Source of the DNA: Thermoflexus hugenholtzii JAD2
GTDB taxonomy: Bacteria > Chloroflexota > Dehalococcoidia > UBA2979
Reading direction: 5' to 3'
Assembly (NCBI GenBank): GCA_945903275.1
Contig: CAMDNW010000012.1
Location: 1 to 57,489, forward strand
Length of the DNA stretch: 57,489 nt
The notes beneath the pieces are model-generated. The model ran no database searches. It was not told the origin of the DNA and saw only the letters and a program-made list of their open reading frames with translations. Below, piece after piece: positions 1 to 57,489 of this stretch. Positions within the stretch are counted from its first letter, which is position 1. Every line of letters starts with the position of its first letter. The position numbers and the translations under genes were made by a program.

Positions 1-25
1 AAGGTGCAGGACAGGGAGTCGCCGG

Positions 26-1795
26 ATGACTAACAGCGTATCCACCAAGTTCAACCGCAGGACAGTCCTGCAAGGCGCAGGTGTTAGTGCCCTCGGCCTC
101 GCTGGTGCTGCCCTTCTCGGCTGTGGCGGTAGCACTGAGGCACCAAAGAGCGGCGTCCCTGTGTCCGGCAAGGCTGGCGGTGTGGTCGGCGCCACTAGTG
201 GCGGCGGACTGCCCCTAGTGGCGCCCGTCGTGCAGGGCAAGCCCAAGTACGGCGGCGCCTTCACCACAGGTGTCACGAGCACGGCAGTGCAGTTCGACTC
301 GCACACGGCACTCGGCGGCATCATCTGGCACAAGGGCGTGAGCGAGAGAGTGCTTGAGCCGCACCCGGTCACCGGCGTGATCCAGCCCCACGTAGCTACG
401 TCGTGGGAGGTGGCCGACAAGGAAGGCCTCACGCTGGTCTTCAAGATCCACCCGAAGCTCTTTCTCCACAACGTTGGCCCCAATGCCGGCCGCCAGTTCA
501 CGGCTGCTGATGTGGCGTGGAACATGGAGCGCCTCGGTGGTCTGTATGCCGATCGTCTGAGTATTCCAAAGGCCTCCTTCCAGCGCGCCACGATGGTGCT
601 CAATATCATTAAGGCCGAGGCGGTTGACCCGCTGACGGTGAAGGTCACGCTCTCGAAGCCGAACAGCGCCTTCTTCAACGGCCTGATGGAGAACCGCACG
701 CCGTTGATGCCGAAGGAGATGGACGACATCGGCTTCAAGGATCCTCTGAAGATGGCTGGCATCGGCGCCTACCAGGTCGCTGAGTGGATCAAAGATCAGC
801 GCACCGTGTTCAAGAAGAACCCACGCTACACGGAGTTCCGTTCGGGCGAGCCGTACTTTGATGAGTTCCGCGAGGCGGTGGTACCGGACACTGCGGCTAC
901 CCAGGCGGCGTTTATTTCCGGGCAGACCCAGCAGTTGGGTGCCGAGACACCGCAGGCGATCGACCTCATCCGCAAGGCGAAGCCGGACGCGAATCTGTAC
1001 ACATGGGTGGACGGCAACTGGGACTACTTCCGCCCAAGCATCAACTTCGGCCCGTTCAAGGACTTCCGCGTGCGGAAGGCGCTCTCGCTCGCCATTGACT
1101 ACGGTGCCATCAACGATGCCTACTACGGTCCCGGGTGGGGCTATCAGGCCGCGCTCAGCCCAGGATTCCCTGAGGGTTGGAAGCCTGACAAGGTGAAAAC
1201 GCTCCCGGGCTACAACCCTGCCACCAAGGCGGCGGATCGTGCTGAGGCGCAGAAGTTGCTCGCCGCCGCTGGCTTTCCGAATGGCAAGGGCATTAACTTC
1301 AGCGTGCTGTTCAACCGCTCTGGTGACTATATCGTTTCGCACACCACGCTCTTCCAGGGGCAGATGTCGACGGTCTTCCCGGAGATGAAGGTCAACCAAG
1401 GGGGGGTCGACAGTGCCGCCTTCGCGGTGCCGCTGGCCGAGGGTAGATTTGAACTGGTCGGCTACACGAACACGGTAGTGCCGGACGCAGTGCTGGAGAT
1501 GACCTCGCAGTACCACTCCAAGGGCAGCCGCAACTACGGACAAGGCAACTTCCCCGCCATCGATACGCTGCTCGACAAGGCGATCGGCGAACTCAACAAG
1601 GATGCGCGCACGAAGTTGATGGAAGAATTCCAGACCAAGTTCATGGACGAATGGATGCTGTCGTACGTGCTCAATGCACGGCCCCTTCGTCGGATACTCG
1701 CCGGCAACATCGGCGGGTACGAAAAGGTTGCTGGCTTCTGGAACCAGTACTCAGCTAGTGCTCAAGTTGGGCGCTGGTACTACGTCGACAAGTAG
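26..1795 (+). CDS. ABC transporter substrate-binding lipoprotein (SBP family 5), copy 1
   Basis: A 589-residue solute-binding protein of the oligopeptide/dipeptide (SBP_bac_5) type, which would bind a peptide-like or other organic ligand outside the cell and hand it to an ABC permease. The N-terminus has a twin-arginine motif (NRRTVLQG) and then a lipobox ending in LLGC, so it is probably Tat-exported and lipid-anchored. The mature part has the family core near residues 90-200 (VLEPHPVTG, ATSWEVAD, FKIHPKLFLHN) and KDFRVRKALSLAIDY near 350. An AGGGAG sits 8 nt before the ATG. No permease or ATPase gene is in view; they may lie upstream of the window. A near-copy follows directly. Ligand unknown. 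Confidence 0.9.
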   Translation: MTNSVSTKFNRRTVLQGAGVSALGLAGAALLGCGGSTEAPKSGVPVSGKAGGVVGATSGGGLPLVAPVVQGKPKYGGAFTTGVTSTAVQFDSHTALGGIIWHKGVSERVLEPHPVTGVIQPHVATSWEVADKEGLTLVFKIHPKLFLHNVGPNAGRQFTAADVAWNMERLGGLYADRLSIPKASFQRATMVLNIIKAEAVDPLTVKVTLSKPNSAFFNGLMENRTPLMPKEMDDIGFKDPLKMAGIGAYQVAEWIKDQRTVFKKNPRYTEFRSGEPYFDEFREAVVPDTAATQAAFISGQTQQLGAETPQAIDLIRKAKPDANLYTWVDGNWDYFRPSINFGPFKDFRVRKALSLAIDYGAINDAYYGPGWGYQAALSPGFPEGWKPDKVKTLPGYNPATKAADRAEAQKLLAAAGFPNGKGINFSVLFNRSGDYIVSHTTLFQGQMSTVFPEMKVNQGGVDSAAFAVPLAEGRFELVGYTNTVVPDAVLEMTSQYHSKGSRNYGQGNFPAIDTLLDKAIGELNKDARTKLMEEFQTKFMDEWMLSYVLNARPLRRILAGNIGGYEKVAGFWNQYSASAQVGRWYYVDK

Positions 1796-1834
1796 CCTTC
1801 GTACCTGCCGAGGCGCACACCGCTCCTCTCGCCT

Positions 1835-1872
1835 CAAGAAACAGCCCCGTCGCCTGGCGGGGCTGTTTCTTG
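1835..1872 (+). terminator. Intrinsic terminator hairpin after first SBP gene
   Basis: Perfect 15-bp stem (arms 1835-1849 and 1858-1872) with an 8-nt loop, 40 nt after the stop codon. The A-rich foot of the left arm pairs with the T-rich foot of the right arm, so it could end transcription on either strand. Confidence 0.85.
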
Positions 1873-1899
1873 TTTGCTGAGTCTCCGCTATGTCGCCTT

Positions 1900-2004
1900 C
1901 GCTTGAATAATGATCGTGTTGCATGAGTGTCGTACTAGATTGCTTTCATATATTTTCTATTACCGACAGTCATTCTTATGACTGAGGGAATAGGAGCATG
2001 GTGC
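1900..2004 (+). promoter_or_regulatory. AT-rich upstream region of second SBP gene
   Basis: The stretch between the terminator and the second SBP gene is clearly richer in A and T than its surroundings, with several -10-like words (TAGATT at 1936, TATATT at 1949, TATTAC at 1958). No pair of -35 and -10 boxes has good spacing, so the exact promoter cannot be named. An AGGAG at 1992-1996 is the likely ribosome-binding site for the ATG at 2005. Confidence 0.35.
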
Positions 2005-3777
2005 ATGGTTATGAGTCTCAGGAATTCCTTGAGTCGACGTACCGTCCTTCAGGGCACTGGCGTCGGTGTACTTGGTCTGGCTGGAGCAGCCCTGCTCGGC
2101 TGTGGTAGCGGTGAAAACAAAGCGACTCCGGCTGGCGCTCCTGCGTCCGGCAAGGCCGGCGGCGTGGTCGGCGCCACGAGTGGCGGCGGACTGCCCATGA
2201 CGGCCCCGGTCGTGGAGGGCAAGCCCAAGTATGGCGGTGTCTGGACGACAAGCCTCACCACGACCCCTGTACAGCACGACGCCCACACGGCGCTGGCCGG
2301 CAATATCTGGCACAAGGGGGTCTCCGAGCGCGTGCTTGAGCCGCACCCCGTCACCGGGGCGATTCAGCCGCACGTCGCTACTTCATGGGAAGTTGCCGAT
2401 CCTCAAGGGTTGACCTTGGTCTTCAAGATTCACCCCAAACTCTTCCTGCACAACATCGCTCCGGTGAATGGCCGCCAGTTCACCGCCCAGGATGTTGCGT
2501 GGAACATGGAGCGCCTCGGCGGCTTGTACGCCGAGCGCCTCAAGATCCCGATGGGTTCGTTCCAGCGAGCCACCATGGTGCAGGGCATCACCAAGGCCGA
2601 GGCGGTTGACCCGCTGACGGTGAAGGTCACGCTCTCGAAACCCAACAGCGCCTTCTTCAACGGCCTGATGGAGAACCGCACTCCCCTTATGCCGAAGGAA
2701 ATGGACGACATCGGCTTTACCGATCCGCTGAAGATGGCCGGTATCGGCCCCTATCAGGTGGTTGAATGGGTCAAGGATCAGAAGACATTCTTCAAGAAGA
2801 ATCCGCGCTACGCGGAGTTCCGCTCAGGCGAGCCGTACTTCGATGAGTTCCGCGAGATCGTCGTGCCGGACCCCGCAGCACAGCAGGCCGCCTTCATCTC
2901 CGGTCAGGTGCAGTCCGTCGCTGTCGATACCCCAGATGCCATCGAGGTCGTCCGCCGCGCTAAGCCGGACGCCAAACTTTACGCATGGGTCGACGGTAAC
3001 TGGGAATACTTCCGCCCAAGCCTCAACTTCGAACCCTTCAAGGACTTCCGCGTCCGCAAGGCACTGAGCCTGGCCATCGACCGCGGTGGCATGAACGACG
3101 GCTTCCACGGCCCGGGTTGGGCGTATCAGGGCGTCATGAGCCCCGGGTTCCCCGAAGGTTGGAAGCCAGAGAAGGTGGAGACGCTCCCCGGCTACAACCC
3201 GAAGACCAAGGACGCCGACCGCGCCGAGGCCAAGAAGCTGATGGAGGCCGCAGGCTTCCCCGGCGGCAAAGGCATCGACTTCAGCGTCCTCTTCACTAGG
3301 ACCAGCAATTACGTGGTCTCCCACACCACTCGCCTGCAGGACCAAATGAAGACCGTCTTCCCGGACATGAAGGTCTCTCAGAATGGCGTCGACACCGCCG
3401 CCTTCGCGGTGCCGCTTGCAGAAGGCAAGTTCCAGATGGTCGGTTACGTGAACACGGTTGTCCCCGACGCGGTGCTCGAGATGACCTCGCAGTACCACAG
3501 CAAGGGCAGCCGGAACTACGGCCGCGGGAACTTCCCTGCTATCGACTCCATAGTCGACAAGGCGATTGTCGAACTCAATAGGGACACTCGCACCAAGATG
3601 CTGGATGAGTTCCAGACCAAGTTCGAGAACGAGTGGATGCTCTCATTCATCCTGAACGCTCGTCCCGTCCGTCGTATGCTCGCCAGCAATATCGGCGGCT
3701 ACGACAAGGTCTCAGGCTTCTGGAACCAATACTCCGCCAACGCTCAGGTCGGCCGCTGGTACTACGTCGACAAGTAG
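2005..3777 (+). CDS. ABC transporter substrate-binding lipoprotein (SBP family 5), copy 2
   Basis: A 590-residue paralogue of the protein encoded just upstream; long blocks are identical (for example PLTVKVTLSKPNSAFFNGL) and the C-termini end the same way (AQVGRWYYVDK). It has the same Tat motif (SRRTVLQG) and lipobox (LLGCG). The ATG at 2005 was chosen because AGGAG lies 8 nt upstream and the N-terminus then matches copy 1; an in-frame ATG at 1978 would add nine residues, and the ATG at 2011 is possible. Both copies have their own terminator, so they are separately expressed. Most differences lie in surface and ligand-side segments (residues 290-330), which fits divergence in ligand choice. 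This looks like a tandem duplication. Confidence 0.88.
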   Translation: MVMSLRNSLSRRTVLQGTGVGVLGLAGAALLGCGSGENKATPAGAPASGKAGGVVGATSGGGLPMTAPVVEGKPKYGGVWTTSLTTTPVQHDAHTALAGNIWHKGVSERVLEPHPVTGAIQPHVATSWEVADPQGLTLVFKIHPKLFLHNIAPVNGRQFTAQDVAWNMERLGGLYAERLKIPMGSFQRATMVQGITKAEAVDPLTVKVTLSKPNSAFFNGLMENRTPLMPKEMDDIGFTDPLKMAGIGPYQVVEWVKDQKTFFKKNPRYAEFRSGEPYFDEFREIVVPDPAAQQAAFISGQVQSVAVDTPDAIEVVRRAKPDAKLYAWVDGNWEYFRPSLNFEPFKDFRVRKALSLAIDRGGMNDGFHGPGWAYQGVMSPGFPEGWKPEKVETLPGYNPKTKDADRAEAKKLMEAAGFPGGKGIDFSVLFTRTSNYVVSHTTRLQDQMKTVFPDMKVSQNGVDTAAFAVPLAEGKFQMVGYVNTVVPDAVLEMTSQYHSKGSRNYGRGNFPAIDSIVDKAIVELNRDTRTKMLDEFQTKFENEWMLSFILNARPVRRMLASNIGGYDKVSGFWNQYSANAQVGRWYYVDK

Positions 3778-3812
3778 CCTTCAAGGCTGTTCGTGCGGCC
3801 TGAGCCACACAC

Positions 3813-3850
3813 CAGCAGGAAGCCCCGCCACACGGCGGGGCTTCCTGCTG
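3813..3850. terminator. Bidirectional terminator hairpin
   Basis: Perfect 17-bp stem (3813-3829 with 3834-3850) and a 4-nt loop, between the end of the second SBP gene and the end of the convergent cyclase gene. It can serve both. No long T-tract follows on either side. Confidence 0.85.
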
Positions 3851-3884
3851 TCTACCGAACTGTCGAGGCCTGCACGGCCCCGCT

Positions 3885-4823
3885 CTACAGCATCGCGATC
3901 GGATTCACCGGCGATCCCGTCCCGCCCATCACCACCAGCGGTGCGACCGTGAACAGGAACTCGTACCGTCCTGTCTCCGCGCACGCCTCCGCCAGCCGCT
4001 CGAAGTTTGCGTTGTCCAGCATCGGCATCCCCATGTGCGGGATCGTCACTTCGTGCAGCGGCACCGTCGCCGGCAGTCCGTGGTTGCCCGCCTCCTGCAA
4101 ATCCCACGCGAGAATCGCCGCATCGTGCTCGTACAGGAACTCCAGCGCCGACACTGCCACCCCCGGCGTCGACAGTCCGTCGTTCGGCCGCGTAAACACG
4201 AAGTCGGGGTTCGCCGACCAGAACGGCGCGTCCCCCGACCGGATCAACACCGCGTCGCCCGCCCGAGGCTCGATCCCGTGCGTGCGTGCAAAGTCTTCGA
4301 GGTCCCACCCCTCCACCGGCCGATCGAGGCTCACGTAGTCCGCCCCGCGCATCCGCGGGATGTCGTACAGCACCCCGCGCGTCACCACACCGTCGCGCCA
4401 CTGATCGATCGAGTGCGACAGCGCCCCCGTCTCCGTGACCAGCGAGATCGATTTGCCGTTGTAGAGGGCGCCGTTCGCCTCCGTGAACCGGTGGCACAGC
4501 GCGTCGATGTGTGTGTTCACGAAGCCGTGGAACGACAGGCCAATGTAGTCGCCGCTACCCGTCGCGCTGATCCGCATCTGGTGGTCGGCCGGGTTGTTGT
4601 TCCGGTGCTCCGCCGGCTGCACCGCCCGCGTCTGGATCGGGTTCGCGCACGAGATCGCCCGCCCCTCGCGCACCAGTGCTGAAGCTCCTCGCCGCACCTC
4701 CGGCGTGATGAAGTTCAGCGTCCCAAACTGATCGTGATCACCCCACCGCCCCCAGTTGTTGAACCGCTGCTTGTACCCCAAAAACTCCTCCACCGTCGCC
4801 GGTGTCCGCGTCGCCATTCCCAT
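3885..4823 (-). CDS. Cyclase-family metal-dependent hydrolase
   Basis: A 312-residue member of the putative cyclase / kynurenine formamidase-like family (PF04199 type). These enzymes are usually metal-dependent hydrolases acting on amide or ester bonds; the substrate here cannot be told. The signature HGFVNTHIDALCH near residues 105-120 supplies the His and Asp metal ligands, and the C-terminus carries HEVTIPHMGMPMLDN typical of the longer bacterial subgroup. The reading frame is open from 4853, but the ATG at 4823 was chosen because a G-rich run lies about 7 nt upstream and the protein then starts just before the conserved TPATVEEFLGY; this choice is uncertain. It is convergent with the SBP genes. 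Confidence 0.82.
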   Translation of the reverse strand: MGMATRTPATVEEFLGYKQRFNNWGRWGDHDQFGTLNFITPEVRRGASALVREGRAISCANPIQTRAVQPAEHRNNNPADHQMRISATGSGDYIGLSFHGFVNTHIDALCHRFTEANGALYNGKSISLVTETGALSHSIDQWRDGVVTRGVLYDIPRMRGADYVSLDRPVEGWDLEDFARTHGIEPRAGDAVLIRSGDAPFWSANPDFVFTRPNDGLSTPGVAVSALEFLYEHDAAILAWDLQEAGNHGLPATVPLHEVTIPHMGMPMLDNANFERLAEACAETGRYEFLFTVAPLVVMGGTGSPVNPIAML

Positions 4824-5025
4824 CGCACACCCCCCACTTCTGTTCGCCCGCATCCTAGTCCAACGGCGCTACACTCCCCGTCGCGACTTGCGACTGCTGG
4901 AGGCTGCCAGATGACCGCACGTACCCCCCAACGCCTCAGCCACCCGCACCCACCCGCCGCGTTGCAGTGCGTTGATCAGCGCCGCCGAAGTGATACGGGG
5001 TAGTCGTTCCGACACGAATACACAC

Positions 5026-7515
5026 CTACCCCCGCAGCACCGCCCTAAACTCCCGCTCTAACCGCCCCACGATCCGCACCTGCTCCCGGTTCGCGTCCTC
5101 CGATGTCAGCGTGCGGTCGTCCGCTTGATACCGCACTGACAGCGCCACCGATTTCTTCCCCGCTGGCAACTGCTCCCCGCGATACACATCGAACACCCGC
5201 ACCGACCAGACGAGCCGCGACTGCGCGATCGCCGCGCGCAGCGCCTCCGCCGGTACCCCTTCGTCCACTACTAGAGCCACTGCCTGTTCCATTGCCGGGA
5301 ATCGAGGCGGCGACGACGCCTTGAAGCGGTCCGCAACATGCGGCAACAGCGCCGGCAAATCGATCTCGAACAGCAAGACCACGCTATCGATGCCGAACGC
5401 CGCCAGCGTGTCCGGATGTACCTCGCCCAGCACACCGACGCGCTGGCCGCCCGCCCGCAACTCCGCCGTCCGTCCCGGAAGCAGCCCGTACTCCTCGCTC
5501 GCCACGTAATCGAGGCGCACGCCGATCGCCTCCAGCGCCGCTTCGAGCGCGCCCTTCGTGTCGAAGAAGTCGAGGCGTCGCGCGGTCACGTTCCCCCACC
5601 GGTCTGTCTCCATGCCTGTCATCGCGCCGCACACTTGCTCGCGCTCGTCCGGCAGTGGCCCCTCGCGCTCCTCGATGCGCGGGATGTACGCCCGCCCCGC
5701 TTCGAAGATCGCGATGCGCTCCGTACCCGCCCGCACGTTCCGCGCTACCGCTTCCAGAGTCGATGCGCGCAGCGTCTGTCGTAGCACCGCCTGCTCCGAC
5801 GACAACGTGTTCTGCAACGCGAGCGACGGCCGGTCCTTTAACACCTCCGCGCGCAAAACGCGCTCCTGCATCGCCTCGGTCGTCAGTGAGTACGTGATCA
5901 CCTCGCGCAGTCCCGCCGAGGCCAGTGCGTCCTTCAACCGCTCCCGCACTTCGATTAGCGGCCGCCGCTCGTGCGCCGGCACCGGCCCCCGCAACGCCGT
6001 TGCCGGCAGCCGGTCGTACCCCGCCGTCCGCAACACCTCTTCCGCCACGTCATCCGGTATCGACACGTCCGTCCGCCACCACGGTGCCCGCACCGTGAAC
6101 ACTTCCGACTCTTCGCCCTCTCCCCCCAAGGGGGAGGGCGGGGGTGGGGGTGTTCCGGAGATGCTTGCACCCTGCCCAGACACACTCACCTCAAACCCCA
6201 GCGTCCCGAGGTTTCCCACCACCTCCGAGGTCGGCACATGGAACCCCAGTACTGTGTCGAGTCGTGCCCGCGTCAACGCAACCTCCGAGGCCACCCACGG
6301 CTGCGGATACACATCTACCGCCCCCGCTCGCGCCGCCCCGCCGCACACCTCCACCAGCAACTGCGCCGCCCGCTTTGAGGCGAACGCCGCAAGCTCCGGC
6401 GACAACCCCCGCTCAAACCGCGACGACGACTCGCTCCTCAACTTCAGCCGCGTCGAGGTGCGCCGGATGCTTGCCGGGTCGAACCGCGCCGACTCCAGCA
6501 ACACCCGCGTCGTCCCCTCGCCGATCTCCGTGCTCGCACCACCCATCACCCCCGCGAGCGCAATCGGCCCGCTGTCATCGGCAATGACAAGCATGCCCGA
6601 GGTCAGCGCCCGCGCCTCCCCGTCGAGCGTCACGATCCATTCGCCGGTCTTCGCCATCCGCACCACAATCGTCCCAACGACCTTCTCTGCGTCGAACGCG
6701 TGCAACGGCTGCCCGAGTTCCAGCAGCACGTAGTTCGTCACATCCACTACGTTGTTGATCGGTCTGATCCCACCCGCGCGCAGTCGCTCCTGCATCCACT
6801 CCGGCGACGGCCCGATGCGCACGCCCTCCACTACCGTCGCGATGTACCGCGCGCACCACTCCGGCGCAGCGATCTCCACCGCCACAGCTTCCGAGGTCTG
6901 CGCGCTGCCTGCGACGTACTCCGTGCCCGGCATCCGCACCTGCACACCAAGAATCGCCGCGACCTCCCGCGCGATTCCCACCATCGACATCGTGTCCGCC
7001 CGGTTTGGCCACGTGTGTACATCTAGCACCACGTCGCCGAGGTAGTCCGCCAGCGCCATCCCCACCCGCGCGTCCGAAGGCAACTCGATGATCCCATCGT
7101 GCGACTCGGACAGCCCGAGTTCTCGCTCCGATAGCACCATCCCCGCCGACTCCACCCCGCGGATCTTCGACCGCTTCAGCACACTGGCTTCTCCCGTGTG
7201 CCCGTCGAACAACTTCGCACCCTCGCGCGCGAAAGCGATCAACTGCCCTACCGCTAGGTTCGGCGCACCGCACACCACCTGCAACGGCTCCGCCCCGCCG
7301 TACTCCACTGTCGCGAGGCGCAATCGATCCGCCTGCGGATGCGCATCCACCGCCAGCACTCGCCCCACTGTCACGAACTCCCTATCCCACGCACCCGTCC
7401 GGTGAATCCCCTCTACCTCCGACGAAGCCATCGTCAACTGCTCCGCCAGCCCCTCCACATCGAGGTCGTCCGGCAAATCGACGTATTCCCGAAGCCACTT
7501 CAGCGATACCAGCAT
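5026..7515 (-). CDS. pheT: Phenylalanine--tRNA ligase beta subunit
   Basis: An 829-residue PheT, which with PheS forms the alpha2-beta2 synthetase charging tRNA-Phe. The order is standard: N-terminal domain (MLVSLKWLREYVDL), tRNA-binding OB domain about residues 40-150, B3/4 editing domain about 200-370, B5 domain about 400-490, core domain, and a C-terminal FDX-ACB domain (SSPPRFPAMEQAVALVVDE onward). Residues about 455-467 are a Pro/Gly-rich run (PPPPPSPLGGEGEE) inserted in a loop of B5, encoded by a G/C-rich palindromic repeat. The gene is divergent from pheS, not co-operonic. A TAGGAT box ends 6 nt before the ATG with no room for a ribosome-binding site, so the mRNA is probably leaderless. 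Confidence 0.96.
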   Translation of the reverse strand: MLVSLKWLREYVDLPDDLDVEGLAEQLTMASSEVEGIHRTGAWDREFVTVGRVLAVDAHPQADRLRLATVEYGGAEPLQVVCGAPNLAVGQLIAFAREGAKLFDGHTGEASVLKRSKIRGVESAGMVLSERELGLSESHDGIIELPSDARVGMALADYLGDVVLDVHTWPNRADTMSMVGIAREVAAILGVQVRMPGTEYVAGSAQTSEAVAVEIAAPEWCARYIATVVEGVRIGPSPEWMQERLRAGGIRPINNVVDVTNYVLLELGQPLHAFDAEKVVGTIVVRMAKTGEWIVTLDGEARALTSGMLVIADDSGPIALAGVMGGASTEIGEGTTRVLLESARFDPASIRRTSTRLKLRSESSSRFERGLSPELAAFASKRAAQLLVEVCGGAARAGAVDVYPQPWVASEVALTRARLDTVLGFHVPTSEVVGNLGTLGFEVSVSGQGASISGTPPPPPSPLGGEGEESEVFTVRAPWWRTDVSIPDDVAEEVLRTAGYDRLPATALRGPVPAHERRPLIEVRERLKDALASAGLREVITYSLTTEAMQERVLRAEVLKDRPSLALQNTLSSEQAVLRQTLRASTLEAVARNVRAGTERIAIFEAGRAYIPRIEEREGPLPDEREQVCGAMTGMETDRWGNVTARRLDFFDTKGALEAALEAIGVRLDYVASEEYGLLPGRTAELRAGGQRVGVLGEVHPDTLAAFGIDSVVLLFEIDLPALLPHVADRFKASSPPRFPAMEQAVALVVDEGVPAEALRAAIAQSRLVWSVRVFDVYRGEQLPAGKKSVALSVRYQADDRTLTSEDANREQVRIVGRLEREFRAVLRG
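6115..6152 (+). repeat. G/C-rich palindromic repeat inserted in frame within pheT
   Basis: The near-palindrome 6115-6139 (five C/G pairs at the foot, C-run facing G-run) is followed by GGGGGTGGGGGTG. Bases 7711-7749, next to pheS, show the same design: C-rich palindrome, then GGGGTTGGGGGTG. In PheT it encodes a low-complexity Pro/Gly stretch absent from the usual B5 fold. I read it as a small dispersed REP-like element tolerated in a loop. Confidence 0.65.
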
Positions 7516-7521
7516 GTCCGC

Positions 7522-7527
7522 ATCCTA
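7522..7527 (-). promoter_or_regulatory. -10 box for leaderless pheT transcript
   Basis: TAGGAT on the minus strand with exactly 6 nt between it and the pheT ATG, which puts the expected transcription start at or next to the A of the ATG. No convincing -35 box is seen. Confidence 0.5.
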
Positions 7528-7629
7528 CCGTGAGACTGCGGTTGGCTCACCTCTGCCGCCTCTGCTCCACCCGCTTGAGGAGGGACGAGATGGGATGGAT
7601 GCAGGTGATTCCGGAGTCCCTCGCTGCCC

Positions 7630-7690
7630 CACCACGACCCCCACTCCCCGCTCGTGGTGAGCCTGTCGAACCACAATCGGGGCCACCGAA
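7630..7690. repeat. Short hairpin repeats between pheT and pheS
   Basis: Two overlapping inverted repeats. The first pairs 7630-7637 with 7652-7659 (8 bp). The second is a shorter GTGGT/ACCAC stem around AGCCTGTCG (about 7654-7674). The word GTGAGCCTGTCGAACCAC resembles small dispersed repeats seen in many environmental genomes; that likeness is from memory and not a search result. Confidence 0.45.
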
Positions 7691-7710
7691 CATACGCACC
7701 GCGGTTCTTA

Positions 7711-7749
7711 CTCCCCTCGCCCCCGGGAGAGGGGTTGGGGGTGAGCCCC
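7711..7749 (+). repeat. G/C-rich palindromic repeat upstream of pheS
   Basis: CCCCTC (7713-7718) pairs with GAGGGG (7729-7734); the palindrome is followed by TTGGGGGTGAGCCCC. It is the sister of the element inside pheT and lies in the same orientation. Its TTGGGG at 7735-7740 is placed exactly where a -35 box for pheS would be. Confidence 0.6.
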
Positions 7750-7763
7750 GCCACCCGTACACT
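7735..7763 (+). promoter_or_regulatory. Promoter of pheS, leaderless
   Basis: TTGGGG (7735-7740), 17-nt spacer, TACACT (7758-7763), then 6 nt to the ATG at 7770. The -35 half is part of the repeat element. There is no Shine-Dalgarno sequence, so a leaderless message is the simplest reading. Confidence 0.55.
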
Positions 7764-7769
7764 CCAACC

Positions 7770-8834
7770 ATGGCCACTGACACCATCACCGCCCTCGCCA
7801 CCGAGGCCCGAGCCACTCTCGCCGCCACCGCCGACGAAGCCGCCCTCGATGCTTGGCGCACCGCCACCCTCGGCCGCTCCGGCGCACTCACCGGCGTCCT
7901 CCGCTCCCTCGGCAGCCTCGACCCTGACCAGCGCCGCGCCACCGGCGCCGCCGCCAACGCCCTCCGCGATGAACTCGAGGCCGCCTTCGCCGCCCGCCGC
8001 GACGACCTCCGTGCCGTCTCGCTCGCCGCCGCCGTCACCACCGGGGCCGTCGACGTGACCCTCCCAGGCCGCCCTCAACCCCGAGGCGGCCTGCACCCCG
8101 TCACCATCACCCTCCGCGCGATCCTCGCCGCCTTCGCCCGCATGGGCTTCGACTCCGTCGAAGGCCCCGAGGTCGAACTCGACGAATACAACTTCGGGCG
8201 CCTCCGCATCCCCGCCGACCACCCCGCCCGCGACATGTGGGACACGTTCTGGTTGCAGCCGCAGTCGCGCATGGCTGATGACTACGGCGCAACCCCTAAC
8301 ACCCTCCTGCGCACCCACACCTCCCCCATGCAGATTCGCTACATGGAGACGCACGAGCCGCCCATCCGCATCGCCGTCCCCGGCCGCTGCTACCGCTATG
8401 AGGCTACCGACGCCACCCACGAGTGGATGCTCACTCAGGTCGAGTTGCTCGCCATCGATGAAGGGGTCGGCATGTCCGACCTCAAAGGCACCCTCCAGGA
8501 ATTCGCGCGCCAGCTCTTTGGCTCCGGTACCCGCGTCCTGCTCCGCAATTCCTACTTCCCTTTCGTCGAACCCGGCGTCGAACTCGCCGTCTCCTGCTTC
8601 GCCTGCCCCGGTAACGATCCCGCTTGCTCCGTCTGTCGCGGCTCCGGTTGGCTAGAGGTGATGGGCGCAGGCATGGTGCACCCAGAGATCATCGCCGCCG
8701 CCGGCTACGACCCCGCCCGCTACACCGGCTTCGCCGCCGGCATGGGCGTCGAGCGCATCGCCATGCTCAAGTATGGCATCTCCGACATTCGCCACTTCTA
8801 TCAGGACGACCTCCGCTTCCTCTCCCAGTTCTGA
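7770..8834 (+). CDS. pheS: Phenylalanine--tRNA ligase alpha subunit
   Basis: A 354-residue PheS, the catalytic class II synthetase subunit making Phe-AMP and charging tRNA-Phe. It has an N-terminal coiled-coil region (about 1-85), motif 2 around FRRN-like positions (RNSYFPFVEPGVE), and motif 3 near GMGVERIAMLKYGISDIR. A Cys cluster CFACPGNDPACSVC sits before GSGWLEVMGAGMVHP, as in some bacterial PheS with a bound metal; metal binding here is inferred. The reading frame is open back to 7530, but the extra 80 codons run through repeats and do not look like PheS; the ATG at 7770 also sits 6 nt after a good -10 box. pheT is divergent. Confidence 0.95.
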   Translation: MATDTITALATEARATLAATADEAALDAWRTATLGRSGALTGVLRSLGSLDPDQRRATGAAANALRDELEAAFAARRDDLRAVSLAAAVTTGAVDVTLPGRPQPRGGLHPVTITLRAILAAFARMGFDSVEGPEVELDEYNFGRLRIPADHPARDMWDTFWLQPQSRMADDYGATPNTLLRTHTSPMQIRYMETHEPPIRIAVPGRCYRYEATDATHEWMLTQVELLAIDEGVGMSDLKGTLQEFARQLFGSGTRVLLRNSYFPFVEPGVELAVSCFACPGNDPACSVCRGSGWLEVMGAGMVHPEIIAAAGYDPARYTGFAAGMGVERIAMLKYGISDIRHFYQDDLRFLSQF

Positions 8835-8881
8835 TCCCAAGGCACGCGCCGCCACCCGCTCCCGCCCCGTACAGTCTCCCG

Positions 8882-9001
8882 ATGCACATGCTGCTCCCGA
8901 GGCTCATCCGCCAGCCCCGCGTCAGCCGGAGCCGGTCCTGCCGGTACGAGGCCCGGTTCACCAACTCCGCCATCCGCCCCCGCTCGCCGTCCGGTGAGTG
9001 A
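8882..9001 (+). CDS. Possible 39-residue ORF of unknown function
   Basis: A short Arg-rich reading frame (MHMLLPRLIRQPRVSRSRS...) whose ATG follows TACAGT by 6 nt, the same layout as pheS and pheT. No family is recognised. It overlaps the end of the toxin remnant on the other strand and may be the stump of a gene cut when that region decayed, or chance. Confidence 0.2.
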   Translation: MHMLLPRLIRQPRVSRSRSCRYEARFTNSAIRPRSPSGE

Positions 9002-9101
9002 TGGCGTCTCCGATGAGCGCTTCGGCGATATTGCGCTTCCGCGTGTCTACCGAGTCGAGCAGGTAGACGAAGATGTTGCTGTCGAAGAAGTCACCGCTCA
9101 T
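8958..9101 (-). pseudogene. Truncated PIN-domain (VapC-type) toxin remnant
   Basis: A 47-codon frame beginning MSGDFFDSNIFVYLLDSVD, which is the first strand of a PIN-domain RNase with its conserved acidic residue (FFDSN). Likeness to PIN proteins continues to about residue 34 (AEALIGDAI) and then stops; a full toxin would be about 130 residues. Its ATG overlaps the end of the antitoxin remnant, the usual VapBC arrangement. It is presumed inactive. Confidence 0.65.
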
Positions 9102-9314
9102 TCATCTCCTCGCGAGTGAACTTGCGGCCATCGGTCGTGTACCGCGCCTGCATCTCGTGGATGAATACCAGCGCCTCCTATGCTCGCGCGGAGCGGCGAG
9201 CATAGGAGGCGAGCCATTTCCGGAATTGCTCGTTCAGTGTCGTCCGCTCCCGCCGCGCCCGGTCGCGGGCTGCTTCGATGAGTTCGTCGTCGGCGCTGGG
9301 GTGATATTCTTCAT
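9091..9314 (-). pseudogene. VapB-type antitoxin remnant with frameshift and in-frame stop
   Basis: Starting from ATG at 9314 the frame reads MKNIT, then loses register; one missing base restores a ribbon-helix-helix-like sequence (SADDELIEAARDRARRE, then TTLNEQFRKWLASYARR). A TAG follows, and the same frame continues as a typical antitoxin tail (GRKFTREEMNER) ending in TGA at 9091. The TAG lies inside a perfect hairpin (9173-9210). So the gene has at least two disabling changes. Family assignment rests on the sequence pattern and on the overlapping PIN remnant. Confidence 0.65.
9173..9210. repeat. Perfect 15-bp inverted repeat inside vapB remnant
   Basis: Arms 9173-9187 and 9196-9210 are exact reverse complements with an 8-nt loop. 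One arm is the normal coding sequence for ASYAR; the other is its inverted copy and brings the stop codon. This is the shape expected of a template-switch (palindrome-making) mutation. It could also act as a terminator. Confidence 0.7.
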
Positions 9315-9476
9315 ACCAGCCTCCAATACCAGTGGACACGATAGCCGTGCGCACGAGAAAGGTGTGATCTCCTCGTCATTCACACCATTCCCATCCCACG
9401 CGCTACGATCCCCACGACAACACCGTCTAGGGCGCGCCGGTGCCGTCCCGGAGATGACCCAAATCGAGGCTCACCC

Positions 9477-10847
9477 ATGACCACCGCCGAGCACACCCAC
9501 AGCATCCTCCCCGCCGGCATGATCCCCGTCGAAGAGGCCCGTGCAAGGATCCTCGAACACTTCCACCCACTCGAGACTGAGCAAGTCCCCCTCCTCGATG
9601 CCATCGGCCAGGTGCTCGCCGCCGATGTCGTCGCCGGCTTCAACATTCCCCCCATGGCCAACACTTCCATGGATGGCTACGCCGTCCGCGCCGCCGACAC
9701 CGCCGGCGCTACCCACGCTACCCCCCGCACCCTCCGCGTCATCGGCTGGCTCCCCGCCGGCCAGGTCTACGAAGGCGCGGTCGGCCCTGGCGAAGCCGTC
9801 CGCATCATGACCGGCGCCCCCATGCCCGGCGGTGCGGACGCCATCGTCCCCTTCGAGGAGACCGACGAAGAAGAGCGCCCCCGCCCGCCTGTCGGCAGCG
9901 CTGCCCCACCCCAGATCGCCTTCCGCGCCAACGGCCCCACCGACACCGTCCGTATCGATGTCGCCGCTGCCCTCCGTGCTAACGTCCGTGAGGTCGGCGA
10001 GGACGTGCAGACCGGAGAGGTCGTGCTCAAGCGCGGCACTGTCATCGGCGTCCGGCAGGTCGGCGTCGTCGCCTCCCTCGGCCTCGATACCGTCACCGTG
10101 CACCGCCGCCCCCGCGTCGCCATCCTCTCTACCGGCGACGAACTCCTCCGCCCCGGCGAGCCCCTCACCCCCGGCAAGATCTACGACGCCAACGCCACCG
10201 GCCTTGCCGCCGCCGTCCGCGAGTGCGGCGGCATCCCCCACGTCCTCGATGTCGCTCGCGACACCGTCGAGGCCCTCACCGCCCGCATCCACGAGGCCCT
10301 CGCGAACTGCGACCTCCTCGTCACCTCCGCCGGCGTCTCCCGCGGCGACTTCGACGTAGTCAAAGAAGTCCTCGCTCGCGAAGGCGAGATCGGCTTCTGG
10401 ACCGTCAACATGCGCCCCGGAAAGCCTCTCGCCTTCGGCCGCTTTAAGGGGGCAAACGGACACGCCGTCCCCCACCTCGGTCTCCCCGGCAACCCCGTCT
10501 CTGCCCTCATGACCTTCGAACTCTTCGGCCGCGCCGCAATCTATGCCATGCTCGGCAACCCCGAAGGCTGGCAGCGCCCCCTCATCCGAGCCCGCACCGA
10601 GCACCGCATCGCCTCTGGCGACGGTCGCCGTTTCTACGCACGCGTGTTCGTTAGGTTTGAAGGCGATAGTTATGTCGTAAGACTCACCGGCCCACAAGGA
10701 TCGGGCGTCCTCACCTCCATGTCCCTCGCCAACGGCTACGCCATCTGCCGCGAGGGCGGCCCCGCCATCGAGGCCGGCCAGGACTGCGACGTTATCCTCC
10801 TCGACCCCGCCCTGGCCCACCTCCCCCACAAATCTGCCCATTCCTGA
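9477..10847 (+). CDS. moeA: Molybdopterin molybdenumtransferase
   Basis: A 456-residue MoeA, which inserts molybdate into adenylylated molybdopterin in molybdenum cofactor synthesis. Domain order is as expected: N-terminal and lid region (PPMANTSMDGYAVRAADT near 60; MTGAPMPGGADAIVPFEET near 110), MoaB/MogA-like core (ILSTGDEL, SAGVSRGDFD, GLPGNPVSALMTFE) about 185-330, and C-terminal domain IV. The core and lid residues that hold the cofactor look intact. It stands 22 nt before a MobB-like gene. A TACGAT at 9404-9409 could be its -10 box, giving a leader of about 60 nt. Confidence 0.95.
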   Translation: MTTAEHTHSILPAGMIPVEEARARILEHFHPLETEQVPLLDAIGQVLAADVVAGFNIPPMANTSMDGYAVRAADTAGATHATPRTLRVIGWLPAGQVYEGAVGPGEAVRIMTGAPMPGGADAIVPFEETDEEERPRPPVGSAAPPQIAFRANGPTDTVRIDVAAALRANVREVGEDVQTGEVVLKRGTVIGVRQVGVVASLGLDTVTVHRRPRVAILSTGDELLRPGEPLTPGKIYDANATGLAAAVRECGGIPHVLDVARDTVEALTARIHEALANCDLLVTSAGVSRGDFDVVKEVLAREGEIGFWTVNMRPGKPLAFGRFKGANGHAVPHLGLPGNPVSALMTFELFGRAAIYAMLGNPEGWQRPLIRARTEHRIASGDGRRFYARVFVRFEGDSYVVRLTGPQGSGVLTSMSLANGYAICREGGPAIEAGQDCDVILLDPALAHLPHKSAHS

Positions 10848-10869
10848 GCAAACCCGTGCAAACTTCCCG

Positions 10870-11394
10870 ATGACATCGTCCGATTCTGAGGCCAATGCCC
10901 GTCGCGAGGCCGCCCTGCGCATCGTCCGCGTCGTCGGCCCCCCCGGCTCCGGCAAAACCCTTCTCATCACCACCCTGATCGAGGCGCTTCGCTCCCGAGG
11001 CGTCTTCACCGCTACCTCCGCCCCTCGCGAAGGCCGAGCAACCGTCATCACAGCCTCAAATGGCGCCCGCATCACTGCCGAACGCCTCTTGAACGCCCAG
11101 GAACTCCGCCAGCTCACCATAACGGTCGATCCCCGTGCGACCCTCCTCCTCGCAGAAAGTCTCGAGGCCCCCGGCACTTTTGCTATTGAAATCGTCCCCC
11201 CTGGCGCACAGCCAACCACCAACCGAAGCGACCTCATCGCCCTCGTCTCCCTCACCCCCTCCCGCGACCACGCCACCTTCGGCCCCGCGCAGGCCCCCGG
11301 CCTCGCCGACCTGCTCGTCGCGACAGTCCTTCGCTGTGAACCTCACGTAAAGAGGAAAATTGGCTTGCTCGGCCGCCTGTTTCGGCGCGCCTAG
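10870..11394 (+). CDS. MobB-like P-loop protein
   Basis: A 174-residue protein with a Walker A loop GPPGSGKT at about residues 22-29 and a small Rossmann-type fold. Its place directly after moeA suggests a MobB-like role in forming or delivering the dinucleotide molybdenum cofactor; family evidence from the sequence alone is the P-loop and its size. The C-terminus is basic (HVKRKIGLLGRLFRRA). The stop codon overlaps that of the convergent DUF2568 gene by 4 nt. Confidence 0.6.
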   Translation: MTSSDSEANARREAALRIVRVVGPPGSGKTLLITTLIEALRSRGVFTATSAPREGRATVITASNGARITAERLLNAQELRQLTITVDPRATLLLAESLEAPGTFAIEIVPPGAQPTTNRSDLIALVSLTPSRDHATFGPAQAPGLADLLVATVLRCEPHVKRKIGLLGRLFRRA

Positions 11395-11723
11395 CCGCGC
11401 ACCCCGTACACCCGTAACTGCACCGAGTTCAGCACCGACACCACGATCAGCACCATTGCCAGCAGCGGCTCACCCGCGAGGTACAGCGCCCCCGCCGCCA
11501 TGGCGAACACGCCCATCGCAAGGCCCTCGCGCACCATCGGCGGCGTGTTGAATAGCGCCTTTGGTGCGGTAAACAGCCCCCACGCCACAATCATCGCCGC
11601 CGGTGCACCAATGCCGAGCGCGTACGCACTCACTCCAGTCCCCGCGCGCCAGCCCCACACCCCGAATGCGGCGACCGCCGCTACTTCCACCGCAAACCGG
11701 ATGAGGAGATGCATGACGCGCAC
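11391..11723 (-). CDS. Small four-helix membrane protein, DUF2568 (YrdB) family
   Basis: A 110-residue protein with about four hydrophobic helices (LLIRFAVEVAAVAAFGVWGW, then ALGIGAPAAMIVAWGLF and two more) and the family word GLFTAPKALFNTPPMVREGL. Function of the family is unknown. The GTG at 11723 is used; the ATG at 11714 is equally possible. It is the last gene of the alaS operon and a paralogue of the gene before it (13 nt gap). Confidence 0.7.
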   Translation of the reverse strand: MRVMHLLIRFAVEVAAVAAFGVWGWRAGTGVSAYALGIGAPAAMIVAWGLFTAPKALFNTPPMVREGLAMGVFAMAAGALYLAGEPLLAMVLIVVSVLNSVQLRVYGVRG

Positions 11724-11736
11724 GAGGCGTTCCGCC

Positions 11737-12084
11737 CTACCGTTCGAGATTGCGGTCGCGCATCTCGGTGTAGCGCGTGTAGATCGCGTGCATCAACGCC
11801 GCCAGCACTAACCCTACCCCAAGCGACGGCTCACCCGCCGAGGCCAGCGCGTATCCGGCCACCGCGCACACCAGCACCGTCAGCGCGTCGCGAGCGAGTG
11901 GCGGTATCGCCACCATCGACCGCGAGCCGATGAACGTCCCCCAGAACACCGCCACCATTAGCGACCCGCCGATGCTGTACACGAACCGGAACATGCCCTC
12001 GCCTGCTGCAAATCCCCAGAAACTTACCGAGGCGATCGCACCCATCTGTAGCAACGTCCGCCCCATCTGCCCTGCATCACCCAT
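11737..12084 (-). CDS. Small membrane protein, DUF2568 (YrdB) family, paralogue
   Basis: A 115-residue membrane protein with four hydrophobic stretches and the same core as the next gene (FWGTFIGSRSMVAIPPLARDAL). The ATG at 12084 overlaps the acyP stop as TGATG, so translation is probably coupled; a longer frame to 12132 would run inside acyP and is rejected. Two adjacent family members suggest a tandem duplication or a heteromeric pair. Function unknown. Confidence 0.7.
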   Translation of the reverse strand: MGDAGQMGRTLLQMGAIASVSFWGFAAGEGMFRFVYSIGGSLMVAVFWGTFIGSRSMVAIPPLARDALTVLVCAVAGYALASAGEPSLGVGLVLAALMHAIYTRYTEMRDRNLER

Positions 12085-12380
12085 CAGATCACCGCCTCGA
12101 ATCCGCGAAACTCGCCGGTCGCTTCTTCCCACCGGAAGTCCACGCCATCCACACGTGAGAATGGGGGCCCCTCGCGCAACTTCTCGACAAAGCGACGTAG
12201 TGTAGGCTCGTCGGCCTCGCCGACCACTTCCACGGTGATCCCGTCGCCGAGGTTGCGCGCGTATCCGTCCACATGCAGCCGCATCGCCTCGTCCGCGCAG
12301 AACGAGCGGTAGCCGACGCCCTGCACGCGCCCCTTGGCCTTCGCCACCATCCGCCGAGGCACCCGCCGCATCGAGGTCAC
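12084..12380 (-). CDS. acyP: Acylphosphatase
   Basis: A 98-residue acylphosphatase, which hydrolyses carboxyl-phosphate bonds such as acetyl phosphate. The two signatures are present: GRVQGVGYRSFC with the catalytic Arg, and GYARNLGDG with the catalytic Asn. The GTG at 12380 lies 4 nt after the aroKB stop; an ATG at 12371 is an alternative start and would still leave the full domain. It is part of the minus-strand operon. Confidence 0.92.
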   Translation of the reverse strand: MTSMRRVPRRMVAKAKGRVQGVGYRSFCADEAMRLHVDGYARNLGDGITVEVVGEADEPTLRRFVEKLREGPPFSRVDGVDFRWEEATGEFRGFEAVI

Positions 12381-12384
12381 GCGG

Positions 12385-14100
12385 CTAATCCTGTTTGACG
12401 AGGCTGCGTACTACCTCGCTGACCAGCGCTTCCGGCACAGCATCATGCACCGATGCGCGCCCGAGGCCATTCAGCAGTACGAAGCGCATCCGGCCGCCAA
12501 CGACCTTCTTGTCCATCGTCATCGCTTCCAGGATCGCGCGCGCGTCGACGCCCGGTGCACTCAGCGGTAGTCCGAACGCGCGCAACAGATCGGCCTGTCG
12601 CGCGAGCAACTCTTCGTCGTGCAGTCCCATCCGTACCGCGATGCGTGCCGCACCCATCATTCCCACAGCGACCGCTTCGCCGTGCAGGTACTCCCCGCCA
12701 AACGCCGTCGCGGTCTCAATGCCATGCCCGATCGTGTGCCCGTAGTTGAGAATCGCGCGGATGCCACGCTCCAGCGGGTCGGTCGAGACGATCAGCGCCT
12801 TCAGCCGCGCCGACCGCGAGAAGATCGCGGTTAGCAGCGCGGGATCAGCCGCCTGTGTTGCGATCGCTCCCGCGTGCCGTTCGAGGTCGTGGAACAGTCC
12901 CGGATCGAGGATCAGCGCGTGCTTGATCACCTCACCGAAGCCTTCGACGTATGCCCGCCGTGGCAGCGTCCTGATCGTGTCAATGTCCGCGATCACCGCG
13001 CGCGGCTGATAAAACGCGCCGACGAGGTTTTTGCCTGATGGGAGATCGACTGCGACCTTGCCGCCAATCGAAGCGTCGTTCATCGCCAGTACGCTCGTCG
13101 GCATCTGCACCAGCGGCAGCCCACGCAGGTACGTCGCCGCAACGTATCCCGCGAGGTCTCCGACCACCCCGCCGCCTAGCGCGACGATCACATCGCGCCG
13201 CTCCGCTTTTATCCCCGAAAGCCAGCGATACAACTCGTCTGCGACGCGCAACGACTTTGAGGCTTCACCCGCCGGGATGATATACGACGATCCCGCGATT
13301 CCCGCGCCGTCCAACACCTGCGCGACCTTCGCGCCGTGTGCATCCATCACCGACTGGTCGGAGACCAGCAGCACGCGACCGTTCAGCCCAAGCATCCGCA
13401 GTCGTTCCGGTAGCCGGTCCAGTTGCCCAGTCCCGACCCAGATCGGGTATCGCTCATGTCCTGTGTCTACAACCGCCGCTGGCACCGACGACGGCCGGGG
13501 TGCACTGAGCCGCTCGAGCCGTAGCGGCATCCGCGTTAGCGCCGCTGCCTCACGCCCCCAAGCCTCGATGATGCGTGAGGCCGCCTGCTCGGCGTCGATG
13601 CCTTGTACAGGCACCCACAGGTCGGCGTGGCTATACGCCGGCCGTCGTTCGTCATCGAGCAACTGTAATCGCGTCTCGAACTCAGCACCCGTGCCGAGCA
13701 ATGGCCGGTCGCTTGCATCGGGCGCGTTGCGCAACCGTCGCGCGATTTCCGTCGCCGTCGCATCGAGATAGCAGATGAATCCACGCTCCGCCAGCGCGAG
13801 CCGCGACTTCTGCTGCTGGAATGCGCCGCCGCCGGTCGCGATCACCGCGGGCGATTGCTTCGCCGCCTCCACGACTGCACGCGCCTCGATCTCGCGGAAC
13901 GCTGGTTCGCCACGGTCACTGATGATTTGGGCAGGTGTCTGTCCCTCGCGCTGTGTCACTAGGTCGTCGGTGTCGATCAACGGCCAGCCGAGCCGCCGCG
14001 CAAGGATCGCGCCGACGGCGGACTTTCCCACCCCTGACAGGCCCACTAGGACGATCTGCTGCGGCGCGTCGACGGTCGTCGTCATGGTTGCGGTAGCCAT
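12385..14100 (-). CDS. aroKB: Bifunctional shikimate kinase / 3-dehydroquinate synthase (AroK-AroB fusion)
   Basis: A 571-residue fusion. Residues about 14-185 are shikimate kinase: Walker A GLSGVGKSAVG, substrate residues DTDDLV, RGEPAFRE and the GGGAF loop, with the lid Arg in DRPLLG. Residues about 200-571 are 3-dehydroquinate synthase: NAD-binding GGGVVGDLAGY, PTSVLAMNDASIGGK, the metal and substrate segment NYGHTIGHGIE, and HGEAVAVGM. It thus carries steps 2 and 5 of the shikimate pathway in one chain. It follows aroC by 3 nt and precedes acyP. Fusions of these two domains are known in several phyla. Confidence 0.95.
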   Translation of the reverse strand: MATATMTTTVDAPQQIVLVGLSGVGKSAVGAILARRLGWPLIDTDDLVTQREGQTPAQIISDRGEPAFREIEARAVVEAAKQSPAVIATGGGAFQQQKSRLALAERGFICYLDATATEIARRLRNAPDASDRPLLGTGAEFETRLQLLDDERRPAYSHADLWVPVQGIDAEQAASRIIEAWGREAAALTRMPLRLERLSAPRPSSVPAAVVDTGHERYPIWVGTGQLDRLPERLRMLGLNGRVLLVSDQSVMDAHGAKVAQVLDGAGIAGSSYIIPAGEASKSLRVADELYRWLSGIKAERRDVIVALGGGVVGDLAGYVAATYLRGLPLVQMPTSVLAMNDASIGGKVAVDLPSGKNLVGAFYQPRAVIADIDTIRTLPRRAYVEGFGEVIKHALILDPGLFHDLERHAGAIATQAADPALLTAIFSRSARLKALIVSTDPLERGIRAILNYGHTIGHGIETATAFGGEYLHGEAVAVGMMGAARIAVRMGLHDEELLARQADLLRAFGLPLSAPGVDARAILEAMTMDKKVVGGRMRFVLLNGLGRASVHDAVPEALVSEVVRSLVKQD

Positions 14101-14103
14101 ACG

Positions 14104-15285
14104 CTAGTCGCGCCGCTCGCGCGGTCCCACCGTCGCTTGGAACGCCTCGTAGTTCCGTACGAACTCCGTGAGGTGGTCGCCACCGAACTTCTCCAGTGCC
14201 GCGGTCGCCAGCACGATCGCCAGCATCGCCTCTCCGATCACGCCTGCTGCGGGCACGACACATGCGTCGGAGCGTTCGTAGAACGCCGTCGCTTCATTGC
14301 CGGTGAGTAGGTCGGTTGATGGCAGCCGCCGCGGGATTGTCGAGATCGGCTTGAGTGCACCGCGCACGATGATCTCTTCGCCGTTGGTCATCCCCGCCTC
14401 AATGCCACCAGCGCGGTTCGTCTCGTGTTCCCACGGACGCCGTTCCCACGCGTCCGCTGGCAGGATGATGTCTTGTACTTCCGAGCCAACCTTGCGGGCG
14501 TTCGCAAAGCCGTCGCCGATCTCGACACCCTTTACGGCGTTAATCGAGAGGAATGCCTGCGCAATCTGCCCGTCGAGTCGCCGATCCCATTGGATATGGC
14601 TACCGAGACCGAACGGTACTCCGCTCGCTCGCACTTCAAAGATGCCGCCGACGCTGTCGAGGCCCACTTTGACCTCGTCGATCCTCGCCATCATGTGGGC
14701 CTCAATGTCGCGGTCGGAAACGCGCACCGGCGATCCTTCGACCGCATCCCAGTCGATCCGCTCTGGCACGCGCGCGTCGATGTCGCCGATCGTGAGCACG
14801 TGCGAGTGGATCGTGATGCCGATCTCGCGCAGTAGTGCCCGCGCGATCGAACCGACTGCGACACGCTGCGCTGTCTCTCGCGCGCTCGACCGCTCAAGGA
14901 TCGGTCGGACGTCGTCGAAGCCGTACTTCTGAGTCCCCGCAAGGTCAGCATGACCCGGCCGCAGCAACGTGACTCGCTCAACTTCCTGATCGACCGGCCC
15001 GCTTGCCATGCGCACCTGCCAGTTCGCGTTTTGGTGGTCGGCGTTCACCATCCACAGCGAGATCGGCGATCCCATCGTCAGCCCGTGCCGGACACCGCCG
15101 GTGATCTCCGCATGATCTTTTTCGATCTGCTGTCGCTGGCCGCGCCCATAGCCGCGCTGCCGCCGGACAAGATCGGCCTCAATGATCTCCTCGGTAATTG
15201 GCAACCCCGCCGGGACGCCCTCGACGACCGAGGTGATCCCCTTGCCGTGCGACTCACCAGCGGTCAAAAAACGAAAGGTGCTCAT
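14104..15285 (-). CDS. aroC: Chorismate synthase
   Basis: A 393-residue AroC, which makes chorismate from EPSP using reduced FMN. Signatures are the N-terminal FLTAGESHG, the RRQRGYGRG loop, RPGHADLAGTQKYGFDD, and SSARETAQRVAVGSIA. The ATG at 15285 was chosen over an open frame to 15393 because the protein then starts MSTFRFLTAGESHG, GGAGGG lies about 9 nt upstream, and the ATGA overlap with the preceding stop suggests coupling. Confidence 0.95.
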   Translation of the reverse strand: MSTFRFLTAGESHGKGITSVVEGVPAGLPITEEIIEADLVRRQRGYGRGQRQQIEKDHAEITGGVRHGLTMGSPISLWMVNADHQNANWQVRMASGPVDQEVERVTLLRPGHADLAGTQKYGFDDVRPILERSSARETAQRVAVGSIARALLREIGITIHSHVLTIGDIDARVPERIDWDAVEGSPVRVSDRDIEAHMMARIDEVKVGLDSVGGIFEVRASGVPFGLGSHIQWDRRLDGQIAQAFLSINAVKGVEIGDGFANARKVGSEVQDIILPADAWERRPWEHETNRAGGIEAGMTNGEEIIVRGALKPISTIPRRLPSTDLLTGNEATAFYERSDACVVPAAGVIGEAMLAIVLATAALEKFGGDHLTEFVRNYEAFQATVGPRERRD

Positions 15286-15929
15286 AGAGTGCCGCCCTCC
15301 GCCGGCGGTGCTTCGTCGAACTCTCCGGGGCCGATGAGTGCCCCTGCTTCTGGGTTGATGACGGTACCAGCGGCTCGCTCTCGCGTGTGCCACGTGGCGA
15401 GGATGGCCGCGGCTGCTTCCTCATCCCACTCGGTCTCATTCGCGAGGTCGCGCGTCACCTGAGTGGTCAACAGGCAGTCTGTCTGAGTCTGCCCGTCCGG
15501 GCTACGGTACTCTGTATATGCGTCCACCTGCACGGCCTCAAACCGTGCCAGCGGAATCTCGTAGAGCAGCCGGTCGGCCATCTTCACCGCCACTCGGCGC
15601 GCCACGTCCTCTGCTGGCCCCACATCGACCCGCTCGCCGCCCACGACCCGGCTGTCCGGCTCCACCAGCACCGAGACGCGGCAGCGGTCACGGTCGGCCG
15701 CCACCACCACCGACGACTGCAACCCACGCCAGTCCGCTGGGGTAATCCCCCGAGGCGGCCGCATCCCCCGGAACGTCTCCAGTGCCTCCTCCAGCGCCGC
15801 GAGCAGCGTCGCCCGGTCTCCCTGCGCGATGACCTTCTTCCAGTGACGCTGGGAAAACGCCGATGAGACGATCGCGAACCCAATCGCCGCCGTCAGCAGC
15901 ACGACCACAATGACCCCAAGGACGATCAT
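15282..15929 (-). CDS. Single-pass membrane protein of unknown function
   Basis: A 215-residue protein with one N-terminal transmembrane helix (MIVLGVIVVVLLTAAIGFAIV) and a soluble domain of about 190 residues with alternating strands (SSVVVAADRDRCRVSVLVEP) and acidic stretches. No family is recognised. It sits between aroE (3 nt gap) and aroC (4 nt overlap), so it is co-expressed with the shikimate genes, but nothing in the sequence ties it to that pathway. Confidence 0.75.
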   Translation of the reverse strand: MIVLGVIVVVLLTAAIGFAIVSSAFSQRHWKKVIAQGDRATLLAALEEALETFRGMRPPRGITPADWRGLQSSVVVAADRDRCRVSVLVEPDSRVVGGERVDVGPAEDVARRVAVKMADRLLYEIPLARFEAVQVDAYTEYRSPDGQTQTDCLLTTQVTRDLANETEWDEEAAAAILATWHTRERAAGTVINPEAGALIGPGEFDEAPPAEGGTL

Positions 15930-15932
15930 CGC

Positions 15933-16793
15933 TTACGCCTGTTCCCGCTCGCGCAGCGCCTGACGCGCCGCCGCGAACATCACATCGACCTGTGGTTCGA
16001 GGCCCGTCCACAGCCGGAACGACTCCGCCCCCTGGTGGACGAGCATTGCCAGTCCGCCGACCGCCTGTGCGCCTGCTGCTTCCGCCGCAGTGAGGAACGG
16101 CGTCCGCTCCGGCACATACACGAGGTCAAATGCCGCCTGTCCCGGCTGGAATGCCGAGGCCGGCAATGGCGTCGCGTGCTCGTCCGGCCCATGCGACATG
16201 CCAAGTGAGGTCGCGTTGATCACAAGTGCTGCCCTACGCACCGCATCGAGCAGTGCGGGAGTGTCCGCGTCCAGCGGCACAATACTCGTTGCCAGCTCGT
16301 CGCCGCCGAGCCTTGCGATCGCCTGCGCGCGTTCGGGCGTGCGATTCGCAATCACGAGGTGTACCGCACCCGCACGCCGCATCGCGACGACAACAGCTCG
16401 TGCCGCACCGCCAGCGCCGAGCAGTACGACCTGCTTACCGCTCACATCGACCCCTGCTGCTTCCAGCGAGCGCAAGATGCCGATGACATCGGTGTTCGTC
16501 GCATGCAGTAGTCCATCGCGCTGCACGATTGTGTTCGCCGCGCCCATCCGCTCGACCAGCGCATCCGGCCGGTCAGCCATCCGCACGACAGATTCCTTGT
16601 GTGGGATTGTCACGTTTGCGCCACGCATCGACCCGCCGCGCAGCCGCTCCATCGCGGCGGGTAAGTCGGCGGGCAATACATCCCACGCCTCGTAGCGTGC
16701 GTCGACGCCGAGCGCGTCGAGCGCCGCCTGCTGGAAGCGCGGCGAGATCGAGTGCGCTACCGGATGGCCGAGGAGTGCGATGGTATCGGTCAT
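15933..16793 (-). CDS. aroE: Shikimate dehydrogenase
   Basis: A 286-residue AroE, which reduces 3-dehydroshikimate to shikimate with NADPH. Seen: GHPVAHSISPRFQ (substrate-binding Ser), NVTIPHKE with the catalytic Lys, NTDVIGI with the catalytic Asp, the GAGGAARAVV nucleotide loop, and NRTPERAQ, whose Arg fits NADP. The ATG at 16793 gives the usual short N-terminus (MTDTIALLGHPV); the upstream open frame to 16880 lies inside mltG and is rejected. Confidence 0.95.
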   Translation of the reverse strand: MTDTIALLGHPVAHSISPRFQQAALDALGVDARYEAWDVLPADLPAAMERLRGGSMRGANVTIPHKESVVRMADRPDALVERMGAANTIVQRDGLLHATNTDVIGILRSLEAAGVDVSGKQVVLLGAGGAARAVVVAMRRAGAVHLVIANRTPERAQAIARLGGDELATSIVPLDADTPALLDAVRRAALVINATSLGMSHGPDEHATPLPASAFQPGQAAFDLVYVPERTPFLTAAEAAGAQAVGGLAMLVHQGAESFRLWTGLEPQVDVMFAAARQALREREQA

Positions 16794-16803
16794 GGCTGTC
16801 CCA

Positions 16804-17856
16804 TTATCGAGGTTGGAAGCGCGCGACGTTCGCGTTGTGCTCCGCCAGCGTACGCCCGAAAGCGTGCGAGCCGTCGCCACGTGCTACGAAGTAGAGATAG
16901 TCGGTCTGCGCCGGGAACGCGACGGCGCGGATCGCGTCGATGCCAGGGTTGGCAATCGGCCCCGGTGGCAGCCCAGCGTGGCGATAGGTGTTGTACGGCG
17001 AATCGACCTGCAGGTCGGTGTCGAGCAGCGCGGTCTTCCACCATGTAGCGTCGCCGGAGGGTGGTCGCGCGTTTGCCAATGCAAACTGCACCGTCGGGTC
17101 AGCCTGTAGTGGGATGCGCGTCCGAAGCCGGTTGAGGAACACCGCTGCGATCACCCCCTGCTCCGGCTTGAGCACTGCTTCTCGCTCGACAATCGAGGCG
17201 AGCGTGATGCCTTCGTCGAGCGTGAGTCCCTGTGCGTTGATGGCGGCCACGATGTCTGGCGTGACCTGATCGGCGAACGCTTGGAGCATCGCCGCGACCA
17301 TCGTGTTGGCGTCGGCTTTGCATTGGAGCGGGTAACTTGCGGGCAGCAGATAACCGAGGAGCGACCGCGGTGCAGACGGCGGCCCGGGGATCTGATCGCG
17401 AGGCGCTGCTGCGAGCGCGGCCTGCCACTGTGCGCTGCTGGTAATGCTAGCGCGTTCGATCAGACTGCCGACCTCTTCGAGCCGCCGGCCCTCTGGAATA
17501 GCGAACAGTTGTGCCGAGGTAATCCCAGAACGCAACCGGTAGACAGCTTCCCCTGCAGTCATCTCGCGCACGAACAGGTAACAACCGGCGCGGAGGTCGC
17601 GCCCTGTGCCATCGAGGCCTAGGAGGAAATGGAAGCGGCGCACGTCATCGATCACCATGGCGTCCCGTAAGCTCGCCGCGATATCACCTGGCGCGGCGCC
17701 TTCCGCGACCGTGAATGGCACTGGCTGTGCGGCGATGGTCTCGGCGGGCGGCGTCAGCTGCATCGCGCGGGCTGTCAATATCGGTGACCAGCGCAGCCCA
17801 AGGGTGAGTGCTGCGCCAACGGCAGCGACGTACAACGGGAGCAGAAGCCGTCTCAC
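16804..17856 (-). CDS. mltG: Endolytic murein transglycosylase
   Basis: A 350-residue MltG (YceG-like), a membrane-anchored lytic transglycosylase that cuts nascent glycan strands at the inner membrane. There is an N-terminal hydrophobic helix (about 3-20), a LysM-like subdomain about 50-115 and the catalytic domain with the family Glu in LASIVEREA, followed by VFLNRLRTRIPLQADPTVQFA and SPYNTYRHAGLPPGPIANPG. It starts with GTG. It sits between ruvX and aroE; the alaS-ruvX-mltG order is common in bacteria. Confidence 0.93.
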   Translation of the reverse strand: MRRLLLPLYVAAVGAALTLGLRWSPILTARAMQLTPPAETIAAQPVPFTVAEGAAPGDIAASLRDAMVIDDVRRFHFLLGLDGTGRDLRAGCYLFVREMTAGEAVYRLRSGITSAQLFAIPEGRRLEEVGSLIERASITSSAQWQAALAAAPRDQIPGPPSAPRSLLGYLLPASYPLQCKADANTMVAAMLQAFADQVTPDIVAAINAQGLTLDEGITLASIVEREAVLKPEQGVIAAVFLNRLRTRIPLQADPTVQFALANARPPSGDATWWKTALLDTDLQVDSPYNTYRHAGLPPGPIANPGIDAIRAVAFPAQTDYLYFVARGDGSHAFGRTLAEHNANVARFQPR

Positions 17857-17862
17857 GAGGCG

Positions 17863-18264
17863 CTACGGTCGCTCGTTGCTCGCATCGTGCCGCCTCCGGT
17901 CGATGAATTGTTGTAGGAGCATTGCGGCTGCGAGGTCGTCGCTGGGCCGGCTGCGCCCGGTGGCGCGTTCGGCAGCGACGGTGGTGAAGCGCTCGTCCTC
18001 GTATTCTACAGGTAGTCCCAGTACGCGCCGTACACGCTCGCCGAGCTTCCGCGCACTCACTGCGGAGGCTCGCTCGACACCGTCGAGTGACATGGGCAAC
18101 CCGATCACCACCCCGTAAGCCTGTTCGCGCAGCGCGATGGTGCGGATTGCGGGCACGGCTACCGAGGCTGGCACCACCTCGATGGGCACGGCGATACGCT
18201 CTTCGTCGTCGCAAATGGCGATGCCGACGCGGGCATGCCCGGGATCCACGCCAATCCAGCGCAT
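17863..18264 (-). CDS. ruvX: Holliday junction resolvase-like / pre-16S rRNA nuclease (YqgF family)
   Basis: A 133-residue RNase H-fold protein of the YqgF/RuvX family, linked to 16S rRNA 5' end processing and also annotated as a putative Holliday junction resolvase. First acidic residue in GVDPGHARVG, then GLPMSLDG, VEYEDERFTT and the last acidic residue in DDLAAAMLLQ. It begins 3 nt after alaS and ends 6 nt before mltG. Confidence 0.93.
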   Translation of the reverse strand: MRWIGVDPGHARVGIAICDDEERIAVPIEVVPASVAVPAIRTIALREQAYGVVIGLPMSLDGVERASAVSARKLGERVRRVLGLPVEYEDERFTTVAAERATGRSRPSDDLAAAMLLQQFIDRRRHDASNERP

Positions 18265-18267
18265 CCG

Positions 18268-20937
18268 CTAGCGCGCAGCCATCTGCTCGCGCGCGATGCG
18301 CCGGGCGGCTTCGAGCGCGTCGTCGAGTTTCGATGCGTCGCGGCCACCAGCCTGCGCGAGTTGCGGCCGTCCGCCGCCCCCGCCCCCTGCCACCATGGCT
18401 GCCTCGCGCACGAGCACGTCGGCACGCACACCACGGGCTACGAGGTCGTCGCAGACCATCGCGAGGAACTGCGGACGGTCGCCGACCACCGCACCAAGCA
18501 CGATCGCCGCCGGCTGGAGCCGTTCGCGCAGCCGGTCGCCGAGTGTGCGAAGCGCATCTGCGCTCTCCACCTCGACGCGAGCGACAACGAGTTTCCCTCC
18601 CTCGATCTCCTCGGCGGTCGCTATCAGGTCGTCGGCCACGTTCGCCGAGGCACGCCGCGACAGCGCTTCTGCGCGCCGCCGCTCGATCGTGAGTTGTGAT
18701 TCGAGCGCTTCGATGCGTGCGGTGATCTCCTCGACAGGAGAGCGGAAGCGCTGTGCGAGCGCGTCGAGCGTGTCGAGGCGCTCCTCGATGTACCGCTCGG
18801 CGTCGGGGCCGGTGATGGCCTCGATGCGGCGCATGCCAGCGCCGATGCTGGTGTCGCTGACGATGTGCAGGAGGCCGACGCCGCCGGTCGAGCGTAGGTG
18901 TGTGCCTCCGCAGAGTTCGCGGCTGAAGCACTCGTCGTCGAGTAGCCCGTCCTGCGGGTTGGTTGCATGTGATTCGCAGTACTCCACCATCCGCACATCG
19001 GCGGTGTAGCGATCCTCGAAAAACGCGATGGCGCCGCGCGCGACCGCCTCCTCGTAGGGAAGTTCGATGGTTTCGCGGGTGATATCCTCGCGCACTTTCG
19101 CGTTCACGAGGCGCTGTACCTCACGGAGTTCGCCGTCCGTGGGTGCCTCGGGGTGGGTGTAGTCGAAGCGCAGCCGATCGGGGCCGACGTACGAACCGGC
19201 CTGTCGCACGTGACTTCCGAGAACCTCGCGGAGGGCGGCGTGTAGGAGGTGCGTACCGGTATGATTTCGCATGCTGCCCATGCGCCATACTGGATCCACC
19301 TGTGCCTGTACCGTCTCCCCAAACGTGACTGTACCGGCGGTCACCGATCCATGATGCGCGATTACGCTGCCGTGCCGCTGCGTCTCGCTGACCATGAAGC
19401 GTCCGCTGGGGGTAGTGATCTGGCCATGGTCGCCGACTTGGCCACCACCCTCAGGATAGAACGGTGTCGCGTGCAGGACGACCTCGCCGGATTGTCCCGC
19501 TTCGAGGCGGTCGACGCGGGCGCCGTCGCGCAGGATGGCCGCTACTGCCGACTCGGCGTGTAGTCCTTCGTACCCGACAAACTCGGAGCGGAGGCCAAGT
19601 GCCGCATACCGCTCCGCTGTCGGGTCATCGAAGTCCTCGAACGTCTCGCCGCCGCGCGAGCGCTGGCGCTGTGCTGCCATCTCGGCGTCGAAGCCCTCAC
19701 GGTCGACGGTGTAGCCGTGTTGCGTGGCGACCTCGAGTGTCAGTTCCGGCGGTAGTCCATGTGAGTCGTACAGCACGAACATGTCGTGGCCGGGTACGCG
19801 CCTCGCCGCTTGTTCGCGATCCATCACATGCGCGAGCAGTTCTAGTCCGCGTGTGAGCGTCTGTTGGAAGCGGGCTTCTTCGAGCGCTACAACGCGGGTG
19901 ATGAAATCGCGTTGCTGGGCCAGTTGCGGGTGCGCGCGCGCAGATGCGGTGATGGCAGCCTCGACCACGCGCGTGAGGAAGGCCTCACGCAGGCCGATGG
20001 TGTGGCCGAAGTAGACCGCGCGCCGCAGCACGCGGCGGAGGACGTAGCCGCGGCCTTCATTCGATGGCACCACGCCGTCGAAGAGCAGGAACGCGACGGC
20101 GCGTGCATGGTCGGTGATTACGCGCATCGCGTGGGCGATCTCTGGGTTCGCGTCCGGGTCGTAGCGCCGCCCGGAGACTTTCTCGATACGCGCAACGATG
20201 CTGCGCAATTGGTCGGTCTCGTATACGGACTTGGTCTGCTGAAGCACCCATGAGACGCGTTCGAGGCCTGCGCCCGTATCGATGTTCTGCGAGGGCAACG
20301 TCCCCAACGAGCCATCCGACTGGCGGTCCAAGCCCATAAAGACGACATTCCAGATTTCCAGGAACCGGCCGCAGTCGTTTTCGGGGTGGCAGGTTCCGTC
20401 TGCACACTGCGGACAGTCCGGCGTCAGGCCGAAGTCGTAGTGAACCTCGGAACACGGACCACAGGGGCCGGTTTCGCCCGACGCCCAAAAATTACCTTCA
20501 TACCGGACGATGTGGGCAGTCGAGACATGCTGCTCCCAAAAGGCGTAGGCCTCGTCATCGGTGGTGTAGACGGTCGCCCAGAGGCGATCGGGATCCAGGC
20601 CAAGACGACCCGATAGGAACTCCCAGGCCCACGTCAGCGCCTCTGGCTTGAAGTAGTCACCGATTGAGAAGTTGCCCAGCATTTCGAAGCACGTGAGATG
20701 TGAGGCATCGCCGACCTCCTCGACATCAGTAGTGCGGAAGCACTTCTGCACGGAGGTCATGCGGCTGGCTGGGGGCTGTTCAAGACCCATGAAGTAGGGC
20801 TTGAACTGCACCATCCCCGCAGAGGTAAAGAGCAGTGACGGGTCGCCGTGAGGCACAAGGGAGGATGAGGGGATGCGGCGGTGCCCCTGCTCCTCAAAGT
20901 ATGCGAGGAAGGCTTCGCGCAGTTCGTCGACGGTCAC
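18268..20937 (-). CDS. alaS: Alanine--tRNA ligase
   Basis: An 889-residue AlaS with all domains: class II catalytic core about 1-240 (LFTSAGMVQFKPYF, CFRTTDVEEVGD, TCFEMLGNFSIGDYF), tRNA-recognition helices, editing domain with zinc residues (HTGTHLLH and CGGTHLRSTG), and the C-terminal DHHA1 domain (AGGGGGGRPQLAQAGG). The open frame reaches a TTG at 21000, but that TTG falls inside the promoter spacer. The GTG at 20937 has GAGG 6 nt upstream and gives the normal N-terminus (VTVDELREAFLAYF), so it is used. First gene of the minus operon that runs to about 11.4 kb. Confidence 0.95.
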   Translation of the reverse strand: MTVDELREAFLAYFEEQGHRRIPSSSLVPHGDPSLLFTSAGMVQFKPYFMGLEQPPASRMTSVQKCFRTTDVEEVGDASHLTCFEMLGNFSIGDYFKPEALTWAWEFLSGRLGLDPDRLWATVYTTDDEAYAFWEQHVSTAHIVRYEGNFWASGETGPCGPCSEVHYDFGLTPDCPQCADGTCHPENDCGRFLEIWNVVFMGLDRQSDGSLGTLPSQNIDTGAGLERVSWVLQQTKSVYETDQLRSIVARIEKVSGRRYDPDANPEIAHAMRVITDHARAVAFLLFDGVVPSNEGRGYVLRRVLRRAVYFGHTIGLREAFLTRVVEAAITASARAHPQLAQQRDFITRVVALEEARFQQTLTRGLELLAHVMDREQAARRVPGHDMFVLYDSHGLPPELTLEVATQHGYTVDREGFDAEMAAQRQRSRGGETFEDFDDPTAERYAALGLRSEFVGYEGLHAESAVAAILRDGARVDRLEAGQSGEVVLHATPFYPEGGGQVGDHGQITTPSGRFMVSETQRHGSVIAHHGSVTAGTVTFGETVQAQVDPVWRMGSMRNHTGTHLLHAALREVLGSHVRQAGSYVGPDRLRFDYTHPEAPTDGELREVQRLVNAKVREDITRETIELPYEEAVARGAIAFFEDRYTADVRMVEYCESHATNPQDGLLDDECFSRELCGGTHLRSTGGVGLLHIVSDTSIGAGMRRIEAITGPDAERYIEERLDTLDALAQRFRSPVEEITARIEALESQLTIERRRAEALSRRASANVADDLIATAEEIEGGKLVVARVEVESADALRTLGDRLRERLQPAAIVLGAVVGDRPQFLAMVCDDLVARGVRADVLVREAAMVAGGGGGGRPQLAQAGGRDASKLDDALEAARRIAREQMAAR

Positions 20938-20965
20938 AGATGGCCTCAGATCAGGGATATTGGTG

Positions 20966-20993
20966 GTGACAGGGCCGGGTGGAAGTGTAGAAT
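20966..20993 (+). promoter_or_regulatory. Candidate promoter for glmU operon
   Basis: GTGACA (20966-20971), 16-nt spacer, TAGAAT (20988-20993). The transcript would have a leader of about 80 nt before glmU. Its -10 overlaps the -10 of the opposing alaS promoter. Confidence 0.45.
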
Positions 20994-21013
20994 GGCTCAA
21001 TCGCGCGAGTCAA
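20984..21013 (-). promoter_or_regulatory. Promoter of alaS operon
   Basis: On the minus strand TTGACT (21008-21013), 18-nt spacer, TACACT (20984-20989), the closest match to the sigma-70 consensus seen in this window. The expected start near 20977 leaves a 40-nt leader before the GTG at 20937 and rules out the TTG at 21000. Confidence 0.65.
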
Positions 21014-21080
21014 TTTTCGCCCTCGCAGGCGGAGCATCCATCATCGAGAGTGCTGAACCTCCCCATCCAGGCACGGCTTC

Positions 21081-22460
21081 ATGACCAAACCTCGAACTGA
21101 GCCTGCGGACAGTTGGGTCGCGGTTGTCCTTGCGGCTGGGCGCGGCACACGTATGCGTTCACGCCTCCCAAAGGTGCTACATCCCGTAGCCGGACGCACG
21201 ATGGTGCGTCTAGTCTGCGAGGCAGTACGCGCCGCCGGTTGTGGTCATATCGTCGTCGTCACGCGATCTGAGGACGATGAAGTCGCGACAGCTGTGCGCG
21301 CTTCGATACCCGGCGCTCGCATTGTCGCCCAAGGCGAACCGCTGGGTACCGGCCACGCTGCGCTGGCTGGCCGCGCTGGTGCGGGCGAAGCCTCGCGCGT
21401 GCTAATCCTGAATGCCGATTTGCCCTTGATTACCGAGCGCACGATCCGTGACCTCATGACAGAACACGAGGCATCCGCTTCTGTGTTGACGTTCCTGACG
21501 ACCGTTCTTGCCGACCCGGCCGGCTATGGGCGCGTGATGCGCCAAGACGGACGAGTCCTTGGCGTTGTAGAAGAGACCGAGACGGACGCGACGACGCGGG
21601 ACGAGCCGGAGGTCAATGTCGGCTTGTACGCAGCAGATGCTGCGTGGCTCTGGCCGACGCTTGAAGCGGTTGAGACAAGCCCCGGTGGCGAGCGCTACCT
21701 GACGGACATCATTGCGCGGGCTGTGGAGCACCCGGCGGGCGCGCAGGCCTCAACAATTGTCGAGTCAGTCGAGGCGCAACAGGTGAACACACGTGTCGAA
21801 CTCGCGCGCGCGGAGCATCTCATGCGCGAGCGCACACGCCAGCGACTGATGCTCGAAGGCGTCACGCTGGCCGACCCAGTTTCTACGTATATCGACGTTG
21901 GTGTCACGATCGGTGAGGACACGACAATCCTTCCGGGCTGCCATCTGATTGGGAATACAACCATCGGTGCCGGTTGCCGTATTGGGCCGAACGCAGTGCT
22001 ACGCGAGATGCGGATCGGCGATCGCTGTGAGATCGGCGGCTCGACACTCGAAGAATCAGTCGTCGGTGACGACGTGACGGTCGGTCCGTACTCACACGTG
22101 CGCCCCGGCTCAACGCTCGAGGCGCACGTCCACCTTGGGAACTACGCTGAAGTGAAGGCGTCACGGATAGGCGCACGCACTCAAATCGGGCACTTCTCAT
22201 ACGTGGGCGACGCGGATGTCGGCAGCGATGTGAACATCGGTGCGGGGACGATCACCGCAAACTACGACGGCGTGAACAAGCACCGGACAGTCATCGGAGA
22301 TAGAGCGTTCATCGGCAGCGACTCGGTGCTCGTAGCGCCGGTCGAAGTCGGGACAGAAGCACGCACGGCCGCGGGATCAATCGTGACCCGGGATGTCGCA
22401 CCGGGAGAGCTTGTCCTAGGCGTCCCCGCACGCCCGCGGCCCATTCGGGAGGGTGTCTGA
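21081..22460 (+). CDS. glmU: Bifunctional UDP-GlcNAc pyrophosphorylase / glucosamine-1-phosphate acetyltransferase
   Basis: A 459-residue GlmU, which acetylates GlcN-1-P and then couples it to UTP to give UDP-GlcNAc for the cell wall. N-terminal uridyltransferase about 12-235 with LAAGRGTRMRSRLPKVLHPV and the QGEPLGTGHA loop; C-terminal left-handed beta-helix about 260-459 of hexapeptide repeats with the acetyltransferase residues in HVRPGS, NYAEVKAS, HFSYVGD and NIGAGTITANYDG. It starts a long plus-strand run; glmS lies at the far end of the same run. Confidence 0.96.
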   Translation: MTKPRTEPADSWVAVVLAAGRGTRMRSRLPKVLHPVAGRTMVRLVCEAVRAAGCGHIVVVTRSEDDEVATAVRASIPGARIVAQGEPLGTGHAALAGRAGAGEASRVLILNADLPLITERTIRDLMTEHEASASVLTFLTTVLADPAGYGRVMRQDGRVLGVVEETETDATTRDEPEVNVGLYAADAAWLWPTLEAVETSPGGERYLTDIIARAVEHPAGAQASTIVESVEAQQVNTRVELARAEHLMRERTRQRLMLEGVTLADPVSTYIDVGVTIGEDTTILPGCHLIGNTTIGAGCRIGPNAVLREMRIGDRCEIGGSTLEESVVGDDVTVGPYSHVRPGSTLEAHVHLGNYAEVKASRIGARTQIGHFSYVGDADVGSDVNIGAGTITANYDGVNKHRTVIGDRAFIGSDSVLVAPVEVGTEARTAAGSIVTRDVAPGELVLGVPARPRPIREGV

Positions 22461-22584
22461 GGCCTTATCAGAGCCGATCGCATTTGGGTACCAACACCAC
22501 GCTCGTCTCAGTCCTGTTAATCGTTTCCACGTTGCTGCGGGCCATCGTGTCCGCCGATGAGACTGTGATGGCAGGTGTCACACT

Positions 22585-23298
22585 CGGCTGGGCGAGATTC
22601 CTGATGCCCCTCCGGTGCTCTTTGTGCGCGGCGACTGGCTGCCAGAGGACGAATGGAGCGTAGCCGTCGTTGGTACTCGCCGGGCTACGGCCTATGGCCG
22701 GCAAGCCTCAGGAGAACTGACGCGTGGCCTCGCGGGTAAGCGGAACATGGCGCGCTCATGGCCGCCTACTCGCTTGGGACGAAGCCGCGTGCAGACTTCT
22801 TTCCTCGGCGAAACCGTATTATGTCGCAGTTGCCCCCGGGACGCTAGTCACCGAGGGCAACCGCGATTCGGGTGCGATGATTACAGCGCGATTCGCTCTT
22901 GAACAAGGTCGAGAGGTCTTCGTAGTACCGGGTTCGATCTTCTCGCCACAGTCACGGTGGCTATTCTCCCTGCTGCGAGATGGTGCCACGCCGGTCGCCT
23001 CGGCTGGCGACGTATTGAAGGCGCTGAACCTCACGATAGTGGCACACAGATGGACTTTGGACGTGTTATTCCGCCAACGGATCCCGGCGAACGGGCGTTG
23101 ATGGCGGCCCTTAACCGTGAATCCGGGCACATCGACGACATCGTTCGGGCGAGTGGGCTGGCAGCGTCGGTGGTCTTCGGGGCGCTAGCCCTGCTTGAAT
23201 TGAAGAGGCTGGTGCGCGACCTTTGCAGCATGCAATACGCCCGTGTCGGTGAAGATGCCGTAGCCTACGACTCTGACGTGAGCAGGAGTGGTCATTGA
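22585..23298 (+). pseudogene. dprA: Degraded DNA-processing protein DprA
   Basis: Pieces of DprA (the single-strand DNA-binding RecA loader of natural transformation) lie in order but in different frames. Frame 1 gives GEIPDAPPVLFVRGDW and VAVVGTRRATAYGRQASGEL; frame 3 (from 22761) gives AYSLGTKPRADFFPRRNRIMS; frame 2 gives SGAMITARFALEQGREVF and VPGSIFSPQSRW; frame 1 again gives the C-terminal winged-helix part (ERALMAALNRESGHIDDIV). The N-terminal SAM-like part and the SGLARGID-containing stretch are missing. At least three frame changes and two deletions make it non-functional. Position before topA and xerC is the usual dprA neighbourhood. Its last stop overlaps the topA start. Confidence 0.85.
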
Positions 23299-26075
23299 CG
23301 ACTGAACGCCGAGGCCGCAGCCGCGCCCGTGTCAGCACGGGGAAAAGCCTCGTCATCGTCGAATCTCCGGCGAAGGCGAGGACGATCGCGCGGTTCCTTG
23401 GCCCCGAGTACGTGGTGGAGTCCTCTATCGGGCATATCCGTGACCTGCCTTCGAAGGCGGCGGAAATCCCGGAACAGGTTAAGAAACAGCCTTGGGCGCG
23501 TCTTGGCGTTGATGTTGATCATGACTTTGCCCCGCTCTACATCATCCCGGCAACGAAGAAGGCTCAGGTCGCCAAACTAAAGGCATTGCTGAAAGACGCC
23601 GACACGCTCTACCTCGCGACAGACGAGGATCGCGAAGGTGAGGCGATTGCGTGGCACCTGTACGAGGTGCTTAACCCGCAGGTACCAGTGCATCGGATGG
23701 TCTTCCACGAGATCACCCGAGACGCTATCGAAGAAGCACTGGAACACCCTCGTGACATCGACCAGGACTTGGTTCAGGCGCAAGAGGCGCGGCGCATCCT
23801 CGACCGGTTGTTCGGGTATGAGGTCTCGCCGGTGTTGTGGCGCAAGGTACGGCCTCGGCTGTCCGCGGGACGCGTGCAGTCTGCTGCGATCCGTGTAGTG
23901 GTGGTGCGCGAACGCTCGCGTATGCGTTTCGTGACGGCACCGTACTGGGACGTGAACGCCACGCTGCAAGTCGCGAGCGACGCGACGACTGTGACGGGGC
24001 ACTTGGTCGAACTCGGTGGTAAGCGAGTCGCCACCGGCCGTGACTTCGATCCGGAGACAGGTGCGCTCACTGGTGCGCACGATGTGATGCTGATGGATGG
24101 CGATGCCGCTGGCCGGGTTGCTAAGGCGCTGACCGGTGCAGTCGCGACGGTTGCCGAAGTCAACGAACGTCCATTCACGCAGCGCCCGGCAGCGCCATTT
24201 ATTACCTCCACGTTGCAGCAGGAAGCCGCACGGAAGCTGCGATTTACGGCGCAACGCACGATGGGCGTCGCGCAGCAGTTGTATGAGAATGGCTTCATCA
24301 CGTACATGCGTACCGACTCGACGAACCTGTCGACGCAAGCACTGGATGCCGCGCGTGAGCAGGTTCGGCAGTTGTATGGGGCTGAGTATCTGCCTGACAT
24401 GCCACGCCAGTACACAACGCGCGCGCGAGGCGCTCAGGAAGCGCACGAGGCGATCCGGCCAGCCGGCGATGCCTTCCGCATACCGGATGATCTCCGCCGG
24501 GAACTGGATGGGGATGCCTTCCGCGTGTACGAACTGATCTGGATGCGTACGGTTGCCTCGCAGATGCGTGATGCGACTGGCCTGCGGACGAACGTGCGGA
24601 TGCGGGCACCAGCGGGTGTGGCTGGCGAGGCTGTGCTGGCAACCTCAGGCCGGGTGATCAAGTTCCCAGGGTTCCTGCGTGCATACGTCGAAGGGTCAGA
24701 CGACCCGGAAGCGGAACTTGATGAGCAAGAACGGCTGTTGCCGCCGCTCACGGTGGGGCAGGCGATTGCGGTTGCCTCGGCGGAGTCGCGAGGGCACGAG
24801 ACGCAGTCACCAGCGCGATATACCGAGGCGAGTTTGATTCGCGAACTTGAAGAACGTGGGATCGGACGTCCGTCGACATACGCCTCGATTATCGGGACGA
24901 TCCTCGACCGTGGATACGTGCAGAAGCGCGGGACGGCATTAGTGCCGACATTCCTCGCGTTTGCGGTAGTGAACTTGCTGGAGCAGCATTTTCCAGAACT
25001 CGTCGACCTCGACTTCACTGCGAAGATGGAAGAAGACTTGGACGCGGTGGCCGAAGGAGGTCTGGACGCGACGCCGTGGTTGCGACGCTTCTATTTCGGC
25101 GATCCCGATTTGCCGCCGGCCGATGCGAATACGCTGGCTGCGGAAGGGCTACGTCATCGCATCGGCTCCGGGTGGGAGCAGATCGACGCGCGTGAAGTCT
25201 CGTCGATTCCGCTTGGCGAGGATGAGCAGGGACGCATCGTAGCGGTGCGAGTCGGCCGATATGGTCCGTACATTCAAGCCGGTGATAGCGAAGTGCGCTC
25301 TAACATCCCCGAAGACACCGCACCGGATGAGATCGACCTAGCAGGGGCGCTTGATCTCCTCGCACGGGCAGCGCACGGAGATCAGCCGCTGGGATTCGAT
25401 CCGAAATCAGGATTGCCGGTCTACTCCAAAGTCGGTCGCTACGGGCCCTACGTGCAGTTGGATGAAGACGATGCGAATGACAGCAAACCGAGGCGCTCGT
25501 CCGTCTGGCCTACACTGGACACCGAAACGCTGACACTTAACCAGGCGCTCATGCTGTTGTCGTTCCCGAAGATGCTGGGCGTGCACCCGGAGACGGGTGA
25601 TTCAGTCACAGTTCAGGATGGCCCACTCGGCCCTTATGTGAAGTGCGGGAGCGAGAACCGCAGCCTGCGTGACCACGACCACCTTGCAAGTGTGGCGCTG
25701 GACGAGGCGCTTGCATTGCTGGCACTACCACGTGAGATGCGCGGCCGACGCGGCACGCCGAGCGCACTGGCTGACCTCGGGCCGCACCCTGACAGTGGGA
25801 AGCCGGTGCAAGTGCGCAGTGGCCGGTTTGGCGCGTATGTGACTGACGGTGTCGTGAACGCATCCTTGCCCGCCGGACGGAATCCCTCAACGGTTACGAT
25901 GGAAGAGGCGCTCGATCTGCTGGCCTTGCGGGCACAGCGGATGCGTGAGCAGGGCATCGATCCGGCAGCACCCCCGACCCGTCCCCGGCGCGCCGCGGCT
26001 GCTTCACGCACGACCACTACTCGCACCGTTACACGCCGTGCTTCAGGAACGTCACGCACGCGGCGAAGCGCATAG
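23295..26075 (+). CDS. topA: DNA topoisomerase I
   Basis: A 926-residue type IA topoisomerase that relaxes negative supercoils. Toprim domain about 17-140 (KSLVIVESPAKARTI, ATDEDREGEAIAWH), active-site Tyr at about residue 337 in ITYMRTDSTNLS, and gate domains to about 590. Instead of Cys4 zinc fingers the tail has four Topo_C repeats (VGRYGPYIQAG, VGRYGPYVQLD, GPLGPYVKCG, GRFGAYVTDG) and a basic Thr/Arg-rich end. The start is TTG at 23295, with AGGAG 6 nt upstream and overlap with the dprA pseudogene stop. Confidence 0.95.
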   Translation: MTTERRGRSRARVSTGKSLVIVESPAKARTIARFLGPEYVVESSIGHIRDLPSKAAEIPEQVKKQPWARLGVDVDHDFAPLYIIPATKKAQVAKLKALLKDADTLYLATDEDREGEAIAWHLYEVLNPQVPVHRMVFHEITRDAIEEALEHPRDIDQDLVQAQEARRILDRLFGYEVSPVLWRKVRPRLSAGRVQSAAIRVVVVRERSRMRFVTAPYWDVNATLQVASDATTVTGHLVELGGKRVATGRDFDPETGALTGAHDVMLMDGDAAGRVAKALTGAVATVAEVNERPFTQRPAAPFITSTLQQEAARKLRFTAQRTMGVAQQLYENGFITYMRTDSTNLSTQALDAAREQVRQLYGAEYLPDMPRQYTTRARGAQEAHEAIRPAGDAFRIPDDLRRELDGDAFRVYELIWMRTVASQMRDATGLRTNVRMRAPAGVAGEAVLATSGRVIKFPGFLRAYVEGSDDPEAELDEQERLLPPLTVGQAIAVASAESRGHETQSPARYTEASLIRELEERGIGRPSTYASIIGTILDRGYVQKRGTALVPTFLAFAVVNLLEQHFPELVDLDFTAKMEEDLDAVAEGGLDATPWLRRFYFGDPDLPPADANTLAAEGLRHRIGSGWEQIDAREVSSIPLGEDEQGRIVAVRVGRYGPYIQAGDSEVRSNIPEDTAPDEIDLAGALDLLARAAHGDQPLGFDPKSGLPVYSKVGRYGPYVQLDEDDANDSKPRRSSVWPTLDTETLTLNQALMLLSFPKMLGVHPETGDSVTVQDGPLGPYVKCGSENRSLRDHDHLASVALDEALALLALPREMRGRRGTPSALADLGPHPDSGKPVQVRSGRFGAYVTDGVVNASLPAGRNPSTVTMEEALDLLALRAQRMREQGIDPAAPPTRPRRAAAASRTTTTRTVTRRASGTSRTRRSA

Positions 26076-26102
26076 CGCACTTGATATAACTGGGAGGCGA
26101 TA

Positions 26103-27083
26103 ATGCCCGGCGCTCCCCGTCTCGCTACCGATTCCGTTGTGCGTCAGCGATTGCGTGCGCGTGCAGATGCCATGCTCGATAAGTACTTGGCATACCTCGG
26201 CGGAGTGCGGCGGCGATCAGCGCACACGCTGCGCAACTATCGACATGACCTCGGCGCGTTCTTCGCGTTTCTCGTAGACATGCAGGTCGAGTTCGATGTC
26301 GCGGCGCGCAGCCATGGGCGAGCATTCCTCGCGCAGGCGCGTGACAGCGACGTTGCTCTTGCCTCGATCAAACGACAGGCGACTACGGTGCGAGCGTTCT
26401 ACGGTTGGCTGGATCGCGAAGGATTGCTGCCGCCCGCGCGTGCCGGTGACTCTATCTTGATGCTGCGCTATCCGAAGGCCCCTAAGCGACTTCCTCACTT
26501 CTTGAGCACGGACGAGGCGCAAGCGCTCGTTGAGGCGCCGGATACGGATACAGCGCGGGGAATGCGGGACCACGCGTTGCTGGAGTTGTTGTATGGGGCG
26601 GGACTCCGTGTGAGTGAAGTTACCAGAATCGACATTCGTGACCTCGACCTCGCGAACCGGCAAGTACGAGTAACCGGGAAGGGCGAGCGCACACGCATCT
26701 GTCTGTTCGGCGAGCCGGCCCATCAGTCGCTCACCGCATACATCGAACGAGCGCGGTCGGAACTGGTAGAGGGCGCGCAGCCGGCGTTGTTCATTGGGCG
26801 TGAAGGGGCACGGCTCGCTGTGCGGACGGTGCAGGAGATCGTGCGGCGTTCAGGTGTGCAGGCGGCGATCCGGTCGCACGTCCATCCTCACCTGCTGCGC
26901 CACACCTTTGCCACCCATATGCTGGAAGGGAACGCCGACCTCCGTGTCGTACAGGCCCTGCTTGGGCACGCTTCGGCGGACACGACACAGATCTATACGG
27001 CGGTGACAAAGCGGCGCCAGGAAGCGCTGGTCTCGTCCGCGCTCAGCCGAGCGCGCGAGGCCGAACGGCGAGATACCAGCTGA
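26103..27083 (+). CDS. xerC: Tyrosine recombinase XerC-like
   Basis: A 326-residue tyrosine recombinase, probably for chromosome dimer resolution. N-terminal SAM-like core-binding domain about 25-125 ([19 protein letters not shown]) and catalytic domain about 145-315 with all active residues: Arg in GAGLRVSEV, Lys in [25 protein letters not shown] and the nucleophile Tyr at about residue 298 (TTQIYTAV). GGGAGG precedes the ATG. The topA-xerC order favours the housekeeping enzyme over a mobile integrase. Confidence 0.92.
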
Positions 27084-27100
27084 CCGGCACTGGAGCGACT

Positions 27101-27544
27101 ATGCGAATTCTTGTGCTCAATGGTCCCAACCTGAACCTGCTCGGCCGGCGCGAGCCGGAAATCTACGGCCGCCAGACACTGTCAGATATCGAAGGCTTGC
27201 TGCGAGGCCGTGCGAATGATCTTGGTGTGGAGATTGCGTTCACGCAGTCGAACTCCGAGGGCGCACTGGTAGACGCGATTCAGGCGCACGCGGATTGGGA
27301 CGGCCTGATCGTCAACGCAGGTGCGTACACGCACACCTCGCTGGCGATTGCCGACGCTATCCAAGCAACACAGATCCTCACAGTTGAAGTCCATCTGTCG
27401 AACATCTACGCGCGTGAACGCTTTCGGCACCGCTCATTTCTCGCGCCGATTGTGTGGGGGCAAATCAGCGGCCTCGGCTACCACGGCTATCTCGCAGCGC
27501 TCGACGCACTGCACCGGCGGTTGAGCGACCGCGCGACCGCGTGA
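27101..27544 (+). CDS. aroQ: 3-dehydroquinate dehydratase, type II
   Basis: A 147-residue type II dehydroquinase (shikimate pathway step 3). Seen: [18 protein letters not shown] with the catalytic Tyr/Arg loop, the QSNSEG segment, [13 protein letters not shown]-like [10 protein letters not shown], and [18 protein letters not shown] with the catalytic His. It lies away from the other aro genes, in the opposite operon. GGAG lies 5 nt before the ATG. Confidence 0.95.
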
Positions 27545-28644
27545 CTACGGTCACGCCGCTTGTTGCCGCAGTGCGGCGGCTCAAACGCACTCGCGCATGC
27601 CTCGATGCACTCGGGATCGATGCGTTGTTAGTGACGACGCCTTCGAACCGCCGGTGGGTTTCCGGGTTTACAGGTACTGCGGGCGTGGTGTTGGTCACGG
27701 CAGAACGCGCGGTGGTTGCGACGGACTCGCGGTACTACGAGCAGGTAGGTGTGCAGGCGACTGCGTGCACGTTGCTGCGTGCGAACGGAGCGATGACTGA
27801 GTGGTTGCCGGTGCTCTTCGAAGGACTCGGTGGTAAACGGGTTGGGTTCGAGCCGGATGACATGACCGTCGCGCGATATGAGGAGTGGACGCAAGCGGTC
27901 GCGGCACTCGCTTCCGGCGACCGACCGAAGCTCGTGCCCGTGCCCCATGCCATCGAAACGTTACGCGCTATCAAGGATACAGATGAGATTGAGACGCTGA
28001 CACGCGCAGTGTTGCTCGGTGACGCGGCCTGTGAGCATGCGACGGCGATGGCCAGGCCAGGGATGCCCGAGAAGCAACTTGCGTGGGAGATACAGCGGTA
28101 TGCCATGGAGCATGGCGCTGATGACCTCTCGTTCCCGACGATCGTTGCTGGAGGGCCATGGGGGGCGCTACCACACGCGATCCCTCGTGATGTGCCGCTG
28201 GAGGTAGGCCAAGGTGTGGTGATGGATCTCGGCACGAAGGTCGATGGCTACTGCTCCGACCTGACGCGTACCATCTTCCTCGGAGAGCCTGACGTGCAAT
28301 TTCGCCGTATCTACGACATCGTACTGACTGCGCAGTTGATCGCTGAAGAGCGGATCGAGGCCGGTATGACCGGGCAACAGGCCCACGAGGTCGCCGTGAC
28401 CGTGATCCGCGAGGCCGGGTATGCCGAGTACTTTGGGCACGGCCTTGGGCATGGAGTGGGCCTCGATATCCACGAAGCGCCGCGTCTAGGGCCGAGGTCA
28501 GACGACATACTGGCAGACGGACAGGTGGTCACTGTAGAGCCGGGCATCTACATTCCCGGCTGGGGTGGCGTGCGCATCGAAGATCAGTGCGTGATGGAAG
28601 GCGGCCGATTGCGACGGCTTTCGACCGCCTCGAAGGTGCATTAG
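27541..28644 (+). CDS. pepP: Xaa-Pro aminopeptidase/dipeptidase (M24B)
   Basis: A 367-residue M24 metallopeptidase cleaving X-Pro bonds. Creatinase-like N-terminal domain about 1-130 ([16 protein letters not shown]), catalytic pita-bread domain with metal ligands in [17 protein letters not shown] (two Asp), [14 protein letters not shown] (His), VTVEPGIY and GVRIED (Glu). The GTG at 27541 overlaps the aroQ stop as GTGA and gives the usual short N-terminus; the open frame back to 27454 lies within aroQ and is rejected. It is followed by efp, a frequent pairing. Confidence 0.88.
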
Positions 28645-28674
28645 CAATGGACACCCGAGGAGAGGAACGACACC

Positions 28675-29238
28675 ATGATCAGTACGAGCGAGATTAAGAA
28701 GGGCGCCTCGGTCGAGGTCGATGGCAATCTCTATCAGGTGGTGGAAGTCCAGCACGTCAAGACGAAGAAGTCCGCCGTGTACCGCGTGAAGCTGCGCGAC
28801 CTCCGCGGCGGGCACATCACCGAGCGCACGTTCAATGCCGGCGAGAAATTGACTGCTGCGCGTGTTGAGCGACGCGACATGCAATTTCTTTACAGCGAGC
28901 CAGATGCCCTGACGTTCATGAACACGCAGACTTTTGATCAGATCAGTGTGCCGCGCAGTATCGCTGGGGATGCGGTCAACTATCTGAAGGAAGGCGACGT
29001 AGTGCAGGTACTCGCCTTTGGCGAGGAGCCGCTCGGCGTCGAATTGCCCGCTTCTGTTGTGCTCAAGATCGTGCGCTCCGACCCAGGAGTGAAAGGCGAC
29101 ACCGCTACGGGTGCGACGAAGCCTGCGACGATGGAGACCGGACTTGTGGTAAACGTGCCGCTCTTTATCAACGAAGGTGATTCGATCAAAATCTCGACAT
29201 CAACCGCGTCGTACATCGAGCGCGCCGCGACCGCCTGA
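28675..29238 (+). CDS. efp: Elongation factor P
   Basis: A 187-residue EF-P with its three domains, which binds the ribosome between P and E sites and relieves stalling at proline runs. KOW-like domain 1 (MISTSEIKKGASVEVDGNLY), OB domain 2 about 66-128, and C-terminal domain 3 with NVPLFINEGDSIKISTSTASYIER. The domain 1 tip that is usually PGKGG or PGRGG reads TKKS (residues about 30-33) and is one residue shorter; two Lys are available at the tip. A purine-rich GAGGAGAGGAA lies before the ATG. Confidence 0.95.
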   Translation: MISTSEIKKGASVEVDGNLYQVVEVQHVKTKKSAVYRVKLRDLRGGHITERTFNAGEKLTAARVERRDMQFLYSEPDALTFMNTQTFDQISVPRSIAGDAVNYLKEGDVVQVLAFGEEPLGVELPASVVLKIVRSDPGVKGDTATGATKPATMETGLVVNVPLFINEGDSIKISTSTASYIERAATA

Positions 29239-29239
29239 C

Positions 29240-30433
29240 GTGCCGCCTGAGGTCTATCCGGTTAGCCAAGTCACGCGCTATCTGCGGGAGATGGTGGAAC
29301 ACGATCACAATCTCACCGAGATATGGGTCGGTGGCGAAATTTCGAACTTCAGCCGAGCTTCGTCCGGCCATATCTACTTCACCCTAAAAGACGGCAGCAG
29401 CGCGCTGCGCTGCGCGTTCTTCAGGAACCGGAATACTGGCCAACAAACGCCACTGGCTGATGGGCAGTCAGTGATGGTGTACGGATCATTGTCGGTGTAC
29501 GAACAGCGTGGCGAACTCTCGTTTATTGTCGACTTTGTGCAACCGGAAGGTGCAGGTGCACTCGCAGCCGAATTCGAGCGACGGCGAGCAGAGTTTGAAG
29601 CCGAAGGGCTGTTTGCGTTAGAGCGGAAACGGGCACTCCCGGTGTTCCCTCAACGGATTGGTGTCGTGACCTCGCCGACAAGTGCTGTGTTCCATGACAT
29701 CTGCGATGTGCTCGCACGGCGGTGGCCGCTAGCGACGATCGTATTGCAACCTGCGCCCGTGCAGGGAGACCGCGCGCCGCTGGCGATTGCAGAGGCGATC
29801 CGCGCTGTGGCTCGTGATCGGGGGATCGATGTGCTGATTGTTGCGCGCGGAGGTGGTTCAGCCGAAGACCTGTGGGCTTTTAACGAAGAGGCGGTGATCC
29901 GTGCAATCTTTGCCTGTCCGGTGCCCGTGATCTCCGCAGTCGGGCATGAGACGGACACGACACTCGCCGATCTGGTTGCCGACCTGCGCGCGCCCACCCC
30001 ATCGGCGGCGGCTGAGCTCGTCGCACCTGACCGCGTCGCGGTTGGGCGTCAAATGGATGGGCTCGCCTCATATGTGCACCTGCAACTGACGCGCCGTTTG
30101 ACTCGGCATCGTGAAGATACGGCGACGCATCGTCGGACGCTGACTCGCGCTTTGCTGCAGACAGGCCTGCTTCGCGAGCGCGTGCAAGGACGCGTTGCGG
30201 TGCTTGAACGCGTATGGTCGGCGACCCACCGTCAGGCAGAGTATGGCGTCGAAGCGCTGAGTGCGCGGCTGCGGGCGCTGTCGCCGCTCGCGACCCTCGA
30301 ACGGGGATACGCGATCGTGGCACGCGAAGACGGTATGCCGGTGATCTCGGCGGCTGGGTTGGCGACAGGTGACCGTGTGCGCCTGCAGTTCGCCGATGGC
30401 ACACAGCCGGCACGGATCGAGCCAGGCGTGTGA
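29240..30433 (+). CDS. xseA: Exodeoxyribonuclease VII large subunit
   Basis: A 397-residue XseA, the catalytic subunit of the single-strand exonuclease. N-terminal OB domain about 5-100 (WVGGEISNFSRASSGHIYFTLKD), catalytic part with GVVTSPTSAVFHDI, the DVLIVARGGGSAEDLWAFN segment and SAVGHETDTTLAD, then a coiled-coil tail that binds XseB. The GTG at 29240 lies 1 nt after the efp stop; upstream codons to 29177 lie in efp and are rejected. Confidence 0.94.
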   Translation: MPPEVYPVSQVTRYLREMVEHDHNLTEIWVGGEISNFSRASSGHIYFTLKDGSSALRCAFFRNRNTGQQTPLADGQSVMVYGSLSVYEQRGELSFIVDFVQPEGAGALAAEFERRRAEFEAEGLFALERKRALPVFPQRIGVVTSPTSAVFHDICDVLARRWPLATIVLQPAPVQGDRAPLAIAEAIRAVARDRGIDVLIVARGGGSAEDLWAFNEEAVIRAIFACPVPVISAVGHETDTTLADLVADLRAPTPSAAAELVAPDRVAVGRQMDGLASYVHLQLTRRLTRHREDTATHRRTLTRALLQTGLLRERVQGRVAVLERVWSATHRQAEYGVEALSARLRALSPLATLERGYAIVAREDGMPVISAAGLATGDRVRLQFADGTQPARIEPGV

Positions 30434-30645
30434 CTGGACAGCCTCCGGAAACGTTTGAGGCGCTGTACAAGCGCCTAGAGGACGTTGCATTGCGCCTCGA
30501 AGATGGGAATTTGCCGCTGGACGAGGCGGTAACGCTCTATGAGGAAGGGATGCGAATCGCACAGCAGTGCTCGGTGTTGCTGACGACAGTTGAGCAGCGG
30601 ATCGAGACGCTGCGCGATGCGTACGAGGATGGCCCGGGGCAATGA
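30430..30645 (+). CDS. xseB: Exodeoxyribonuclease VII small subunit
   Basis: A 71-residue helical XseB with the family pattern TFEALYKRLEDVALRLEDGN and LPLDEAVTLYEEGMRIAQ. Several copies decorate the XseA tail. Its GTG overlaps the xseA stop (GTGA), so expression is coupled. Confidence 0.94.
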   Translation: MTGQPPETFEALYKRLEDVALRLEDGNLPLDEAVTLYEEGMRIAQQCSVLLTTVEQRIETLRDAYEDGPGQ

Positions 30646-31469
30646 CCCTGCGGTTGGGATGGTTTACCAGCGCCCGAGGATCAGGGTCGCGTGCGATGTA
30701 CGAGGCAGTTGCTGACGCTATTGCGGCTGGAAGACTCGACGCGGAGTTCGCCGTGCTCTTCTGTAATCGCGATCCGGGGGAGGATGCGACAACCGACGCG
30801 TTCTTCGAGCGCGTCGGGACGGACGGAGCGCCACTGGTGACGAGGTCGTCGGTGCAGTTCCGGCGTGCAGAAGGTGTGATGCGGTCGCGGCTGGGTGCGC
30901 CGCTGCCGGCGTGGCGCACGGCTTACGACCGTGCGGTGAATGAGGCACTCGCCGCTTCTCCGTTCGACCTTGGTGTTCTCGCGGGATACATGTTGATCTT
31001 TGAGCGTGAATTCGTCGAACGGCACACTCTGCTCAACCTGCACCCTGCGTTACCCGCTGGCCCAGCCGGAACCTGGCGTGAGGTGATTCGTCACCTGATC
31101 CGCAGCCGAGCACAAGAGAGCGGCGTCATGCTGCACTTGGCGATCGCCGAGGTCGATATGGGGCCAGTGGTCGCGTACTGTCGGTACTCATTGCGGACGC
31201 CCGGCTTGCAGACGCTGTGGGCGGCGTTCGAGGGGCAGATCGATACCCTCGGCGACGACGCACTGGATGAGACTGCGTTGTTTACGGCGATCCGTGCGGC
31301 CGGTGTGGTGCGTGAGTCACCGCTATTGCTCGCGACGTTGCACGAATTCGCCTCAGGGCGGCTGCGCGCTGAAGGCTCTCGGATACTCGATGCCTCTGGG
31401 CCTTTGGCCGAGCCTGCTGAGTTGACCGTTGAGGTGGACGCTCTTGTCGCGGATAGCACCCCGCAATAA
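30642..31469 (+). CDS. Formyltransferase, PurN/GART-like
   Basis: A 275-residue protein with the glycinamide ribonucleotide formyltransferase fold. The catalytic Asn and His are in LLNLHPALP, the third residue, Asp, in VDMGPVVAYC, and the approach GYMLIFEREFVERH is family-like. It is longer and more divergent than typical PurN (about 200 residues), with a C-terminal addition of about 60 residues, so the true substrate may differ from GAR. It overlaps xseB as ATGA. No other pur genes are in the window. Confidence 0.75.
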   Translation: MTLRLGWFTSARGSGSRAMYEAVADAIAAGRLDAEFAVLFCNRDPGEDATTDAFFERVGTDGAPLVTRSSVQFRRAEGVMRSRLGAPLPAWRTAYDRAVNEALAASPFDLGVLAGYMLIFEREFVERHTLLNLHPALPAGPAGTWREVIRHLIRSRAQESGVMLHLAIAEVDMGPVVAYCRYSLRTPGLQTLWAAFEGQIDTLGDDALDETALFTAIRAAGVVRESPLLLATLHEFASGRLRAEGSRILDASGPLAEPAELTVEVDALVADSTPQ

Positions 31470-31542
31470 CGGCCGCGTGCTGGCAGGGTTTGTGGGCGCG
31501 CGTTACGCTAACCCCTATGAGCCACGTCTCAAGGAGACTTTG

Positions 31543-31833
31543 ATGTCGTTGACCCCTTCTTCACCTCACTTCTCTATTGCAGTGTCTCGGCCGGTGGCGA
31601 TCCAGAGAGGCCTTCGCGCCCTTGCGAGCCGCATGACGCCAGCGGTGCAGGCGACGGTGGCGGTGGCGGCAACGGGACTGGCGGCCGAGTATGCGCTTCG
31701 TGGGCTAGCGAATCGTGCGTTAGCGATGGTGGCAACGGGGCGCAAACCGCTGCTCCCCTCCGTCGCTGTCGGCCAGCGAGTGGTCGTGACGGAATGGTCA
31801 GTGCGCGAGCAGGTGCGCCGCGTGCGGGCATAG
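31543..31833 (+). CDS. Small Ala-rich protein of unknown function
   Basis: A 96-residue protein with a hydrophobic central stretch (AVQATVAVAATGLAAEYALRG) that could be a membrane helix and a basic C-terminus. No family recognised. The ATG at 31543 has AAGGAG about 7 nt upstream and is preferred to the longer frame from 31429, which overlaps the formyltransferase gene. A TACGCT at 31504-31509 could be a -10 box. rluB starts 2 nt after its stop. Confidence 0.6.
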   Translation: MSLTPSSPHFSIAVSRPVAIQRGLRALASRMTPAVQATVAVAATGLAAEYALRGLANRALAMVATGRKPLLPSVAVGQRVVVTEWSVREQVRRVRA

Positions 31834-31835
31834 TA

Positions 31836-32570
31836 GTGCCTGCTGAACGTCTCCAGAAGATTCTCGCCGCTGCAGGGTTTGGTAGCCGGCGTGGGGTAGA
31901 ACAGGTGATCGTTGCTGGTCGCGTGACCGTCGATGGCCGTGTCGCGACGCTCGGCGAGCGCGCCGATGCAGAAACGCAGCGCGTAGAACTCGATGGCCGG
32001 CCAGTGACCCGACCAGCGGAAACCATCACGTGGATGCTCAATAAGCCTACGGGTTATGTCGTTTCGGCGGCAGACGAGCAGCACCGACAGACGGTGTATG
32101 ACCTTCTCCGGAGGGCTCCGCGCGGCCTGAAGTATGTCGGCCGTCTCGATATCGACTCGGAAGGGCTGCTGTTACTGACGACGGACGGCGAGTTGGCGCA
32201 CCGGCTGACGCATCCGCGGTACGCGGTCTGGAAGACCTACGAGGCAGATGTCATCGGCGAGCCGAACCCTCAGGCGCTGGATCTGCTTCGAGACGGGATC
32301 GAGCTTGAGGACGGGGTCACCGCACCGGCACGCGCCGAGTTGCTCTCCGGCGGGGATCGGTCGTGTGTGCGAATTGCTTTGCGTGAGGGGAAGAAGCGCG
32401 AAGTACGGCGGATGCTGGCCGCCGTTGGGCACCCTGTCACGCGCTTAATTCGAGTCGAGTTTGGTAGTATCCGGCTCGGGATGTTGAGTACTGGCGAAGC
32501 TCGCCCGCTTACCGGAAGCGAGGCTCGAGATTTGGGCGTACTGGTGGGACTTGTGGACGCTAGCGCCTAA
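31836..32570 (+). CDS. rluB: rRNA pseudouridine synthase, RsuA/RluB family
   Basis: A 244-residue pseudouridine synthase. S4 RNA-binding domain about 3-60 (ERLQKILAAAGFGSRRGVE), catalytic domain with the nucleophilic Asp in GRLDIDSEGLLLLT, LNKPTGYVVS upstream and EGKKREVRRML downstream, all typical of RluB (position 2605 of 23S rRNA) or its relatives. The GTG at 31836 gives the usual start and lies 2 nt after the preceding gene; a GTG at 31794 within that gene is rejected. Confidence 0.9.
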   Translation: MPAERLQKILAAAGFGSRRGVEQVIVAGRVTVDGRVATLGERADAETQRVELDGRPVTRPAETITWMLNKPTGYVVSAADEQHRQTVYDLLRRAPRGLKYVGRLDIDSEGLLLLTTDGELAHRLTHPRYAVWKTYEADVIGEPNPQALDLLRDGIELEDGVTAPARAELLSGGDRSCVRIALREGKKREVRRMLAAVGHPVTRLIRVEFGSIRLGMLSTGEARPLTGSEARDLGVLVGLVDASA

Positions 32571-32603
32571 CGCTCTCTATCATCGGCCACCCTGTACCTA
32601 CCC

Positions 32604-32608
32604 GGAGG
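32604..32608 (+). promoter_or_regulatory. Shine-Dalgarno pointing to a non-canonical cmk start
   Basis: GGAGG at 32604-32608 with 6 nt to ATC at 32615. The only nearby GTG (32610) is out of frame and only 1 nt from the GGAGG. Confidence 0.6.
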
Positions 32609-32614
32609 CGTGTC

Positions 32615-33310
32615 ATCTCCTCAGATTCACTTGCCCGTAGCATCGCCATCGACGGCCCAACGGCTTCCGGTAAGAGCGTGGTCGGACGCGCCGTCGCCGA
32701 GCATTTGCGACTTGGGTTCGTAGATACAGGGCTGATGTACCGCACCTGTACGCTAGCGGTGCTCGAGAGCGGCGTTGACCCGCAAGCAGCGGACGCCGTC
32801 ACTGTGGTCGTGCGTGGTCTTGACCTCGATTTGCAGTGGCCAGAACTATCACAACCACATGTCTACCTGAGTGGCGTAGACGTGACTGCGCGGCTGCGCA
32901 CGGTAGAGATCGAGCGTGCGGTTTCATTCGTTTCTGGCATCCCCGAGGTGCGCGATGAACTGGTGCGGCGGCAGCGGGCGTTGGCGGAGCGGTTGCCGAT
33001 CGTCATGGCAGGCCGGGACATTGGGACGCGAGTGTTGGTCGAGGCGCGGACGAAGATATTCCTAGAGGCATCGACAGAGATCCGGGCACGGCGGCGTCTC
33101 GGAGACGAACTCGACTCTAGACGGCAGACGACGTTTGAGCGGGTGCTACAGGAAACGCGACACCGCGATGAGATGGACGATAGTGGCCAACGGGCGCTGC
33201 GGCGCGAGCAGGCAGCACCAGATGCGATTGTGGTCGACACCGACGTGCTCGGCATCGACCAGGTAGTGGAGCGTTGCCTCGAAGCGTACCGGGCAGTCAA
33301 CCCGTCATGA
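32615..33310 (+). CDS. cmk: Cytidylate kinase, apparently starting at ATC
   Basis: A 231-residue CMP/dCMP kinase. The P-loop GPTASGKSVVG is at about residues 14-24, followed by DTGLMYRTCTL, the RAVSFVSGIPEVRD insert, GRDIGTRV and the lid Arg residues (RARRRLGDEL). The first in-frame ATG/GTG/TTG is the GTG at 32678, which lies inside the P-loop and would destroy it. Between the in-frame stop at 32561 and that GTG there is no ATG, GTG, TTG or CTG. A start at ATC 32615 has a well-placed GGAGG and gives SSDSLARSIAIDGPTASGKS, a normal N-terminus. A point mutation or base error of ATG to ATC is the alternative. Confidence 0.85.
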   Translation: MSSDSLARSIAIDGPTASGKSVVGRAVAEHLRLGFVDTGLMYRTCTLAVLESGVDPQAADAVTVVVRGLDLDLQWPELSQPHVYLSGVDVTARLRTVEIERAVSFVSGIPEVRDELVRRQRALAERLPIVMAGRDIGTRVLVEARTKIFLEASTEIRARRRLGDELDSRRQTTFERVLQETRHRDEMDDSGQRALRREQAAPDAIVVDTDVLGIDQVVERCLEAYRAVNPS

Positions 33311-33317
33311 CTCGACC

Positions 33318-34034
33318 GTGAGACGCCTGCTCTACGCATTCGCCTCGATGTTTTTCTATCGCTTCCTTACGGGCCTCACACGCCTCGCCGTCTCACTGAT
33401 GGCGCGGTGGGAGGTGGAGGGCGTGGTTAACGTCCCACGTACTGGGCCAGTAGTGCTGGCGTGCAACCATCTGCATCTGCTCGACCCGTCCCTCGTCGCC
33501 GCCTCGTCACCACGTCAGGTGCATCCGATGGCGAAGAGGGAGTTGTTCGAGACGCCGCTGGTGGGGTGGGCGTTGTGGCCGTACGGTGCGTTTCCGGTGC
33601 GGCGCTTCTCTGCCGACATGGGTGCGCTGCGTGCCGCCCGAAGTCTGCTGCGCCGAGGCGAAGTCGTGATGATGTTCCCCGAAGGGACACGATCGAAAGA
33701 CGCGGTCCTGCATCCAGCCTTGCCGGGCGCGGCGATGGTGGCGCTGCTCGCAGATTCCCCGATCATTCCCGTCGCTGTTATTGGCACCGAAAGAGTGCGA
33801 CTGCCACGGGACATGGCGGGCTGGATGTTCGGTCGGCGACCTCGGTTGCGCGTGGTGTTCGGAGAGCCGTTCCAGCTACCGCGTGGTACCGCTGAGGCGC
33901 GTCACGCGGAGGTGTGCACTGACCTGATCATGCGCCAGATCGCCGCGCTCCTGCCGGAAGAGTATCGAGGAGCGTACGGGTCGGAGAGTGAGGGCAAGGT
34001 CGTCTTTGCCCGGCAGGAGCGCAAGCAGGACTGA
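33318..34034 (+). CDS. plsC: 1-acylglycerol-3-phosphate O-acyltransferase
   Basis: A 238-residue membrane-associated acyltransferase making phosphatidate. NHLHLLDPS carries the NHX4D catalytic motif, FPEGTRSKD the phosphate-binding motif, and PIIPVAVIGTERV the fourth block. An N-terminal hydrophobic helix anchors it. It starts with GTG 7 nt after cmk. The cmk-plsC pair is common. Confidence 0.9.
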   Translation: MRRLLYAFASMFFYRFLTGLTRLAVSLMARWEVEGVVNVPRTGPVVLACNHLHLLDPSLVAASSPRQVHPMAKRELFETPLVGWALWPYGAFPVRRFSADMGALRAARSLLRRGEVVMMFPEGTRSKDAVLHPALPGAAMVALLADSPIIPVAVIGTERVRLPRDMAGWMFGRRPRLRVVFGEPFQLPRGTAEARHAEVCTDLIMRQIAALLPEEYRGAYGSESEGKVVFARQERKQD

Positions 34035-34121
34035 TGCTGAGCCTCGATGAGGTATGTCGCGGCCACGCACGGCGTACGCTAGGCTAGATGTAGGCGGGGC
34101 CGAGGATGATCGGAGCGGCCC

Positions 34122-35966
34122 ATGTGCGGCATTATCGGTTACACCGGACGGCGGCCAGCAGGCCCGATCATCATCGAAGGCCTCCGCCGTCTCGAATACC
34201 GTGGCTATGATTCTGCGGGTATCGCCTTGTTTGACGATAGGTACGGCCTGTACGTCGAACGTGCCGCTGGGAAAGTCGACCAACTTGCCAAGCGCATCGA
34301 AGGTAACTTGCCTCCGGCGGCAGCGGGCATTGGCCATACGCGCTGGGCGACACACGGCGGGGCCACGGATGAGAACGCGCACCCACACCTCGACCCTGCG
34401 GGCCGGATTGCAGTCGTACACAACGGCATCATTGAGAATTTCGAAGCACTGCGCCGCCCGATTCTGGCGCGTGGAGGCCACTTCTCGTCGCAGACCGATA
34501 CCGAGGTGCTGGCGCACTTGATCGCGGATCGTGTCGCGGATGGGATGGAACTGATCGCCGCGATTCGTGAAGTGATCGGTATGACGGAGGGCGCGTACTC
34601 CCTGGTGGTCATCGCGCGCGATGAGCCGGGACGTATTGTTGCGGTGCGGGTGGGTAACGCCGGCGGATTGGTGATCGGGCACGGCGACAGAGAGCGCTAC
34701 ATCGCCTCCGACCTCGCGGCATTGTTGCCGTACACACGTGACGTGACATTCCTTGAACCGGGAGAGGTCGCGGACGTGCGCGCTGGAGAGGTGACGTACT
34801 CATCACTCGACGGCAAACCGATCGTGAAGAGCATCGAGACCCAGCTTTATGACCCCGTTGCGGCGGCCAAAGGCCGGTTTAAGCATTTCATGCTTAAGGA
34901 GATTCACGAACAGCCAACGTGTGCTCTCGACACGATGCGTGGGCGTTACCTGATCGATCCGCCGCGTGTGGAGTTAGAAGAACTACCGTTCACAGCGGAG
35001 CAGGTACAGGCGTTCACCCGGGTAGTGCTCGTGGGCATGGGTACCTCGATGCATGCGGCGATGGTGGGCCGTCACTACATTGAACGGTTTGCGCGGATAC
35101 CGGCGGAGGTTGATAACGCCGCTGAGTTCCGCTATCGCGGGCCGGTGCTGGACTCGCACACGCTTGTGATCTCGATTTCACAGTCGGGTGAGACGGTGGA
35201 TGTGCTTGCGGCGATGGACGAGGCGACACGCAGCGGCTGCCCGCAGATTACGATCTGCAACGTGCCTGGCGCACAGACGACGCGCGTGGCCGACGCTGCT
35301 ATCTACATGCGCATGGGTCCTGAGATAGCTGTGGCGAGCACCAAGACGATGATCGCCTCAATGCTTGCACTACATGCACTGGCACTGCGCCTCGGGCGGC
35401 TGCGCGGAACCTTGGATGCTGCGACAGAGCGAGCACAGATTGATGCAGCGTTACACATGCCGGCGGCGATTGGAGAAGCACTGCTGCTGGAGCCTCGATT
35501 GCAATCTCTGGCGCCTCGGTACGCGCAATGTGAGGACTTCCTGTTTCTCGGCAGAGGCATCTCGTACCCGATCGCGATGGAAGGGGCGTTGAAGCTCAAA
35601 GAAGTCTCGTACATCCATGCTGAGGGGTACCCGGCAGGCGAGATGAAACACGGGCCGATCGCACTTATCGACGAGCACATGCCGACAGTGGCGATTGCAC
35701 TGCATGACGAATTACACGACAAGATGCGCTCGAACATCGAGCAGTTGAAGGCCCGGCGCGGGCCGGTGATCGCGATCGTGTCGGACGGCGACGATAGCCT
35801 GAACGGTGTGGCGGATGAGGTAATAACGCTGCCTGCGGTTGACCCGGCGCTCACACCGCTCGTCTCAGTGGTGGTCATGCAGTTGCTCGCGTACTACATC
35901 GCGCTGGAGCGCGGCGCGGACATCGACCAGCCTCGCAACCTTGCGAAGACAGTAACAGTCGAGTAG
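34122..35966 (+). CDS. glmS: Glutamine--fructose-6-phosphate aminotransferase (isomerizing)
   Basis: A 614-residue GlmS making glucosamine-6-phosphate. Cys2 (MCGIIGYTG) is the glutaminase nucleophile; HTRWATHG, NGIIENF and the class II amidotransferase domain occupy about 1-240. Two SIS domains follow (VLVGMGTSMHAAMVG, SISQSGETVD; FLGRGISYPIAMEGALKLKE) and the C-tail NLAKTVTVE is conserved. No glmS ribozyme-like leader is evident in the 87 nt upstream; a TACGCT at 34075 could be a -10 box. Confidence 0.97.
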   Translation: MCGIIGYTGRRPAGPIIIEGLRRLEYRGYDSAGIALFDDRYGLYVERAAGKVDQLAKRIEGNLPPAAAGIGHTRWATHGGATDENAHPHLDPAGRIAVVHNGIIENFEALRRPILARGGHFSSQTDTEVLAHLIADRVADGMELIAAIREVIGMTEGAYSLVVIARDEPGRIVAVRVGNAGGLVIGHGDRERYIASDLAALLPYTRDVTFLEPGEVADVRAGEVTYSSLDGKPIVKSIETQLYDPVAAAKGRFKHFMLKEIHEQPTCALDTMRGRYLIDPPRVELEELPFTAEQVQAFTRVVLVGMGTSMHAAMVGRHYIERFARIPAEVDNAAEFRYRGPVLDSHTLVISISQSGETVDVLAAMDEATRSGCPQITICNVPGAQTTRVADAAIYMRMGPEIAVASTKTMIASMLALHALALRLGRLRGTLDAATERAQIDAALHMPAAIGEALLLEPRLQSLAPRYAQCEDFLFLGRGISYPIAMEGALKLKEVSYIHAEGYPAGEMKHGPIALIDEHMPTVAIALHDELHDKMRSNIEQLKARRGPVIAIVSDGDDSLNGVADEVITLPAVDPALTPLVSVVVMQLLAYYIALERGADIDQPRNLAKTVTVE

Positions 35967-35978
35967 TCCGGTTACTGT

Positions 35979-38726
35979 TCAGTCGGCCTTAAGCATCGTC
36001 TCGACGCCAGCGAGCGAGGCTTGGCCGGCCGCCAGCCGCGCGATTGGGACGCGATAGGGTGAGCAAGAGACGTATGAGAAGCCGACGTCGTGGCAGAAGG
36101 CCACAGAAGCGGGGTTGCCGCCATGCTCCCCGCAGATGCCAATCTTCAACTCGGGCCGCACCGAGCGGCCCCGCTCAACAGCGATCTTGATGAGGCCGCC
36201 GACTCCCTCGCGATCCAGTTCTACGAAGGGGTCGCGAGGGAGTAATCCCTGTTCAATATAGGCGGGTAGGAACCGGCTGGCGTCGTCACGGGAGAGGCCG
36301 AAGGTTGTCTGGGTGAGGTCGTTGGTCCCGAACGAGAAGAAGTCCGCGTGTCCGGCGATCTTGTCGGCGATGATGCAGGCGCGGGGCAGTTCGATCATTG
36401 TTCCAACTGTGTAGTCGACGCGGACGCCGCACTCGGTGATCACTCGCTCGCAGACCTCGATGACCTGCGCGCGGAGCTGCTTTAATTCGGATTCAAGACC
36501 GACGATTGGGATCATGATCTCAGGGATCACGTGGACGCCTTCAGCCTGGAGGCTGCAGGCGGCTTCGACGATTGCCTGCACTTGGGTCTCGTATATCTCC
36601 GGGTAGGTGATCGCGAGGCGTACGCCGCGATGGCCGAGCATTGGATTGAATTCGTGGAGCGCTTGCACGCGGCGCTCCACTTCTTGCCGCTCTACACCAA
36701 GAGCCGCAGCTACGTCCGCAATCTCCTCGGCGTGCTGTGGGAGAAACTCATGCAACGGCGGATCGAGCAGGCGGATCGTGACTGGTAGGCCGTGCATGGC
36801 GCGTAGGATGCCGGTGAAGTCCTCGCGCTGCATCGGGAGAATCTTGGCGAGGGCCGCACGGCGGCCTACTTCGTCGCTCGCGAGGATCATCTGGCGGACG
36901 GCAAGGATGCGGTCTTTGCCGAAGAACATGTGCTCGGTGCGACAGAGACCGATGCCTTCAGCGCCGAAGGCGCGGGCACGCTCGGCATCCTCAGGGGTGT
37001 CTGCGTTGGCTCGGACTCGCAGGCGGCGGGCGCGGTCAGCCCAGCCCATCAGGCGCTCGTACTCGTCGGGGAGGATTGGGTCGATGAGCGGGACTTCGCC
37101 ACGAATGACTTCGCCAGTGGTGCCGTCGATGGAGATGATGTCGCCCTCATGGATGACCACCGGGCCATGTCCGGGGACGTTCACGGTGAAGCGGGCGGCG
37201 TGGTAGTCGATCTGTAGGGCGCCGCAGCCGGTGATGCAGCACTTGCCCATGCCGCGGGCAACAACCGCGGCATGTGAGGTCGCACCACCTCGGGCGGTAA
37301 GGATACCCCGTGAGACGCTCATGCCGACGACATCCTCGGGGCTGGTTTCGATACGGACGAGGATTACAGATTCACCGCGCGCCACCCATGACAAGGCGTC
37401 CTCGGCGGTGAAAACGACGCGCCCAACCGCGGCACCTGGCGAAGCTCCGACGCCGTGGGCGATCACATCATGCGAACCCCGGCGATCAAAGGTCTGGTGG
37501 AGCAGCTCGTCGAGTTTCTCCGGCTCCTGACGCAGCAGGGCCTCGCGTTCGTCGATCGCGCCTTCGTCGACGAGGTCGACGGCGACTTTGATCATGGAGC
37601 GCCCAGTGCGCTTGCCGGAGCGGGTCTGGAGGACCCAGAAGCGGCCCTGTTGTACGGTGAACTCGATGTCCTGCATGTCCTTGAAATGGGCTTCAAGACG
37701 GTTGCAGGCTTCGAGGAGTGCGCGGTGAACTTCGGGGTTCAGTTCCTCCATCGAAGTGGGGCCACCGGGTGTACCGTCGGCTTTCCCGATGGGCTGCGGA
37801 GTGCGGACACCCGCGACTACGTCTTCGCCTTGTGCGTTGATCAGGAACTCGCCGTAGAGCCGCCGCTCTCCAGTTGCGGGGTGGCGGGTGAAGACGACGC
37901 CAGTGGCGCAGTCATTGCCGAGGTTGCCGAAGACCATCGCCTGCACGGTGACAGCAGTGCCCCAGTCACTGGGGTAGCCGTAGAGCGCGCGGTAGGCGAC
38001 GGCGCGCGGGTTCTGCCACGACTGGAAGACCGCGGCGACGGCGCCCCCTAACTGCTGCCACGGATCGTCTGGGAAGTCGACGCCAAGTTGTTCCTTGATC
38101 GCGGCTTTGTACTCAGCGACGAGGTCCTTCAGGTCGTCGGCGCTCAGTTCAGTGTCGAACTGGACGCCACGGCGCTGCTTCATCGCTGCAAGGCGCTCCT
38201 CGAACGGGTCGTCGTCGCGGGCGGACTCAGACTTGAGGCCGAGCACGACGTTACCGTACATGGCGACGAAGCGGCGATACGAGTCGTAGGCGAAGCGGGC
38301 ATCGCCGGAGCGCTTTGCGAGGCCGGCGACGGTCGTGTCGTTGAGGCCGAGGTTGAGGACGGTGTCCATCATCCCAGGCATCGATACGCGTGCGCCGGAG
38401 CGGACAGAGACAAGCAGCGGGTTGTCGGGGTCGCCGAAGCCCATGCCCACGGTGCGTTCCACATGGGCAATGCCTGCGCGGATGGCATCGTCAAGGCCGT
38501 CCGGGTAGGCATTGCCGAGTGCGTAGTACGCGTTGCAGACCTCGGTAGTGATAGTGAAGCCGGGAGGCACGGGGATGCCAACGCGGCTCATCTCGGCAAG
38601 ACCTGCGCCTTTGCCGCCGAGGAGGTTCTTCATGCTGCCGTCGCCATCGGCGCGACCGTCGCCGAACAGATAGACCAGATTGCCGTTTCCGGCAGCCTCG
38701 GGTCCCTGTGGGCGTGTCGTTGTCAT
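35979..38726 (-). CDS. ppdK: Pyruvate, phosphate dikinase
   Basis: A 915-residue PPDK interconverting pyruvate, ATP and Pi with PEP, AMP and PPi. N-terminal ATP-grasp part (LLGGKGAGLAEM, VSVRSGARVSMPGMMDTVLNLG), swivelling phospho-His domain with GGATSHAAVVARGMGK (His about 485), and the C-terminal PEP/pyruvate barrel with GLCRTEHMFF, MIELPRACI, SFGTNDLTQTTFG and GICGEHGGNP. AGGTGAGG precedes the ATG. It is convergent with glmS and divergent from dgt. No regulatory PPDK kinase gene is nearby. Confidence 0.97.
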   Translation of the reverse strand: MTTTRPQGPEAAGNGNLVYLFGDGRADGDGSMKNLLGGKGAGLAEMSRVGIPVPPGFTITTEVCNAYYALGNAYPDGLDDAIRAGIAHVERTVGMGFGDPDNPLLVSVRSGARVSMPGMMDTVLNLGLNDTTVAGLAKRSGDARFAYDSYRRFVAMYGNVVLGLKSESARDDDPFEERLAAMKQRRGVQFDTELSADDLKDLVAEYKAAIKEQLGVDFPDDPWQQLGGAVAAVFQSWQNPRAVAYRALYGYPSDWGTAVTVQAMVFGNLGNDCATGVVFTRHPATGERRLYGEFLINAQGEDVVAGVRTPQPIGKADGTPGGPTSMEELNPEVHRALLEACNRLEAHFKDMQDIEFTVQQGRFWVLQTRSGKRTGRSMIKVAVDLVDEGAIDEREALLRQEPEKLDELLHQTFDRRGSHDVIAHGVGASPGAAVGRVVFTAEDALSWVARGESVILVRIETSPEDVVGMSVSRGILTARGGATSHAAVVARGMGKCCITGCGALQIDYHAARFTVNVPGHGPVVIHEGDIISIDGTTGEVIRGEVPLIDPILPDEYERLMGWADRARRLRVRANADTPEDAERARAFGAEGIGLCRTEHMFFGKDRILAVRQMILASDEVGRRAALAKILPMQREDFTGILRAMHGLPVTIRLLDPPLHEFLPQHAEEIADVAAALGVERQEVERRVQALHEFNPMLGHRGVRLAITYPEIYETQVQAIVEAACSLQAEGVHVIPEIMIPIVGLESELKQLRAQVIEVCERVITECGVRVDYTVGTMIELPRACIIADKIAGHADFFSFGTNDLTQTTFGLSRDDASRFLPAYIEQGLLPRDPFVELDREGVGGLIKIAVERGRSVRPELKIGICGEHGGNPASVAFCHDVGFSYVSCSPYRVPIARLAAGQASLAGVETMLKAD

Positions 38727-38819
38727 GCCTCACCTCGCAAATGCCACAGCCCGCGAAATTTGCGCTTCGCGGAACCGGCTGCTTAAGAGCACGGAGGGGA
38801 GAAGTATCCCGCCTCCGGA

Positions 38820-38825
38820 ATTATA
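38820..38825 (-). promoter_or_regulatory. Candidate -10 box of ppdK promoter
   Basis: A perfect TATAAT on the minus strand, giving a leader of about 87 nt before ppdK. No good -35 at 16-18 nt. Confidence 0.45.
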
Positions 38826-38894
38826 CCGACTGCCGCCTCAGCCGCATCTTCTAATGTAATGATCTTCGGCATGATCAGTAGGATGACAACTGCT

Positions 38895-38900
38895 TAGAAT
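38895..38900 (+). promoter_or_regulatory. -10 box for leaderless dgt transcript
   Basis: TAGAAT followed by exactly 6 nt and the dgt ATG at 38907. There is no ribosome-binding site between them. Confidence 0.5.
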
Positions 38901-38906
38901 TGTTCT

Positions 38907-39935
38907 ATGACCGATTCGATTCGTTCGATCTTGGCAGGACGCGAGGCCATGCTTGCTCGGGCGGCGGCACGCGAGTCTGACTCACTTGGTCGTGACCGGC
39001 CGGAGCCTCCCGATCCGCTGCGGCTGGCATTCCAAGTCGACCGTGATCGCGTGATCCACACGCGAGCGTTTCGCCGCTTGAAGCACAAAACGCAGGTATT
39101 CGTTAATCCCGACTCGGATCATGCTGTGACACGAATGACCCACACGATTGAGGTGCAGCAGGTCGCCCGTACCATCACACGGGCTCTTAACTTGAACGAA
39201 GACTTGGCGGAGGCGATTGCATTCGCGCACGACCTTGGCCACACGCCGTTTGGACATGCGGGCGAGGAGGCGCTCGCCGAGCTACTCCCGGATGGGTTCC
39301 GTCATAACGAGCAATCGCTGCGGATCGTGGAGATTCTGGCGCGCAATGGCGAAGGGCTGAACCTGATGCCCGAGACGCGCGAAGGCATCCTGAAGCACTC
39401 CAAGACGAGGGACTCGGTGGCCTCAGAGGCATGGGGGACAGCGAGCACACTGGAGGGACAGATCGTGAAGCTGGCCGATTCAATCGCGTACCTCAACCAC
39501 GACATCGAGGACGCCATCGAAGCCGGCGTGATCAGCGAGCGTGACCTGCCGGTGGAAGTGCACCGAGTACTTGGCGTGAACCATTCGGAGCGCATCAGTA
39601 CACTCGTGACTGACTGCGTACGGGCATCGTTCCCAGCGACTTACGGCGGGGCCGAGAAGAGGATCGTGCTCGGAGGTGATGTCCTCGCTGCGACTGATGT
39701 GCTGCGAGAGTTTATGTTTCAGCGTGTGTATCTCCTTGATTCAACGTTACGCGATGCACAGGCGGGACGTCGGGTCGTCGTGGCGCTGTTCGGCCATTTT
39801 GAGACACATCCGGATGCGATCATGGGATGGTCTATGCAAGCCGACCCACCGTGGCGTCGGGCGGCGGACTATGTATCAGGAATGACAGATGGGTTCGCTA
39901 CACGCACTGCCAGTGACATCGGTTTGGCCGTCTAG
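38907..39935 (+). CDS. dgt: dGTP triphosphohydrolase-like HD-domain protein
   Basis: A 342-residue HD-domain dNTP triphosphohydrolase. The metal ligands are in RMTHTIEV (His) and AFAHDLGHTPFGHAGE (His-Asp pair), with a distal Asp in LADSIAYLNHDIEDA. RAFRRLKHKTQV is the usual Arg-rich segment before the HD core. Length and lack of the large insert fit the dGTPase-like (type 2) group, whose nucleotide choice varies. It starts just after a -10 box. Confidence 0.9.
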   Translation: MTDSIRSILAGREAMLARAAARESDSLGRDRPEPPDPLRLAFQVDRDRVIHTRAFRRLKHKTQVFVNPDSDHAVTRMTHTIEVQQVARTITRALNLNEDLAEAIAFAHDLGHTPFGHAGEEALAELLPDGFRHNEQSLRIVEILARNGEGLNLMPETREGILKHSKTRDSVASEAWGTASTLEGQIVKLADSIAYLNHDIEDAIEAGVISERDLPVEVHRVLGVNHSERISTLVTDCVRASFPATYGGAEKRIVLGGDVLAATDVLREFMFQRVYLLDSTLRDAQAGRRVVVALFGHFETHPDAIMGWSMQADPPWRRAADYVSGMTDGFATRTASDIGLAV

Positions 39936-39960
39936 GCGCGCGCTCAAGCACTGCAATTGT

Positions 39961-39966
39961 TACACT
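39961..39966 (+). promoter_or_regulatory. Candidate -10 box upstream of SH3/CARDB-like gene
   Basis: TACACT 31 nt before the GTG at 39998; AGAGGTG acts as ribosome-binding site 6 nt before that GTG. No clear -35. Confidence 0.35.
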
Positions 39967-39997
39967 TTGCACGGGATGGCGGACCCAGAGGTGCTGC

Positions 39998-40759
39998 GTG
40001 CAGCAGTCCATCCGCGCGTCTACATTTGCTGGCCTGCTGGTCGTCTTGGTTGCAGCCGGCGCGTTGCTGGCTCTCGCTGTGCGCCCCTCGATCCCTACAC
40101 GAAGTGCTGATGCTCGCACAGCCTCGATTCCTATTGCCACAACGGTAGGCACCGATACAGGTGCATCTGCGCTCGTACAGGCAGCGGCGACTACGAATAT
40201 GTATCTGGTACCCGACCGTAGTTCCGAAGTGGTAGCGATATTGCCTGCTGGCCAGCACGCGAGTGTGGATGGCCGTACTGCTGACCTTGCGTGGCTACAC
40301 GTCTCCTACCCCACCGGTTCCGGAATGAAGGGCTGGGTGCGGGCAGCGGCGATTCAGCCAAACGAGGCGTTGGGCGCACTGCGCATCCTTACTTCTGACA
40401 TCGATGTGGCATCACACGTGCTGGCTGGGGATGCCCGACGCTTGCCGGATCCTGCACTGTCTGACGTATTCCTCATCGAGGGGCGGCGACTCGCGCTTGG
40501 AATCCGGAATCTCGGCCAGGGTTCAATGACGGATGTGACGATTACACTCAGCGTGACGCGAGCGGAGGGCGAGGTGGTGTCGGTGCTGCGTATTGGGCCC
40601 ACGACGCTTGCGCCTGGGGCAAGCGCCACAGTTGTCACGCCGCTCGAGATCACTCAGCCGGGTTCCTACCGACTGGAGATCGACCCGGCGCGTGAGATCG
40701 CCGACGCCCAGCCGGCCAATAACATCCGGCAAGCGCTCCTCGTTCCGACACGCAGTTAG
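39998..40759 (+). CDS. Exported protein with SH3-like and CARDB-like domains
   Basis: A 253-residue protein. A basic N-terminus and hydrophobic helix (about 9-28) form a signal anchor. Residues about 55-125 look like a bacterial SH3 domain (VPDRSSEVVAILPAGQ, WLHVSYPTGS, GWVRAAAI). Residues about 160-250 look like a CARDB-type Ig fold (RLALGIRNLGQGSMTDVTI, GPTTLAPGASATVVTP, ADAQPANNIRQALL). Such proteins usually stay at the cell surface and bind wall or protein partners. No enzyme motif seen. Start GTG chosen by its ribosome-binding site. Confidence 0.65.
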   Translation: MQQSIRASTFAGLLVVLVAAGALLALAVRPSIPTRSADARTASIPIATTVGTDTGASALVQAAATTNMYLVPDRSSEVVAILPAGQHASVDGRTADLAWLHVSYPTGSGMKGWVRAAAIQPNEALGALRILTSDIDVASHVLAGDARRLPDPALSDVFLIEGRRLALGIRNLGQGSMTDVTITLSVTRAEGEVVSVLRIGPTTLAPGASATVVTPLEITQPGSYRLEIDPAREIADAQPANNIRQALLVPTRS

Positions 40760-40822
40760 CAGCCACTGTCCCGTGCGAGGGCACGGTGGCGCATGCGGTA
40801 ACCCTCGCGCGATGATAAGGGC

Positions 40823-41242
40823 ATGACAACCGAGGAACTACGCGCGGCGATCGAGGTGTCGAGGGCGGCACTCATACGAGCGATCCAGAGTCTCTCTGAG
40901 CGGGATTTCACCGCCGAACTCGCTCCCAGTGAGCCAATCGTGCTGGTGCTTGCGGCACTGGCCCCGGCGGAGCGTGAAGCGGTCAATCGGGCGCGGGAGG
41001 CCGTAGGTGCGGTTCCGAGGCTGCTATCGAGCGAGCGCAGCAGCCGAACATGGCCGGTGCCGCCGCAGGTGATCCACGATCTCGCTGGGGCACGGCATGA
41101 GACGCTGTCGTTCCTCGACAGCCTAGATGGTGGGACATTCCTGTCAGGTGCCAAACAAGCAGCGCTCGATGCGTTGCAGGACGTCTCCGCGCGCGAGATG
41201 GCGGCCGCTGTCCGGATCGAAGCGCGCCCACAGAGCTCATAG
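40823..41242 (+). CDS. Small helical protein, possibly DinB-like
   Basis: A 139-residue mostly helical protein (TTEELRAAIEVSRAALIRAI, then WPVPPQVIHDLAGARHETLSFL). The pattern recalls the DinB/YfiT four-helix fold, but the metal His triad is not clear, so this is only a suggestion. A GATGAT lies 6 nt before the ATG. Confidence 0.5.
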   Translation: MTTEELRAAIEVSRAALIRAIQSLSERDFTAELAPSEPIVLVLAALAPAEREAVNRAREAVGAVPRLLSSERSSRTWPVPPQVIHDLAGARHETLSFLDSLDGGTFLSGAKQAALDALQDVSAREMAAAVRIEARPQSS

Positions 41243-41286
41243 GCCGGGCGCCTGCAACGCGTAACGGATTCGTGCTTCCGGTGTCT

Positions 41287-41292
41287 TATCTT
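41287..41292 (+). promoter_or_regulatory. -10 box for leaderless dnaG transcript
   Basis: TATCTT, then 5 nt, then the GTG start of dnaG at 41298. No Shine-Dalgarno is present. Confidence 0.4.
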
Positions 41293-41297
41293 GTGTA

Positions 41298-43232
41298 GTG
41301 GGAACAATTGACGACGTTAAGGCTGGACTCGACATTGTCGAGATCGTGCAGGGGTACGTCCCGGCGCTGAAGCGCAGTGGGCGCTCTTGGAAGGCGCCTT
41401 GCCCGTTTCACAGTGAGCGAACCCCTTCGTTCACGGTCGACCCAGAGCGCGGGACGTGGCATTGCTTCGGTGCGTGCTCGACGGGTGGAGACGTGATTGG
41501 CTTCGTCCAGCGTATTGAGCACCTCGATTTTCGGGAGGCCTTGCGGCGCTGCGCAGAACGGGCCGGCGTGGAGTTGCGGCCACCCTCGGCACGAGAGCAG
41601 CAAGAGCGCGAGGTGCACGAGCGGCTGCTGCGCGCGAATGAAGCGGCAGCGGTGTACTTTCAGGCAGTGCTCACGGGATCAGCGGGGGCACAGGCGCTTG
41701 CATATGCCGAGTCGCGCGGCCTCGATGCACAGGTGCGAGAGGTCTGGCAGATCGGATATGCCCCCGAAGAGTGGCAGGGGCTTACAGACCATTTGCTCGC
41801 ACGCGGCTTCACGGATGCGGACCTACGCGAAGCAGGTCTGGCGCTGGATGGCGATCGAGGCCTCTATGACCGCTTCCGCGACCGGCTGATCTACCCGACG
41901 CGCGACGCGCGTGGGCGGATGATCGGGTTCGGTGCGCGTGCACTGCGCTCCGACCAAGAGCCGAAATACCTGAATACCTCGCAGACACCGCTCTTTGACA
42001 AGAGCGGGACGCTGTATGGCCTCGATCGTGCCGGGGAGGAAGCCCGGCGGGCCGATCGCATGGTCGTCGTCGAGGGGTACATGGATGTGATCGCCTGTCA
42101 CCAAGCTGGTATCCGCAATGTGGTTGCCTCGATGGGGACATCGATTACTGAGAAGCAGATGGGGTTGCTCCAGCGGTTCACGCAAAACGTGGTGCTGATG
42201 CTGGATGCGGATGCGGCGGGGTCGGCGGCGGCGCTGCGCGGTGTTGACGTGGTTGCGAACGCGGCAGAGCACACGACGGTGGCGACAGTCGATTGGCGCG
42301 GGCTGGTCTCCTATCAGGATACGCTGAAGGCCGATATCCGCGTCGTTGCTCTGCCGCAAGGCGAAGACCCCGATTCGTTAGTGCGATCCGACCCCGACCG
42401 GCTGCGCGCGCTGCTCGCTGCGGCGAGGCCGGTCGCGGACCATCTGTTCGATGTTGTAGGCGCGGAAACCGATGTAACCGATCCGCGCTCGCGGTCGCGT
42501 GCTGTGGAGGCCTTAGCTCCTACTGTGGCTTCGATCGCAGACCCAGTAGTGCGTGCACATTATGTCCAAAGATTGGCGCGGCTCGGTCGAGTGGAGGAGC
42601 ACACGGTTCTTGCGATGCTCGCCCGATCAGGGCGCCCGCAGCGTCCATCGGCGGTGCCTTCCTCGGCAGAGGTCGCGCGGAACTCGAAAATGAATATTGC
42701 ACCACCCGACGGGGAGTCGCAGTTGCTGCACTTGCTGCTATTCCGGCAAGAGGCGCGGGACACAGGGACGATGCTCGATGGCGACGTGTTCGAGGACACG
42801 ACGAACCGGCGAGTGTTTGAGGCATGGTGCGAGGGCGCCGACTTGGACTCCCGGCTGATGGAACTGGACGACGACATCGTCGAACGGCTCTCGGCGCTGC
42901 GTGACTCCGCGACTGGCGGCTGGGATCCGGCGGGGCAGGAGTTGAAGCATGTTGCGCCTCGGGTGCGTGAGATCGCCGCACGGCTGCGTTTGCTGCGGGC
43001 ACAGGCGCGGCTGGTGCCTGCGGCACGGGCGGTGGCTACCGAGTTCTCGGAAGCCCGTAAGAGCGGCGTGCTGGCCGACGAAGGTGGAGTGCTGACCGCG
43101 GACTTCGTGGCGATGGATGTGCGGCAACGCGCCCTCTCGCGGCGTGCCCGTGAGGATCTGACGCGTTATGATGAGGAAGGCCGTGCACCCGAGCGAGAAG
43201 CCGGGGAGCAACGGAGTGGAGGAACTGCATGA
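41298..43232 (+). CDS. dnaG: DNA primase
   Basis: A 644-residue DnaG making RNA primers at the fork. N-terminal CHC2 zinc finger ([22 protein letters not shown]), RNA-polymerase core with SRGL-like and GFGARALRS segments, Toprim with [14 protein letters not shown] and LMLDADAAG, and a C-terminal helicase-binding region with a DnaB-binding-like helical bundle. The GTG at 41298 gives the normal N-terminus ([15 protein letters not shown]). Its stop overlaps the rpoD start as ATGA, the classical dnaG-rpoD pair. Confidence 0.95.
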
Positions 43233-44746
43233 CCCAGACGTTTGAAGAAGCGGGTATGGAAGAGCTGCTCAACAAAGGGCGGCGTTCCGGCCATGTCTCC
43301 GCCGGCGAAGTGCTGGCGGCAATTCCTGAGGCGGAAGGCAACCGCGAGCGACTGTCCTCGATCGTCTCGCAGTTGTCGGAAAACGGCATCACCGTGCGTG
43401 TCGACAACGATGTCGACCGTGGCGCGGGGGCCGTGGTGGAGGCCGCTCGCCGCATCGTCGATGAGGCAGTCGGCATCGATGACCCGGTGCGGATGTACCT
43501 CCGCGAGATCGGCAAGGTGACGCTGCTCACTGCTGAAGACGAGCGGCGGCTAGCGCGCGCGATGGAGGAATGGATCCACGTCGACGTGATCCGCGACACG
43601 CTGCGGAAGGAATTGGGCCATGAGGCAAGTCACTCCGAGGTACTGGTGGGGTTGTTCCGCGAGTTCCATCAGGAGCGTGCGGTCTACCAGGCTGTGAGCC
43701 GACACCTTGACCTACCTCGGCAGTCGGTGTCGGAGCGGATCGTGGACACGAAGTTCCGCGGAACGATCGACCGGGAACTGGATGAGGAAGCGCATCTGGC
43801 GCTGATGAAAGAGATGAAGTGGGATGAGGAGCGGGCGCACCAGGCGCTGATCCGGCTCTCGATCATTACCCATATCATGCGTCCCGAGCAGGTGCACTGG
43901 GCCGCGGAAATCTCCGGCGGCGAGTCAAAGGTGTTCCCGCCACCGAAGGGGCTGGCGGCGAAACTTGAGAAAGCACACGGCGGAGCGATCCGGTACTACT
44001 TCGAGAAGGTCGCATACGACGGAGAGCGTTCCGAGCGACAGCTGACCGAGGCAAACCTGCGTCTAGTGGTCTCGGTGGCGAAAAAATACATCGGTCGCGG
44101 AATGGGTTTGCTGGACTTGATCCAGGAAGGCAACATCGGCCTGATTCGTGCCGTTGAGAAGTTTGACTACCGCAAGGGCTTCAAGTTCTCGACGTACGCG
44201 ACGTGGTGGATCCGACAGGCGATCACGCGGGCGATCGCGGATCAGGCGCGGACGATCCGTATCCCGGTGCATATGGTGGAGACGATCAACAAGCTCGTGC
44301 GCATCTCGCGTCGGCTGGTGCAGGAGTACGGGCGCGAGCCGACCTCGGAAGAGATCGGGCGCGAATTGGAGCTTCCGCCGGAGCGGGTGCGCGAGATCAT
44401 GAAGGTTTCGCAGGAGCCGGTATCGCTAGAGACGCCAATCGGTGAAGAAGAAGACTCTCATCTCGGCGACTTCCTGCCCGACGAGTCGGCCCTGGCGCCG
44501 CCGGATGCGGCGTCGCATCAATTGCTCAAAGAGCAGGTGATGGACGTGCTGTCGTCGCTGACGCCACGCGAGCGCAAGGTGCTCGAATTGCGCTTTGGCC
44601 TCGAAGACGGGCGCTCGCGGACGCTGGAAGAGGTTGGCCGTGAGTTTAGCGTGACCCGCGAGCGGATCCGTCAGATAGAGGCGAAGGCGCTCCGAAAGCT
44701 GCGTCACCCTACACGGTCAAAGAAGTTGAAGGATTACCTCGACTAG
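43229..44746 (+). CDS. rpoD: Primary RNA polymerase sigma factor
   Basis: A 505-residue group 1 sigma factor. Region 1.1 about 1-60, region 1.2 about 84-115 ([21 protein letters not shown]), then a non-conserved mostly helical insert of about 150 residues, region 2 ([50 protein letters not shown]), region 3 and region 4 ([34 protein letters not shown]). GGAGG precedes the ATG. The region 2.4 and 4.2 residues that read -10 and -35 boxes look standard. Confidence 0.96.
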
Positions 44747-44816
44747 GGCGTGGACTAGTCAGCGCAATGCTGGATTACTAGTATTTCGGCGAAGATCATT
44801 ACAAGGGAGAACGCAC

Positions 44817-45050
44817 ATGCCAATCTATGAATACCACTGCAAGGCGTGCGGACAGGACTTCGAGTTGATCCGGCGCCGTGAACAAATGGATATGGCTACG
44901 AAGTGTGCGCATTGCGCTTCGAAGGCGACGAAGCGGAAATTGTCTGTGTTCGCGCCGGTGAGGACGGCTGTCTCGGCGGGTGAGCATGAAGGCCACGAAC
45001 ACGAGGACGGCGCGGCGGACGACGACGGACTCGACCTCGACTGCTGCTAA
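44817..45050 (+). CDS. FmdB-family zinc ribbon protein
   Basis: A 77-residue protein starting MPIYEYHCKACGQDFE with a second CAHC pair, the FmdB/zinc-ribbon regulatory pattern (two Cys pairs hold one zinc). The tail is His/Asp/Glu-rich and ends DLDCC, which may bind further metal. Role unknown, perhaps regulation. AAGGGAGA lies before the ATG. Confidence 0.85.
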   Translation: MPIYEYHCKACGQDFELIRRREQMDMATKCAHCASKATKRKLSVFAPVRTAVSAGEHEGHEHEDGAADDDGLDLDCC

Positions 45051-45084
45051 CGAACTTCGCGAGCGCATTTATCGTCGGCGACAA

Positions 45085-45120
45085 CGCAACGGGCTGCTTA
45101 TTTTTGAGCAGCCCGTTGCG
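45085..45120 (+). terminator. Intrinsic terminator after fmdB-type gene
   Basis: Perfect 14-bp stem (45085-45098 with 45107-45120), 8-nt T-rich loop, followed by CCCGTTTT. It ends the dnaG-rpoD-fmdB unit and faces the end of the DUF1461 gene. Confidence 0.85.
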
Positions 45121-45153
45121 CCCGTTTTGGTGCGGTGACCGACGGCGGCATGT

Positions 45154-45891
45154 TTAAGGCCGCTCGGCGCCGCCTAGATCCATTGTGGAGCGGGGAAGCG
45201 CCAGCGACGGCCGACCGAACCAGGCGCGGAGCGCGTAGCCCGCGAGGACGAGTAACAAGCCTTGCATGACCGTGGCTACACCGACGCCGATGGTCACGGT
45301 GAACCAGAAGTCACGCGGGAACATCTGGATCAGCCGATCGCGGGCAGGGTCGAGTTGCCAGAGGTCGTTGGCGAACGAGACGAGATGGAAGCCGTAGAAC
45401 AGCGCGTCAAAACTCACGAGTGATGCCAGCGCGGCGAGCGCCAGCAGGCCGGCTGTTGCGCTTCCGGCGGCGATCAGTTGTGAGCTGAGACGGCGCAGCG
45501 GGCGCTCGCGCGCCCAGAGGAACACTGCCGTGATGTATATGGCGATATACCCAAAGGCGACCTCATGCAGGAAGAAGGCGCGCCGGAAGAGTGTCTTCAC
45601 GTCCTGCATGTGCAGGGCTTCGCGCGAAGTGAACAGCGGTTGTTTTTGACCGCCGACCTCGACACGGGTGGTGAGCAGCGTACGGGAGTCACCGAAATAG
45701 CGGACGATATCGACAGCCGCGCGGTTGAGTTCGGGGCGTTCGATGCCGGTGACCTCGGCGACGCCGTAGCGGTTGAAGCCGTACTCGTAGACGCGCGGCT
45801 CCATGGTGGCCACGCGCACGTTCGAGAGCACTAGGAACACCGGAACGGCGGCCACAAAAAGGGCGGTGGCGAGCCAGCGAGCAGCCTGCAT
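45154..45891 (-). CDS. DUF1461 (TIGR01906) integral membrane protein
   Basis: A 245-residue protein with about five membrane helices and the family words LFTSREALHMQDVKTL and FHLVSFANDLWQLDPARD followed by LIQMFPRDFW. Families of this type have no proven function; some are linked to lipoprotein or lipid processing. TATCAT lies 6 nt before its ATG, so it is probably leaderless. Confidence 0.85.
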   Translation of the reverse strand: MQAARWLATALFVAAVPVFLVLSNVRVATMEPRVYEYGFNRYGVAEVTGIERPELNRAAVDIVRYFGDSRTLLTTRVEVGGQKQPLFTSREALHMQDVKTLFRRAFFLHEVAFGYIAIYITAVFLWARERPLRRLSSQLIAAGSATAGLLALAALASLVSFDALFYGFHLVSFANDLWQLDPARDRLIQMFPRDFWFTVTIGVGVATVMQGLLLVLAGYALRAWFGRPSLALPRSTMDLGGAERP

Positions 45892-45897
45892 CTCTCG

Positions 45898-45903
45898 ATG
45901 ATA
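45898..45903 (-). promoter_or_regulatory. -10 box for leaderless DUF1461 gene
   Basis: TATCAT on the minus strand, 6 nt, then ATG at 45891. No Shine-Dalgarno. Confidence 0.45.
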
Positions 45904-45953
45904 GGGCTACGGACGCGTATGTACGGAGGCGGAAGCAAGGTACCCCCGGGTGG

Positions 45954-45959
45954 TACACT
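45954..45959 (+). promoter_or_regulatory. Candidate -10 box of thioredoxin-like gene
   Basis: TACACT about 65 nt before the ATG at 46025. A 6-bp hairpin (45981-45986 with 45991-45996) lies in the resulting leader, then GGAGGGAG as ribosome-binding site. Confidence 0.4.
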
Positions 45960-46024
45960 CCGCACCGCAAGACGTACTGTGCCCGGCCACCCGGGCAGGT
46001 TGTGGTGTATCGGAGGGAGACCGT

Positions 46025-46615
46025 ATGGCCAGCCCGACATCTGTTGTGACGCAGCAGCGCTTCGAGACCGGCTACAAGTCGTTCGTGGAGTGGCAGGCGA
46101 ACATTGAGAACCGCCAAGAAGAGTTCCAGCAGCACTACGACGAGTATCAGCCGAAGACAGACGATGCTGCCGCCATCAAGCAGTTGGTGGAGACGCGTGG
46201 TGTGAAGGCCCTGCTGATCGGTGAGAACTGGTGCCCGGATGTGTGGCGAGGGATGCCGGTCATTGCGCGGATGGCTGAGGCCACCGGAATGACCGTCCGG
46301 TATTTCTTTCGCGACCAGAACAAGGACATCATGTCCGAGTTCCTGAAGAATGGTGAGTTCGAATCGATCCCGACGGTTGTCTTCTACGACGGCGACCACA
46401 ACTACCTGTATCACTTCATCGAGCGCCCGATGGCGGCGAGTGATGACATGGCACAGCTCCGCAAGGAAATCCTTGATGTAGCGCCACAGGAAGATGGTCC
46501 GGAAAAGGAAGCTGCCCGCACGAAGTACCGCGAAGCAACCGCTGCCAAGGCAGGCGACTGGCGGCACGCCACTCTGACAGAGATCCGTGAGAACTTGGAG
46601 CGCGCCCTGCGCTAG
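46025..46615 (+). CDS. Thioredoxin-fold family protein with a single active-site Cys
   Basis: A 196-residue thioredoxin-like protein. The motif is ENWCPDVWRGMPV (Cys about residue 70): the second Cys of a CXXC pair is replaced by Val, and this is the only Cys in the protein. The cis-Pro is in SIPTVVFYD. A monothiol or non-redox role is therefore likely. The ATG at 46025 has a strong GGAGGGAG; the upstream frame is rejected. Confidence 0.8.
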   Translation: MASPTSVVTQQRFETGYKSFVEWQANIENRQEEFQQHYDEYQPKTDDAAAIKQLVETRGVKALLIGENWCPDVWRGMPVIARMAEATGMTVRYFFRDQNKDIMSEFLKNGEFESIPTVVFYDGDHNYLYHFIERPMAASDDMAQLRKEILDVAPQEDGPEKEAARTKYREATAAKAGDWRHATLTEIRENLERALR

Positions 46616-46624
46616 CTGACGGAC

Positions 46625-47218
46625 TTAGTCGTCGCGCTGTACCCGGCGCGGACGCTGCGAGGCCATTGGCTGAGCGGCGCCCGCGCCGGGTGTGTTTCCA
46701 GTGTGCGGTGGCCCATCAGCCTCGCGTGCGTCGTTGCGTTCGATACCGCTGGCTGGCGCGCGAGAGATTGGCTCCTGCCGCACTGGCCGGGAGGCGCCGC
46801 AGAATGGGCAGTGCCGCCAGTCGAGTGAGAGGAGTTTGCGGCAGCGCGCGCACTCCTCTCGTACTGGGGTGCGGCAGTAGGCGCAGACGATGAAATCGCC
46901 CTCGATAGGGCGACGGCAGCTGGGGCAGAGGACGAGGGCGTGGAGTTCGGAGCGGATCGCTTCCTGTTCGAGTTCGCGCTCGTAGGCGGCGACGAGGGTC
47001 TCGCTGGGACGGACGATCAGGTAGATGGCGACACCGAAGAACGGCATCAGCGCCACCACCGCCACGCCGATCACCTGTGAGACTGGATTGAGCGTGCGCG
47101 ACCGGATATCACGGAACGCCCAGAGCACACTAGCGAGCCAGAGCAGCAGTATGTACGCAGCCGTCAGCATCCCGGTGAACTTCAAGACTGTCGCGAAACC
47201 GTCGCCCAGCAGGTTCAC
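46625..47218 (-). CDS. Membrane protein with PLDc_N-like helices and double zinc ribbon
   Basis: A 197-residue protein with two N-terminal membrane helices (GMLTAAYILLLWLASVLWAF; SQVIGVAVVALMPFFGVAIY) resembling the PLDc_N segment, followed by zinc-ribbon pairs CPSC/CAYC and CARC/CPFC. The C-tail is disordered. Function unknown; likely a membrane-tethered zinc-ribbon adaptor. The GTG at 47218 has GGAG 5 nt upstream; a GTG two codons earlier is also possible. Confidence 0.72.
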   Translation of the reverse strand: MNLLGDGFATVLKFTGMLTAAYILLLWLASVLWAFRDIRSRTLNPVSQVIGVAVVALMPFFGVAIYLIVRPSETLVAAYERELEQEAIRSELHALVLCPSCRRPIEGDFIVCAYCRTPVREECARCRKLLSLDWRHCPFCGASRPVRQEPISRAPASGIERNDAREADGPPHTGNTPGAGAAQPMASQRPRRVQRDD

Positions 47219-47315
47219 AAACACTCCATTCCGCCAGCGGTGGCAGAGAGCGTAACATGGTGATGTTGCGATAGCTGCTTTCGCGGCCCGCTCTCCCCGC
47301 CCTCTGGATGGATGC

Positions 47316-49529
47316 ATGACCGTCGATCACGACGCTCTGAACCCGGCGCAGCGCCGCGCTGTCGAGGTGCCATCGGGCGCCGTATTGATCCTCGCTGGAC
47401 CCGGATCGGGGAAGACACGGGTGATCGCGCACCGCATCGCACACCTCGTGGAAGAGGCGCGAGTGCAGCCGTGGCGCATTCTTGCGGTCACGTTCACGAA
47501 CAAGGCCGCGCGCGAGATGCGCGAGCGAGTGGAAGATTTGCTCGGGGAGCGGGCGCGCGAGGTCACGCTGGGGACGTTCCACGCGATCTGTGCGCGCATC
47601 CTCCGGCGTGAGGCAGAGCATCTGGGGCTGTCGCCAGATTTCGTGATCTACGACACGGACGACCAGATGGCGATTGTGAAGGCCGCGACGGCCGAGATGC
47701 ACCTGGATCCGAAGCGGTTTACACCGCGGTCGCTGCTGTCGGCGATCTCATCGGCCAAGAACGAGCGGCGCGATGCGGCGACGGTCGGGAGCGAGGCTGG
47801 GACGTACTTTGAGGAGATCGTGGGGCGCGTGTTCGCACGCTACGAAGAGGCGCTGACCCGGAACGGTGCGGTTGACTTCGACGATCTGCTCGGCAAGGTG
47901 CTGGAGTTATTCGAGCAGGTACCGGAAGTGCGCGATCGCTACGCGAACCGCTACCTGCACGTACTGATCGACGAGTTTCAGGACACGAACCTGGTGCAGT
48001 ACGCGCTGGCGCAGGCGTTTGCCTCGGCGCATCGGAACATCACGGCAGTCGGCGACCCCGACCAGTCGATCTACTCGTGGCGGGCGGCGGACGTGCGGAA
48101 CCTTCAGTACTTTGAACGGGACTTCCCTGGTGCGGATGTTGTGTTGTTGGAACAGAACTACCGGAGCACCGGGCACATTCTGCGGGCGGCACACTCGGTG
48201 ATCGCGAAGGCCTCGGGGCGTCCACAACGGCAGCTGTGGACGGAGAACGCAGATGGCGAGCAGGTAGTGGTGCGGGAGTTGTACGACGGCGACGAAGAAG
48301 CGTTGTTCATCGCCTCAGAGATACGGCGGTTGATCCGCGAAGAGAGCCGTCCGCATGCGGATTTTGCGGTGATGTACCGGACGAACGCGCAATCACGCGC
48401 GATTGAAGAGGCGTGTATCGAGCAAGGGATCCGGTATCGCGTGGTCGGTGGGACGCGATTCTATGACCGCAAAGAAGTGCGCGACCTACTCGGCTACCTG
48501 CGGCTGGTGCACAACCATACGGACGGAGTGGCCTTCCAGCGCGTGGTGAATGTCCCGGCCCGAGGTATCGGCGCGAAGACGCTCGGCGACATCGCGAGCG
48601 CGGCCGAGGAACTGGCGATTCCCCCGCTGGCGGTGGCTGCGCGGGTGGCCTCGGGCGACCGTGACCAGTTGCTGCCGCAGGTGCGCAGCGACATCCGAAT
48701 CGCGCTCGGGGCATTCGTCTCGATGATCGACCGGCTGCGACTCGTGCGCGACGAGCGGAATGTATCGGAATTGCTTGGCGCGATACTCGATGAAACGCAG
48801 TACCGGTCGTATTTGCAGCACAGCGACCCGTCGGACGCGGAGGCGCGCTGGGAGAACGTGCAGGAATTGCGCGCCGTTGCGACCCAGTACGAAGACTTGC
48901 AGGGCGAGCACTCGCTGGCCTCGTTCCTTGAAGAAGTGGCGCTGGTGGCCGACGTGGATGACCCGTCGGCGGGCGTGCCGGATGCGGTCACGCTGACGAG
49001 CCTGCATTCTGCTAAGGGGCTGGAGTACCCGGTGGTGTTCATGCCGGGGATGGAAGAAGGCGTCCTGCCGCACATGCGGGCACTGGACGATCCGGCGCAG
49101 ATGGAGGAAGAGCGGCGCGTCTGCTACGTGGGTATGACACGAGCGCGTGAGCGGCTGTACCTGTTGCATGCGCTGCGCCGCTTTTACCAGGGCACCTACC
49201 GCAATCACGTCGGCTCGCGGTTTCTGATCGACCTGCCCGACATCAACCGCCTCACCATCGGCGGGTCGCGGCTGACTGCGCCGTCACCATACGCAGCACG
49301 CGAGCGCCGAGCCGCGCTGGCGGCGCGTGACGTGCCGATGACGGCGCCAGATGAACCTCGCTACGCACCGGGCGACCGGGTGCGACATGCGGCGTTTGGA
49401 CGAGGCATCGTTGTCTCATGTGGCATCCGGGGCGACGACCAGGAGGTTGTGGTCGCGTTCGAGGGGGCAGGCGTGAAGAAATTGCTGCTATCACTCGCGC
49501 CGCTAGGGCCGGATTCACCGCTCGGCTAA
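47316..49529 (+). CDS. pcrA: ATP-dependent DNA helicase UvrD/PcrA
   Basis: A 737-residue superfamily 1A helicase for nucleotide-excision and mismatch repair and replication restart. Motif I AGPGSGKTRVIAHR, Ia TFTNKAAREM, motif II VLIDEFQDTN, III VGDPDQSIYSWRAAD, IV YRSTGHIL, V LTSLHSAKGLEYPVVF, VI VGMTRARERLYL, and a C-terminal Tudor-like domain (GDRVRHAAFGRGIVV) that binds RNA polymerase in PcrA. No nuclease domain. Its stop overlaps the M50 gene stop on the other strand. Confidence 0.95.
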   Translation: MTVDHDALNPAQRRAVEVPSGAVLILAGPGSGKTRVIAHRIAHLVEEARVQPWRILAVTFTNKAAREMRERVEDLLGERAREVTLGTFHAICARILRREAEHLGLSPDFVIYDTDDQMAIVKAATAEMHLDPKRFTPRSLLSAISSAKNERRDAATVGSEAGTYFEEIVGRVFARYEEALTRNGAVDFDDLLGKVLELFEQVPEVRDRYANRYLHVLIDEFQDTNLVQYALAQAFASAHRNITAVGDPDQSIYSWRAADVRNLQYFERDFPGADVVLLEQNYRSTGHILRAAHSVIAKASGRPQRQLWTENADGEQVVVRELYDGDEEALFIASEIRRLIREESRPHADFAVMYRTNAQSRAIEEACIEQGIRYRVVGGTRFYDRKEVRDLLGYLRLVHNHTDGVAFQRVVNVPARGIGAKTLGDIASAAEELAIPPLAVAARVASGDRDQLLPQVRSDIRIALGAFVSMIDRLRLVRDERNVSELLGAILDETQYRSYLQHSDPSDAEARWENVQELRAVATQYEDLQGEHSLASFLEEVALVADVDDPSAGVPDAVTLTSLHSAKGLEYPVVFMPGMEEGVLPHMRALDDPAQMEEERRVCYVGMTRARERLYLLHALRRFYQGTYRNHVGSRFLIDLPDINRLTIGGSRLTAPSPYAARERRAALAARDVPMTAPDEPRYAPGDRVRHAAFGRGIVVSCGIRGDDQEVVVAFEGAGVKKLLLSLAPLGPDSPLG

Positions 49530-50656
49530 CGGCCACCCTCGAAGCGGCGCACGGCGGTATCGACCTGCCGGAGGACATCGGCGCGGGTGACCATGCCAAC
49601 GAGGCGGCCGTCATCGAGCACGGGCAGTTGGCGGATGTCGCGGGTCTGCATCAGGCGCATTGCCTCGAATAGGCCGGTGTCTGGTGCGACGGTCACGACG
49701 CGATCCACCGGCACCATGATCGCGCCAACCGTGGTGTCGCCCCAGCGGAGGCGCGGCAGGCGGACGATATCAGAGAGCGTCAGCAGGCCGACGATAGTCT
49801 CGTGGCGCTGGACGAGGAAGGCGCGTTCGTTGCGGTCGGCGGTGCGGGAGTCGATGAGTTCTTTCACGCTGACTGCGGCGGGGATGGGGTTGGGGGGCGG
49901 AGCCATCAGTTCGCTGGTGGGGATGTCGCGCAGCATGAGTTCGGACATCAGCTCCCGGTACGAGCGCCGCGAGGTGCCGCGCAGATAGAAACCGATCACG
50001 AGGTACCAGATACCCGGCGCGTGCTCGAACCAGTAGAACCCAGCGAGACCACCGAGCATTAATCCCCACGCGACGACGGAGCCGCTCTGCCCAGCGACGC
50101 GCGTAGCGCGCAGAACGTTCCCGGTGGTGGCCCAGACGGCGGCGCGGAGTACCCGTCCGCCGTCGAGCGGGAAGCCTGGCAGCATGTTGAAAGCGGCCAG
50201 TACAAGGTTCGAGACGGCGAGGTAGCCGGACATGGTTCCGGCTGGGGTGCCCTGCAGGAAGTACCAGAGCACCGCAGCCAGGCCGCCGAGCAGCGCGGAG
50301 GTCAGCGGCCCAACGATGGCGACTCGGAACTCGGCGCTAGCTGAGCGCAACTCGGCGGAGAGGATCGCTGCTCCACCAAAGGCGAAGAGCGTGATTGCGG
50401 GCACGGGCAGGCCGTGGCGGATGGCGACGAGCGCGTGGGCGAGTTCATGGGCGACGACCGCGACGAAGAAGAGGATGACGGTAAGCGTGGCAAGCACCCA
50501 GCGCTGCACGAGCGGCCACTCTGTGTACTGCTGAAAGTAGCCACCATCTGCGATCGTCCAGACCAGCAATCCGAAGACTGCGGCCCACGACCAATGGGCG
50601 CGGATATCGACGCCGTAGATGCGGGCGAGCCGCAGGCTACCTGTGAGAAAGGACAT
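49526..50656 (-). CDS. M50 (site-2) metalloprotease with CBS domains
   Basis: A 376-residue intramembrane zinc protease. HELAH at residues 70-74 with catalytic Glu71, and LDGG near Asp165 as third ligand; five to six membrane helices to about 225. A CBS pair follows (about 245-370; AFLVQRHETIVGLLTLSDI and QLPVLDDGRLVGMVTRADV) and probably senses adenosyl ligands. These proteases (SpoIVFB/Rip type) often cut anti-sigma factors or membrane regulators; no partner is in view. TATGCT lies 6 nt before the ATG. Confidence 0.92.
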   Translation of the reverse strand: MSFLTGSLRLARIYGVDIRAHWSWAAVFGLLVWTIADGGYFQQYTEWPLVQRWVLATLTVILFFVAVVAHELAHALVAIRHGLPVPAITLFAFGGAAILSAELRSASAEFRVAIVGPLTSALLGGLAAVLWYFLQGTPAGTMSGYLAVSNLVLAAFNMLPGFPLDGGRVLRAAVWATTGNVLRATRVAGQSGSVVAWGLMLGGLAGFYWFEHAPGIWYLVIGFYLRGTSRRSYRELMSELMLRDIPTSELMAPPPNPIPAAVSVKELIDSRTADRNERAFLVQRHETIVGLLTLSDIVRLPRLRWGDTTVGAIMVPVDRVVTVAPDTGLFEAMRLMQTRDIRQLPVLDDGRLVGMVTRADVLRQVDTAVRRFEGGR

Positions 50657-50662
50657 GTAAGC

Positions 50663-50668
50663 AGCATA
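50663..50668 (-). promoter_or_regulatory. -10 box for leaderless M50 protease gene
   Basis: TATGCT on the minus strand, 6 nt, ATG at 50656. No ribosome-binding site. Confidence 0.45.
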
Positions 50669-50700
50669 TCCGGATGGACAGCGGGCTGTTGCGGTTGAGC

Positions 50701-51543
50701 CTAGGGGCTGCCTAACAGCGCGGCGAGGGCGGCATCGTCGAGGGCTTGGGCGACGAGTGTGCCAGCGCGCTCAGCCTTGGTCTGGCCGCTGAAGATGGAG
50801 CGGCCAAAGGCACCTTCGATGTCGCGGACGGTCTCGACGGTGCCTTCGGGGGCGACGAGTAGCGTGGTATCACGGCCGGCGGCGACGCGATCGAGGAGGT
50901 AGGGGCTGGGGTCGGCACCGCCGGTGAGGATGAGGCATTCGGTGTTGGTGCGGAGGGCCGCGAGGGCGATGTCGACGCGCTCGGCGCGTGTGACGACGGC
51001 CTTGCGGGGGAAGCGGTTGAAGTAGGGCACGTCCGAGTCATGCGAGATCGCGCCGATGACCACGTGCTCACAGATGGCATCGTCGCCGGCGATGGAGCGG
51101 GTAAGGACACGGGCTCGGCTGGCGGCGGTGAGGTCGCGCACGGTGGGGGCGGCGAGGAGACGATCCTCGGCGATGGCGCGCGGGCCGGGGTGGCGCTGGT
51201 GGTTCAGGATGAGGCTGGGGCCACTGCCGATCGTGGCGACCACGAGGACGCGCGCACCAAGGCCGGAGAGGCGACCGATGTCTGCACCGGGAGGAGCCTC
51301 AACGACGGCAACTGCGGGGCCGTCACGGAGGGCGGCGAGGGCGGACTCAGTAATGGGGGCGGAATCGGCCTCGGCGAAGGTGAGGGCGGTGAAGGCGTGC
51401 GCGTCGGCATCGGCGCGGTCGTCGCCTGCGAGGCGAGCGAGGCGGACGGTGTGGCCAGCGTAGGCGAGGCGGTGCGCGAGCCCGACGGCAACGGTGCTCG
51501 CCCCGACTCCACGCCCACTTCCGGTGACGACAATCAGTGGCAT
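50701..51543 (-). CDS. BioD-like ATPase with DRTGG domain
   Basis: A 280-residue protein. N-terminal P-loop domain of the dethiobiotin synthetase-like type (VTGSGRGVGASTVAVGLAHR) up to about 165, then a DRTGG-type domain (VVIGAISHDSDVPYF, KAVVTRAERVDIALAAL, CLILTGGADPSP). This pair occurs at the N-terminus of some phosphotransacetylases and as stand-alone proteins; no Pta domain follows. Function unknown. The ATG at 51543 is used; codons upstream to 51567 lie across TAGGAT, the likely -10. Confidence 0.75.
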   Translation of the reverse strand: MPLIVVTGSGRGVGASTVAVGLAHRLAYAGHTVRLARLAGDDRADADAHAFTALTFAEADSAPITESALAALRDGPAVAVVEAPPGADIGRLSGLGARVLVVATIGSGPSLILNHQRHPGPRAIAEDRLLAAPTVRDLTAASRARVLTRSIAGDDAICEHVVIGAISHDSDVPYFNRFPRKAVVTRAERVDIALAALRTNTECLILTGGADPSPYLLDRVAAGRDTTLLVAPEGTVETVRDIEGAFGRSIFSGQTKAERAGTLVAQALDDAALAALLGSP

Positions 51544-51639
51544 CTCGACGCCCATCCTACCGTGCATGGCTCGGGAGGGAACGTACTACGCGGAGAGCGG
51601 TCGCGCGAGTCTTGGGGATCTACGGAAAGGAGGGTGAAG

Positions 51640-51688
51640 TGGTGCCGAGAGCCAGACTTGAACTGGCGACACCGCGATTTTCAGTCGC
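51640..51688 (-). other. 3' fragment of tRNA-Phe(GAA), attachment-site-like
   Basis: On the minus strand this reads anticodon stem and loop (GCGA CTGAAAA TCGCG), variable GTGTC, T arm GCCAG TTCAAGT CTGGC, acceptor strand TCTCGGC, discriminator A and CCA. That is tRNA-Phe from position 28 to the end. The upstream bases do not form a D arm or 5' acceptor strand, so it is not a whole tRNA gene. A partial tRNA 3' end is the usual scar (attL/attR) of a tyrosine-integrase element; the element side would be toward higher coordinates. Confidence 0.7.
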
Positions 51689-51720
51689 CTCCGGTCAGTC
51701 CATATCCGTTCACTGGCATT

Positions 51721-51749
51721 CGCAAATCCTTTACCCATAAGGGTTTGCG
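51721..51749. repeat. Inverted repeat near tRNA fragment
   Basis: CGCAAATCC (51721-51729) pairs with GGGTTTGCG (51741-51749), 8 of 9 bases plus one wobble, with an 11-nt spacer. It may be an integrase or excisionase site or a terminator. Confidence 0.4.
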
Positions 51750-51759
51750 TCCGCAGTGG

Positions 51760-51813
51760 TTCGCGCCACTTCGTGCCAATTCGTGCCGCGTTGCTACATC
51801 GGTTGCTACATTT
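51760..51813 (+). repeat. Tandem direct repeats (iteron-like) next to tRNA fragment
   Basis: Three 10-bp units beginning TTCGCGCC, TTCGTGCC, TTCGTGCC at 51760, 51770 and 51780, directly followed by two copies of GTTGCTACAT at 51790 and 51802. Helically phased short repeats beside a tRNA end resemble integrase arm-binding sites. No integrase gene is visible next to them. Confidence 0.55.
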
Positions 51814-51957
51814 TGGTTGTGAATACTGGGGATCGGGAATCAGGTTTTTGTTTAGTTATCTGCTCTTGCACAGGGGTGTTTATTGCACTGGCCACGTCTG
51901 TCTGGGCGTGGCCGGCGGTTGGGTAGTGCGTGCCCGACGTGCTCGTCTGCGATATTG

Positions 51958-51989
51958 GCACCCCGGAGCAACAAATGGCTCCGGGGTGC
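51958..51989 (-). terminator. Terminator hairpin after TIG/Asp-box gene
   Basis: Perfect 12-bp G/C-rich stem (51958-51969 with 51978-51989), 8-nt loop, 14 nt after the stop of the large surface protein gene. A weaker 7-bp hairpin (51890-51896 with 51907-51913) follows it. Confidence 0.75.
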
Positions 51990-52002
51990 TGGGTGTGTGT
52001 GG

Positions 52003-55000
52003 CTAGGGCGTGCTGCGTACGAGCAGGACGGGAGTCATTGGTGCGAATTCCTTTGGGAAGCTGCGCACGAAGGCGTCCCGTAAGGTAGCCGGACCACCGG
52101 GGATGAGTACGGAGAACGTTCCGTTGGCATCCTGTACCCATGCACCAGAGGCGCCGGCCTGGCGCACCGCCGCTTCGAGCTGGTCCACGCTGCCGCCGTT
52201 GAACACGACCAGTGTGAGGTAACCGGCGCCGAAGCTTGGTGCAGTGATGAACGTCCCGGTGGTCGCAGGTGCGGTCGGCACAGTCACAGCGAACAGCGTG
52301 AAGTGCAGGACCTCCGCACTCACCGTCACCGAGCCGTCCGCGTGCGCCTGTACCTTGCTCGGCACCACGACCCACTCCGTGCCCGACCAGTAGCGCAGCT
52401 GCAGGTCTGCTACAGCGATGCCTGACACCGCCGCTGCCGGCAGCGTGATCGCGATCGTCGCGGGTTTGATGAAGTTGTCGGTGATCGGCTGCTGCGAGGC
52501 GTTCAGTACCTGCGCGGAGGCGGCAGCGAAGATCCGTCCACTGGGGAGCGGGGCTGCAGAGCTAAGCTCACGCAGCGAATCCACTGATTGCAGCACGACC
52601 GATGCGCCCCCGGGGACTGCTCCTGCCGGGACGGTGATCCTGCCGGTCGAGCCGTATTCTTCGCCGCCCTTGGTCGTGGTGTTCACGACATTGCCGGTCA
52701 CGACGGTGCTGTCGCTGGCATTGATCGCAGCGCTGCTCGGGGCAAGCGTGTGGACCACACGCAACCCATCCAGCGTCACCGTATAGACCGTGGGCGTCAC
52801 GAGGCTCGAGCAGCAGTTTGTAACAGCGGCAGCGGCAGCGGGGGCAATGTAGGTCGCTGCGAACAAGGTGAAGTGAGAGGCCAACGCGGTGACGGTCATC
52901 GAGCCGTCAGCTTCCAACACGCTAGTTGAAGAGACGGTCGACCATTCCGTTCCCGACCAGAACTTCATGCTCATGTTAGTGGGCGTCGCACCCGTCGGCA
53001 CCGAGTTAGCGGGCACCGTCACCACAATGGAGACGGCCGAGTTGAAGTTTGTGGTGACCTCGTTGCCGTCTGTGTCGAGAGCCTGTGCTGACACTGCAGT
53101 CAGCAGCGTGCCAATGGATGTAGGAGCAGTCAGAGCCACCTCTGCAAGCGATGCGACCGGTTCGACGACGATTCTGTCGGCAGTGGGGATCGCTCCGATC
53201 GGCACCGTGACTCTGACCGTGGCCGACCGGTCCTCCTGCCCGTTCCGCTGCCTGCTGGCGGTCGTGGTCTCGAGCGTCGTGGGGGCGGCATTGGAATGTA
53301 TGGCCTCTTGCGGATCGAGAATCGTGATGGTGGATTCGCGTTGTCGGTTGGCCCGCGTGTTCAGATCGTAGTAGCGGTACAGATTGCGGCCACTCCCTAC
53401 CTGATTATCTGTATTGGTCACGAAAACCGTAGCGAGTCCAGTAATGCCGACTGGCATTCTGATGCTGATGCGCGTGGCACTCAAGCGGACGACGTTGGTG
53501 GCGTCTCTGAGACCTACTCGCACCGTGGGATTAGCACTGAAATCAGTCCCGGTGATGATGACGGGGTTGCCGCCAGCCCTCCCCCCACTGATCACATTGA
53601 GGGAGATCACCCTCGGACCACTGATGTACGTGAATACACCGGTTCCAGTCCCGGATCCGCTAGCGTCAGTATTCGTGACAACGACGTCGACGAGCCCGGC
53701 CTCACGGGCAGGAGTCGTCGCCGTTATCGTGGTGGCATTCACAATGGCGACACCTGTCGCAGTCACTCCTCCGAACGTGACTGATGCGCCAGCAGAGAAG
53801 CCAGTCCCAGTAATGGTGACTGCGGCGCCTCCAATAACGCGTCCTGAATTTGCTGCAACTGAAGTGACGGTGGGCGAAGCGACATACGTGAACAGGTTGC
53901 TGCCGACTCCCCAACTGCCAGCGACGTTAGCCACGGAGATACCAACTGTCCCTGCCGCGTTGGCCGGGGCTGTTGCGGTGAGCGTCGTACTGTTCAAAAC
54001 GTTCACATTTGTGGCGAGCACGGTGCCAAAGCGGACTGTAGCGCCGGTCACAAATCCGGCGCCCCGAATTTCAACTTGACGGCCACCCGCAGTCCCGCCA
54101 TTGCCGGGAGTCACCGCGGTAATTGCTCCGAGACTCGCATAGGTAAATGCCCCGACTGTGGTCTTGCTAATTACTTCTCCCGCAAGGTTGAAACGGACAG
54201 CAACGTCTACAGGCCCCTCTGCATGGGGAGGAGTCGTGATGCGCCAGCCACAAGGCTGGCCGCATCGTTGCGCGCCATTGGTGCCGAGAGTGCCGTCGAA
54301 GGTGATCCCCTGGTTCCAATCGAACGCAGTTCCATCGTCGCCCCCAGGTCCCATTCCTCCGGTTGTGATTGCGACGTCAACAACGGTACCGCCAGCGGGA
54401 AGCCCACTATTGGGAGTGAGCACAAGAGTACCCGGCAGCATCCCCGCATCTGAATACTGGAAGCAATACGCCACCCCGGCCTGCGGATTGCACAATCCTA
54501 TTTCGGAGATGCTGCGCCCAAAGCCGTAAGTTGAGGTTTCCCCGTCCGGGTTCGTGACATACACCGATACAAAAGCCGTGTAATCAACGGCCGGTGTCGT
54601 AACACGAAGCTTGGTCGAGTTGATGAAAACCGCGTTAGTCCCGAACGTGATCACTTGGTTCGGGTTGTTATGCGATCGCCCGAAACTGACTCTTGCTCCG
54701 TTTTGGAAGTCTTTCCCGGTGATCTCAATGAGCCGGCCGCCGCCATTCCATCCAGCACGCGTGCCCGCCCCGATGGCCGTACCGAACTCTCCCGTAATGG
54801 ACTGGAGGTCTATCAACGTAGGCGGAGGCAGTCCTTCGAATACTCCCAAAACCAAACCGCAACCCGGGTGACTAAGCGCCCCTAACGTACCGTCACTAGA
54901 CAGGGCAACTTCTCCGGCGGCTTGACCGCTCGAGCAGCCAATATCCGCTGTAGTGAGGGAAGTAGTTACCCAACTGTAGCCACCGTTATATGAAAATCGA

Positions 55001-56226
55001 GCTCGCGCTACCCCACCGAATTCGGGGGTCGCAAGGATCTTTCCTCCCGGCGCCGTGGCGATCCTAGTCGTGTCGATGCTTGCGTTGCAGTCCCTGTCAC
55101 AAGCGAAGACATTGGTGATTGCAGTCGGAAATGAGCTTGACCCCGCTGAGAATGTAGGCCTGCCGTACGCGTATTCGCCGTCTACCGACACTTCGAACGC
55201 TCTGCCCTCCCAGGCAGTGAAGGTTGTGCCACCATCGAGGGAGTACCACCGCGAATTATCCCAAGCCGAGACTGCGATCTTCTGGCCATCGCTCGAAACT
55301 GAAACGCTGTCGTATCTTTGATCATTTGCAGCCGCGCCAGGGAAACGGGCATTCGGCAACTTAGACCAAGTCGTGCCGCCGTTAGCTGAGTAATAGATGC
55401 CCTTGCCGCCGTCTCTTGAGGGATGGCCAACGGCAGCCCATAGCTTGGTCCCGTCAGCGCTCATGGCGATGTCGCTGTAGAGCAGTCGGTTGTTCGCGAA
55501 TCCCGCGTTTGCCCGACTCCAGGTCGTGCCGCCGTCAGAAGACACCCAGATCGAGCCAACGGAACAGCACTGATGAGTCACTGATTCCCGAAGAAACAGC
55601 TTCTGTCCATCCGCGCTCGCGACGAGTTCTGCCCACCACCCGCTATGTTGATCGTCTCCTTGGCCGTCCGGTGCAATCGGTCCATTCAGGTTTGTCCAAG
55701 TCAGACCGCGATCAAGTGATCGGTGAATCAGGCCTGCTTGTCCGGGTACACCCGATGCCGCCACGGTAATGATCGGCGTCGTAGCGTTGTTTGCTTGACT
55801 GATAGCGACGGCCTTAACCGCAGCACCGGCCACGAATCTCTCAACTCGCGACCACGTACCTCCCGAAGCTCTGACGGCGGTGACTGTGAACAGTCCTGCG
55901 CCAGTTCCGACCTGGCCATCTGGGTTGGTAACTACGACGTTCTTAACGCCTGCGGTGTTCGCAATCGTAATGGCGGTGAGCGTTGTGGCATTCACACGTT
56001 GGACGTTTGTCGCTGCAGCGCCACCGATCACTACCGTCGGTGTACTTGAGAATCCGGTGCCCGTGATCGTGATATGAGTTCGACTAGTGCTTGGCCCATT
56101 GTTGGGCAAGATCGAGGTCACGCTAGGAGCGGCATCCACAGCTTCCGCCGGGGTGACGGGAGACAGAAACAGGCTTGTAAGCGCAGTCGCGAATAACAAG
56201 ACGATAACTGCCGCGAGCCGACGCAT
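52003..56226 (-). CDS. Large secreted TIG/IPT and Asp-box repeat protein
   Basis: A 1407-residue protein with a Sec signal peptide (cleavage near residue 29, AEA). Order: TIG domain about 33-115; an Asp-box beta-propeller-like region about 120-460 with SLDRGLTW, SSDGGTTWS, SANGGTTWS, SLDGGTTF and SYNGGYSW; a TIG domain about 468-570; a Cys-containing linker domain; three TIG domains at about 697, 782 and 869; then two copies of a 120-residue beta domain (VPIGAIP to HFTLFA at about 1000-1121, and VPAGAVP to HFTLFA at about 1194-1312); and a C-terminal domain of about 80 residues. No sortase motif or membrane anchor at the C-end. Likely adhesion or glycan binding outside the cell; true function unknown. 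Less G/C-rich than its neighbours, in line with transfer. Confidence 0.85.
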   Translation of the reverse strand: MRRLAAVIVLLFATALTSLFLSPVTPAEAVDAAPSVTSILPNNGPSTSRTHITITGTGFSSTPTVVIGGAAATNVQRVNATTLTAITIANTAGVKNVVVTNPDGQVGTGAGLFTVTAVRASGGTWSRVERFVAGAAVKAVAISQANNATTPIITVAASGVPGQAGLIHRSLDRGLTWTNLNGPIAPDGQGDDQHSGWWAELVASADGQKLFLRESVTHQCCSVGSIWVSSDGGTTWSRANAGFANNRLLYSDIAMSADGTKLWAAVGHPSRDGGKGIYYSANGGTTWSKLPNARFPGAAANDQRYDSVSVSSDGQKIAVSAWDNSRWYSLDGGTTFTAWEGRAFEVSVDGEYAYGRPTFSAGSSSFPTAITNVFACDRDCNASIDTTRIATAPGGKILATPEFGGVARARFSYNGGYSWVTTSLTTADIGCSSGQAAGEVALSSDGTLGALSHPGCGLVLGVFEGLPPPTLIDLQSITGEFGTAIGAGTRAGWNGGGRLIEITGKDFQNGARVSFGRSHNNPNQVITFGTNAVFINSTKLRVTTPAVDYTAFVSVYVTNPDGETSTYGFGRSISEIGLCNPQAGVAYCFQYSDAGMLPGTLVLTPNSGLPAGGTVVDVAITTGGMGPGGDDGTAFDWNQGITFDGTLGTNGAQRCGQPCGWRITTPPHAEGPVDVAVRFNLAGEVISKTTVGAFTYASLGAITAVTPGNGGTAGGRQVEIRGAGFVTGATVRFGTVLATNVNVLNSTTLTATAPANAAGTVGISVANVAGSWGVGSNLFTYVASPTVTSVAANSGRVIGGAAVTITGTGFSAGASVTFGGVTATGVAIVNATTITATTPAREAGLVDVVVTNTDASGSGTGTGVFTYISGPRVISLNVISGGRAGGNPVIITGTDFSANPTVRVGLRDATNVVRLSATRISIRMPVGITGLATVFVTNTDNQVGSGRNLYRYYDLNTRANRQRESTITILDPQEAIHSNAAPTTLETTTASRQRNGQEDRSATVRVTVPIGAIPTADRIVVEPVASLAEVALTAPTSIGTLLTAVSAQALDTDGNEVTTNFNSAVSIVVTVPANSVPTGATPTNMSMKFWSGTEWSTVSSTSVLEADGSMTVTALASHFTLFAATYIAPAAAAAVTNCCSSLVTPTVYTVTLDGLRVVHTLAPSSAAINASDSTVVTGNVVNTTTKGGEEYGSTGRITVPAGAVPGGASVVLQSVDSLRELSSAAPLPSGRIFAAASAQVLNASQQPITDNFIKPATIAITLPAAAVSGIAVADLQLRYWSGTEWVVVPSKVQAHADGSVTVSAEVLHFTLFAVTVPTAPATTGTFITAPSFGAGYLTLVVFNGGSVDQLEAAVRQAGASGAWVQDANGTFSVLIPGGPATLRDAFVRSFPKEFAPMTPVLLVRSTP

Positions 56227-56231
56227 CTGTG

Positions 56232-56237
56232 ATTGTA
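56232..56237 (-). promoter_or_regulatory. -10 box for TIG/Asp-box gene
   Basis: TACAAT on the minus strand, 5 nt, then ATG at 56226. TTGGCT lies 15 nt upstream of it. No ribosome-binding site fits between. Confidence 0.45.
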
Positions 56238-56561
56238 ACTTTCATGCTCGATAGCCAACGTTTGATTAAATAATAGGGCCCAACTCGTTCGGTGCCACGT
56301 CCGAAGAGCGAGGCTGACTATAAAACTCGTGATGATCTTACTATTCATCGCACCTACAACTTTCATGTTTCATCCTTGAGTAACGGGCCACTAAGTGGAA
56401 GGCGCTCGCGGTCGCCATACTGCTTGAGAGCGGTATTGCGCATCGCAAACGGTGCGCAGCGAATTGGCTGCCTCTGCAAAGCCCCGGCCGCGTCCTGAGC
56501 TGGCGTGCGGACTGCTAGACTCCGCCCATCGCACGACCGGATCCGCGATGGCGGCGCGCAC
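56238..56561. other. Intergenic region, AT-rich left half
   Basis: No gene seen. AACTTTCATG occurs at 56237-56246 and again at 56358-56367 in the same orientation. TAGACT at 56516-56521 could be the -10 box of the amidohydrolase gene. Confidence 0.4.
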
Positions 56562-57434
56562 ATGCTCGTAACCGATGCCCAGGTCCACATGTACGCGGCA
56601 GAGACGCCGGCTCGGCCGTGGCCGCACGAGGGCCGAGGTGCGCCGCCGGCGAAGCACGCCCGCAGCTTCACCGCCGAGGAGATGCTGGGTGCGATGGAGG
56701 CGGTCGGCGTCGACCGTGCCGTGATCGTCCCGCCCGTGTGGGCGGGCGAGGAGCACAACAACGCGCATGCGCTGGCGGCGGCCGAGCGCTACCCCGGCCG
56801 CTTCGCGGTGTTCGGACGCCTCGACCCGTACGACCCCACGAGCCCGGAGCGGCTCGAGCACTGGCTCGAGACGCCGCACATGCTCGGCATCCGCATGAGC
56901 GGCCGCTGGAACACGACCCCGACGATCGCCGTCGACGCGTTCGCTGACCCGGCACTCGAGTGGTACTGGACGGCGTGCGAACGCCTCGGCATCCCGCTGA
57001 TGCTGCTCACCTCGCAGCACGTCGCGAAGCTCGCGCCGATCGCGGCGCGGCACCCGAACCTGAACCTGATTGTCGACCACCTCTCGGCGGTGCTCGGCGG
57101 CACGCACACGGTCGCCGAATCGTTCGCCGCGATCGACGACCTTGTCGAGCTCGCGCGGTACCCGCAGGTCACGGTGAAGGTCGGGAACGGGCCCAACCAG
57201 TCGTGCGAGGCGTACCCATTCACCGATGTGCATCCGTACCTGCGTCGCCTGTACGACGCCTTCGGCGCGCAGCGGCTGATGTGGGAAGCCGACATCACCC
57301 AGCTGACGAAGAACACCTACGCAGAGTGTGTGCGGCTCTGGCAGGAGGGGCTGCCGTTCCTGACGGCCGACGACAAAGACTGGATCCTCGGGCGCACCGC
57401 CGCCGAGGTGCTGCGCTGGCCTGAGCCCGTCTGA
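56562..57434 (+). CDS. Amidohydrolase family 2 (TIM-barrel) protein
   Basis: A 290-residue metal-dependent hydrolase or decarboxylase of the PF04909 type. It opens LVTDAQVHMY, in which one His remains of the usual metal-binding His pair, continues with GVDRAVIVPP, LIVDHLSAV (His) and ends with MWEADITQL, the Asp of the last barrel strand. Relatives include 2-pyrone-4,6-dicarboxylate lactonase and ACMSD-like decarboxylases; the substrate cannot be told. The ATG at 56562 is chosen because the domain begins right there; upstream codons to 56505 look non-coding. Confidence 0.85.
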   Translation: MLVTDAQVHMYAAETPARPWPHEGRGAPPAKHARSFTAEEMLGAMEAVGVDRAVIVPPVWAGEEHNNAHALAAAERYPGRFAVFGRLDPYDPTSPERLEHWLETPHMLGIRMSGRWNTTPTIAVDAFADPALEWYWTACERLGIPLMLLTSQHVAKLAPIAARHPNLNLIVDHLSAVLGGTHTVAESFAAIDDLVELARYPQVTVKVGNGPNQSCEAYPFTDVHPYLRRLYDAFGAQRLMWEADITQLTKNTYAECVRLWQEGLPFLTADDKDWILGRTAAEVLRWPEPV

Positions 57435-57489
57435 CGCGCGCGGCGATCTGAGGTTTCGGCGGCTCTACACAAGAAATCCGATGTTGCGG

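Follow-up and report, generated by a model that had tools for sequence, protein, structure and literature searches.

The window analyzed here, a stretch of 57,489 nucleotides, comes from a 1.75-Mb MAG (97% complete) within an order of the Dehalococcoidia (Chloroflexota) and contains, on the forward strand, a gene for (d)CMP kinase, cmk, at positions 32615..33310 (231 amino acids plus a TGA stop). It is preceded by an RluB/RsuA-family pseudouridine synthase gene (31794..32570, forward strand; TAA stop at 32568) that is read in a different frame, and is followed by a plsC-like acyltransferase gene (33318..34034, forward strand) with a GTG start. The cmk product matched TIGR00017 (E = 1.8e-59) and PF02224 (Cytidylate_kin; E = 1.5e-61); its score of 201.1 bits against the NCBIfam model TIGR00017, over model positions 4-216 of 217, exceeded the curated cut-off of 135.55, and with the P-loop GPTASGKS also present, the protein belongs to the (d)CMP kinase family.

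The cmk frame opens after an in-frame TAG at 32561-32563 and then reads CGC CTA ACG CTC TCT ATC ATC GGC CAC CCT GTA CCT ACC CGG AGG CGT GTC ATC TCC TCA GAT TCA CTT GCC CGT AGC ATC GCC ATC GAC GGC CCA ACG GCT TCC GGT AAG AGC GTG. Codon-by-codon reading of positions 32564-32677 found no ATG, GTG, TTG or CTG, as the initial annotation had claimed. The first canonical in-frame codon, the GTG at 32678..32680 (forward strand), directly follows the codons for GPTASGKS and was rejected as a start; the earlier claim that the P-loop is encoded ahead of it therefore holds. Furthermore, within the stop-to-stop ORF the TIGR00017 and Pfam Cytidylate_kin matches begin at residue 26-27, which lies 11-12 codons 5' of this GTG, so that cmk translation must start farther upstream. 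Direct reading placed a Shine-Dalgarno (SD) sequence, GGAGG, at 32604..32608 (forward strand) and an ATC 6 nt 3' of it at 32615..32617 (forward strand), exactly where these had been reported. With no usable NUG codon and one of the codons AUC, AUU or AUA (hereafter AUH) at SD spacing, cmk falls into the AUH (non-NUG) start class, and the AUC at 32615 is almost certainly its real start.

Two other ways of beginning the protein within this region were considered, and both appear very improbable. The first is another non-canonical in-frame start, since an ATC pair at 32579/32582 and an ATC at 32642 also lie in the cmk frame; however, none of these has an SD before it, the upstream pair overlaps or adjoins a -10 element, and the ATC at 32642 lies within the conserved core and would leave almost no N-terminus. 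The second is a canonical start that lies either out of the cmk frame or within the preceding gene, for example the GTG at 32610, which overlaps the region in a different frame, followed by a frameshift into cmk. This GTG stands only 1 nt after GGAGG, however, and the frame would have to be corrected before the P-loop; moreover, the relatives showed nothing equivalent, their cmk frames stand in varying relation to the upstream motifs that contain ATG, and what is conserved is the SD-to-AUH arrangement. A frameshift from GTG 32610 was accordingly rejected on the arrangement found in the relatives.

To place the AUC start in a broader context, the locus was compared across 44 genomes of the order representing 17 genera, all of them MAGs of uncultured organisms, and the cmk start could be read in 37. 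The start codon was ATC in 18 of these, ATT in 6, ATA in 1, ATG in 10 and GTG in 1, with one case ambiguous between ATC and ATG; an SD at normal spacing preceded the assigned starts. An AUH start was thus found in 25 of the 37 readable species and in 14 of the 17 genera. Alignment of the locus in relatives, a check suggested by the initial annotation, showed AUH recurring at the SD-phased position, which in several of the non-AUH species is occupied by ATG; the recurrence in independent MAG assemblies supports the ATC start originally proposed. In a spacing test on 35 genomes of the order, in which the SD was picked without regard to codons, an in-frame ATN stood 4-9 nt after the strongest SD-like run in 30 genomes, compared with ~6 expected from local codon content. 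The codon following AUH specified Ser, Ala, Thr or Pro in 23 of 25 cases (counted by eye), residues that are typical of position 2.

The individual loci differed in how firmly AUH could be assigned. Nine species, including that of the window, have no in-frame ATG, GTG or TTG from the last stop to the IAIDG motif of cmk. In many other relatives with AUH, the frame also holds a canonical codon at some distance upstream, one that no SD fits, and in L027/L028 an ATG follows AUH by four codons; because of these alternative codons, the AUH calls are less certain in the latter two groups. In L002/L031, a congener of the source genome, ATC occupies the same place. In L024 and L117 the start lies ~14 codons farther out, yet is again arranged as GGAGG-N8-ATC, which indicates that the position of the start is conserved whereas the amino-acid sequence around it is not.

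The initial annotation had named a single-base error, ATG read as ATC, as the main alternative. The window does derive from a MAG, but starts of this type are present in 25 species, whose genomes come from separate assemblies and projects and include that of the congener with ATC, so that a consensus error is effectively excluded by the recurrence of AUH in independent relatives. The chance that it accounts for the window is negligible, and at the level of the family the comparison of sequences indicates that the assembly-error reading is already refuted.

Upstream of the start, a promoter scan identified a single sigma-70-like site, TGGACG-18-TATCAT, with a score of 9/12 (0.1 expected from shuffled sequences). 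Its -35-like element, TGGACG (32554..32559, forward strand), lies within the 3'-terminal part of the rluB-type gene, and its -10-like element, TATCAT (32578..32583, forward strand), appears as TATGAT or TATCAT in relatives. The pattern TGGAC-N19-TATNAT recurred, its spacing unchanged, in 15 further distinct members of the order, at varying distances from the cmk start. The frame of the -10-like element relative to cmk differs between species, and the element is therefore not coding; on the same grounds, and because it fits a -10 element, the conserved motif TAT(G/C)ATC upstream of the cmk start, with an ATG inside it in some species, was rejected as a start. From the promoter arrangement, transcription is predicted to begin close to 32590, which would give a 5' leader of ~25 nt, and in many genera cmk is predicted to have a short leader of its own that holds little beyond the SD. 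Folding of the cmk leader RNA showed no excess stability (z = 0.72). Given the short leader and its unremarkable folding, control, if any, is most likely exerted at the start codon itself.

We also examined whether AUH starts are used elsewhere in the source genome. The IF3 gene infC (G000:C18) lies in a frame that opens after a TAG (L128:1471) and begins ATA CCA AAA (L128:1483-1485), with GGAGG preceding the AUA; the genome encodes a two-domain IF3, as evidenced by IF3_N and IF3_C matches that each cover nearly the full domain. Across the order, infC started at AUH (ATC, ATA or ATT; mostly AUC) in 30 of the 30 genomes read, the source genome included. A codon-usage-based screen of a sample of the genome, comprising the window and ten 20-kb stretches (257 kb, 225 ORF calls), recovered only infC and cmk as genes with a strong SD, an AUH start and no canonical alternative, although such a screen is blind to genes with chance canonical codons upstream. 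General laxity in start-codon choice was therefore not seen in the 257 kb screened. A further candidate, pcnB/cca, was set aside: the frame of the PolyA_pol-family gene contains a GTG 41 codons ahead of the domain, so that an AUH start is not required. Two other ORFs were recorded in passing. A ribbon-helix-helix (CopG-like, antitoxin-like) ORF at L195:11386-11622 (minus strand; G000:C15) has neither an ATG, GTG or TTG before the domain nor an SD, and is explained either by leaderless initiation at AUA/AUC or by a frameshift. A GNAT acetyltransferase ORF at L190:1808-2335 (minus strand; G000:C2), in which the domain match begins mid-profile and no canonical start is present, looks like a gene with a frameshifted N-terminus.

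A recoded initiator tRNA was considered and was not supported. In G004, a fully read relative with an AUC cmk start, the initiator tRNA is an ordinary one with a CAU anticodon, GGG/CCC anticodon stem and 1-72 mismatch, and a recoded initiator is thus not needed there. The source genome's own initiator tRNA was absent among 40 tRNA matches and is probably encoded on a missing contig.

The gene infC is the textbook example of an AUH start, and in E. coli the AUU start of pcnB keeps expression low. To our knowledge, conserved non-NUG starts occur in very few bacterial genes, infC alone being widespread. IF3 disfavours weak third-base pairs in vitro (PMC10158994), and the AUU start of infC in E. 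coli and its AUC start in Streptomyces are an established case of autoregulation, IF3 repressing both; the GUC start of sigR in Streptomyces, behind a strong RBS, belongs to a proven IF3-repressed gene (PMC5472188). Like infC of E. coli and Streptomyces, cmk is a lineage-conserved housekeeping gene with AUH behind a strong SD; infC, however, encodes the discriminating factor itself, whereas cmk encodes a nucleotide kinase and its control would operate in trans. With sigR, cmk shares a rare start, a strong RBS and conservation across species in a gene for something other than an initiation factor, but sigR uses GUC/GUU rather than AUH and encodes a stress sigma factor, and its repression by IF3 is experimental. 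The parallel with pcnB is that of another gene related to RNA metabolism, although it is a different gene in a different phylum. A search of one literature library returned no paper linking cytidylate kinase or cmk to a non-AUG or noncanonical start.

On these precedents, the strong SD at optimal spacing would bring the 30S subunit to the AUC at 32615, where a normal CAU initiator tRNA would pair through the first two bases, so that the protein would begin with Met; the third-base mismatch would make initiation weak and liable to be rejected by IF3. Since the infC genes of these genomes have AUH starts as well, cmk is probably throttled by IF3, and its output should follow IF3 availability, being low when IF3 is ample and higher when ribosomes outnumber IF3. 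The level of CMP/dCMP kinase would in this way be coupled to the IF3-to-ribosome ratio, and the biological reason may be to hold down CMP/dCMP recycling or to co-adjust it with translation capacity. It is from infC, pcnB and sigR that we infer the low efficiency, the repression by IF3 and this biological reason. The earlier hint of infC-like control is strengthened by the AUA start of infC here and the AUH starts throughout the order. Taken together, cmk is probably translated from AUC 32615 and kept low under IF3 discrimination, as are infC, pcnB and sigR; that the start is IF3-sensitive in vivo, as any AUH start is, appears likelier still.

Whether AUH is maintained for regulation rather than tolerated is a separate question, on which we regard the chances as about even. 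The AUH start may be real and yet non-regulatory if little Cmk is needed and a weak start behind a strong SD is tolerated, the codon drifting among AUC, AUU, AUA and AUG. Species with ATG are scattered through the tree, and the near-identical pair L023 (ATC) and L026 (ATG) differs at the same start position; the ATG in ten species and the GTG in one mean that AUH is dispensable for cmk. On the cmk tree, whose weak backbone support and long branches do not allow a precise history to be claimed, a minimum of 4 changes was needed for the AUH/canonical trait and a minimum of 10 for the five codon states; thus AUC, AUU and AUA were exchanged among themselves several times while the start stayed AUH. 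These changes show no clear avoidance of G, and the interchange of C, T, A and G at the third base is not in itself proof that AUG is selected against. On the other hand, 14 of the 17 genera have kept AUH even though a single mutation would give AUG, and almost no other gene of the sampled genome starts at AUH except infC, which is autoregulated elsewhere. We consider tolerated drift clearly less likely than regulated use of the AUC start. An order-wide IF3 regulon in the Dehalococcoidia, in which CMP/dCMP kinase and IF3 would be co-regulated by matching AUH starts, and which would cover pyrimidine nucleotide recycling from RNA turnover and have been kept through the order's diversification, can be proposed tentatively, its probability falling slightly short of even.

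With these results, cmk becomes a second essential-pathway gene with an order-conserved AUH start, a property shared with infC, and the occurrence of AUH in both points to a use of IF3 discrimination in setting the levels of metabolic genes. They further suggest that the start rules of gene finders mis-call cmk throughout the lineage, such that the P-loop is lost or a false N-terminus is added.

Outside the order, in sister families and other phyla, cmk had canonical starts insofar as visual inspection allowed a reading. One MAG labelled Gammaproteobacteria, L045, carries a cmk that groups, on long branches, with genus g10 of the Dehalococcoidia order, and is probably mislabelled or mis-binned. 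At the betaproteobacterial loci L084, L089, L095 and L100, AroA seems to continue in frame from its C-terminus into Cmk, which resembles the known bifunctional aroA-cmk fusion.
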